Positions 1-44,363 are shown, numbered from the stretch's first letter. The stretch: 44,363 nt of DNA from Bdellovibrionales bacterium RIFOXYC1_FULL_37_79 (GCA_001770015.1 MEQB01000055.1:1-44363), one strand, 5' to 3'. Program-made: numbers and translations. Notes: generated by a model not told the origin, from the letters alone.

Positions 1-39
1 TGTCAGACTATCATCTGCAATAAGAATCTTTGCGTTCAT
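1..39 (-). CDS. Response regulator receiver protein, N-terminus only
   Basis: Only the first 13 codons are in the window, running off the left edge. They read M-N-A-K-I-L-I-A-D-D-S-L-T, the beta-1 strand and acidic Asp pair that open CheY-like receiver domains, where the Asp pair helps bind Mg2+ for phosphotransfer. The ATG at 37-39 follows a Shine-Dalgarno GAGG eight bases upstream. The gene lies 82 bases downstream of the PP2C-like phosphatase on the same strand, so it could be the last gene of the FHA operon or start its own transcript. The output domain, if any, is outside the window. Family assignment from 13 residues is reasonable but not certain. Confidence 0.7.
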   Translation of the reverse strand, partial: MNAKILIADDSLT

Positions 40-121
40 AATCAAAACCTCTAAGAATATCTTCTCTTAAATAAGTTAGGTTAGCAAGAATTTTGCATAT
101 TTTTAAAGCTAGAACAATTTA

Positions 122-862
122 TTAAAATCTTAACATCACAAAGGTTTGGTTATCCAGATTCCCTTTGTTATTTGCGAGATTAAAAATCAATGCTCCCTTC
201 TCATGATCATCGTTTTTCATTTCAATAATATATTTAAGCTCATTAATGTCCAATTTACCAAATACTCCATCCGTTACAAAAATAATTATATCCTCTGGTT
301 CAACTTTTAATTCTCTTATTTGTAAATATAAATCATCAAACAAACCAAGACCGTTAGATGGACACAGATGGGAAATAGTATTTTGCCTGCCTTCAAAATG
401 AAATTGCAGGACATCAGGGTAAGTTATCGGGGCAATATGTCCACTCCGATATAAATAAGAGGCACAATTGCCGGCACAAGCAAATGTCATAATATTTTCA
501 GACATGGCAGCCCCAATTATTGAAGCTCCTCCCTTTTGAGATAAGTTCTTTTTTTCGTTATTACGTTTCATTAATGTTTGATGAGCATATTGAATGGAAT
601 TAATTAAAGCATTCCCTTCAATTAAATATTTCGGACTGAAAAAAAAAGGCAAGGTTAAATCAGGATCACTGTCTAATTTAGTATAAAATTTGGCAACTTC
701 GTCGCTAAGTAATGAAACAGCACTATCACCAACCCCTGCTCCTCCAAAACCATCAAAAATCAAAAATAAATTGTTAACCACATCCAAATGGTAGTGATCC
801 TCATTGATTTCTAAATAAGGTCCTTGATGAGTTTTGGCTGTATATTCTTTGAGCGCTAACAT
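122..862 (-). CDS. PP2C-type serine/threonine protein phosphatase
   Basis: A 246-residue single-domain protein with PP2C motifs in order: Glu21-Asp22 near the N-terminus, Asp37-Gly38-Phe-Gly-Gly, an AGN turn near 130, Asp198-Gly199 after a hydrophobic strand, and Asp237-Asn238 at the C-terminus. These are the usual metal-binding acidic residues, so it should be catalytically competent. The family is Mn2+/Mg2+-dependent and removes phosphate from Ser/Thr. There is no signal peptide or membrane segment, so it is cytoplasmic. It starts 2 bases after the stop of the two-FHA-domain gene. FHA domains bind phosphothreonine, so the likely substrates are partners of the FHA proteins; that is inference from context. 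No cognate kinase is in the window. Confidence 0.85.
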   Translation of the reverse strand: MLALKEYTAKTHQGPYLEINEDHYHLDVVNNLFLIFDGFGGAGVGDSAVSLLSDEVAKFYTKLDSDPDLTLPFFFSPKYLIEGNALINSIQYAHQTLMKRNNEKKNLSQKGGASIIGAAMSENIMTFACAGNCASYLYRSGHIAPITYPDVLQFHFEGRQNTISHLCPSNGLGLFDDLYLQIRELKVEPEDIIIFVTDGVFGKLDINELKYIIEMKNDDHEKGALIFNLANNKGNLDNQTFVMLRF

Positions 863-864
863 AT

Positions 865-3138
865 TTACTCCATATAATCTTGCAATTTTTTGGTAGCCTT
901 TCGATAATATTCGCTATCTGAAGGTGCAATTTGTTGCACCTCTTGAAATTTATCTTTTGCCTCGGTAAACAAACTCATGGATTCAAGAATCAATGCTTCT
1001 CGATATACTTTTTTAGTTCTAAAGGAAAGCACATCCCTTATCTCAGCCATTTCTTTTAATGCTTCCATATTGTCAGGGACCAGACTCAAAAGCAGCAAAT
1101 ACGTTTCATATGCGCCTTTAAGATCCTGCCCTTCTTTTAAAGAACGGGCCTTTCCCATCAACGGTTCAATAATATCCCTTAGGTTTTTTCTGGAATCGGT
1201 CAACATGGAATGGGCCTCTTTTACCAGATCATCATCCATATCCGTAATGCTTAAAAATTTTTCCAAAGCAACAATTGCCTTATGCCATTCTTTTTTTAAA
1301 TAATGCTGTTTACCAGGTTTAAGCAATCTTATATTTCTGGCCCTTTCCGCTTTCGCTTGCTCCTCTTCAAGTAGTTTTTTCTCTTCTTCTTTCTTCCAGG
1401 CTTCCAGAGTGGCTTTCATGTATGTTACATCATAATTTTCCGGTTCAAGCTTCATAATTTCACTAAAAAGAGTTTCCGCCACCTCAACATGTCTCTCCTT
1501 GACTGCCTCTTGTGCCTGCTTGACTAATTCTTTAACTTTTTGTTTTCTTATCCGGCGTTCAATTTCTTCTTGCTTCTTTTTCTCTTCCTCTTCAAGTTTC
1601 TTTAATCCACCCTGGGCCCATGAATAAATTTGAGCAGAATTTTTCCATGGTGAAACAATCTGGTGGAGTTTGTCCAACTCTTGCAAAGACTCTTTGTATT
1701 TTCCATCATCCAATAAAGTTTTCGATAACTCATACAAAGCCTCCGCCGATTCTTGTTGTTCTGGTGTAAGCTTGATCTCTTTTTTGCCTTTGAGTAAATT
1801 TTTTTTATCCTGTTCAAGTAAATAATTCTGTTTTTTTGTATCCTTGCTCTTGTTTTTGGATGTTGTTTGGCTTTCCTGATCCCCCAGCAATATCCAAAGT
1901 CCAAGCAAAATAATCAATCCAATCAATATTTTCTTTCTTTTTACCGGATCCTTCAAAGCATCCCGAGTGAACAAGGATTTATTGCTTTTGGCTAACAAAG
2001 CTTCTGCCTCTTGGGCTGCAACGCCGGTCCCTGCATCCCCGGCAAAATCGGTTGAAACTTCTACAATTTCTTCGACTTCCACCACCTGGTTATCTTCAAC
2101 CGGCATAAGTCGGTCTTTCTGGTCCTGCAAAAATGTTGAAATAATTTCTACCGTAAAAGTCGTACTTCCAACCAAAAATTCATCATTATTGGCAAGCTCG
2201 GACTGATTAATTCTTATGCCATTTAAAATGGTACCATTGGCTGATTTTAAATCCTCCAGAATATAGGTGTTTTTATTTTTTTTTATAACTGCATGTTCAG
2301 ATGAAACTTCGACATCATTTAAAACTATCTGACATTTTTCAGCACTCCGACCAATTTTAACTTCATTTTGATCTAAAATAAATTTTTCATAGGGGGCATT
2401 TTCACCAAAAATTTTCAAAATAAATTTTGAGAATGATTTTGCAACCTCGGTTTTTTCCGCTAGGTTCTCGTTAACAAACGACGAAGGATCTTCATGAAAA
2501 GAATTTTCTGAAAGTCCAAAATCATTTGAATTGTTTAAATTTTCAAAGTTCTCATTTTTAAAAACTTCATTTTCTATTTTTGGTTCTTCGACCGGAAATT
2601 CATTATTTTCATTATTTGGAGAAGATGCCGAGGGGACATCCGTGTTTTTTTGAAAATCACTTATTGTTTCAAGGTCAGCAGTGTAACCCTTCATTTCAGT
2701 ATTTTTCGCCAGATCCTGGTCCTTTTTAGAAACTGCTATTGAGGTAGTTTTTTTCTTTGCAGTTTGGTTTATCCCCTCTTTAGGCTGGGCCAAAACCCCC
2801 GTCGCTCTGTGTTTTTTTTCATCCGTTTCATCCATCAATACATTCAAAACATAATGGCCAAGATTAATCATGTCTCCTTGAACCAGCTCATGCTTTAATA
2901 TACTCTTGCCATTAATAAAAACATCACTAGTATCACTCATCTTTTCGATAGTCCAAACTCCCTGGTCACATGTAAGTTTGGCATGTTCTCTTGAAACTTT
3001 TCTATCATCTAAAACGATTTCACATTCAGACGATCGTCCGATCAAAAACGACCATTTTGCTTGTTTTCCACCGGTTTTCTCACCAGAGAACAAGCGTTCC
3101 TCGATAAAATTTCCGTTTTTAGTTACAGATATTTTCAT
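865..3138 (-). CDS. Membrane protein with two FHA domains, one transmembrane helix and a C-terminal TPR-like region
   Basis: 757 residues. FHA domain 1 covers about 5-102 (GRS at 34-36, SREH at 49-52). FHA domain 2 covers about 236-333 (GRS at 263-265, SSEH at 279-282, SANGT at 299-303). Between them is a low-complexity Asn/Glu/Ser-rich linker. A hydrophobic helix at about 403-418 follows a basic patch (VKRKK), which puts the FHA domains in the cytoplasm. The C-terminal 330 residues are charged, helical and coiled-coil to TPR-like and would be periplasmic. FHA domains bind phosphothreonine peptides. Domain 1 lacks the usual loop Asn (its loop reads SDTSDVFING), so its binding may be altered. 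The start overlaps the upstream FHA gene by 20 bases, which implies translational coupling. Architecture is clear; function is not. Confidence 0.85.
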   Translation of the reverse strand: MKISVTKNGNFIEERLFSGEKTGGKQAKWSFLIGRSSECEIVLDDRKVSREHAKLTCDQGVWTIEKMSDTSDVFINGKSILKHELVQGDMINLGHYVLNVLMDETDEKKHRATGVLAQPKEGINQTAKKKTTSIAVSKKDQDLAKNTEMKGYTADLETISDFQKNTDVPSASSPNNENNEFPVEEPKIENEVFKNENFENLNNSNDFGLSENSFHEDPSSFVNENLAEKTEVAKSFSKFILKIFGENAPYEKFILDQNEVKIGRSAEKCQIVLNDVEVSSEHAVIKKNKNTYILEDLKSANGTILNGIRINQSELANNDEFLVGSTTFTVEIISTFLQDQKDRLMPVEDNQVVEVEEIVEVSTDFAGDAGTGVAAQEAEALLAKSNKSLFTRDALKDPVKRKKILIGLIILLGLWILLGDQESQTTSKNKSKDTKKQNYLLEQDKKNLLKGKKEIKLTPEQQESAEALYELSKTLLDDGKYKESLQELDKLHQIVSPWKNSAQIYSWAQGGLKKLEEEEKKKQEEIERRIRKQKVKELVKQAQEAVKERHVEVAETLFSEIMKLEPENYDVTYMKATLEAWKKEEEKKLLEEEQAKAERARNIRLLKPGKQHYLKKEWHKAIVALEKFLSITDMDDDLVKEAHSMLTDSRKNLRDIIEPLMGKARSLKEGQDLKGAYETYLLLLSLVPDNMEALKEMAEIRDVLSFRTKKVYREALILESMSLFTEAKDKFQEVQQIAPSDSEYYRKATKKLQDYME

Positions 3139-4129
3139 CTTCTTTTAATCCCAATTCATCATTTAATACTTTTATATTTTTTTGTGCCGCTACATATCTC
3201 TCATCATTCGGATTTTGATCAATCAAGCGCATAATGGAACAATACGTTTTTACAGCTTCCACCAGTCTTAATGATTCACGATCCCGTGCAGCCTTGGCAA
3301 ACAACTGATCAATTTCTTCATCCAGTGCTTGTTGAGTCTTTTTTTTATAAAAATCGGCCCGATTATGATTTGGTGCCCGTACCAAAGCTTGCTCAAACTC
3401 ATGTAAAGCACGGTAGAAATTTTTTTCGCGCAATTCCCTTAGTCCGCGATGAATGTAAACATAGACTTCTTGTTCTAACTCCTCCTCCCGGTTAGCCTCA
3501 CTTTTTTTTAGGTTTTGTACCAGTATCTCATCTTCCTCTAACGTTCCTTCCCCGGTCTTTTTCTTATCCTTGTTTTGAGAGTTATCACTTGAAGTGAACA
3601 GGGACGCAAGCGTTATAAGGATTAATATTCCGTATATTAAAAACTTTTTATTATTTTTAGCAACTACTTTGATTATCGCAGATCTTTCACTTCTTGACTT
3701 TTCGGCTTGGATTTCATCAGATTCTCTTTTTTGTAGATTACTATTCTTGTCTAAAACCGTAAGCAGACTATACTTAAAAATCGTTTTTCCCACAATAACG
3801 GTATCATGATCTGATAATCTATGCTGAGTGACTTTCAAATCATTAACCATCGTTCCATTTTGTGATTTTAAATCAGTCAGAACATAACTATCCTTGACCT
3901 TGGCCAGTTCAAAATGTTCTCTAGAAGCCTTGATATCATTTATCTGGATATCAATATTTTTTCCTCTTCCTGCAAGAATCCGAGGACCTATTAGAATATA
4001 GCTTGTTCCTTTATTTTCACCAGTCATACATAAAAACCGATAATATTGCCCAGCTTCCGACGGCACTTTTAAATCTGTAAATGTTAAAACATTATCACTC
4101 ATTCCAATAAAGTCCTCACGATTGCTCAT
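3119..4129 (-). CDS. FHA domain, transmembrane helix and TPR-like protein
   Basis: 336 residues with the same plan as its downstream neighbour, but only one FHA domain, at about 43-122 (GRG at 54-56, SREH at 69-72, SQNGT at 89-93). A transmembrane helix at about 162-179 follows a basic stretch, so FHA is predicted cytoplasmic and the C-terminus periplasmic. Residues 220-315 form helical repeats resembling one or two TPR units (a YRALHEFEQAL-type helix, then APNHNRA). It overlaps the upstream gene by 14 bases and the downstream one by 20. Shared architecture suggests duplication. A cytoplasmic FHA, one membrane pass and a periplasmic scaffold is also the topology of SctD/YscD ring proteins of type III secretion; that comparison is architectural only. 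Confidence 0.82.
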   Translation of the reverse strand: MSNREDFIGMSDNVLTFTDLKVPSEAGQYYRFLCMTGENKGTSYILIGPRILAGRGKNIDIQINDIKASREHFELAKVKDSYVLTDLKSQNGTMVNDLKVTQHRLSDHDTVIVGKTIFKYSLLTVLDKNSNLQKRESDEIQAEKSRSERSAIIKVVAKNNKKFLIYGILILITLASLFTSSDNSQNKDKKKTGEGTLEEDEILVQNLKKSEANREEELEQEVYVYIHRGLRELREKNFYRALHEFEQALVRAPNHNRADFYKKKTQQALDEEIDQLFAKAARDRESLRLVEAVKTYCSIMRLIDQNPNDERYVAAQKNIKVLNDELGLKEDENICN

Positions 4130-5672
4130 TTATAAAAGTAATATAAAACGCCTTAGCAAAATTATCTTTTCCCATAAGGGTGTTAACATAAATTGAATAA
4201 GGATTGCCTTGAACATCATACGATCCATGTTGATTGACTCCACCATTGTTGGCAGATTCATCACATAACTCCATTAACATTGCCGCAAATCCCTTCTCCC
4301 TGGCGGTGTCTAGCAGATTCATATCCATCGCACTGGACTCCCTTATCCCAGTCAAATCTTCGGCAAGTAAATTAATCTTTTTGATATTTTTTTCCGAATT
4401 TAAAACAATTGTAGGAACGCCTGATCCTTCAGAAAAATTAATCAATTTTTCGACATACAAAGTATCTTCTTCAATCTCATCATACATTTTATCAGAATCG
4501 TCCTTGGATAATTCCCTTATTCTAGTTAATAACACATTAATACTATCTCTCAAGGGATTCATTTCTTGCATGAGAAACTCGCTTTCGATCAATCTTCTCT
4601 TGCCTCTTAAAAACTCATCAATTTGTCGTTTCATCTCATCCATGGGTTTAATAGTTAAAAAAAGTATTATTCCATAAAAAAAGATGGCCACCAGTATGGA
4701 GGTGGATAATGATTCAAAATACGCCCTTGAACTTTTGGACGCTTCTAACGCAAGTGAAGTCGGGGAAAATCGAATGGCAATTGCCGCAATCGTTTCATAA
4801 TCCCCGGTTTTCATATTATACGTTCTAATTTTCTTAGCAATTCCAATTTGCCCATTTCCAATCGGGCCCGTAAAAAGTTCATTGATTTTTTTCCTATCCC
4901 TTGCCCAATTTTTTGCTTTTACAGAAAATGGATCATCTATGAATTCATTCATCTTCCCTATTGGTCTAAAAATTCTTCCTTCTAAATCAAATAATTCATA
5001 GGACACTACACCTGGCTCATGCTCAAGAAAGTTAGTATCAATCTGATCCAGAAATCCTTTACTTAAAGCACCCGCATTTATTCTGGCTATTTCATCTGCA
5101 TAATGGCTACCTCGAAGTGATGTCTCATCAATCAATATTCTTTTACTATCACTCAGCACTGGAAAAATGGTAAGAGTTATTGAAACAAAAACACACATGG
5201 CCATAATGATGGCTAACAAAACCTTCCATTCATACTCTCTGTTAATATTATAAAACAAAGGCATGATTTTAAGTTTAAAATAGTAAATAATCTTCAGTGG
5301 CAGATTAGTCGGGACAGGTTCAGTTTGTTTTAAAAAGTCATCATCGTTTTGAGTGATCTTCTTATGAATAATTATTTTCTTTTCTTTAACCAGAACAACT
5401 TGAATGATGGAATCAGGAAGACTTATTTTATCACCATTTTTTAAAGTTGCGTTTTTTACAAACACACCGTTTAAAAACGTACCATTGGCACTTTCCAGAT
5501 CTTTTAAATAAGCCGCATCATTGGTTATCGTTATACTTAAATGTCGTTTAGATATTCCTTCAACCGGAAAATACACATCACATTCTGAACCCCGCCCAAG
5601 AACATTATCCCCATCATTTAAGATAAATTCCCTGCCTCGTAATTTTCCACCAATAACGACTAGCTTAAACAT
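4116..5672 (-). CDS. FHA-sensor-HAMP-PAS membrane protein
   Basis: 518 residues. An N-terminal FHA domain covers about 1-95, with GRG at 26-28, SKRH at 41-44, SANGT at 61-65 and LNG at 67-69. Transmembrane helix 1 is at about 151-173, followed by an extracytoplasmic domain of about 145 residues. Transmembrane helix 2 is at about 322-341. A HAMP-like charged helical stretch spans about 342-395, and a PAS-like domain spans about 405 to the end. There is no kinase, cyclase or methyl-accepting output domain. The plan suggests that an external or redox signal sensed through the periplasmic and PAS domains changes how the FHA domain docks phosphorylated partners. It overlaps the DUF192 gene by 13 bases and the next FHA gene by 14. 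Confidence 0.8.
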   Translation of the reverse strand: MFKLVVIGGKLRGREFILNDGDNVLGRGSECDVYFPVEGISKRHLSITITNDAAYLKDLESANGTFLNGVFVKNATLKNGDKISLPDSIIQVVLVKEKKIIIHKKITQNDDDFLKQTEPVPTNLPLKIIYYFKLKIMPLFYNINREYEWKVLLAIIMAMCVFVSITLTIFPVLSDSKRILIDETSLRGSHYADEIARINAGALSKGFLDQIDTNFLEHEPGVVSYELFDLEGRIFRPIGKMNEFIDDPFSVKAKNWARDRKKINELFTGPIGNGQIGIAKKIRTYNMKTGDYETIAAIAIRFSPTSLALEASKSSRAYFESLSTSILVAIFFYGIILFLTIKPMDEMKRQIDEFLRGKRRLIESEFLMQEMNPLRDSINVLLTRIRELSKDDSDKMYDEIEEDTLYVEKLINFSEGSGVPTIVLNSEKNIKKINLLAEDLTGIRESSAMDMNLLDTAREKGFAAMLMELCDESANNGGVNQHGSYDVQGNPYSIYVNTLMGKDNFAKAFYITFINEQS

Positions 5673-6013
5673 ATTCCCTCTTCAAATATTAAATAATCAC
5701 CCTCTTTTATTTCCAGGGGAATTTGCCCTGACTTTAACTCTAAAACCTGGGTAGCCTGCAAATAAATCCCGGTTATCCTCCACGGTACAATTCCTCTTAT
5801 AATTTTTTTTATTTGATAATTATCATTTAAAAAAATCACATCCAGGTTAAACTTCATAAAACAAGTATGTATCGAATTACAATGTTTGATTAAAAGCCCA
5901 TCATAACCAATCATCTCATCAAAAAACATCAATCCTCTTAGCCTAGCAAAAAATGATTCAGCAATCTTTACTGATTTGGCTATAGATAAATTTTTGTATT
6001 TAATCTGAAGCAT
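5660..6013 (-). CDS. DUF192 family protein
   Basis: 117 residues matching the DUF192 pattern: RLRGLM at about 24-29, a HTCFM motif (HT-x-FM) near the middle, a hydrophobic DVIFLND strand, a PWR triplet, and a closing ATQVLEL followed by Gly. The family is a small beta-barrel of unknown biochemical role, often exported. This copy shows no signal peptide and is probably cytoplasmic. Its ATG shares one base with the TAA of the tadC-like gene (TAATG), so the two are translationally coupled. The link to Tad-type genes is contextual and gives no firm function. Confidence 0.8.
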   Translation of the reverse strand: MLQIKYKNLSIAKSVKIAESFFARLRGLMFFDEMIGYDGLLIKHCNSIHTCFMKFNLDVIFLNDNYQIKKIIRGIVPWRITGIYLQATQVLELKSGQIPLEIKEGDYLIFEEGICLS

Positions 6014-6912
6014 TATTTCCTCGCTAAAATAAATTCCAAAGCCAGTGGAGCAGCAACAATAATAAACACTGCCGGAACAATAAAAATCATCATCGGAAAA
6101 AGTATCTTGGTAGCTGCTTTTGCCGCTTTTTTTTCAACCTCGTTTGATCTTTTTTGCCTAATCTCAACTGCCAACGCTTTTAAAATGGGACCAATACTGG
6201 CCCCCACTGAATCTGCCGCAATCAAAGTTGCACAAAACGAAGTTATATTTATAAGGCCTACTCTCCACGATAAATTTCTAAGTGCCTCGGCCCGACTGGC
6301 ACCAACTGTAATCTCTTTCATTAGCAGTTCAAACTCTTCAGAAAGTGAACTTCTTTTGGCTTTCTCAACCACCTTGGCCATGGCAGCAATAAAATCAAGT
6401 CCTGCCTCCACACAAAGCGCCAGCATATCTATAGCAAAAGGCATGTTGGTTATAATATCTTCCTGACGCTGTTTAATTTTTCCGCTTAACCAAAGATCCG
6501 GATAAACGAATCCAAAAAAAGCCAGGGGAATCATGGAGGAAAGCGGCCAATCTGCATCTGCCAATAGCTTGATGCCAATAAATAGGATAGGAAAACCAAT
6601 AATCAAAAATAATTTAAACGAATAAAATTCCTCGGGAGAAATAATCACCGTCAACCCAGACATCGCTAATTTTCTTTTATATTTATTCCGTATTTTTCCT
6701 CTCTGTTTCATATTAGAGACAATAGGCACAACATATCTTCTAAAAAAAGGTCTGGAATATCTTAAGATAACTCCTTGCTGAGCAATTTTATCTTTCCCTA
6801 CGTTATCATCCAGTTTCTCTGAAGCTTTATACTGGCCTTCATCAATAAAAACAGCACTCGTTATAATAAAAACCGAGATACCGACCAAAATAAGTGATAT
6901 ATAAAGCAACAT
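6013..6912 (-). CDS. TadC-like type II secretion system F family protein
   Basis: 299 residues from the ATG at 6910-6912. The T2SSF domain lies in the second half: a FAIDMLALCVEAGL helix, then a long amphipathic helical bundle, and a final hydrophobic helix starting KILFPMMIFIVPAVF. Further membrane helices are at the N-terminus and near 75-120. T2SSF proteins are inner-membrane platforms for Tad/Flp pilus or type II secretion assembly and work with an ATPase (TadA) and usually a partner TadB. The chosen ATG has AGGGTG six bases upstream; a TTG 18 bases earlier (6928-6930) would add six residues with a poorer site. It heads the FHA/PP2C operon. No TadA or TadB gene lies beside it, which is unusual. 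Confidence 0.85.
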   Translation of the reverse strand: MLLYISLILVGISVFIITSAVFIDEGQYKASEKLDDNVGKDKIAQQGVILRYSRPFFRRYVVPIVSNMKQRGKIRNKYKRKLAMSGLTVIISPEEFYSFKLFLIIGFPILFIGIKLLADADWPLSSMIPLAFFGFVYPDLWLSGKIKQRQEDIITNMPFAIDMLALCVEAGLDFIAAMAKVVEKAKRSSLSEEFELLMKEITVGASRAEALRNLSWRVGLINITSFCATLIAADSVGASIGPILKALAVEIRQKRSNEVEKKAAKAATKILFPMMIFIVPAVFIIVAAPLALEFILARK

Positions 6913-7042
6913 GATCCACACCCTGATCAAATTAATTTTTGCTCAATACCTATAGGGTACCAGATATTTAATTTTCAGTTACTTAGGGGAAAGATCATCC
7001 AATTTAAACATACAGTTGAACAAATCAGTATGATTTCTAGGA

Positions 7043-8128
7043 TCATGAAGTTGCATTTACTTTGGCAATTCTCTCAAGTATATCGTCTAAAAAAATTTGA
7101 CTAGCCTTTGAGTTTATTTTTTTATCAATTTTTGGAATATAAACTGGCTTATATTCGCTAAAATTTTCTTTTTTACATGCATTAATTCTTTTGATTTTCT
7201 CATTGAGACATTCGTTTTTTATATTTTTTAGTTTCAAAGCATTATTGATGGCAGCAAGTGCCTCTTCAGCTTTATTCATATCCCGATAAATCAAAATATC
7301 AGTCCCGGCACATAAAGCAAAAGTAGCAGCCTCCTCCACGGAATAATTATCAGCAATAGCCTGCATTTGCATATCATCGGACACAATAATCTTGTTATAT
7401 TTCAAATTTTTTCTAACCATATCATGAGCTATAGAACTTAAAGAAGTAGGCATTTTATCGTCAATAGCATCAACTTTCATGTGGCCCATCATCAAAAACT
7501 CAACCCGAGAAGATTTTATGGCCCGAACAAACGGATTAATGTGAACTTCCGTCAGTTCATTCATATCTAAATTAACAACAGGAAGTTCCAGATGAGAATC
7601 TTTAGCCGTTGCCCCATGTCCCGGAAAATGTTTCGCACAGGCAATCACACCATTGGTTTGCAATCCCCGAATGGCAGCTGTTATATATTTACTGACGACA
7701 TCTGGTGAATCTCCAAAAGACCTATCTCCTATAACTTTACTTTTATTTTTAAGTACATCACAACAAGGAGAAAAGTTTAAGTTAACACCGCAGGTACTAA
7801 GCTCTTCCGCTATGATTTTATGTATAAAAAAACATATTTTGGGAGAATTAAGTTTCGCCACTTCAGCCATAGCTGGAAACTGAGTGAAGTGCGTTTTAAA
7901 GCGGATGACCCGGCCCCCTTCATGATCAACTGATATAAATAATGGATACTCTTTTCTAAGTTTTTGAATACTGTTGACCAGTTCAGACAATTGAGCAGGA
8001 TTTTCAAAATTTTTTGAAAACAGAATCACCCCACCAATATTATTTGTTTCAATAAAACTCTTTTCATGTTCGGTTAAAGCAACTCCGCTTATCCCTGTAA
8101 TAATTAATTGACCAACATCTTGATTCAT
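7043..8128 (-). CDS. nagZ: Beta-N-acetylhexosaminidase NagZ (GH3)
   Basis: 361 residues of glycoside hydrolase family 3. KHFPGHG at 166-172 and the following DSH (177-179) form the family signature with the catalytic His/Asp loop. SDD at 250-252, followed by MQMQAI, carries the catalytic nucleophile. No signal peptide is visible, so it is cytoplasmic. NagZ cleaves N-acetylglucosamine from anhydromuropeptides in peptidoglycan recycling. The length is normal. No start codon lies upstream in frame before a stop, so ATG 8126-8128 is the start. Its own Shine-Dalgarno is poor: the nearest good purine run (GAGGAG) is more than 15 bases away. Initiation may rely on coupling to the 11-codon leader ORF whose TGA overlaps this ATG. 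Confidence 0.92.
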   Translation of the reverse strand: MNQDVGQLIITGISGVALTEHEKSFIETNNIGGVILFSKNFENPAQLSELVNSIQKLRKEYPLFISVDHEGGRVIRFKTHFTQFPAMAEVAKLNSPKICFFIHKIIAEELSTCGVNLNFSPCCDVLKNKSKVIGDRSFGDSPDVVSKYITAAIRGLQTNGVIACAKHFPGHGATAKDSHLELPVVNLDMNELTEVHINPFVRAIKSSRVEFLMMGHMKVDAIDDKMPTSLSSIAHDMVRKNLKYNKIIVSDDMQMQAIADNYSVEEAATFALCAGTDILIYRDMNKAEEALAAINNALKLKNIKNECLNEKIKRINACKKENFSEYKPVYIPKIDKKINSKASQIFLDDILERIAKVNATS

Positions 8129-8160
8129 AGGCCTACAACAATTGTGTTCTCCTCATGCAT
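8125..8160 (-). CDS. Candidate 11-codon leader ORF coupled to nagZ
   Basis: ATG at 8158-8160 opens a reading frame M-H-E-E-N-T-I-V-V-G-L followed by TGA at 8125-8127. The TGA overlaps the nagZ start codon in an ATGA arrangement. A GAGG Shine-Dalgarno stands seven bases before the ATG, while nagZ itself has no well-spaced site. The predicted transcription start falls only about eight bases before this ATG, so the Shine-Dalgarno may be partly excluded from the mRNA. Translation is therefore unproven. The peptide has no obvious attenuation codons. Confidence 0.35.
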   Translation of the reverse strand: MHEENTIVVGL

Positions 8161-8174
8161 ATTTTACTTCCTCT

Positions 8175-8203
8175 AGTATAAAGGCCACCTGAAACAAACT
8201 CAA
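8175..8203 (-). promoter_or_regulatory. Sigma-70-type promoter for nagZ
   Basis: On the minus strand, TTGAGT (8198-8203) and TATACT (8175-8180) are separated by exactly 17 bases. The -10 matches consensus at five of six positions. It sits in the 95-base gap between the lipoprotein gene and nagZ, with a predicted start near 8168. Confidence 0.6.
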
Positions 8204-8223
8204 GCTGAATTCAACCGCCCGAT

Positions 8224-8991
8224 TTAGTCAACTTTTTTGATTATTGACACCCCTTGGGTGGTCCAGAATTTTTTCACTAGATTATAATCATTATCTAAAA
8301 AATAAATAATCGCCTGTCCTGCCACTTTCAAAGTAAATTGATACAAATTTTTTTTCTCATTTTTTTCATACACCATACTTACTGGTTCGAAAATCCTATC
8401 CGGTATACCCAGTAGCTGCTCTTGTACATAGGGATAACCATCCCAGATGATATGAAAATTCATATTCCCATCACCCTGTTTAATGGCCTCTTTAAAAAAA
8501 TTAGTCCTTTTAACACATTCTACCACTTGATTAAAAAAACAAAACACTCCACTTCCTTCTGGGAAAGGGATGGATCGCTTACCATTCCATTTTTCCTCCG
8601 GGCTTTTCATGCTTATATCTATTGATCTGGTTGCAACATTAACACTCATCTTGGTGAAATATTTTTCTTTGGAATCATCAAACCAAATAAAATAATTGGA
8701 AATGCGGGGACGATAAACCGGAATCTTATTCAACATTCCTGGAGTAGAAATCGTAATACTTTTTTCAAGTGGTTTTTTTTCATCTCCTTCCAGGGGAAAA
8801 ATTGTAGTAATCGCAACCAGGTCGTTACTTTTTTTGGACTTTCCTGTCTCTCTAACCATGGTGAATTTACCCGAGTGATCCGTTAATTCATAATACTTTT
8901 TTGTCCGGGATATTTCCGATTTAGAGTTTCCGCCTCCACTGCTACAAGAGATAAGAAGTGATAACATTATTATATTTTTTAAATAATTCAT
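8224..8991 (-). CDS. Putative lipoprotein of unknown function
   Basis: 255 residues. A short hydrophobic signal ends in a lipobox, LISC at 13-16, so Cys16 should be lipidated; it is followed by a Ser/Gly-rich linker. Residue 17 is Ser, not Asp, which under the E. coli Lol rule favours the outer membrane. The remainder is beta-rich with no recognised domain: an early YYELTDHSGKFTMVRETG strand pair, many aromatic residues, and two Cys near the centre (CFFNQVVEC). The start codon overlaps the stop of the PilZ-like gene by four bases (ATGA), so the two are co-translated. nagZ downstream has its own promoter. The only functional clue is location between mreB and nagZ. Confidence 0.75.
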   Translation of the reverse strand: MNYLKNIIMLSLLISCSSGGGNSKSEISRTKKYYELTDHSGKFTMVRETGKSKKSNDLVAITTIFPLEGDEKKPLEKSITISTPGMLNKIPVYRPRISNYFIWFDDSKEKYFTKMSVNVATRSIDISMKSPEEKWNGKRSIPFPEGSGVFCFFNQVVECVKRTNFFKEAIKQGDGNMNFHIIWDGYPYVQEQLLGIPDRIFEPVSMVYEKNEKKNLYQFTLKVAGQAIIYFLDNDYNLVKKFWTTQGVSIIKKVD

Positions 8992-9710
8992 TTTATATAG
9001 TTGTTCCCGTCCAGGTACTTTAGATATTCCTCTTTACTTTCTAGGTTAACACTTTCATCACTCAAAAGTATTGCCAATTTCTGGTCTAATGATTGATTTC
9101 TGTCAAATAAAACTCCTATTTTATACATAGAAACACCCAGAACCCTCGGATCAATATAATCTACAATATTATTTATAATCACATTTTCAAGAACATAACA
9201 TTCCCCTTGCCAATCCAACTTGACCGAAGAAAATTTGGTATTAATCGAAAACAATTTTGCCTCTTTGGTATTTGTTACAAATGATGCTCCCAAACTTGAT
9301 ACGTCCAAAACCCTAAAGCCGGTCATTGGCTCGTCATGATCATTATAAAATTTTTTATCCGAGGCAATTTTAATAAAATTTTTAAATACTTTTGTATTTC
9401 CCTGACGCAGTTTATTTAAAAAGAAAACATTTTTCTCTATAGTGGAATTGTCAATCTCCATATAAATATAAATTTTTCTATGCGGAAAAGCCAATAGCCT
9501 TTCTTTTTTCCTGGTTTCATATTGATAGACTTCATTGCCCAATTTAAAAACATTCAGACCATTTTCTGCCTGTATCAATTGAATTTCTGTAAAGTAGTTA
9601 ATTTTATTAAACATAAAATGTAAATGCCAACTGCCATTATCCAGCGGTAGGCTCTGCCCAGATATGGTGATAGTCACAATTTTATTTTCATGCTGTACAG
9701 ATTCGATCAA
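8988..9710 (-). CDS. PilZ-like (possible c-di-GMP-binding) protein
   Basis: 240 residues. RKKER at 67-71 fits the RxxxR motif of PilZ domains and DVSSLG at 136-141 fits DxSxxG, the two c-di-GMP contacts. The gap between them is about 40 residues longer than usual, so either there is an insertion or the fold is a diverged YcgR-like protein. The first 65 residues could be a YcgR-type N-terminal beta domain. The protein is cytoplasmic, with no signal or membrane helix. The only upstream start is TTG at 9708-9710 with no clear Shine-Dalgarno; the next internal Met is residue 33, so the N-terminus is uncertain. It lies 171 bases downstream of mreB and overlaps the lipoprotein gene. Confidence 0.6.
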   Translation of the reverse strand: MIESVQHENKIVTITISGQSLPLDNGSWHLHFMFNKINYFTEIQLIQAENGLNVFKLGNEVYQYETRKKERLLAFPHRKIYIYMEIDNSTIEKNVFFLNKLRQGNTKVFKNFIKIASDKKFYNDHDEPMTGFRVLDVSSLGASFVTNTKEAKLFSINTKFSSVKLDWQGECYVLENVIINNIVDYIDPRVLGVSMYKIGVLFDRNQSLDQKLAILLSDESVNLESKEEYLKYLDGNNYIK

Positions 9711-9881
9711 AACACAATGGACTGGTCCGATCTTTTTCCAAATAAATATATTCTTCTTTTCCCTTACAATATAGAGTAATTTTTCTAAAATATTTATGGG
9801 TTCAAGCTTATAAAAAAAAATGCAACTATCTTCCGACTTAATAATTCACTCCATGACTTATATACGGAAATAATCCTATAT

Positions 9882-11264
<1,383 letters not shown>

Positions 11265-11369
11265 ATGGGCATGGGACGAAAGAAGAAAGTAATTAAAATG
11301 AAAAGAAAAAACTCACAGAGAAAACATAAAGAACGCATCAAAGCTAAAATCAAAGCAAAGGCTGAATAG
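11265..11369 (+). CDS. Very small, highly basic protein (34 residues)
   Basis: The reading frame starts MGMGRKKKVIKMKRK and ends KIKAKAE, with about half its residues Lys or Arg and a C-terminal amphipathic helix. AAAGGA stands about seven bases before ATG 11265-11267, a strong Shine-Dalgarno. It is one of only two plausible plus-strand genes in the window, divergent from mreB and convergent with the LpoA-like gene. Size and charge resemble ribosome-associated or nucleic-acid-binding micro-proteins, but I do not recognise the family with certainty. A shadow frame on the other strand is less credible because it has no Shine-Dalgarno and a Phe/Leu-rich composition that mirrors the Lys codons. 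Confidence 0.6.
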   Translation: MGMGRKKKVIKMKRKNSQRKHKERIKAKIKAKAE

Positions 11370-11402
11370 GTATCTAGCTAACCTTAAAAGTTTTCCATTT
11401 TA

Positions 11403-13364
11403 TCAGTCATGAACTTTTTTTGCTTCACCCTTTTTAAGCACCATGAGTTGCATATTTTTTAACCATAAACCTTCTGTTTGCTCCCATTTTCCAGTCATCC
11501 CCTCAAGTTCAGACAAGGACTTTACTCCATGGTCAAATTCTTCCCGGGTACCATACGATTTGTTAGAGAGAATATCTCCCAATACTTTCATGGAATCATA
11601 TGACAATACTTCTAAAATTTTTGGTTTTCTCTTATATTCCTTGATAAACTCCTTGTAAAAAGAAGTGTTCACTGCATTCAATTCACCACCAACATAAAAT
11701 AGATTTTCAAATTTAAAACTCTCTTGCATTAATTGACTTGATTCTCCCCAACTTGGATCACCAATAAAATTTACTTTGAATGCATCAAAATATGAAAACG
11801 ATGGAACAATTAATCTGGCCTGCTCTGGAAATGAAGGTAAATACAGCCAATCAAAATCAACTTGCGGTCCCAAAACCTGAATTCTTTTCACTGAGCTTTT
11901 ATCTTCCAGAGAATATATTTCGCTTAAAATTTCCCTTTCCTCTTGCCTCCCTCTAGAAAAGCCTAAGCCTAGTAATTGTTTGACCGGATCTCGGAAGTCT
12001 TTAGAATCTTCAGAATATTCCTGCACCCCCACCACTTCCACGTTGGCCAAAGCTGCCTTCCTCCAAAATTCATCCAGATGTGCTTGCCCTCGTTTAGATG
12101 AGGGATATAATATGGCTGCTTTTCTACCCAAGGCATTTAAGGTTTGTTCACTGAATATTTGATTTATCTGTGATTCAATTGATCCTCTGATTTCTAACAG
12201 CAAATAATCCTTTGAAATTTTAGGAATATCCACTGATGAAAGTGAAACAAAAAAGACTCCCTTTTGCTTTGATTCTATATATTCCTGATAGGCCTCAGAC
12301 GAAAAAAGCCCTCCAATCACTGCGGCAATATGCTTATTTTCAATGAGCTCTTTAATAACATGGCTTCCTACAGCGCCACTGCCTTGAGAGTCTTTAACAT
12401 AAATTTTTAGGGGGGTGAGATTTTCCTTTGCCCGAACACGATTGATGGACTTCAAAGCACTATCAATACCAAACAAGGCTCTCTGGCCAAAATTGGCCTT
12501 TTTACCAGTCAGGGGTAACACCACTCCCACCGAAAATGGATCAATCTTTTCATTAGTATCTAAGCGAAAACTGAAATTTTTAATCAATTCGATCACTTCA
12601 TTATATTTACCATAGGTATCTGCGATCCAATCAAGGTAATCCTTGGTTCTTGATTTATCACCCTCATAATAGATTTTTTCCGCATTTAAATAAGCCAAAT
12701 AAGCAACGACTAAGGTTTTTTCATCATCAAATTTCTTTACAAAATCTGCCCGCTCATTAGAAGTCATTTTTAAAAAACTTTCGAGTAATGGTTGAAAGTG
12801 GCCATTAGACCTTATCTCATTAATACTCTCTAAAGCACCCAAGTATCTGACTAGGGATTGATTGACTTCATTTTCTTTACCTTTACTTTTGGCAAGTTTG
12901 TAATGGAGGAAGTGGTAATTTTTCGCCTCTTTCTTTTTAAGGTATTTATAATTGGAGAGCATCAGCATTGAATAGGATTTTTCCTTAAAATCAAGTTTGT
13001 AATATGAACTTGCCATGTTTAGATATATTTGTGCGGTAAGCGAATCATCCACATCCGATGTTGCCAAAGCCGAGTCAAATGAAGAAATGGATTCCTCAAT
13101 TTTCCCTTCCGAAAAAAACAAGACTCCAATTAAATTATACTTAAACGCTTTTTCAGCGGGCCAAAGCAAACTATCATTCATGGATTTCAAACTGGTAATT
13201 GCCTTTTGAGCATTACCTGAAGCATATTGAGTTTTAATGGTCTGAATTTTAGAAAGAAATTCTTTGCGATAATTATCTGACTGGGTTTGACCGTCAATCA
13301 ACTGGATGCCTCCACAAGAAACCAAAAAAATTATAATTAAGAAATATAATCTAAAGTTTTTCAT
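11403..13364 (-). CDS. LpoA/LppC-like lipoprotein (penicillin-binding-protein activator family)
   Basis: 653 residues. The N-terminal signal ends in a lipobox with Cys17 (LVSC), so the protein is lipid-anchored. About 30-260 is helical and TPR-like. From about 280, a type I periplasmic-binding fold opens with VGVVLPLTGKKANFGQRAL and continues with a VKDSQGSG strand and AAVIGGLFSSEA. TPR plus a periplasmic-binding-like half is the plan of LpoA, the outer-membrane activator of PBP1A; LppC-family proteins share it. It could instead be a substrate-binding lipoprotein of the Leu/Ile/Val type, but no transporter genes are nearby. AGGA stands seven bases before the ATG. It lies between dnaJ and mreB, in a cell-wall-flavoured region. 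Confidence 0.75.
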   Translation of the reverse strand: MKNFRLYFLIIIFLVSCGGIQLIDGQTQSDNYRKEFLSKIQTIKTQYASGNAQKAITSLKSMNDSLLWPAEKAFKYNLIGVLFFSEGKIEESISSFDSALATSDVDDSLTAQIYLNMASSYYKLDFKEKSYSMLMLSNYKYLKKKEAKNYHFLHYKLAKSKGKENEVNQSLVRYLGALESINEIRSNGHFQPLLESFLKMTSNERADFVKKFDDEKTLVVAYLAYLNAEKIYYEGDKSRTKDYLDWIADTYGKYNEVIELIKNFSFRLDTNEKIDPFSVGVVLPLTGKKANFGQRALFGIDSALKSINRVRAKENLTPLKIYVKDSQGSGAVGSHVIKELIENKHIAAVIGGLFSSEAYQEYIESKQKGVFFVSLSSVDIPKISKDYLLLEIRGSIESQINQIFSEQTLNALGRKAAILYPSSKRGQAHLDEFWRKAALANVEVVGVQEYSEDSKDFRDPVKQLLGLGFSRGRQEEREILSEIYSLEDKSSVKRIQVLGPQVDFDWLYLPSFPEQARLIVPSFSYFDAFKVNFIGDPSWGESSQLMQESFKFENLFYVGGELNAVNTSFYKEFIKEYKRKPKILEVLSYDSMKVLGDILSNKSYGTREEFDHGVKSLSELEGMTGKWEQTEGLWLKNMQLMVLKKGEAKKVHD

Positions 13365-13496
13365 GTATTATTCCTTTGTCGCCTTAATCCCATTTGTCTA
13401 AATTATTCTATCGATTGTAGCTTAAAAACTCCAGCTTAAATCAGCAACCAGTGGTGCTTGTGCGTTTAAACATATCCATTATAATAACCGTATAAT

Positions 13497-14639
13497 TTAC
13501 TGAAAAAGATTCTTGACTCTTTCTAAAAAGCTTTGTCCCATTGGGTTAATGGCATTTTCATACTGAGAAAGAGTTTTAAATAATTCTTTTTGTTCAGGGT
13601 TTAATTTGGTTGGAGTCTCCACATGAATAGATATAATTTGATCTCCAATTCCATGCCCTCCAATTAATGTCACGCCTTTATTTTTTAGTCGCATTTTCTT
13701 CCCTGCCTGGGTGCCTGCTGGAATCTTAACCTCCACTCTTCCTTGAAGGGTGGGAACTTCTATCGTTGCTCCAAGCGCTGCCTGGGAAAAGGAAATGGGT
13801 ACTACACAAGTTATATCCGCCCCATCTCTCTCATAAAAATCATGAGACTCAACTTCAATAAGAACATATAAATCCCCCGGTGGTCCTTGATAATAGCCCG
13901 AATCGCCTTCACCGGTTAGTTTCAATCTTTGTCCTGAATCTATACCCGCTGGAATCTTCACAGACAAATTAACTTTAGTTCTGGTCCGACCTTCTCCGTG
14001 ACATTTTCGACAAGGATTACTGATTACTTGCCCTGAACCATGACATTTAGGGCATGTCGATGACATGGTAAAAAAACCCTGTTGTCTTCTGACTTCACCA
14101 TGTCCATTACAAACATCACAAGTGGATGGCCCTGATCCTTTTTCTCCGCCCGTCCCATCACAAGCATCACATTGTACCTGTCTCGATATAGAAACAGTTT
14201 TTTCACAACCAAAAACCGCTTCTTCAAACTTCACTCGTACGTTCATCTGAAGATCGTTTCCGGCTCTGGCCCTGGATTTTCTCCGAGCCCCGCCTCTTCG
14301 TCCTCCACCAAGAATATCACCGAAAATATCGCCAAAGATATCCCCAAGATCCCCAAAACCATCCGCACTAAATCCACCATTTCCAAATCCGCCAAATCCC
14401 CCCGCCTGTCCATTGACTCCCGGATGGCCAAACTGATCATAACGAGATCTTTTATCTTCACTTAGCAAGACTTCTGCTGCTTCAGATGCTTCTTTGAATT
14501 TTGCTTCAGCCTCCTTATTGTTTGGATTACGATCGGGATGATACTGTAACGCAAGCTTCCTATAAGCTTTTTTTATCTCTTCCTTTCCAGCATTTTTAGC
14601 AACTCCCAGCACTTCGTAGTAATCTCTTTTTGAATCCAT
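13497..14639 (-). CDS. dnaJ: Chaperone protein DnaJ
   Basis: 380 residues with the full type I layout: a J domain with HPD at 34-36 that stimulates DnaK ATPase, a Gly/Phe-rich linker at about 75-120, four zinc-binding CxxCxGxG repeats at about 159-225 ([32 protein letters not shown]), and C-terminal substrate-binding and dimer domains. It delivers unfolded clients to DnaK. It is the third gene after grpE and dnaK. A GC-rich hairpin in the 73-base gap after dnaK probably reduces read-through, keeping DnaJ below DnaK levels. Confidence 0.97.
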
Positions 14640-14670
14640 AACCTGAGCTTCCTCTTGCTAATTATATAAA

Positions 14671-14691
14671 AGCGGGCCATTAAGGCCCGCT
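14671..14691 (-). terminator. Hairpin between dnaK and dnaJ
   Basis: Arms AGCGGGCC (14671-14678) and GGCCCGCT (14684-14691) form a perfect 8-bp, mostly GC stem with a 5-base loop. On the minus strand it is followed by TTTATATAAT, a broken U-tract, so it looks like a leaky terminator or processing/attenuation site rather than a full stop. It is symmetrical, but only minus-strand genes flank it. Confidence 0.65.
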
Positions 14692-14712
14692 TAATTAGTA
14701 TTTATTCAATAC

Positions 14713-16623
14713 TTATACCTCTTTAAAATCAGCATCCACCACATCTTCTTCATTTTTCTTTTCAGTTTTTACTTCCTGCTCAGCAGTTTGAGAACCTTGA
14801 TCGCCTGCCTGGCTTCCAGCTTGCTGATACATTTCCGTAGCTACTTTATGAGAAACATTTTGAAGATCCTCCATGGCCTTCTTTAACTCATCAATTTTTT
14901 CAGATTGTAAATGTTTCTTAGCTTCTTCAACCGCTTTTTCTAATTCTTTACTTGATCCTTCAGAAATTTTTCCCTTACCATCTTTTATCATTTTCTCGCT
15001 GGCTAAAATCATACCATCAAGATGATTCCTTGTATCTATTACTTCCCTACGTTTGGAATCAGCTTCCCGATTTTCCTCCGCTTCCCTTACCATTTTCTTG
15101 ATTTCTTCTTCAGAAAGTCCCGATCCGCTGGTAATTCTAATTTCCTGTGATTTACCAGTTGCTTTATCAATTGCACTTACTTTAACAATACCATTAGCAT
15201 CAATATCAAAAGTCACTTCGATTTGAGGAATACCTCTTGGGGCTGGAGCAATACCCGACAAATCAAATTTACCGAGTGTCTTATTATCCTTTGCAAATTC
15301 CCGCTCTCCTTGAAGAACATGGATACTCACTGCTGGCTGATTATCCTGTGCCGTAGAAAACACCTGAGATTTTTTACAAGGTATCGTTGTGTTTTTTTCA
15401 ATAATCTTGGTAAATACTCCTCCAAGCGTTTCAATTCCCAGGGAAAGTGGGGTTACATCCAATAATAGAACATCCTTTACATCACCGGCCAACACTCCAC
15501 CTTGAATCGCTGCACCTGCAGCCACTACTTCATCCGGATTGACACTTTTGTTTAACTCTTTTTGAAAAAAAGCTTTTACTCGCTCTTGAACTTCAGGAAT
15601 TCTGGTAGCTCCGCCAACCATTAAAACTTCATGAATATCATTTTTGGAGATACCTGAGTCTTCCAAAGCAATTCGGCAAGGAGCTTCTAATTTATCCAAT
15701 AAATCTGATATTAAACTGATAAATTTTGATCTACTTAAATTAATATTTAAATGTTTAGGACCGCTTTGATCGGCCGTGATAAAAGGCAAATTAACATCAG
15801 TCTGAGTCACATTAGAAAGTTCGTGCTTGGCCTTTTCCGCAGCTTCTTTTAATCGCTGCAAGGCCATCATATCTTTGCGCAAATCAATACCAGTATCCTT
15901 CTTAAATTCATCAGCTAAATAATTAATGATCCTATAATCAAAATCTTCTCCACCTAAAAAAGTATCCCCGTTAGTTGCTTTTACTTCAAAAACACCGTCC
16001 GAAGTAATTTCCAATATTGATACATCAAAGGTACCACCACCCAAATCGAAAACCACAATATTTTTATCAACTTTGGAATCCAGTCCATATGCCAACGCTG
16101 CGGCTGTTGGTTCGTTGATTATTCTTTTGACTTCAAGGCCTGCTATTCTTCCTGCATCCTTGGTTGCTTGCCTTTGAGCATCATTAAAATATGCAGGAAC
16201 AGTAATAACCGCTTCAGTGACTGCTTCACCTAAATAATCTTCTGCGGCTTTTTTTAATTTCTCAAGTACTCCCGCTGAAATTTCCTGAGGTGACATTTCT
16301 TTGCCGTTTATTTTTACCCAAGCATCACCATTTTTATTGGCAAATATTTCAAAAGGAGCGACTTCTTTAAATTTGATTACTTCTTTGTCGACAGCCTTTC
16401 TACCAATCAAACGTTTGATGCCAAACACGGTCTTGGTGGGATTGGTTACCGCCTGCCTTTTGGCTACCTGGCCAACCAACTTTTCACCATTATTTGCAAA
16501 ACCAACCACCGAAGGGGTGGTATTATGTCCCTCGGAATTAGCAATAATTTTATATTTTCCGTTTTCTAAAACTGATATACATGAATTGGTTGTACCTAAA
16601 TCTATTCCAACTATTTTACCCAT
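14713..16623 (-). CDS. dnaK: Chaperone protein DnaK (Hsp70)
   Basis: 636 residues, full length. ATPase-domain signatures are GIDLGTTNS at 6-14, [15 protein letters not shown] near 195 and [11 protein letters not shown] near 335. Next come the linker and substrate-binding beta domain ([18 protein letters not shown]), a helical lid, and an acidic tail ending in [10 protein letters not shown]. It binds exposed hydrophobic segments of clients in an ATP cycle driven by DnaJ and GrpE. AAGGAG stands eight bases before the ATG, and only 18 bases separate it from grpE. Sequence and order match the classic heat-shock operon. Confidence 0.98.
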
Positions 16624-16641
16624 TGTCTATACTCCTTCACA

Positions 16642-17262
16642 CTATTCGTTATTATTATTCTTTTCTTGTTCTTGTTTAGTTTTGTTTTCTGCCACTATTA
16701 CTTTTGCTGGCCTAATCAAGCGACCATTTAACACATACCCCTTCTGATATTCAAAGATAATTTCATTATCTCGTTTGCCTTCAACTGGCTGTTTAGCCAT
16801 TGCCTCATGAAAATTCGGGTTGAAATCCTGTCCAATCGAATCAATACAATCAAGCCCCTCTTTGGCAAGCACATCGGTAAACTGCTTCCTCACCATCTCA
16901 ATACCATTTAAAATATTTTTAATTCTCGGGTCCTGATCATTCTCCATAGCCTTGATAGAATGATCAAAATTATCAATAACCCCAATTAAATTAGATAATA
17001 TTTTTTCATTCCCATACTTTATTAAATTTTCTTTTTCTCTTTGAAACCTTTTTCGTGAATTATCCATTTCCGCTAACACATAATAATATTTATTCTTCCA
17101 ATCTTCTTTAACCTCTTGAATCGTTTCATCGATATTCTCAGCACCATCATTATCGTCGTTGCTACGCTCTAAGGCATCTTCGCCTTCTTGTTTCATTTCA
17201 GATTCATTCTTGTTTTTCAATTCCTCTTCATTTTTAGCATCACTATTTGTAGTATCTGACAT
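16642..17262 (-). CDS. grpE: Nucleotide exchange factor GrpE
   Basis: 206 residues. A charged, disordered N-terminus is followed by a long helix for the dimer coiled coil (about 55-130). The C-terminal beta wing contains a NPNFHEAMAK motif and GYVLNGRLIRPAKVIVAE, diagnostic for GrpE. It releases ADP from DnaK and acts as a thermosensor in other bacteria. It is the first gene of the grpE-dnaK-dnaJ operon; hrcA is not beside it and no CIRCE repeat was found. GGAG stands six bases before the ATG. A heat-shock-like promoter lies 45-71 bases upstream. Confidence 0.95.
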   Translation of the reverse strand: MSDTTNSDAKNEEELKNKNESEMKQEGEDALERSNDDNDGAENIDETIQEVKEDWKNKYYYVLAEMDNSRKRFQREKENLIKYGNEKILSNLIGVIDNFDHSIKAMENDQDPRIKNILNGIEMVRKQFTDVLAKEGLDCIDSIGQDFNPNFHEAMAKQPVEGKRDNEIIFEYQKGYVLNGRLIRPAKVIVAENKTKQEQEKNNNNE

Positions 17263-17306
17263 TACCTGCTCCTGCCCCTATATATAAAGATTTTTGCTTA
17301 AGGCTA

Positions 17307-17333
17307 AGATGTTATTAAAACCGTGGGTGTCAA
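17307..17333 (-). promoter_or_regulatory. Candidate heat-shock (RpoH-like) promoter for grpE-dnaK-dnaJ
   Basis: On the minus strand, ATTGACA ends in the -35 hexamer at 17328-17333. It is followed after 14 bases by AACATCT (17307-17313), a partial match to the CCCATnT -10 of RpoH promoters. A standard sigma-70 -10 at 16-18 spacing is weaker. No CIRCE inverted repeat is present. Confidence 0.35.
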
Positions 17334-17376
17334 TACTACTAAAATAGTTTTTTTAACGATATGTATCTATCTGAAA

Positions 17377-18501
17377 CTAAAAGGTAGTTATTTTCATAAA
17401 TACCTCATCCAACAAGCTATTTAACATTAAAAAACCCCTATCGCTTAGCGACACAATGCGACCTGCAACATTCGCAAAACCAGCCTTTTGCCATTTACCT
17501 ACAATGTTTATAAATAACTCTAATTCTGTTTTAGAAAAAATATCTTCTGGATCTATTCCATAAGAAGTTCGCAGTCCCATAAAAAGTTTTTCTAATTTAT
17601 GTTTTTTATTATCAAGATGTTCCAAATAATAGCTAGGTTTTTCATTATTCCATGTATATCTGATCCCTTCTCCATTTAAACCATGGAATAAATTACCTGA
17701 AGCCGAAGGACCTAAAGCTGTCCAATTTCCAAGTTTCCAATAATTTAAATTATGTTTTGAAAATTTATCTTTCTTCGCCCAATTAGAAACCTCATAATGG
17801 ACAAAACCGTTGTTCTTTAGAAAACTTGACGCCAACAAATATTCGTCAACAATCCACTCTTCTTCAGGTAATGAATTAAAATAAGGATAATTTTTATCCA
17901 CATTTAATATATACATACTAATATGATCCGGATCAAATGTTAAAACTTCCGCAAGTTCAAAACAAATATCTCTCTTATGATCCTGGGAATAAGGCAATCC
18001 CAAGATAAAATCCACCGAATAACTTTTTTTTTCTTTGGCCAGGGTTTCAATTAATTGCAAAGCATCTTGCTTTGAATGGATTCGATCTAAAATTTTCAAA
18101 AAGAAGGGATTTAAACTCTGTATACCAACCGAATATCTATTAACCCCCAGGTCACTCCATCCTGCCATATCGCTGGCCAAATTTGATCCAGGATTTATTT
18201 CAAGAGTAAATTCATAATCTGGTTCAAAAATAATTTTATTTTTTTTAAAAAATTTTTCCAAAAAAATGATACCTGCTTGCCCCCAATACGAAGGAGTCCC
18301 TCCCCCCAGATAAAAAGTTTTTAACTTATTCATTGAACTATGATACTGATCAAGCAGTTTAACATGTTTGATTTGGCTTTCTTCAAGGAGCTGATGATAT
18401 AATTCAAAGTTCATTTGATGATTAACACTTCTGAAAAAATCACAATAATTACATTTTTTGATGCAATAAGGAAAGTGCATGTAAAATGATTTAATTTCCA
18501 A
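17377..18501 (-). CDS. hemW: Radical SAM protein HemW
   Basis: 374 residues. The radical-SAM cluster motif CxxxCxxC is at Cys13, Cys17 and Cys20 in HFPYCIKKCNYCDFF, followed by GGGTPS and GVNRYSVGIQSLNP, which mark the HemN/HemW group. The first motif starts near residue 8, without the N-terminal extension of true HemN coproporphyrinogen dehydrogenase, so HemW (heme chaperone) fits better. The start is TTG at 18499-18501, supported by AAAGGA six bases upstream; the first ATG is residue 8, too close to the cluster motif. It is divergent from the M16 peptidase gene with 87 bases between. Confidence 0.87.
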   Translation of the reverse strand: MEIKSFYMHFPYCIKKCNYCDFFRSVNHQMNFELYHQLLEESQIKHVKLLDQYHSSMNKLKTFYLGGGTPSYWGQAGIIFLEKFFKKNKIIFEPDYEFTLEINPGSNLASDMAGWSDLGVNRYSVGIQSLNPFFLKILDRIHSKQDALQLIETLAKEKKSYSVDFILGLPYSQDHKRDICFELAEVLTFDPDHISMYILNVDKNYPYFNSLPEEEWIVDEYLLASSFLKNNGFVHYEVSNWAKKDKFSKHNLNYWKLGNWTALGPSASGNLFHGLNGEGIRYTWNNEKPSYYLEHLDNKKHKLEKLFMGLRTSYGIDPEDIFSKTELELFINIVGKWQKAGFANVAGRIVSLSDRGFLMLNSLLDEVFMKITTF

Positions 18502-18588
18502 AAACTATCCTTTGAAATTGCCCTGTTATTCTTAAGCGGTTTCAAGTAAGATCTATGCTAAATATATCTAACTGGGGATTTTTCGCAA

Positions 18589-21147
18589 ATGCAACTAGAA
18601 ATCATTAAACTCAAAAATAAAATTGAAACCTGTCTAGTCAACGCACCCGGGAGCAGTTGTGCTTGTGTACAATTATGGTTTAAGGCTGGCAGCGCCCTTG
18701 AGTCAAAAAAAGACCACGGGATCGCTCATTTTTTGGAACATATGTTTTTTAAGGGAAGTAAAAATATTTCGGGAAAAAAACTTACCAAACAAATTGAAGT
18801 TGTCGGAGGAGAACTCAATGCCTTCACCTCATTCGATTATACCTGCTACTATACCAATATCCCCAACACTGAAATCACCCAGGGAATAAACACCCTTTTA
18901 GAGATGGTATCAAGACCCCTGCTTAACACATCCCATATTCCAAGCGAACGTAAGGTAGTACTCGAGGAGTTAAAAAAAACTATCGATAATCCCAACCAGT
19001 TCTCATTTTGCGAAATTCAAAAAAAATTTTTTTCAGGTGGATATGCTCATCCAATTCTTGGAACCAACAATACAATTTCACAATTTTCAAAGAAGCAGCT
19101 AACAACCTTTAGACAAAAATATTACAATTTAACCAATGCTCTACTCATTATTTCCGGCGATTTGAGTAATAAAAAACAGATAATCAAAGCAATTGAAAAA
19201 TTTGAAATACCCGCTGGCCCGGCATCCAGTTTTCCCCAATTCACTTTAAAAAATAATGCCCCTATCTCCATCCACAGCAAAGACGTTAAAATGTCCCAGC
19301 TCAACATTCTCATTCAAGGCCCCGAATTTTTAGACCCCAGTTCAGCGGCTGAAGACTTGGCGTTTACCTGTCTTGGACATGGCGAGGCTTCCAGACTCTA
19401 TAGCCAATTAGTGCTGGAAAGTTCGCTTGCTAATAATTGTGTAAGTTCAACAATGTTTCTTTCCAAAGGTAGTTTTCATAACATTCGAATTATTTTTCCC
19501 CACAAAAACTTACAAAATATTCTCAAAAAACTTGAATCAATTTTATCCAAACTTTATAAGGACGGTTTTGCCAATAAGGAAATTAATAGAATCAAAAACC
19601 AGTATGCATCTAGCAAAATTTTTGACAAAGAATCGCTGGAATCCTACACCTTTTCCCTCGGCCACAGCTTTGCCCAGACCGGCTCAATATTCAGTGAACA
19701 AGATTTTTTAGATAACATAAAGAAGACCACCCCTGAATCTGTCAACACACACATAAAAAAAATATTATCCAGAAAAATTAATATACAATTACAAATACCT
19801 GATAAAACCAACCCCGATTCTGCAAAACAATCGTTAGAAATATTCAGAAAAAAAATACATAATATTTCAAAAAAGGTTAAAACCAAAAAAGTAATTGCTA
19901 AAAACAGTGCTTCAAAATTTGATCCTCAGGTTCAATTGATTGAAATCAAAAAAGGCATTCATTTAATTTACCGACAAAACTTAATGACCCCCACTTACGT
20001 ATTACACGCCTATTTGAAAGGTGGACTTATTGATGAAACCCCTCAAACCAACGGAATTTTCAATTTGATAACTCAAAACCTTTACAAGGGTTATCATAAG
20101 ATATCTTACAATGATATCAAACACACACTAGAAAACACTTCTTCCACCTTACAAGGTTTTTCTGGTAAAAATGCTTATGGGCTAACCCTGCATGGACTCA
20201 CTGAACATTTCAATGAATCTTTTGATATTTTTATGGGAAGTTTGCTTGCGCCAGATTTTCCCACCGAATCTATTAATCATGAAAAGGAAATGACCATTAG
20301 ACATATTGAGAGCCAGCAGAAAGATCCTGTCAAACAATGCTTTCAGCTAGTTGGAAAAAGTATCTTCAATGACCATCCCTATTCTTATAATAATTATGGC
20401 ACCAAAGAACTGATCCAAAGTTTTTCTAAAAAGCAATTAAATGAACAGCATCAACAAAAAATTAAAAATGAAAGAATTTTATTTTCTTACTGTGGCAATC
20501 TCGACCTTGATATAATAAAGGATTTAATATCAAAAAAGACTGCTGGTCTGAATGAGAGGTCAGGTTACAAATATGTTTCCAAAAAATATACACCACAAAA
20601 GGAATTCTTTTATCACCTCCCTTTTGAACGTGAACAAACTCAAATTTTTGTTGGAATACCAGTAAAAGGGATTAACTCCATTGAAGGTATCATTTTAAAT
20701 ATTCTAACCACTATTCTATCTGGACAAGGATCAATCCTGTTTAACCGAATTCGAGAAAAGCAAGGACTAAGCTACGTTGTTCAACCCGTCCACTTTTCTG
20801 CATTAGACGGGGGATATTGGGGAATATACATGGCTTGCGGAAACGAAAATGTAAAAAAATCCCTATCCACCATTAACGGTATTTTAGATGAACTAAAATA
20901 TAAAGGCATGTCTGAATCCGTTTTTAAAGAAGCAAAAAAAATGATCAAAGGACAAACACTTTTAAATATTCAAACCAACGAGGATTACGCCAACATTTAC
21001 TCCATACCATTTATTTTTAACCTTGGGGTTGATCATTTTCATTTAAAAAACCAACAGGTAGAAAACCTGCCATATAGTACTTTTAAAAGAGAACTTAAAA
21101 AAGTTTTTAGCAAGAAAAGGTACACAATTACAGTTGGAAACAATTAA
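18589..21147 (+). CDS. Fused two-module M16 zinc metalloprotease
   Basis: 852 residues. The first module has the inverted zinc motif HFLEH at 47-51 and a distal Glu at 126-127 (VVLEEL), the zinc-ligand arrangement of pitrilysin/MPP enzymes. The second module (about 435 onward) has no HxxEH but keeps an FNRIREKQGLSYVV segment, whose Arg/Tyr motif helps bind substrate in the non-catalytic half. Catalytic and non-catalytic halves, often separate chains in bacteria, are thus on one polypeptide. There is no signal peptide, so it is probably cytoplasmic, degrading peptides or processing a precursor. GGGGA lies ten bases before the ATG. Its stop overlaps the converging gene's stop. Confidence 0.88.
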   Translation: MQLEIIKLKNKIETCLVNAPGSSCACVQLWFKAGSALESKKDHGIAHFLEHMFFKGSKNISGKKLTKQIEVVGGELNAFTSFDYTCYYTNIPNTEITQGINTLLEMVSRPLLNTSHIPSERKVVLEELKKTIDNPNQFSFCEIQKKFFSGGYAHPILGTNNTISQFSKKQLTTFRQKYYNLTNALLIISGDLSNKKQIIKAIEKFEIPAGPASSFPQFTLKNNAPISIHSKDVKMSQLNILIQGPEFLDPSSAAEDLAFTCLGHGEASRLYSQLVLESSLANNCVSSTMFLSKGSFHNIRIIFPHKNLQNILKKLESILSKLYKDGFANKEINRIKNQYASSKIFDKESLESYTFSLGHSFAQTGSIFSEQDFLDNIKKTTPESVNTHIKKILSRKINIQLQIPDKTNPDSAKQSLEIFRKKIHNISKKVKTKKVIAKNSASKFDPQVQLIEIKKGIHLIYRQNLMTPTYVLHAYLKGGLIDETPQTNGIFNLITQNLYKGYHKISYNDIKHTLENTSSTLQGFSGKNAYGLTLHGLTEHFNESFDIFMGSLLAPDFPTESINHEKEMTIRHIESQQKDPVKQCFQLVGKSIFNDHPYSYNNYGTKELIQSFSKKQLNEQHQQKIKNERILFSYCGNLDLDIIKDLISKKTAGLNERSGYKYVSKKYTPQKEFFYHLPFEREQTQIFVGIPVKGINSIEGIILNILTTILSGQGSILFNRIREKQGLSYVVQPVHFSALDGGYWGIYMACGNENVKKSLSTINGILDELKYKGMSESVFKEAKKMIKGQTLLNIQTNEDYANIYSIPFIFNLGVDHFHLKNQQVENLPYSTFKRELKKVFSKKRYTITVGNN

Positions 21148-21704
21148 GAGGCTTTTAATTTGTTTTTATCATTTATCATGTAAGAAATTGTTCCGCTTGT
21201 TTTATCATCTTCTGATGTACACTGCATCTTGGAAACGATGGTTATCATATCGGTGATATTATCAAACGAGGAAGCCATCATTCCGAATATCGATGGTCTT
21301 TTGATGGACTTCAAACTAATACCATCTAATTTAGCATACGCTTTTTTTCCTAAATCATGATAATATCTAATTTGAAAAAGCTTTCTATTTAGCGACTCAT
21401 AAAAAAAACCACATATAAAAAGTGCTGTATCTCCCACATCCATCAAAATTTTTTTTCGCTTACTTTTCGGCAACTTTTCGCTCTCTAAAAGTTTAAGCCC
21501 CAATATCTTGACTGATTTTTTACCATCATAAACTTCAAAAATATTCTGTGGATCACTAAATGTGTCCAATACCTGGCTTGAGTATAACAATACCTCTGGC
21601 GAAAGAGGGCTAGCTAATTTTTGATTCACCTCAACCAATTTATCTAAAAAATAGGCCTGTAAACTCGTCTGGCATATAATTTTTGTTGCCGCCATTTTTT
21701 CCAT
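21144..21704 (-). CDS. Unknown protein coupled to a sigma-54 activator gene
   Basis: 186 residues from ATG 21702-21704, chosen because AGGA lies six bases upstream. A TTG at 21725 overlapping the previous stop would add seven residues. No domain is recognised. The protein is soluble, with a helical N-terminus (TSLQAYFLDKLVEVNQKLA), a central DVGDTALFICGFFYESL segment and a Lys/Ser-rich C-terminus. It has no signal peptide or clear membrane helix. It follows the sigma-54 activator gene by 17 bases, so it is probably in the same transcript and may act with it. Its TAA shares bases with the TAA of the opposing M16 gene. Confidence 0.7.
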   Translation of the reverse strand: MEKMAATKIICQTSLQAYFLDKLVEVNQKLASPLSPEVLLYSSQVLDTFSDPQNIFEVYDGKKSVKILGLKLLESEKLPKSKRKKILMDVGDTALFICGFFYESLNRKLFQIRYYHDLGKKAYAKLDGISLKSIKRPSIFGMMASSFDNITDMITIVSKMQCTSEDDKTSGTISYMINDKNKLKAS

Positions 21705-21721
21705 TTTCTTTCCTACCATAA

Positions 21722-23293
21722 TCAAATTGCCATTTTTTTCCTCTTATCAAGCTCATATTTTTCGACTTTCATTATAAGACTCGCTCTACTTATACCGAGT
21801 TCTTTAGCAAGTTTGGATTTATTAAAATTGCATCGTTTAAGTCCTTCTCTGATCATGATCGCTTCCAAATCCTCCAGCGCATCTTTTAAATTACCATTAG
21901 TATCGATGCCCCGGTTACCGCTAGCAGAAACCGGTGTCACCGAATCAATAATTCGTGGACTCAAATGATCTGGAGTTATTATTTGTTCACTCCCGGCCAG
22001 CACCACCAGTCTTTCAATTTCATTTTCAAGCTCTCTAACATTGCCAGGCCACATATAATCCATGATTTTTTCTAAAGTATTTTTAGACAATCTTTTGGGG
22101 GCCATACCAGATTCTGCACATTTTTTTTGTAAAAAATGTTCAATTAAAATATGGATATCCTCTTTTCTGTCTCTCAAAGGTGGTAAGGTTATATTTATTA
22201 CGTTAATACGATAAAACAAATCTTCTCTAAACTCTTTGTTTGCCATCATCTCTTTAATATTTTTGTTGGTAGCACAAACAATTCTGACATCACATTTTTT
22301 AGGGACTGTAGCACCTACAGGAAGGTATGTCCCTTCTTGTAGGACCCTTAAGAGTTTTACCTGCATACTTAAAGACGTATCTCCGATCTCATCAAGAAAC
22401 AATGTTCCGCCATTTGCTTGTTCAAAAAGACCTTTTTTATCTTTAATGGCACCCGTAAAAGCACCTTTCATATGGCCAAACAATTCCGAATCCAGCAAAT
22501 TATCATTAAATGCCGAACAGTTTACGGCCAAAAATACATTATCTTTTCTAGGTGAATTATAATGAGCGGCCTTCGCCACTAATTCTTTTCCAGTTCCATT
22601 TTCTCCCTGAATAAAGATACTGGATTCTGAATTTGATATTTTTTCCAGCAAATTATAAATTACTTGCATTTTTTTAGACTTGCCTATCATTGAATGATAA
22701 CGATATTTGTCACCCAGCTCACTATTTAATTCGTGAATTCTTTCTTCTCGCTTGGTAATCTCCTCATGAAATGTCGCAACCTCTTCGGCTACAAGCTCAA
22801 TTAAATCCCTGGAATGATCCCCCTCGGTGGTTCTCATTTTTTTCAAGTGAGAAACTGCCGCTTTGGAATTTTCCTCACTAGCACCCAGTTTTGTAAGATT
22901 TTGGATTATTTCAGATATTTCTTCAGTAGTAATCGAATCCTTGACATATGGGTACGCAAACACAAAGCCTAAACATTCATGATCTACAATCACTTTTGAT
23001 GCTAGGCCCTTAACACATGGTATGACCGATTCATATTCCATCAAGCTTGCATCACTTTCTAATAATTTTTCACTCACTGCCTCTATATCTTGTAATAAAC
23101 GATCAGAACCAAACTGTTGAGCAATCTGCACTTTTAAAAAATGATTTTTAAATTGGTAATCTTTATCCAGATGATGACTTCTCACCTTATAGTTCATGTC
23201 CGAAAAAATAACTTCTATATTAAACCACTTACCAAGTATTTCTTGTAACTTGCAAATAACATGTAGTTTGCCCATTTCTTGCCAGTTAATCAT
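21722..23293 (-). CDS. Sigma-54-dependent transcriptional activator with AAA+ and Fis-type DNA-binding domains
   Basis: 523 residues from ATG 23291-23293, which has GGGGAG six bases upstream; an ATG 24 bases earlier lacks a well-spaced site. About 1-130 is a GAF/PocR-like sensor region (CVKGLASKVIVDHECLGFVF). A coiled-coil linker follows. The AAA+ domain has Walker A GENGTGKE at 230-237, the sigma-54 contact loop GAFTGA at 277-282 and Walker B GGTLFLDEIGD at 295-305. A Fis-type helix-turn-helix is near the C-terminus (KSKLAKELGISRASLIMKVEKY). All features for remodelling RNA polymerase-sigma-54 are intact. There is no receiver domain, so it responds to a ligand or partner rather than direct phosphorylation. 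It lies downstream of a kinase and response regulator. Confidence 0.92.
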   Translation of the reverse strand: MINWQEMGKLHVICKLQEILGKWFNIEVIFSDMNYKVRSHHLDKDYQFKNHFLKVQIAQQFGSDRLLQDIEAVSEKLLESDASLMEYESVIPCVKGLASKVIVDHECLGFVFAYPYVKDSITTEEISEIIQNLTKLGASEENSKAAVSHLKKMRTTEGDHSRDLIELVAEEVATFHEEITKREERIHELNSELGDKYRYHSMIGKSKKMQVIYNLLEKISNSESSIFIQGENGTGKELVAKAAHYNSPRKDNVFLAVNCSAFNDNLLDSELFGHMKGAFTGAIKDKKGLFEQANGGTLFLDEIGDTSLSMQVKLLRVLQEGTYLPVGATVPKKCDVRIVCATNKNIKEMMANKEFREDLFYRINVINITLPPLRDRKEDIHILIEHFLQKKCAESGMAPKRLSKNTLEKIMDYMWPGNVRELENEIERLVVLAGSEQIITPDHLSPRIIDSVTPVSASGNRGIDTNGNLKDALEDLEAIMIREGLKRCNFNKSKLAKELGISRASLIMKVEKYELDKRKKMAI

Positions 23294-23365
23294 ATTTTTC
23301 TCCCCAAAAAACATCAATATTTGGTTACTTCCAAATACTTTCTGTAAAACTTTTCGGCAATTAAA

Positions 23366-23432
23366 GTCTAATCTTTAGACAATTTTGGAAATCTTTTGAA
23401 TAACAATGAACAATTTTAATTCACATTTTATA
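23366..23432 (-). promoter_or_regulatory. Possible promoter and operator upstream of the sigma-54 activator
   Basis: The 171-base gap between the response regulator and the activator contains TATAAA (23427-23432 on the minus strand), with only a weak -35, and a 15-base inverted repeat with arms GTCTAA and TTAGAC (23366-23380). No GG-N10-GC sigma-54 site is visible. The repeat could bind a regulator, but its short arms make this tentative. Confidence 0.25.
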
Positions 23433-23464
23433 AGAGAGATTCTATGAATGTTGAAAAAAGAAGC

Positions 23465-24007
23465 TTATTTATAGTTATTTTTTTTACAATATGGCATTTT
23501 CCAATTCCACTTCATCACCTGTGCCAAGGCAATCTGTTGAATTTCTTCGACTTCGAACGGTTTTTTAATCAGTAGTAGTTGATGGGTATATCCCAGTTTT
23601 TTACTCAGGTTAGTCAGATTATAATCAGAATAAGCTGTACAAATAATTGCTTCAATATTTTTATCAATTTCCCACACTCTTTTCAAGGTCTCTATACCAT
23701 CTATCCCGGGCGGCATGCGAACATCCATAAAAACCAGGGCATAAGGCCGGTCTTCTTCAACGGATTTTTTTACTTTTTCAATTGCCTCCTCTCCTTGAAA
23801 GGCTGAATCCAAATCAAACTCGGGCAATTGCATTGGTAAATCATCAATGGCAGAATTTTCGGGTTGCCGACCAAAAAGGTTGGATATTATTTTATTATAT
23901 TTTTCGTTGGTAACTTTGGATTTGATTTCAAAAGCACATTTGAACGCCTCGTGAATGTCTTCGGTGTCATCTACAATCAATATGCGCTTATTCTTAAGTT
24001 GTTCCAC
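23465..24007 (-). CDS. Response regulator, receiver domain with an inserted segment
   Basis: 180 residues, receiver domain only. Asp13-Asp14 are the acidic pair, Asp95 (FMDVRMPPG) is the phospho-acceptor, Thr124 the switch residue and Lys149 (IKKPFE) the conserved Lys. Between beta-1 and beta-2 there is an extra stretch of about 40 residues ending in FDLDSAFQGEEAIEKV. This variant is seen in receivers that read PYALVFMDVRMPPGIDGIET and are found with complex sensory kinases. There is no DNA-binding output domain, so it acts by protein contact or relays phosphate. The gene follows the histidine kinase after nine bases, so the two form a likely cognate pair. Confidence 0.9.
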   Translation of the reverse strand: MEQLKNKRILIVDDTEDIHEAFKCAFEIKSKVTNEKYNKIISNLFGRQPENSAIDDLPMQLPEFDLDSAFQGEEAIEKVKKSVEEDRPYALVFMDVRMPPGIDGIETLKRVWEIDKNIEAIICTAYSDYNLTNLSKKLGYTHQLLLIKKPFEVEEIQQIALAQVMKWNWKMPYCKKNNYK

Positions 24008-24016
24008 TCAGTCTCC

Positions 24017-25087
24017 TTATTTAACTGGCAAGTAAACATTAAATACTACCCCTGGTCCTTCCTTAGGATCAACCACTTCAAATTTTCCTCCTAGCGAAAT
24101 AGCCAGATTATAACATGAGTGCAGACCCAATCCAGCTCCCTTATTTTTGGTAGTATATCCGTAATTGAAAATTTTCTTCTTTTTATCATCAGAAATACCT
24201 GGACCGGAATCCCTTACGCTAATTTTAACCCACTCCTTCATATTCTCAGTTGAAATTTCAATAAATTTGTCATTGGATTCTTCCATGGCCTCAACGGCAT
24301 TTTTTATTAAATTACTTAATATATTTACCACCTTGCTTGATTGCGTATCTATCGTTCTTTCCTCAGCCAGATGGGTTTTTAATAATATTTTAAAAGTATT
24401 CAATTTATCTTGAAAAATTCTAATCGAAGCCTCAATCATCTTAGCCGCAGTGGTCTTTTCACTAAATGCTTTTGAGTAGGCATAACTTTTTTGCGTCATC
24501 AATATATCCCTAATAATAGCTATTTTTTTTCTCAATTTTTCCAACTCTTCACTTATACTTTCATACTCCTCCACGGTCATTTTGGTATAGAGGACATAAT
24601 AGTCAAGCAACTGGTTGAGCTTTTCATCTTTACTAAATATTTCAGGGAATAAGTTCTTTTTTTCAACTAATAATTTTTCTGCATCTTTCGCTGTATTATA
24701 TTTTGAACGGGAAATAATCATTGAAGATTTCTCAATCGAAGCAAAAACCGAAGTTAGTACATTTCCTATGTTATGAATTACCTCTGCGGCTATCTCTCCC
24801 ATGCCTGCTGCGTGGGCCATATGGGCCATTAAAATTGAGGCTGCTTTTATTTCTTTATTTTTTTCCAAGTTTAACATAAAAAGTACTGATACGATGGCAA
24901 ACACCAAGGGAAGCGCATAAAAACTAAAGGTAATCAGATTTTGCGACTGAACCACCCAGATAATATTTTGAAGCGTCCAAACCATAGAAAGCTCATTCAA
25001 ATCCAAATAAATGAATACCATCGGAAATAAAAAACCAACCCCAGCCCCTAAAAAAAATGTTACTATCAGCTTAATAACTCTCGTCAT
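24017..25087 (-). CDS. Membrane histidine kinase
   Basis: 356 residues. Two transmembrane helices at about 5-27 and 52-72 bracket a short periplasmic loop of about 25 residues. The phospho-acceptor is probably His105 in EIAAEVIHNIGNVLTSV, the H-box variant with HN-x-GN. A long helical segment follows, then the ATPase domain: N-box NLIKNAVEA at 259-267, G1 DSGPGI at 293-298 and G2 GAGLGL at 317-322. All catalytic boxes are intact. The small external loop argues against ligand binding there; sensing may go through the membrane or through the outer-membrane protein encoded just upstream. It pairs with the response regulator nine bases downstream. Confidence 0.92.
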   Translation of the reverse strand: MTRVIKLIVTFFLGAGVGFLFPMVFIYLDLNELSMVWTLQNIIWVVQSQNLITFSFYALPLVFAIVSVLFMLNLEKNKEIKAASILMAHMAHAAGMGEIAAEVIHNIGNVLTSVFASIEKSSMIISRSKYNTAKDAEKLLVEKKNLFPEIFSKDEKLNQLLDYYVLYTKMTVEEYESISEELEKLRKKIAIIRDILMTQKSYAYSKAFSEKTTAAKMIEASIRIFQDKLNTFKILLKTHLAEERTIDTQSSKVVNILSNLIKNAVEAMEESNDKFIEISTENMKEWVKISVRDSGPGISDDKKKKIFNYGYTTKNKGAGLGLHSCYNLAISLGGKFEVVDPKEGPGVVFNVYLPVK

Positions 25088-25095
25088 ATAATACT

Positions 25096-26520
25096 CTAAA
25101 ACCTCAACCCCAAATGCGCATAATAGGTAATCGCCCGTTTATTGTTATTTGCCTGTATGAACCCTGCCAGCTCTTTTTTACTAAGCGCATTCATGTATCC
25201 CAATCGATAATTCATTCTGTCTGCTTTTAGGGATTGGGTATAGTAAAGGTGATAACCATCTCCGACAATATTATAAAACTTCGTGGTAGTTTTAGTGTAA
25301 TATGTTGAATCCATACTACCTGCTGAAGCAAATAAATACTCCCCCCCTACTCCTATTTTCGACGATATTTTATAAAGCCCACCCGCCAGAATTGAATCAC
25401 CGGCTTCCTTGCCATTTACAAAATATCCCCCCAAGCTTCCGCTATCACCCAAAGCACCACCTCCCTGCCCATCATCAACTATTCTCCATAAAACATTTGC
25501 ATGGCTAGTGATCCAATTGCGCTTATATGTAATATAGGCATCAACTGGCAATTTAAAAACATCACTCATTTCAAGATGTACAATCAGGCCATACATATCA
25601 AGCAGATCATCCTGGCTGGCATAAACTTCATACAGATCATGATCTCCTGGAAGTTCGCTATCCAAAAGTCCTCTTGTTCTTAAAGCGGGAAATGTTTTCA
25701 ATTTTCCATAATAACCCTGAAGAATAAAGCGTCCATCAGATGAAATGTTTGGAAAACGTTTGGTTCCATAATCAAGCATGTATGAATAGATATATGTATT
25801 TTCTGCCAATCGATCAGTGCCATATTCAGCTACCTTTCCCGAATCCAGATCAGCAGCATTACCCTTATTCACCACCGCAAAAATAAATCTCGTATCTAAA
25901 TCATCCTTTAATAAAAATGTTTGTTTCAAATTCCAAGTAATTGCACCACCATCAAAGGGAACGCTAAATCCAATTAAGGGATAGGTCCCTGTTCTTTTAG
26001 TGAGATCATACAGGTGCGAAGGCGGCCCATAAACCGTTGGCATCCGTCCAAGAGAAAGAATAATTCTTTCATTCCAGATTTTGTAGTCAATATAAGCCTT
26101 AATAACATTGAGACTATAGCCAACTGTAGAATCCGTAATTTGCCCGGTGGAATAATCAGGACTAAATACACTCGATCCATAAAAAAATGATGAATATAGT
26201 GAAGTATAAAACTGGACATCACTACCAATGGAGGAATTCACATTTAAAATCAAATTCCCCACAAAATTTTCTTGATGTCGATTTTTTTTCCCTTGCGGGT
26301 TATTAAATGTATCCACTTTACTTATCGTATTAAAAAATTCTCCTGAAATCATAACTTTGCTAAGCATTGAGCTAATTTGTAGATCCAGAACATCTTTTTC
26401 CAATTGCTCGATCTTTTTACTTAATTCCTCGTTGTTAGTTTGAGCTGGCAACTTAAGGGATAAGATAAACAAGGAACATACAGAGCATAAAGATAGTAAT
26501 ATTATGTATAGTGTTCTCAT
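25096..26520 (-). CDS. Outer-membrane beta-barrel protein, DUF3373-like
   Basis: 474 residues. A signal peptide (about 1-26) precedes a short coiled coil (EELSKKIEQLEKDVLDLQ) and then alternating beta strands to a terminal Phe, the hallmark of outer-membrane barrels. The segment LGRMPTVYGPPSHLYDL followed by RTGTYPLIGF resembles the DUF3373 family of putative porins. The coiled coil could form a periplasmic trimer stalk, as in some porins. The gene overlaps the upstream small exported-protein gene by four bases (ATGA) and is followed after eight bases by the histidine kinase, so a barrel and a sensor are co-expressed. Substrate is unknown. Confidence 0.82.
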   Translation of the reverse strand: MRTLYIILLSLCSVCSLFILSLKLPAQTNNEELSKKIEQLEKDVLDLQISSMLSKVMISGEFFNTISKVDTFNNPQGKKNRHQENFVGNLILNVNSSIGSDVQFYTSLYSSFFYGSSVFSPDYSTGQITDSTVGYSLNVIKAYIDYKIWNERIILSLGRMPTVYGPPSHLYDLTKRTGTYPLIGFSVPFDGGAITWNLKQTFLLKDDLDTRFIFAVVNKGNAADLDSGKVAEYGTDRLAENTYIYSYMLDYGTKRFPNISSDGRFILQGYYGKLKTFPALRTRGLLDSELPGDHDLYEVYASQDDLLDMYGLIVHLEMSDVFKLPVDAYITYKRNWITSHANVLWRIVDDGQGGGALGDSGSLGGYFVNGKEAGDSILAGGLYKISSKIGVGGEYLFASAGSMDSTYYTKTTTKFYNIVGDGYHLYYTQSLKADRMNYRLGYMNALSKKELAGFIQANNNKRAITYYAHLGLRF

Positions 26521-26822
26521 TGGCCCAATACTCTCCCTTCATATTTATAAATAATTTCCTTATAGACGCCTAATACTTGCTCACAGCAGGTTTCATCCTT
26601 ACAACTGGCCACCAATCTTTTCATATCCTCATCATCACAAGGATCTTTTCCTTGTTTTTCAAATTTCAAAATAGTAAGAAACATTTTTTTTGACAATAAA
26701 ACAGAATTATTTTTTGAACAAATGGTTTTCATTCCATCGGTGAAATCCAAAACCATACCTGAAGCAAATGAAATGCTCGCAAAAAATAATACGCCAAAAA
26801 CGAAGGTGATTTTAAAAGACAT
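26517..26822 (-). CDS. Small exported cysteine-rich protein
   Basis: 101 residues with a signal peptide of about 21 residues (MSFKITFVFGVLFFASISFA) and five cysteines in the mature part (35, 62, 74, 79, 80), including an adjacent pair (ETCCEQV). Disulfides, metal or heme ligation are possible; there is no CxxCH motif, so it is not a c-type cytochrome. No family is recognised. GAGG lies seven bases before the ATG. It is the first gene of the barrel-kinase-regulator operon, just downstream of a strong promoter and an inverted repeat, and may be the periplasmic partner that senses a signal for the kinase. Confidence 0.75.
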   Translation of the reverse strand: MSFKITFVFGVLFFASISFASGMVLDFTDGMKTICSKNNSVLLSKKMFLTILKFEKQGKDPCDDEDMKRLVASCKDETCCEQVLGVYKEIIYKYEGRVLGQ

Positions 26823-26843
26823 TGAAAAACCTCAATCTCAATA

Positions 26844-26863
26844 ATTTAAGAGGATTCTTAAAT
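26844..26863. promoter_or_regulatory. Inverted repeat in the 5' leader of the signalling operon
   Basis: Perfect 8-bp arms ATTTAAGA (26844-26851) and TCTTAAAT (26856-26863) surround a 4-base centre. It lies between the predicted transcription start (near 26877) and the Shine-Dalgarno of the Cys-rich protein gene. It may be an operator or an RNA hairpin; there is no U-tract, so not a terminator. Confidence 0.45.
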
Positions 26864-26883
26864 CAAACAATATTCATTTTTAA

Positions 26884-26912
26884 AGTATAATCTAAATAAG
26901 TATCGCTTTCAA
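26884..26912 (-). promoter_or_regulatory. Strong sigma-70-type promoter of the signalling operon
   Basis: TTGAAA (26907-26912) and TATACT (26884-26889) on the minus strand are exactly 17 bases apart; each matches consensus at five of six positions. It lies in the 165-base gap between rplQ and the small Cys-rich protein gene, so the signalling genes need not depend on ribosomal read-through. Confidence 0.7.
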
Positions 26913-26987
26913 GAACCGGTCTGAAGATATAACCAACGAAAAAGGTTTATTTTAATGACCAGGAAAAAAGAAAAATACAAAAAAGTG

Positions 26988-27344
26988 TTAATCAACAAGA
27001 GCTATAAAACTCATCTTGGCATTATCACCAACTCTTCCATCAGCTACTTTTACCACTCTAGTATAACCACCATTTCTGGTTTTAAAACGCGGACCTACTT
27101 CTTCAAAAAGTTTTTTTACAGCGTCTTGGTTGTTCAATTTCATATAAGCCAATCTTCTGTGATGAATGGAATCTACTTTGCCAATGGTTATCAACTTTTC
27201 AATATATCCCTGAATCGCCTTACATTTTGTGTGCGTGGTCTTGATTTTACCATGGTCAATAATCTCAGCTGCTAGGTTTTTCAAGAGAGATTTTCTATGG
27301 GCTGATGTCGTTCCAATATTATACTTCTTATTCTGGTGTCTCAT
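26988..27344 (-). CDS. rplQ: 50S ribosomal protein bL17
   Basis: 118 residues, typical length. It opens MRHQNKKYNIGTTSAHRKSL, the conserved bL17 start, with a HRRLAYMKL segment in the middle. bL17 sits near the peptide-tunnel exit on the 50S subunit. It is the last gene of the alpha part of the superoperon, 26 bases after rpoA. No obvious terminator hairpin follows, only a T-rich stretch on the transcribed strand, so termination may be Rho-dependent. Confidence 0.97.
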   Translation of the reverse strand: MRHQNKKYNIGTTSAHRKSLLKNLAAEIIDHGKIKTTHTKCKAIQGYIEKLITIGKVDSIHHRRLAYMKLNNQDAVKKLFEEVGPRFKTRNGGYTRVVKVADGRVGDNAKMSFIALVD

Positions 27345-27370
27345 GTTCTACTCCTTAACATCCCTCTTAA

Positions 27371-28405
27371 TTACGCTTTTGGTTCATCACTTGCTTGGCT
27401 TTGTTGAATATCCTTCATAACCGAATCAACTTTCATTCCAAGACCAAGTCCCATATTGGTTAAAATTTCTTTAATTTCATTAAGAGATTTTCTACCAAAA
27501 TTCTTTGTTCTTAGCATCTCACCTTCAGTTTTTGATACCAATTCGTAAATATATTTAATGTTTGCATTTTGTAAACAATTAGCTGAACGAACTGAAAGTT
27601 CCAATTCGGAAACAGGTTTCAATAAAGCATTATTGGTTGGAGACTGAGTTTGTTTGGGCTTGCTTTCCATTCTAGCCAACTCTTCCTCATCCTCAAAATT
27701 CATAAACACAACCAGTTGATCTCGCAAAATTTTAGCTGAGTATGCAACTGCATCACTTGGTTCAACACCCTCATTGGTCCAAACTTCTAACGTTAATTTA
27801 TCAAAATCTGTTCTCTTGCCAACGCGGCTGTTGGTAACTGAGTAATTTACCCTTTGTACTGGTGAAAAAAGAGTATCTAAATAAATCCATCCCAACGGGA
27901 GATCATAGATCTCCTTATTATCCACTGCTGTCACATACCCTTTTCCTCTAACAACTTTTATTTCCATTCTAAAAGATCCACCAGAAGAAACGTTGGCAAT
28001 AACATGATTCGGATTTAAAATTCTAACATTCGGAACCAGCGAAATATCATTTGCGGTAACCGGACCTTCGGTATTTTTCTCGAGTGTTAAAATAACATCT
28101 TCTTTTTCAGTTAATTTAAACTGTACTTCTTTTAAATTTAAAATAATTTCTGAAACCTCTTCTTTAACATTATTAATAGTTCCAAATTCATGTTCAACAC
28201 CATCAATTCTTATTGCGGCAATTCCAGCACCTTGTAACGAAGAAAGTAAAACTCTTCTCAGTGAGTTTCCTAACGTTTGACCATATCCTCTCTCCAATGG
28301 TTTTGCTACAAACTTGCCATAACCTGACTTGACAGAATCTTTGTCAGTCTCTAAAGCAATTGGTCTTATCATATTTGTCCAGTTTTTAGCTACAAACTTA
28401 TCCAT
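27371..28405 (-). CDS. rpoA: RNA polymerase alpha subunit
   Basis: 344 residues. The N-terminal dimerisation domain (about 1-235) contains [13 protein letters not shown]-type residues ([20 protein letters not shown]). A linker rich in Gln/Ser/Pro follows. The C-terminal domain (about 268-332) contains [15 protein letters not shown], the face that contacts UP elements and activators, and [18 protein letters not shown]. It assembles core polymerase and recruits regulators. It lies within the ribosomal operon between rpsD and rplQ, as in most bacteria, and nothing in it looks unusual. Confidence 0.98.
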
Positions 28406-28440
28406 TAGAATTGTCTCCTTTAAATCAAAAATTAACCTTG

Positions 28441-29070
28441 TTACTTACTGTATAACTCAACTACTAATCGTGCTTCAACCGCTGAGGTTATATCTGTCGA
28501 TTTCGGTAAATCCCTTATAGTGCCTTTAAAATTATTCTTATCGACTTCTATCCAAGAAGGTAATTCCTTGTAGCTTAAATTTTGTTCAATCGCATTTTTA
28601 AACTTTTCAGAATTTTTCGACCTGGCTTTTAATTCGACAACATCATTTTGAGCAACCATCATTGAAGGAATATTAGTTTTCATTCCGTTGATAGTAAAAT
28701 GATTATGTTTGACGAGTTGTCTTGCTTCACTTCGAGATGCAGCAAAACCAATTCTATAAACAACGTTATCAAGTCTTCTCTCCAACATGCCCAACATATT
28801 ATCGCCGGTAACACCTTTCATTCTCATAGCTTTAGAAAATAAATTTCTCATAGGCTTCTCTTTGAGACCATAAATTCTTTTAAGCTTTTGTTTTTCTCTT
28901 AATTGAACCCCATAATCTGAAATCTTTGAACGTCTCTGACCGTGCTGTCCTGGAGGATAAGGTCGTCTATCCATACTACACTTATCAGTAAAACATCTTG
29001 AACCTTTCAAAAAAAGTTTATTATCTTCCCTTCTACACAACTTACAAACTGGACCTGTATATTTAGCCAT
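28441..29070 (-). CDS. rpsD: 30S ribosomal protein uS4
   Basis: 209 residues. It begins MAKYTGPVCKLCRRE, and cysteines at 9, 12, 26 and 31 make the zinc-binding form of S4. The S4 RNA-binding domain follows (LDNVVYRIGFAASRSEARQL). uS4 nucleates assembly of the 30S body and helps form the mRNA entry channel; in E. coli it represses the alpha operon. It lies 35 bases upstream of rpoA. Confidence 0.98.
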   Translation of the reverse strand: MAKYTGPVCKLCRREDNKLFLKGSRCFTDKCSMDRRPYPPGQHGQRRSKISDYGVQLREKQKLKRIYGLKEKPMRNLFSKAMRMKGVTGDNMLGMLERRLDNVVYRIGFAASRSEARQLVKHNHFTINGMKTNIPSMMVAQNDVVELKARSKNSEKFKNAIEQNLSYKELPSWIEVDKNNFKGTIRDLPKSTDITSAVEARLVVELYSK

Positions 29071-29095
29071 TTTATTTCCCTCTACTAATATTTAG

Positions 29096-29479
29096 TTATA
29101 CTCTTCTTCTTTTTGGAGCTCGACATCCATTATGAGGAATCGGACTTACATCAGCAACCGATGTAATCCTCATGCCAACCTGAACCAAAGCTCTGATGGC
29201 ATTTTCCCTTCCCGCACCAGGACCTTTCACTTTTACTTCAGCGGTGGTCATTCCCTGTTCCATTGCTTTTTTGGCAGCTTCGGCTGAAGCCGTCTGTGCG
29301 GCAAACGGAGTGGATTTTTTAGATCCTCTAAACCCTAATTGTCCCGCACTTGCCCACGAAATTGCATTTCCCTTAGGGTCGGTGAAGGTTACAATGGTAT
29401 TATTAAATGAACAGTGAATATGACAAATTCCAACTGCTACATTCGCTTTAACTTTCTTTTTTTGAATTTTTTTAGCCAT
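29096..29479 (-). CDS. rpsK: 30S ribosomal protein uS11
   Basis: 127 residues with the S11 core: [18 protein letters not shown], then [14 protein letters not shown] and a C-terminal [18 protein letters not shown]. uS11 forms part of the 30S platform around the E site and the anti-Shine-Dalgarno region. The C-terminal tail that contacts 16S rRNA is intact. It is 14 bases downstream of rpsM, in the usual order rpsM-rpsK-rpsD-rpoA. Confidence 0.98.
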
Positions 29480-29493
29480 AATCCTACCTATTA

Positions 29494-29880
29494 TTATCCT
29501 TTCATTGCTTTAATTGATTTTTTACCGGCAATAGCAACTGCTTTACCCTTTCTGGTTCTTGCATTTGTATGCGTTCTTTGTCCTCTACATGGAAGGCTTT
29601 TTCTATGCCTAGCTCCTCTGTAGCAACTCATATCTTTCAATCGCTTTATATTTAATCCGAGCTCTCGTCGAAGATCACCTTCCACAACATAACCATCTTC
29701 TATTACAAGACGTATGTTTTTTGCTTCTTCTTCCGTCAGATCATTTGAATTCTTTTCCAAGGGAATATTTGCTTTAGTCAAAACATCTTTTGAAAGTTGG
29801 TTTCCTATACCGTAGATATAAGTAAGCGCAACCCTCATTGCTTTATTTCTGGGAATATCAACACCAAGTATTCTAGCCAT
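29494..29880 (-). CDS. rpsM: 30S ribosomal protein uS13
   Basis: 128 residues opening [19 protein letters not shown], with the helix-two-turns-helix YIYGIG motif and a basic C-terminal tail ([16 protein letters not shown]). uS13 sits on the 30S head, makes intersubunit bridges with 23S rRNA and uL5, and its tail touches P-site tRNA. The tail extends a few residues beyond the common form ([13 protein letters not shown]), which is within normal variation. It follows rpmJ. Confidence 0.98.
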
Positions 29881-29901
29881 TAAAAACTCCTACCTTATTA
29901 A

Positions 29902-30018
29902 TTAACCTTGTCTTTGTTTATGTTTTGGATATTTTTTGCATATTACTCTTACAACACCTTTTCGCTTTATGATTTTACAATCTTTACAGATAGCTTTAAC
30001 CGACGACCTTACTTTCAT
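29902..30018 (-). CDS. rpmJ: 50S ribosomal protein bL36
   Basis: A 38-residue gene below usual ORF cut-offs. It reads [20 protein letters not shown] and continues with [16 protein letters not shown]. Cys11, Cys14, Cys27 and His33 form the zinc ribbon, so this is the zinc-containing form. bL36 is the smallest 50S protein and stabilises 23S rRNA near the L7/L12 stalk base. It is located between infA and rpsM, its standard place. Confidence 0.97.
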
Positions 30019-30043
30019 TTTATTATCCTCTGCTTTATTAAAA

Positions 30044-30265
30044 TTAACCCTTACTGCGATAAACAATTCTACCCTTATTTAAATCGTATTTACTTATTTC
30101 CAATAACACTTTATCTCCTGGCAAAATTTTTATAAAATGCATCCTCATTTTGCCACTTATATGAGCAATAACATAATGACCGTTAGGGAGTTTTACCTTA
30201 AATTTTGTATTAGGTAAAAGCTCTGTTACCTCACCTTCAACTTCAATAGATTCAGTGTCTGTCAT
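30044..30265 (-). CDS. infA: Translation initiation factor IF-1
   Basis: 73 residues forming a single OB-fold (S1-like) domain: [20 protein letters not shown], then [20 protein letters not shown] and GDKVLLE. IF-1 blocks the 30S A site during initiation and assists IF-2 and IF-3. Length and motif order are typical. It lies between adk and rpmJ. The 83-base AT-rich gap upstream contains promoter-like hexamers, so infA may be transcribed separately as well as by read-through. Confidence 0.97.
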
Positions 30266-30278
30266 TATTCATGTCCAA

Positions 30279-30307
30279 TATATAAACTATGCTTGTATAT
30301 ATGACAA
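30279..30307 (-). promoter_or_regulatory. Possible internal promoter before infA
   Basis: TTGTCA (30302-30307) and TATATA (30279-30284) on the minus strand are 17 bases apart, but the predicted start would leave a leader of under ten bases. An overlapping pair slightly upstream (TTGATT, then TATACA at 17 spacing) would leave more room. The region is AT-rich, so either match could be accidental. Confidence 0.3.
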
Positions 30308-30348
30308 CTTGCCAAAAATCAAGCAGTTATTAAAAAATTGCATACCTC

Positions 30349-30987
30349 TTATGATTCAACAATTTTTCTTATTTGTTTAAAAGTAGTGCCCGGGTTAATA
30401 GATGCATCTACTTTCTTTAACATCCCTTTTGCCTCATAATAAGCCAAAATAGGATCAATTTGCTCTTTGAAAACATCCATTCTGTTTTGCACTGTCTCTT
30501 TGTTATCATCTTTCCGATGAACAAGTCCTTTTCCACAAAGATCGCAGACACCTTCCTTCTTTGGAGGCTTATTGATTAGGTTATAAATTTCGTTACAACC
30601 ACCACAAGTTCTTCTATTTACAATTCGACTCACAAGTTCATCCAGACTAACATCCAGATATATAGCAACAGCTTTAGCTTTTTTTATAATCTGTTTATCA
30701 AGCATAGTAGCTTGGACTTCAGTTCTAGGGAAACCATCAAAAATATATTCACCTTTGGCCAAATTTATATTAGCTTGAAGTAAATCTAAAACTGTCTGAT
30801 CATCAACCAATTGTCCATTACCAATCAGATCTTGAATCTTTTTACCTAAAGCACTAGCTTTCTTTATCTCGGCTCTCAAGAGATCACCAGTTGAAACGTG
30901 ATTATACCCTAACTCTACTATTTTAGCAGCCTGGGTACCTTTTCCTGAGCCTGGAGCTCCCAATAGTATTATCTGTGGTTTAGTCAT
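30349..30987 (-). CDS. adk: Adenylate kinase
   Basis: 212 residues. P-loop GAPGSGKGT at 10-18, FDGFPR at 83-88, and a LID domain whose Cys128, Cys131, Cys148 and Cys151 form a zinc-type four-Cys site (CGGC and CDLC). It catalyses ATP + AMP to 2 ADP in the cytoplasm and sets the energy charge. The zinc LID is common in Gram-positive and several Gram-negative lineages. It lies between secY and infA, two bases after secY, a frequent arrangement. Confidence 0.98.
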   Translation of the reverse strand: MTKPQIILLGAPGSGKGTQAAKIVELGYNHVSTGDLLRAEIKKASALGKKIQDLIGNGQLVDDQTVLDLLQANINLAKGEYIFDGFPRTEVQATMLDKQIIKKAKAVAIYLDVSLDELVSRIVNRRTCGGCNEIYNLINKPPKKEGVCDLCGKGLVHRKDDNKETVQNRMDVFKEQIDPILAYYEAKGMLKKVDASINPGTTFKQIRKIVES

Positions 30988-30989
30988 AA

Positions 30990-32300
30990 TTAAAACCTCT
31001 TATTGCTTCCGCTATATTTCCCACGAGACTTATATGCTGACTCCAATCTATCAGAATACAAATAAGATTGAATATTCATCATCGCCCTAATCGCAACACT
31101 CACTAAAATAAGTAACGCAGTTCCATCAAATCTCGTTTGAGAACCAGTAATGAGAGAGGGAAAAATACATATTACAATTAAAAAGATTGCTCCAAAAAAT
31201 GATAATCTGAATAATATAAAATCCAGAAACTCTTTGGTCTTTGTGCCAGGTCTTATTCCCGGAATAAAGGCATTATTCCTTTGCAACATTTCTGAAATTT
31301 TCTTGGTTTTAAATTGAATAGGGGCATAAAAATAGGTCATGTAAACAATCAAAAGACCAAAGGTGATACTAAATAACAGTCTTCCTGGATAAAGCGACTG
31401 TTGTATTGTATCAAAAATCATCTTAAAAGAACTACCCTCTGGAACAAAACTAGCAAAGGTTGCGGGAGCTGCTAAAAGAGATGAAGCCAAGATTGGTGGC
31501 ATTACTCCACCAGTATCTACTTTCATTGGCAGGCTTTGGGTTCCGCCATAAACTCGATTATTGACAACTTTTTTCGCATATTGAACGGGCACATTTCTAA
31601 ATGCTTTTTCAACATAGGCAACCACATAAAAACCAAGAAATATAACTGCGAAGAATAGCAAGAGGTTAAACCCGCCCAATTCTCCGTTTTTGAAAAGTGT
31701 AAATTTGTTAAGAATTTCCGAAGGCAACTCCACTGCAATACCAGCAAAAATGATTAGAGAAACACCATTTTCAATACCATATTCAGTGATTCGTTCACCA
31801 AGCCATAATATAAACATAGTTCCCGCTACTAGTGTTATCGTCGCAGTTACCCTAAAAAGCACTCCTGGCTCTGAAATTACAGATATATTTCCGGCTGTCT
31901 TAAAACTTTCAAATACTGCAGCTATACCATAACCTTGAATGGCACATAGTAAAACCGTAAAATATCTGGTTAATTTTTGAATCTTTCTATGTCCATCAGC
32001 GTCCTCTTGCAATTCTTGAATATGGGGAATAACCTCTCCAAGAAGTGAAAAAATAATTGATGTTGTTATATACGGCATGATCCCAAGAGCCAAAACGGAA
32101 AATCTCTTAAACGCCCCACCACTAAAAGTGTTAATCAAATCAAAAAGACCTCCACCGGATTCTGCAAAATAAGATTGAATTGCCGCTGCATTTACGCCGG
32201 GTACTGGAATCTGTGAGGCTATCCTGTACACCACTAGTAACAACAAAGTTACCAAAATGTTTTTCTTCAATCTATCCAATTTTCCTTGAGCAAAAACCAT
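30990..32300 (-). CDS. secY: Protein translocase subunit SecY
   Basis: 436 residues with ten hydrophobic helices. Recognisable parts are IPVPGVNAAA after the first helix, LFDLINTFSGGAFKRFSVLALGIMPYITTSI (plug and TM2 region), and conserved cytoplasmic loops (RVYGGTQSLPMKVDTGGVMP; NNAFIPGIRPGTKTKEFL). SecY is the channel of the Sec translocon in the inner membrane, working with SecE, SecG and SecA. It sits at the end of the spc cluster after rplO, the standard position, two bases before adk. Confidence 0.98.
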   Translation of the reverse strand: MVFAQGKLDRLKKNILVTLLLLVVYRIASQIPVPGVNAAAIQSYFAESGGGLFDLINTFSGGAFKRFSVLALGIMPYITTSIIFSLLGEVIPHIQELQEDADGHRKIQKLTRYFTVLLCAIQGYGIAAVFESFKTAGNISVISEPGVLFRVTATITLVAGTMFILWLGERITEYGIENGVSLIIFAGIAVELPSEILNKFTLFKNGELGGFNLLLFFAVIFLGFYVVAYVEKAFRNVPVQYAKKVVNNRVYGGTQSLPMKVDTGGVMPPILASSLLAAPATFASFVPEGSSFKMIFDTIQQSLYPGRLLFSITFGLLIVYMTYFYAPIQFKTKKISEMLQRNNAFIPGIRPGTKTKEFLDFILFRLSFFGAIFLIVICIFPSLITGSQTRFDGTALLILVSVAIRAMMNIQSYLYSDRLESAYKSRGKYSGSNKRF

Positions 32301-32311
32301 TTTCTCTTTCC

Positions 32312-32761
32312 TTAATTAATTTTCCCACCAACTTTTTCAATAGATTCTTTTGCAGATTTTGAAAATTTCTCAATTCCTTTAAAGGTCAGAGCTTTGGTCA
32401 ATTTTCCATCGCCAAGAATTTTAACTGCCAATTTTTTATTTATACCTTTTATAATTCCCTTTTCAATAAGGGTGTTTCTATTTACTTCTTCATTATTATA
32501 TTTTTCGTTGATCACAGATAAATTAACCGTGGCAAATTCAACTTTGAAAACGTCATTAGAAAAACCACGTTTGGGCAATCTTCGATAAATAGGCATCGAA
32601 CCACCTTCAAAACCAGGTCTAACTCCCCCACCACTCCTAGCTTTCTGTCCCTTATGACCTTTACCAGCCTGACATCCCCAGCCTGAACCGACACCACGAC
32701 CAATTCGTTTAGTATCTTTATTTGCACCTTTTGGACTCTTTAAGTTGTTTAGCGTTAACAT
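32312..32761 (-). CDS. rplO: 50S ribosomal protein uL15
   Basis: 149 residues: basic Gly-rich N-terminus (LKSPKGANKDTKRIGRGVGS, then GKGHKGQKARSGGGVRPGFEGG) and a C-terminal globular domain. The extended N-terminus threads into 23S rRNA and is needed for late 50S assembly. Length and pattern are normal. It lies 21 bases after rpmD and 11 before secY. Confidence 0.97.
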   Translation of the reverse strand: MLTLNNLKSPKGANKDTKRIGRGVGSGWGCQAGKGHKGQKARSGGGVRPGFEGGSMPIYRRLPKRGFSNDVFKVEFATVNLSVINEKYNNEEVNRNTLIEKGIIKGINKKLAVKILGDGKLTKALTFKGIEKFSKSAKESIEKVGGKIN

Positions 32762-32782
32762 AATTACTTCCCTCTAGTAAAA

Positions 32783-32968
32783 TTACTTATCCTGAACTTC
32801 AACAAGATGAATAATTTTTTTTATCATTCCTCTTACACATGGAGTATTTTCAAGTTCCCGAATCTGGCCAATTTTTCTAAGACCAAGTCCTTTTACTGTA
32901 TCAATAACTTCTTTTGTGCAAGTAACTGTGCCTTTCTTTAGCTTAACTTTTATCATTTTTGCAGCCAT
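32783..32968 (-). CDS. rpmD: 50S ribosomal protein uL30
   Basis: 61 residues in the compact bacterial form: [19 protein letters not shown], then [23 protein letters not shown]. uL30 binds 23S rRNA near the 5S rRNA region. Some bacteria lack it; its presence and place between rpsE and rplO are standard. The start MAAKMIKV is kept; an internal ATG at residue 5 is also possible. Confidence 0.95.
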
Positions 32969-32979
32969 ATATTTTTCCC

Positions 32980-33636
32980 CTACTTAATTCTTACTCTTTG
33001 AGGATCTATTTCTCTCACTTTTGCAATTTGCTCGGCAGATCTCAGATTTTTTAATGCCATAAATGTTGCTTTCACAATATTATGAGGATTACTCCCTCTT
33101 AAAGATTTGGTTAAAACATTTCTAATGCCTGAAAGTTCAAGAATCGAACGACATGCACCTGCGGCTTTAATACCTGTACCATCTGCAGCTGGTTTAAACA
33201 TTATTTTCCCAGCATCATACTCGCCCACAATTGTATGCGGGATAGTTCCCTTATCAACAGGAACTTTAATCATATGTCGTTTTGCCGCTTGGGTTGCTTT
33301 TCTAATTGCTTCTGGAACTTCTTTGGCTTTTCCAAGACCGTAACCAACATTACCCTTTTTATCGCCAACCACGATCAATGCTGAAAAAGAAAATCTTCGA
33401 CCACCTTTTACAACTTTAGCAACTCGTGCAACAGAGACAACTCTTTCTTCAAATTCGGGATCAACTGATCCGGCTTGAGTATTTTGTTTATTCTGTGGTT
33501 TTCTATTAAAGGGTTTTTTACCTTCGTTTCCTCTTTTGCCTTCTTCCACAACTGCTTTTATAGCCTGTTTTTCAGATGCATTAGACATCGAATCATTTTG
33601 CTTAACTTCGTCATTATTATTATTTTCTTGGCTCAT
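32980..33636 (-). CDS. rpsE: 30S ribosomal protein uS5 with a long N-terminal extension
   Basis: 218 residues, whereas the bacterial norm is about 165. The conserved core begins near 60 ([20 protein letters not shown]) with the S5 RNA-binding fold, then [20 protein letters not shown] and [18 protein letters not shown]. The first 58 residues are a hydrophilic tail rich in Asn, Gln, Lys and Glu, probably disordered. uS5 lines the mRNA entry tunnel and affects decoding accuracy, so the tail may project near incoming mRNA. It lies in normal spc order. Confidence 0.95.
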
Positions 33637-33658
33637 TTATATCCTCTTCAATATATAT

Positions 33659-34036
33659 TTAAACTTGAATACCGTTTTCTCTTAATTGACTAACAAACAC
33701 CGCAATTTTGCCAGTATATTTATAACCCTTTCGATCAAACACAATTTGGGTTATACCTTTATCTTTAAGTTTTTTAGCAACAAAAATTCCCATATTTTTC
33801 GCACTTTCGTTAGATTTTCCTGCTCCTTCTGGAGCATTTTTACCAAAAGTCCCAGCTGAAAGCAGAGTAACCTCTTTCTGATCATCAACAACCTGAACTG
33901 CCAAATGCTTATTGCTTTTAATCATAAAAACTCTTGGAATTTCCGCTGTACCAGATATTTTATTTCTGATCGATATAATTCTTCGATGTCGACGTTTTTC
34001 TGCTAAATTTTTTATTTTACCAATTTGTTTCCTCAT
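33659..34036 (-). CDS. rplR: 50S ribosomal protein uL18
   Basis: 125 residues with a basic N-terminus (EKRRHRRIISIRNKISG) and core PRVFMIKSNKHLAVQVVDD, ending with ITQIVFDRKGYKYTGKI. uL18 binds 5S rRNA together with uL5 and docks it into the central protuberance. The length is typical, and it lies between rplF and rpsE as usual. Confidence 0.97.
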   Translation of the reverse strand: MRKQIGKIKNLAEKRRHRRIISIRNKISGTAEIPRVFMIKSNKHLAVQVVDDQKEVTLLSAGTFGKNAPEGAGKSNESAKNMGIFVAKKLKDKGITQIVFDRKGYKYTGKIAVFVSQLRENGIQV

Positions 34037-34050
34037 ATTTTCACCTTTAA

Positions 34051-34590
34051 TTAAGCTTTCGCTCCAGTCTTACCAGCTTTTCTAATAATATGCTCACTAT
34101 TATATTTTATTCCTTTGCCTTTATATGGTTCTGGTGGTCTAAATGATCTAATTTTAGCAGCAACCAACCCAACAAGCTCCTTATCTGCGCCAGTAATATG
34201 AAGATCCTTGCCAACCATTTTGGCCACAATCCCTTTAGGCACGTCAAAATCAATAGGATGCGAATAACCCAAGTTTAACGTAACTTTGTTTCCCGCCACT
34301 GCCGCCTTATACCCAACACCATTTATTTCCAGTATTTTATTGAAACCAACCGAACAACCAACCACCATATTATTAATTAAAGCCCTAGTAGTACCCCACT
34401 GGGAACTAGCCTGGACTGAATTATCTTTAGGGGTTATGACAATTGTTTTATCTTTTTGCTCAATTTTTACATTATTCGCAAATGTAAATTCCAACTGACC
34501 AACTGGCCCACTTACCATTACATGTGTATCCTTGATTTTTACATTTACTTTATCTGGTATAACAACCGGATTTTTACCTATACGTGACAT
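34051..34590 (-). CDS. rplF: 50S ribosomal protein uL6
   Basis: 179 residues with the two repeated uL6 domains: MSRIGKNPVVIPDKVNV at the start, GVGYKAAVAGNKVTLNLGYS in the middle and a conserved RSFRPPEPYKGKGIKY near the end. uL6 lies near the factor-binding region at the base of the stalk and contacts the sarcin-ricin loop. Nothing unusual. It starts nine bases after rpsH. Confidence 0.98.
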   Translation of the reverse strand: MSRIGKNPVVIPDKVNVKIKDTHVMVSGPVGQLEFTFANNVKIEQKDKTIVITPKDNSVQASSQWGTTRALINNMVVGCSVGFNKILEINGVGYKAAVAGNKVTLNLGYSHPIDFDVPKGIVAKMVGKDLHITGADKELVGLVAAKIRSFRPPEPYKGKGIKYNSEHIIRKAGKTGAKA

Positions 34591-34599
34591 ATATAACTC

Positions 34600-34983
34600 C
34601 TACCAAACATTACAGATGACTTCACCGCCAATTTTTCTTTTCTTTGCTTCTCTGGATGAAACAATACCCTGTGAAGTTGATACAATTGATATACCCAGAC
34701 CACTAATAACTTTTGGCATTTCCTGATAACCCTTATATTGTCTTAATCCCGGCTTCGAATATCTTTCTAATCCGACGATGGCATCTTCTTTGAATTGTAC
34801 TCTAAGACAAATATCAGTTTTTTCTTTAGCAATAATTTTAAAAGATTTTATATAACCTTCTTCTTTTAAAACTTTGCAAATTGCCGCTTTCACTTTACTT
34901 GCAGGAACATCAACTTTTGTGCTTCCGGCTTTAATTGCATTTCTTATTCTCGTTAACATATCTGCTATAGGATCAGTCATCAT
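34600..34983 (-). CDS. rpsH: 30S ribosomal protein uS8
   Basis: 127 residues from ATG 34981-34983, chosen because GGGGA stands seven bases upstream and the protein then begins MMTDPIADMLTRIRNAI, the usual S8 start. A longer frame begins at a TTG overlapping the rpsN stop. The C-terminal VISGLGISIVSTSQGIVSSR motif is intact. uS8 organises the central domain of 16S rRNA; in E. coli it represses spc operon translation by binding mRNA. Confidence 0.97.
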   Translation of the reverse strand: MMTDPIADMLTRIRNAIKAGSTKVDVPASKVKAAICKVLKEEGYIKSFKIIAKEKTDICLRVQFKEDAIVGLERYSKPGLRQYKGYQEMPKVISGLGISIVSTSQGIVSSREAKKRKIGGEVICNVW

Positions 34984-35000
34984 ACTATCTTCCCCTTTTA

Positions 35001-35186
35001 CTACCAACTAGATTTAGTTACGCCAGGAATCATCCCTTTGAGAGCCAAATTCCTAAAACATATTCTACACATTCTATAAGTTCTACTATAAGCCCTAGAA
35101 CGGCCACAGATTTCACATCTGTTATGCTGTCTAACTTGAAATTTTGGTTTCCTTTTTGATGCTACAATTTTTGCTAATCTTGCCAT
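35001..35186 (-). CDS. rpsN: 30S ribosomal protein uS14, zinc-binding type
   Basis: 61 residues, the short form. Cys24, Cys27, Cys40 and Cys43 (CEIC and CRIC) form the zinc ribbon that distinguishes it from the longer cysteine-free S14. uS14 assembles late into the 30S head. It lies between rplE and rpsH, its standard place. Confidence 0.97.
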
Positions 35187-35208
35187 TTTTTATTTCCTTT
35201 CAAAATTA

Positions 35209-35751
35209 CTATTTACTAAAAGGCATCCCAAACTGGGTCAATAATTCTCTGCCTTCCTCATTGTTTTTAGCTGAAGTAACAATCGTAATCCCCAACCCTC
35301 TGACTTTGTCTATTTTATCATATTCAATTTCTGGAAACATGATTTGTTCTTTAAGGCCAAGCGTATAATTACCTTTTCCATCAAAACCATTTGGGTTGAC
35401 ACCTCTAAAGTCACGTACCCTTGGCAGTGATATAGAGATCAATCTATCCAAAAATTCATACATCCTCTCCCCTCTCAAAGTTACAGATGCACCAATTGCT
35501 TGCCCGACCCTTAATTTAAAAGCCGCAATATTCTTCTTGGCCCGAGTTACCACAGGTTTTTGTCCTGTTATTGCCCTAAGGTCTGCGACAAGTGAATCAA
35601 TAATTTTCCCGTTGAGAACAGCATCACGAGTACATGTATTCACTACGACTTTTTCAACTTTTGGGATCATATGATCATTCGTATAGCTGAATTTCTTTTT
35701 TAAATTCTCTTTTATTTCTGTTTTATAAAGTTCTCGCAATCTTGCTGCCAT
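35209..35751 (-). CDS. rplE: 50S ribosomal protein uL5
   Basis: 180 residues from ATG 35749-35751, giving [17 protein letters not shown], the usual uL5 opening, with GAGGG four bases upstream. An upstream start in the same frame would overlap rplX and add 11 residues. The core includes [18 protein letters not shown] and [19 protein letters not shown]. uL5 binds 5S rRNA and P-site tRNA and forms a bridge to uS13. Confidence 0.97.
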
Positions 35752-35762
35752 AATTCCCTCAA

Positions 35763-36074
35763 CTATTTTAAAAGGCTGCCACACTTCGTAGCAACTCTTA
35801 CTCTCTTTCCATCTTTTGTCTCAATTCTAACTCTTGTAGCTTTTTTTGTTTTAGGGCTGATCAAGCTAACATTACTAATATGAATAGCCTGCTCTTTATC
35901 AAGAATTCCTCCAGTTGGGTTTTCTTGAGTTGGCTTTACAGTTTTTTTAACCATGTTGATGCCTTTAACAATCACAATATTTTTCTTTTGGTTAATTTTT
36001 AAAACCGTTCCTGTTTTATTTTTATCTTTCCCTGCAAGAATTATTACTTCATCATTTATTTTTAATTTCTGCAT
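35763..36074 (-). CDS. rplX: 50S ribosomal protein uL24
   Basis: 103 residues from ATG 36072-36074, giving [20 protein letters not shown] with the KOW motif; GGGGTG lies just upstream. The longer frame begins inside the rplN end and is unlike uL24. The centre reads [20 protein letters not shown]. uL24 starts 50S assembly by binding the 5' end of 23S rRNA and ends up at the tunnel exit. Confidence 0.96.
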
Positions 36075-36084
36075 AAAACACCCC

Positions 36085-36453
36085 TTAAAGCACTTCCGCG
36101 GCAAGCGAACAGATTTTTGTAAAATTCTTGGCCCTTAACTCTCTTGCAACAGGCCCAAAAATTCTAGTACCAATTGGATCGGTTTCGTTTTGTAAAATAA
36201 CAACACTATTGTCGTCAAATTTAATATAGGTACCATCTTCTCTTCTTATTGGAAAAGCAGTCCTTACAATAACTGCCTTTTTAACTTCACCCTTTTTTAT
36301 TTTTCCACCAGGGATTGCTTGCTTAATTGCAACAACAATAATATCGCCAATTCCTGCTGTTCGACGCTTGGATCCCCCAAGAACTTTTATACACTGGACG
36401 AGCTTTGCCCCAGAATTATCCGCTACCTCTAATTTTGTTTCCATCTGTATCAT
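36085..36453 (-). CDS. rplN: 50S ribosomal protein uL14
   Basis: 122 residues opening [20 protein letters not shown], the conserved uL14 start, with [19 protein letters not shown] and a C-terminal [13 protein letters not shown]. uL14 lies at the subunit interface, makes bridge B8 and is the docking site for the silencing factor RsfS. Length and motifs are standard. Confidence 0.98.
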
Positions 36454-36469
36454 TTGATACTCCCGATCA

Positions 36470-36721
36470 TTACTTGTTAATACTTATAAGTTCCCACTTT
36501 TTTGTTTTTGAATATGGTCTAGAGGCGATAATTGTCACTTTATCACCTTCTTTAGCTTCATTACCTTTATCATGGGCATAATATTTTTTAGTTTTATATA
36601 TAAACTTTGAATATTTAGGATGCTTAAATTTGTTCACAACACTAACTGTAATTGTCTTATCACCCTTATTGCTTGTAACTAACCCCTCAAGTTTTTTCTT
36701 AAAACTCTTTTGATCTTTCAT
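36470..36721 (-). CDS. rpsQ: 30S ribosomal protein uS17
   Basis: 83 residues from ATG 36719-36721, just after the rpmC stop. A GTG four codons upstream would overlap rpmC. The OB-fold core has [18 protein letters not shown] and [20 protein letters not shown]. uS17 binds the 5' domain of 16S rRNA early in assembly. It sits in the usual rpmC-rpsQ-rplN order. Confidence 0.95.
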
Positions 36722-36722
36722 C

Positions 36723-36917
36723 TTACTTCTCACTTTTTCTATTTAAAATGGTATAAAGCCTGGCAATGTCCCGCTTATTTTCTTTAATCTTATGAGGTTT
36801 CTCTATCCCCGAAGTAACCTTTTGCATTCGTATTGTAAAAACCTCATTTTTAAGAGACTCAATTTTTCCAATCAGTGCCTTCTCATCCCAATTAATTATT
36901 TCATTCATTTTCAACAT
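36723..36917 (-). CDS. rpmC: 50S ribosomal protein uL29
   Basis: 64 residues forming the two-helix hairpin of uL29: LIGKIESLKNEVFTIRMQKV and then IKENKRDIARLYTIL. It lies at the tunnel exit near the docking site of nascent-chain factors. GAGG stands five bases before the ATG. It is diverged in sequence but unambiguous by length, fold and position between rplP and rpsQ. Confidence 0.93.
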   Translation of the reverse strand: MLKMNEIINWDEKALIGKIESLKNEVFTIRMQKVTSGIEKPHKIKENKRDIARLYTILNRKSEK

Positions 36918-36934
36918 AAAAACCTCAATTACCC

Positions 36935-37348
36935 TTAAAAAATCTCTTTAGCTATAACTTTTGTTTTTATCGGCAATTTATACCCAGCCAATTTCAAAGC
37001 AGCTTTACTGACATCTTCGGAAACTCCCGTTATTTCAAAAAGTACTCGACCAGGTTTTACAACCGCAACCCAACTCTCATGACCGCCTTTTCCCTTTCCC
37101 ATTCTTACTTCAGCAGGCTTTTTGGTAATAGACTTATCTGGAAAAATTTTAATCCAGACTTTTCCGCCTCTCTTGGCATGTCTAGTAATGGCAATCCTCG
37201 CCGCTTCAATTTGTCTTTCCGTCACAAATCCGCAAGTAACCGCCTGAAGCCCAAACTCGCCAAGATAAACCTTATTACCTCTATAAGCACGTCCTTGCAT
37301 TCTACCTTTCTGATGTTTTCGCCATTTCAATTTTTTTGGTGCCAACAT
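36935..37348 (-). CDS. rplP: 50S ribosomal protein uL16
   Basis: 137 residues opening [19 protein letters not shown], with a [19 protein letters not shown] segment and the [20 protein letters not shown] loop. uL16 sits near the peptidyl-transferase and A-site tRNA and assembles late. The loop that contacts tRNA is intact. It lies between rpsC and rpmC. Confidence 0.98.
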
Positions 37349-37363
37349 TTTTAACCTCTATCT

Positions 37364-37990
37364 TTATTTAAAAATCTCACCTTTATAAACCCAAACTTTC
37401 ACACCAATAACTCCATATGTAGTGTGAGCTTCGGCTGTATTATAATCAATATCCGCTCTAAGCGTATGAAGCGGAACCTTTCTTTCTGAATAACCTTCGG
37501 TACGAGCCATTTCCGCTCCACCTAGTCTTCCAGATGTTCTAACTCTGATACCTTTCACACCTGCTCTAAAAGCTGACTGCATCACTTTCTTCATAGCTCT
37601 TCTAAAAGCAACCCGCTTTTCCAACTGAGCAGCAATATTTTCAGCAATCAGTTTTGCATCAGCATCTGGCTTTTTTACTTCAGCTATATTAAATATCAAC
37701 TGTCCCTTTGTAAGCTTGCCCAGATCTTTTCTTATTTTTTCAATTTCGGCACCTTTTTTCCCAATTGCAACACCTGGCTTAGCGGTATAAACGGTTACCT
37801 TAATCTGATCCGAAGTTCTAGAAATTTCAGTATTTGATATTGCAGCGTTCTTCATCTGCTTATCAATATATCTTCGAATTGCAAGATCTTCTTGAAGAAT
37901 TTCACCATACTTATCTTTGGCATACCAATTGGAATGCCATCCTCTGATGTATCCTAACCTAAAACCATAAGGGTGTACTTTTTGTCCCAT
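37364..37990 (-). CDS. rpsC: 30S ribosomal protein uS3
   Basis: 208 residues. [20 protein letters not shown] opens the protein; a type II KH domain is at about 40-105 ([20 protein letters not shown]), and a C-terminal domain includes [20 protein letters not shown]. uS3 lines the mRNA entry channel with uS4 and uS5 and has RNA-helicase activity on the ribosome. Standard length and position. Confidence 0.98.
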
Positions 37991-38000
37991 TCTTGCCTTC

Positions 38001-38336
38001 CTATTCTTCTTTTAATTCTAAAGTAATATTACTAGTTCTTTTTCTAATCCGATATGCGCGGCCTTGAGCTCTTGGTTGAATTCTTTTGAGCGTTGGACCA
38101 TCATTGGCAAATAAAGTATTTACTACCAAGTTATCCATATCGTATTTTCCAGATTCAGCTGCTATGGCTAACCCACTGTTAATCAACTTTGCAAGCGTAA
38201 CAGCTATTTCTTTTTTTCCAGAAAATCTAAGAATCCTTAAAGCTTCCGAGGCTTTTTTGTTTCTTATCAAATCGCAAACCAGCCTCACCTTCATCGGTGA
38301 TATTCCTGCTCTTTTGTGTTTTACTAATATGGCCAT
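38001..38336 (-). CDS. rplV: 50S ribosomal protein uL22
   Basis: 111 residues from ATG 38334-38336, giving [20 protein letters not shown] with AGG six bases upstream. A GTG four codons earlier is possible but less typical. The tunnel-lining beta-hairpin region ends in [20 protein letters not shown]. uL22 narrows the peptide tunnel with uL4 and is a site of macrolide resistance mutations in other bacteria. Confidence 0.96.
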
Positions 38337-38367
38337 TTCGACCCTCACCTTATCTTAAAGTTAATAT

Positions 38368-38649
38368 TTATTTTTTTACCTTCTTATCAGCACCGTGACC
38401 ATGAAAGGTTCTCGTCATAGAAAATTCACCTAACTTGTGGCCAATCATATTATCAGTAACGTAAACGGGTATAAACTTTTTGCCATTATGTACTGCAAAG
38501 GTTAACCCGATAAATTCAGGGATAACCGTCGAACGTCTTGACCAAGTTTTTATTACCTTATTACCCTTTTGTGCATCTTTTTGAAGATCCAACGCTTTCT
38601 TTAAAAGATGATCATCTACAAAAGGTCCTTTTTTTAATGACCGAGTCAT
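38368..38649 (-). CDS. rpsS: 30S ribosomal protein uS19
   Basis: 93 residues opening [20 protein letters not shown], with [20 protein letters not shown] and a [20 protein letters not shown] end. uS19 forms a complex with uS13 on the 30S head near the A site. It lies between rplB and rplV as usual. Confidence 0.98.
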
Positions 38650-38668
38650 ATTTACTCCCTCTCATTTA

Positions 38669-39502
38669 TTACTTGTTACTCTTCCTACGTTTAACAATAA
38701 ATCTATTCGTACGTTTATTATTTCTTGTCTTATATCCTCTGGTTGGCTTACCCCATGGTGTACATGGATGACGACCACCAGATGTTCGACCTTCACCCCC
38801 ACCAAGTGGATGGTCAACGGGATTCATTGCAACACCTCTAACACTTGGTCTCCATCCCATATGCCTCTTGATTCCAGCCTTACCGATAACTTTTTGCTCA
38901 TGTTCTAAATTACCAACTTGACCAATAGTCGCTCTACAATTACTTTTAATTTTTCGTAGCTCTCCTGAGGGCATTCTTACTAAAACATAATCTTTTTCTT
39001 TTGCCATCAATTGAGCAAAAGTGCCTGCAGACCTAGCGATCTGACCACCGCCTCCAGGTGTTAACTCAATATTGTGAACAAGTGTACCTTCAGGAATATC
39101 TTTTAAAAGTTTACTATTACCCACTTTAATATCAGCTGAATCTGAAGAAATGATTGTATCACCAATATTAAGCCCTGACGGTGCCATGATGTAACACTTA
39201 TGTCCGTCAGCGTACGATACGAGAGCAATATTACAGGTTCTGTTTGGATCGTAAAAAAGTCCCTGAACTTTTGCGGGGATATCAATTTTATTTCTTTTAA
39301 AATCAATTATACGATATCTCTTTTTTACGCCAGCGCCACGATGTCTAATGGTAATTCTTCCGCTACTATTTCTACCAGCGTTGGACTTTTTAGATACAAG
39401 AGCACTTCTTAAGTTTTCTCTATTCTTTGATAAATCACTGTTTACCACAACTGCCATCTGTCTTCTGCTAGGGGTAGTTGCTTTAAATTTTTTAATCGCC
39501 AT
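38669..39502 (-). CDS. rplB: 50S ribosomal protein uL2
   Basis: 277 residues, full length. It opens [19 protein letters not shown]. Conserved parts are the OB and SH3-like domains and the C-terminal [20 protein letters not shown] followed by [15 protein letters not shown], whose His lies close to the peptidyl-transferase centre. uL2 is a primary 23S-binding protein needed for subunit association. Confidence 0.98.
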
Positions 39503-39529
39503 ATTTTCCTCTACTAATTAATAACCTAA

Positions 39530-39817
39530 TTAAACACCTTTGAAGAATTCAATTTTTTGTCCTTCTGCCAACTTAATAAAAGCCTTTTTGGTTTTCGGTG
39601 TTTTTTTCATTGCTTTACCGGCTCTTTTTAATTTACCAGGTAGAACAGATGTTTTCACATCAACAACTCTGACGTTATAATATTTCTCTACAGCCGCCTT
39701 AACATGATTCTTGTTTGCTTTGGTATTCACTACAAAACCATATCTGTTATTTTTTTCAGCAATAATTGTGGCTTTTTCCGTAATTAGTGGTTTCAATATT
39801 ATGTTTTCTATATTCAT
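39530..39817 (-). CDS. rplW: 50S ribosomal protein uL23
   Basis: 95 residues: LKPLITEKATIIAEKNNRYG, then ANKNHVKAAVEKYYNVRVVDVKT-type residues (VKAAVEKYYNVRVVDV) and a basic loop. uL23 lies at the tunnel exit and is the docking point for trigger factor and the signal-recognition particle. The start lies two bases after the end of rplD. Confidence 0.97.
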   Translation of the reverse strand: MNIENIILKPLITEKATIIAEKNNRYGFVVNTKANKNHVKAAVEKYYNVRVVDVKTSVLPGKLKRAGKAMKKTPKTKKAFIKLAEGQKIEFFKGV

Positions 39818-39819
39818 TG

Positions 39820-40437
39820 CTATACCAGCCTTTGCAAAAGATTTTCCAATGCTTCTTTTTCTATAACTAAATTTTCAAATTTTACTGCTTCGTAAACACT
39901 AAAACCATCCACGGCTTGTCCCTTGGCCCACTGTAAATTTTTAACTGCTCTAAGAGCTGGTGAGTTTTTGTCAGCGGTAACCACTAAAGCGGGTAACAAT
40001 CCTTTTCCGTTTAATAGCTCATGCATACTCTTAGTTTTACCATCTGATTCAAGCTTTTCAATAACTGTTAATTTTCCTGCTTGAAATTTATCTGCAATAA
40101 CAGAATGAATTCCCGAAATAGTCATTTTTTTATTTACTTTTTGCGAGAAATCTCTTGGAGTAGGACCGAAAGCAACACCTCCACCAACTAACAATGGTGA
40201 TCGAATTGAACCCTGTCTAGCACGTCCAGTCCCTTTTTGCTTATAGGGTTTTTTTCCTCCACCTCTAACATTGGCCCTATTTTTGGTACAAGCATTACCC
40301 TGTCTTCTGTTAGCTAATGTAGCTTTAACAATCTGATGCACCACTGGAACATTAACCTTTTCAGGTACTAGTTCTACTTCAGTTTTAATTTTTCCAGTAG
40401 CTTCAAACCGACTATTGAGTACTGATATTTCTGTCAT
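39820..40437 (-). CDS. rplD: 50S ribosomal protein uL4
   Basis: 205 residues with the long tunnel loop RGGGKKPYKQKGTGRARQGS and LLVGGGVAFGPTPRDFSQKV. uL4 forms the tunnel constriction with uL22. In E. coli it also represses the S10 operon by binding its mRNA leader; here the leader before rpsJ is too short for the E. coli structure. It lies between rplC and rplW. Confidence 0.97.
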   Translation of the reverse strand: MTEISVLNSRFEATGKIKTEVELVPEKVNVPVVHQIVKATLANRRQGNACTKNRANVRGGGKKPYKQKGTGRARQGSIRSPLLVGGGVAFGPTPRDFSQKVNKKMTISGIHSVIADKFQAGKLTVIEKLESDGKTKSMHELLNGKGLLPALVVTADKNSPALRAVKNLQWAKGQAVDGFSVYEAVKFENLVIEKEALENLLQRLV

Positions 40438-40450
40438 GATAACCTACCCT

Positions 40451-41164
40451 TTACTTCTTAACCGACTTTGAAATTTTAACAAAACTATTTTTTCCGCCAG
40501 GGATAGAGCCTCTTATGAGCATATATCCTTTTTCCTTATTGACCTCTACAACTTTTAAGTTCTGCATTGTTTTTTTCTCGCAACCTAAGTGTCCTGGCAA
40601 TTTTTTATTTTTATAAACCCTTGCCGGGGTCGCTCTATTTCCAATTGATCCAGGTGCCCTATGAAAAGTCGATCCATGTGTTGCAGGACCGCCAGCAAAA
40701 TGAAACTTCTTAACTACACCTTGGAATCCTTTTCCTTTAGAATTTGATGTCGCATCAACATACAAATCAGGTTTAAAAGTCTCCAAACTAATTTCACACC
40801 CAATGTTTTTATCATCCACATTCACGGTTTTAATTTCTGCAAATTTATAAAAACTATTTGGGATGTTCGCTTTTTTTAGATGGCCTTTTTTGGGAGCAGA
40901 AATCAGTTTTTCTTTTTTCTCGTAGTAAGCAATTTGATAAGCTTCATATCCATCTTTTGCTACAGTTTTTACCTGAGATACAATGTTTGGGATTAATTTA
41001 ATAACAGTGACAGGTATGTGATTGCCATTTTCATCAAAAATTCTAGTCATACCTGCTTTCATGCCATAAAAAACTGGTAAATCTAAACTCTTCGTTTGTT
41101 CATGACTTGGGATCGACACAGTATCTTCTGCTTTAGTAGATACTTTAATATTTTTTTCTACCAT
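40451..41164 (-). CDS. rplC: 50S ribosomal protein uL3 with an N-terminal extension
   Basis: 237 residues from ATG 41162-41164, selected by a strong GGAGG five bases upstream. The longer frame would begin in the hairpin region. The first 30 residues (MVEKNIKVSTKAEDTVSIP and onward) precede the usual start YGMKAGMTRIFDENGNHIPV; most uL3 proteins begin there. The conserved loop GKGFQGVVKKFHFAGGPATH reaches towards the peptidyl-transferase centre. uL3 is an early assembly protein for 23S rRNA. Confidence 0.96.
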   Translation of the reverse strand: MVEKNIKVSTKAEDTVSIPSHEQTKSLDLPVFYGMKAGMTRIFDENGNHIPVTVIKLIPNIVSQVKTVAKDGYEAYQIAYYEKKEKLISAPKKGHLKKANIPNSFYKFAEIKTVNVDDKNIGCEISLETFKPDLYVDATSNSKGKGFQGVVKKFHFAGGPATHGSTFHRAPGSIGNRATPARVYKNKKLPGHLGCEKKTMQNLKVVEVNKEKGYMLIRGSIPGGKNSFVKISKSVKK

Positions 41165-41177
41165 CTTCTCCTCCACA

Positions 41178-41201
41178 GCATCACCCTGACAGCAGGGATG
41201 C
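41178..41201 (-). promoter_or_regulatory. RNA hairpin between rpsJ and rplC
   Basis: On the minus-strand transcript, outer arms GCAT and ATGC and inner arms CCCTG and CAGGG enclose a CTGT loop, with a 2-base bulge on the 3' side. It lies 13 bases before the rplC start codon and just before its GGAGG ribosome site, so folding could affect rplC initiation. No U-tract follows, so it is not a terminator. Confidence 0.45.
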
Positions 41202-41253
41202 ATGCATGGTTAATTTATTTTATCCATGTTAGCCAATATTAGTTGGGTTTTAA

Positions 41254-41562
41254 CTAATACTTTATCTCAACATCAACACCTGAAGACAGGTCTAATTTCA
41301 TTAGGCTGTCAACGGTTTGCTGAGTTGGATCAATAATATCAATGAGTCTTTTATGAGTTCTCATCTCAAACTGTTCTCTCGATTTTTTGTCAATGTGTGG
41401 TGATCTGAGAACAGTATATTTGTTAATCTCTGTCGGTAATGGAATCGGACCAGCAACTCTTGCGCCGGTTTCTTTTGCGGTTTGAACAATTTCATTCACG
41501 GAATTATCTAATAATCTATAGTCGTACGCACGCAATTTAATTCTCAACCTAGAAGCTTTCAT
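41254..41562 (-). CDS. rpsJ: 30S ribosomal protein uS10 (NusE)
   Basis: 102 residues from ATG 41560-41562, giving [20 protein letters not shown], with AGGA nine bases upstream. The extended loop [20 protein letters not shown] and the end SGVDVEIKY are conserved. uS10 belongs to the 30S head and, as NusE, joins NusB in antitermination. It is the first gene of the S10 cluster, about 30 bases from the predicted transcription start, so its mRNA leader is very short. Confidence 0.97.
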
Positions 41563-41597
41563 TCTACATATTCCTTTTTCCACCAATTTGAACTTGA

Positions 41598-41626
41598 TTA
41601 ATATGACCTTTTGGGCCCAATGTCAA
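41598..41626 (-). promoter_or_regulatory. Strong sigma-70-type promoter of the S10-spc-alpha superoperon
   Basis: On the minus strand, a perfect TTGACA (41621-41626) and TATTAA (41598-41603) are separated by exactly 17 bases. The spacer contains the 10-base palindrome TTGGGCCCAA (41611-41620) next to the -35, the only GC-rich block in an AT-rich gap. It may be an operator or simply tune the promoter. Confidence 0.75.
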
Positions 41627-41648
41627 CACTCCCCCACATTTTTTTTAC

Positions 41649-41691
41649 AAAAAAAATATTATTTTTATGATTAAATCGTAAAAATAATATT
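41649..41691 (-). terminator. AT-only terminator hairpin after fusA
   Basis: Complementary 13-base arms at 41655-41667 and 41679-41691 are made only of A and T. They are followed on the minus strand by a run of U (41649-41654). The hairpin starts 11 bases after the fusA stop and lies upstream of the rpsJ promoter. It separates the str and S10 transcripts, but the weak stem could be leaky. Confidence 0.6.
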
Positions 41692-41701
41692 AATTTATGT
41701 A

Positions 41702-43774
41702 TTAATCTATAAAAATTCCTCTTTTTTCAAGAATATTTTTAGTCATTTGTTTTCCCATGTCCTCATATCTTAAAAAACTAAGAGTAAAACTTGCTCGGCC
41801 TTGGGTTTTAGAGCGAAGGTCTGTGCTATAACCAAACATTTCTGTCAACGGAACTTCTCCGTTAATAACTTCCTTCCCCCCTTTATGCCCCATGGAAATG
41901 ATTCTACCTCTTTTCATATTTACATCACTAACCACGTCTCCCGTATAATCAAGGGGCGTAATTACTTCCAGCTTCATAAAAGGTTCCATAAGAGTTGGTT
42001 TTGCTTTTATACATGCTTCCCTAAAAGCGTAAGCAGCAGCAATTTTAAATCCCAACTCCGTCGAGTTAGCTTCATTGTATTCTGCTTTTTTTAAAGTTAC
42101 CTTTACATCTATGATGGGGTATCCTGCCAATACTCCTCCTGCCGCCGCATCTTTCAAACTTTTTTCAACTGCATTTAATAATTCTTCCGGTAAATCTCTT
42201 TTTTTAACTTCTGACTCAAAAGTAATACCAGTTTGTGATTCAAACTTTTCTACTAATACCGTACACTGACCGTGTTGCTCTTTCCCATTAATTTCTTTAT
42301 TAAAAACATATGAAGCTGTGGCTGATTCTAGAATAGTTTCTCTGTAGGAAGCTTGCGGCTTTCCAACGTTAATGCCTACATTAAATTCTCTACCAAGTCG
42401 ATCAACAATGATTTCTAAATGTAATTCTCCCATACCAAAGATTAAAAGTTGTCCAGTCTCTTTATTGTTTTTAAAATCAAAAGAAGGATCTTCTAATTTT
42501 AGTTGTTCTAAAACATTTATTAATTTTTTTTCATCAGCACTTGTTTTTGGCTCTATGGCCACTGAAATAACAGTCTCTGGGAATTCCATTAAATCATAAA
42601 GAATCGGCCTATGCTCTAAACAAAGTGTTTCCCCTGTAATGGTTTCTTTTGGTCCTGCCAGTGCTACTATTTGTCCGGCAGTGGCAACTTGCAACTCTTG
42701 TCTCTTATTTGAATGCATTTGAAGTATCTTGCCAATACGTTCTCTCTTTTTTTTATGCGGATTATAAATATTTTGTCCAACTTTTATTTCACCGGAATAA
42801 ATTCTAATATAAGTAATACTTCCCACAAAAGGGTCACTGGCTACTTTAAATGCCAAAGCACTAAAGACTTCCTTGGAATCGGGTTTGCGTGTTTCCACCT
42901 TTTCAAAACTTTTTGTATTATGACCTATTATATCCCCCCTATCTAAGGGTGAAGGTAAATAATCTACGATGGCATCAAGTAAAGGCTGAATTCCTTTATT
43001 TTTAAAAGCTGAACCACATAAAACCGGAATAAACTGATTGCTATTTACTGCTTTTCTTATCACTCTTTTTATCTCATCAATAGCTACCTCTTCCCCTTCC
43101 AAATATTTCTCAGCAAATTTATCATCGTAATCTGCCAATGATTCGATTAAATCTTCTCTTAGGGCCTGACAAATTTCCAACACGCTGTCTGGAACTTCCA
43201 TTAATTTATAAGTAGAACCCAGATCATCTTCATTCCAATAAAGAGCTTTCATTTGAACAAGATCAACTATTCCCTTAAACTTTTCCTCTGCGCCTATGGG
43301 ATATTGAATAGCATAAGCAACTTTTCCTAATTTTTCCCTAATATCTTTTACGCAAAATTCAAAATCTGCACCGACTCTGTCCATTTTATTGATAAAGGCA
43401 ATTCTTGGAACTTTATATTTATCAGCTTGGTACCATACCGTTTCTGACTGGGGTTCAACCCCCGAAACAGCGTCAAAAACACCTACTGCACCATCCAAGA
43501 TTCTCAACGATCTCTCGACTTCAATCGTAAAATCCACATGCCCAGGAGTATCTATAATGTTAATTATATTTTTTTTCCATTCACAAGTTGTCGCCGCTGA
43601 AGTAATGGTTATTCCTCGCTCTTGCTCTTGAATCATCCAATCCATAATAGTATTACCATCATGAACCTCACCCATCTTATGCGTTTTTCCTGTATAATAG
43701 AGAATTCTTTCTGTTGTAGTTGTTTTACCAGCATCTATATGGGCCATAATCCCAATATTGCGAATGTGCTCCAT
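41702..43774 (-). CDS. fusA: Elongation factor G
   Basis: 690 residues. P-loop AHIDAGKT at 11-18, switch I RGITI at 53-57, DTPGH at 75-79 and NKMD at 129-132 form the GTPase domain. Domains II-V follow, including [15 protein letters not shown] and a C-terminal [20 protein letters not shown]. It drives tRNA-mRNA translocation with GTP. GGGAG stands six bases before the ATG. It follows rpsG after 119 bases. No tuf gene follows, unlike the common rpsL-rpsG-fusA-tuf order; EF-Tu must be encoded elsewhere. Confidence 0.98.
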
Positions 43775-43893
43775 TAATGGCTCCCAGAATTAATCAAAAA
43801 AGATTCAACACATTAAATATAAAAAATTAATTATAATATTAACGGTCGTACCTATAAAGGCAAGAGAATAAGAAAAACTTATGTAGGATTATA

Positions 43894-44363
<470 letters not shown>

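Follow-up and report, generated by a model that had tools for sequence, protein, structure and literature searches.

The window, which is the whole stretch of DNA analysed here (44,363 nucleotides), is the complete contig C55 of Bdellovibrionales bacterium RIFOXYC1_FULL_37_79; positions left of 1 are unreadable. The following features were assigned at its left end, listed from the first gene of the operon onwards.

6013..6912, minus strand: tadC, first gene, T2SSF inner-membrane platform protein (Pfam, 65 bits)
5660..6013, minus strand: small DUF192 (COG1430) protein (Pfam, 62 bits)
4116..5672, minus strand: FHA1 (Pfam FHA, 62 bits)
3119..4129, minus strand: FHA2 (Pfam FHA, 54 bits)
865..3138, minus strand: FHA3, two FHA stretches (122 bits) and TPR (Pfam)
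122..862, minus strand: PP2C-type phosphatase with the motifs NED, DGxGG, DG and DN and with PP2C structure matches
1..40, minus strand: response regulator, first codons, cut by the contig end, probably outside the operon

According to the ORF coordinates, tadC and the DUF192 gene overlap by 1 base, DUF192 and FHA1 by 13, FHA1 and FHA2 by 14 and FHA2 and FHA3 by 20 bases; FHA3 and the PP2C gene are separated by 2 bases. The original prediction had described six genes overlapping by 1-20 bases or lying 2 bases apart and regarded them as one transcription unit. The arrangement was confirmed by the ORFs, all on the minus strand, and this layout supports the single unit. The assignment to a type II secretion platform protein, DUF192 and three FHA proteins with four FHA domains was also confirmed by Pfam, all of these domains scoring well over the cut-off, and the phosphatase proposed for the unit was recovered with a family profile that matches solved PP2C structures. 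In contrast, the response regulator, supposed to end the operon, is excluded as a member by a gap of 81 bases and because it adjoins the operon in no family other than that of the window (f1). A relative of it in locus L058 (14073-15359, 428 aa) consists of a REC domain, a long linker of low complexity and a C-terminal helix, which looks conserved.

For tadC an alternative TTG start exists at 6930. Translation more likely begins with the ATG at 6912, because alignments with homologues set in at residue 7 of the longer frame. Promoter and terminator scans of the window stayed at chance level, and the pattern searched for FliA-like sites had no match there. A CCTATA/TCTATA-like element at about 6931-6960 (minus strand), just upstream of the tadC start, recurs in several loci of the window's family and is perhaps the operon promoter.

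The split Tad locus

Of 144 Bdellovibrionota genomes, 143 have a tadC homologue. Besides the window, 41 loci were read (42 in total). The order tadC-DUF192-FHA-FHA-FHA on the same strand was present in 36 of these 42 loci, from about 20 families; gaps between operon genes were at most 20 bases in 95% and the genes overlapped in 71%. This recurrence of order and strand shows that the arrangement is not a product of chance. Absence of the gene order from related genomes had been named as an argument against the unit; its conservation across the phylum favours it instead.

The other Tad genes of the genome are located on contig C47. Pfam identified there, all on the same strand, genes for a prepilin peptidase, TadE-like proteins, CpaB, a secretin, a MinD-CpaF fusion and TadB. 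Together with TadC in the window, TadB completes the pair of T2SSF platform proteins. An ORF for a Flp-like pilin was read from the sequence ahead of tadV, and in L076 a Flp1_like match was just under the cut-off. No obvious candidate for TadG, RcpB or TadD was noticed in C47.

Members of the window's family have the operon and the remaining Tad genes either on different contigs or, if a single contig includes both, hundreds of kb from each other. In three other families (L076, L074 and L072) the series tadC-DUF192-FHA-FHA-FHA2x-[PP2C]-pilins-TadE-CpaB-secretin-TadZ/CpaF could be read directly as one locus, the PP2C of L074 being an HMM call with a weak motif set. In L076 and L074, tadB is next after TadZ/CpaF. 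In 13 of 59 genomes, tadC shares a strand with the gene for the CpaF fusion at a distance of up to about 20 kb (coordinates compared by eye). Thus, the envelope machine suspected behind the operon is a Tad machine, encoded by a split, Kil-like Tad pilus locus to which the six genes contribute the tadC half and C47 the other. The search for Tad genes and a kinase beyond the operon, which had been proposed, succeeded for the Tad half and located three Hanks kinases elsewhere, but none in the operon.

Coupling to a Tad-like protein had been considered the unusual part. In fact such coupling is the norm throughout the phylum, and Kil/Tad pili rich in FHA proteins, with a contact-triggered phospho-cascade, were already proposed in 2021 by Seef et al., who compared Kil, an FHA-rich Tad system, with the contact cascade of the T6SS (PMC8460266). 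As here, Kil of Myxococcus xanthus comprises a Tad platform, motor, secretin and pilins as well as several FHA proteins; the trait of the Kil-like subclass, several FHA proteins with Tad genes, is present here with three of them throughout the phylum. Two differences were observed. The Kil motor KilF carries an N-terminal FHA domain, whereas the motor here has a MinD/CbiA/TadZ-like N-terminus. Furthermore, a mention of PP2C was not found in the Kil paper (PMC8460266), whereas the operon described here has one.

DUF192 adjoins tadC in nearly all of the 42 loci. It also follows tadC directly in the Tad cluster of a Moraxella bovis plasmid (NZ_CP087831), where, unlike here, no FHA or PP2C gene is annotated. 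The proximity of DUF192 to Tad genes thus does not depend on FHA or PP2C genes; no description of it was found in the literature searched. A signal peptide is not evident by eye, and no PDB relative was found by sequence.

Some further features of the Tad core were noticed. The fusion of a TadZ/MinD-like protein and the CpaF motor (L007:11152-13317 on contig C47, 721 aa) aligns along nearly its full length in most genomes of the phylum. The core ends with an RHS/DUF6531 protein (about 520-590 aa), directly after tadB in C47, L076 and L074, which is possibly a surface or delivered part. Its members are the following.

L007:8523-10151
L076, 17288-end
L074:362-2134
L072:15903-17603, judged by sequence likeness only

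RHS genes are also near the Moraxella Tad cluster. In L007, a FliA-like site, TAAGAGTT-N11-CCGATATG, was recognized by eye ahead of the Flp ORF that precedes tadV. FliA control of the TAD operon has reportedly been published, and this site is in line with it.

FHA domains and the operon phosphatase

FHA1 consists of an FHA domain, a membrane helix, a middle domain, a second membrane helix and a PAS-like C-terminus; its helices were judged from sequence and the PAS match is weak, under the Pfam cut-off. In FHA2 an FHA domain and a membrane helix precede a TPR-like C-terminus (weak Pfam match). Two FHA domains, a membrane helix and TPR repeats make up FHA3. The FHA proteins also match the Pfam model of the YscD cytoplasmic domain. 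With the long FHA protein as query against the genome contigs, a single near relative was found (L058). AlphaFold on two-sequence alignments reached pLDDT values of 33 for FHA1 and 35 for the PP2C.

The alignments revealed that the phosphothreonine-binding residues Gly-Arg, Ser and Asn-Gly are conserved nearly everywhere across the phylum in FHA1 and in the second FHA domain of FHA3. They persist even where the PP2C looks dead. The first FHA domain of FHA3 is without the Asn in nearly all lineages, and the Asn of FHA2 is often altered in the Bdellovibrio clade. This pattern beside the state of the PP2C was not found described in the literature searched.

The PP2C of the window is under Pfam's own cut-offs (E 2e-3). 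It matched the solved structures of tPphA (E 1.5e-5) and PppA (6jkv, 1e-3), and the profile of its family matched solved PP2C structures over near full length with E 3e-13. The window protein has all four motif aspartates (NED, DGxGG, DG, DN), as do all 10 members of family f1 compared and members of families f13 and f20.

A PP2C homologue after FHA3 was detected by HMM in 34 of 42 loci; six of these 34 had been dropped by the simple gene picker, their extended frame overlapping FHA3. The gene is missing from loci of four families in which there is room for it. Four aspartates were counted in 12 of the 34 homologues and none in 14; the classes with one to three are soft, the alignment of motif 11 being uncertain in partial cases. 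Thirteen of the 14 homologues without aspartates group together in the TadC tree as a single clade (100/100 support), which includes the Bdellovibrio-type genomes and in which the gene itself is retained. Loss is the best reading of this change, since PP2C enzymes canonically carry these aspartates. Directly, no PP2C structure was matched by the profile of the inactive group. Its homology to PP2C is based on intermediate sequences, on position and on profile-profile comparison with controls: hhalign gave a probability of 98% and a score of 91, compared with 11-16 for column-shuffled and 13-21 for unrelated profiles. The pattern of four versus no aspartates was not found in the literature searched. 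Hence, the operon phosphatase is apparently intact in the window's family, and its counterpart in Bdellovibrio seems to be without catalytic residues.

The machine does not depend on catalysis by the operon PP2C, as this protein looks inactive or is missing in many lineages. A second, canonical PP2C is encoded elsewhere in 14 of 14 genomes checked. Therefore, the operon PP2C need not be the main eraser.

Correspondence to Bd0470-Bd0475 of Bdellovibrio bacteriovorus

The operon Bd0470-Bd0475 (PMC12034629) of Bdellovibrio bacteriovorus shares the gene order and has similar gene sizes. It is also apart from the Tad core, bd0109-bd0119 (PMC5430801), and thus split as in the window's genome. The FHA3 copy of locus L080 has 674 aa, the published length of Bd0474 (PMC12034629), and agrees with Bd0474 at 12 of 12 published interface positions, compared with 3 for the best offset expected by chance. 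The last gene of L080 has 228 aa like the published Bd0475. By position, FHA3 and the PP2C of the window are the orthologues of Bd0474 and Bd0475, respectively. The Tad identity and the orthology to Bd0470-Bd0475 are near certain. Two differences remain: Bdellovibrio is without TadV (PMC5430801), which the window's genome has, and the Bd0475-type protein has none of the PP2C aspartates, whereas the last operon gene of the window has all four. Bd0475, hypothetical in the only paper found to name it, likely has a PP2C fold.

Mutants of tadC (Bd0470) in Bdellovibrio bacteriovorus neither attach nor kill, and Bd0474 mutants keep attachment and lose killing (PMC6561027). With flp1, flp2 and flp4 mutants predation was lost and attachment kept (PMC5430801). 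The operon is an ordinary, essential part of a known predation machine.

Candidate phosphorylation switch and alternative readings

A Hanks kinase is not encoded within the operon; the three Pkinase genes of the genome are on contigs C28, C1 and C11. At least one Hanks kinase was found in 141 of 144 genomes of the phylum, and exactly one in each of G039, G050, G067 and G126, which belong to the family of the window. The C1-type kinase would be the best candidate for the writer, because the sole kinase of G050, which is membrane-anchored, is orthologous and syntenic to it and the Bdellovibrio kinase compared is related.

With a probability of about 60% we propose that a Hanks kinase, FHA1 and FHA3 as readers and the PP2C as reset gate the Tad machine on prey contact. 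TadC would be the platform of the Tad pilus. The membrane-anchored FHA proteins would reach into the cytoplasm with their FHA domains, at the base of the pilus, and have their TPR or sensor-like parts outside. A kinase encoded elsewhere might phosphorylate a base component or a partner; FHA1 and FHA3 may bind this component and assemble or arm the machine upon prey contact, and the operon PP2C would reset it. Such a switch, like the Ser/Thr circuit of the original prediction, would be plausible, although the operon encodes no kinase and its PP2C is missing or inactive-looking in many lineages, among them the Bdellovibrio clade, where the gene is kept without the four aspartates. In the Bdellovibrio clade the PP2C homologue may act as a binding or scaffold protein, because its motif residues are lost. 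Extended to the whole group, predatory Tad pili of Bdellovibrionota might be gated by threonine phosphorylation, with an active ancestral PP2C, preserved in the window's family, and Bd0475 as a pseudophosphatase still binding the FHA complex; we regard this as possible rather than probable.

The FHA and PP2C-like proteins could also be structural, a YscD-like ring and scaffold round the Tad base with no phosphorylation switch. In that case the FHA folds would be modules for assembly, and the phosphatase fold would be either a relic or a module for binding. The matches to the YscD model, the missing Asn in the first FHA domain of FHA3 and the loss of aspartates or of the whole PP2C from an otherwise kept operon are in accordance with this. 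So are the binding of Bd0474 to the TPR protein Bd0075 via parts outside the cytoplasm and the AlphaFold-Multimer pairing of Bd0473 with Bd0475 (PMC12034629). The binding residues kept nearly everywhere in FHA1 and the second domain of FHA3, and the four aspartates of family f1 and two other families, argue against a merely structural role, which we rather doubt.

Both remaining explanations are very improbable. The T6SS pathway with PpkA, PppA and Fha likewise combines FHA readers and a PP2C-type phosphatase beside an envelope machine, so the likeness seen in the original prediction holds as a formal analogy, and PppA (6jkv) is among the structure matches of the operon PP2C. As a part or regulatory relic of such a system the operon is largely refuted: in contrast to the T6SS, the cluster has no sheath gene and no PpkA-type kinase, and Tad genes are found instead, with TadC in the locus and the whole Tad set beside it in other families. 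The remark that no T6SS gene is visible applies genome-wide to TssC/VipB, for which no match was obtained (E. coli control positive; about 4% of the genome unassembled). A general Ser/Thr signalling operon merely following tadC could be suspected from the distant Tad genes in the window's family, but this is refuted by the synteny: 36 of 42 loci share the gene order, and in other families the operon joins the Tad core without a break.

For the phosphorylation switch, the operon names candidate readers and an eraser for the contact trigger of a predatory killing pilus, and these belong to the Tad locus phylum-wide. The state of the phosphatase is the point worth following, as lineages with an apparently active and with an inactive-looking enzyme provide a natural experiment. 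In L068, L069 and L091 (families f24 and f17) the PP2C homologue has two of four aspartates. A Hanks kinase was not detectable in the genome G105 (L069), and only a weak one was found in G125 (L068), perhaps a joint decay of writer and eraser. L069 and L091 carry an extra small FHA gene.
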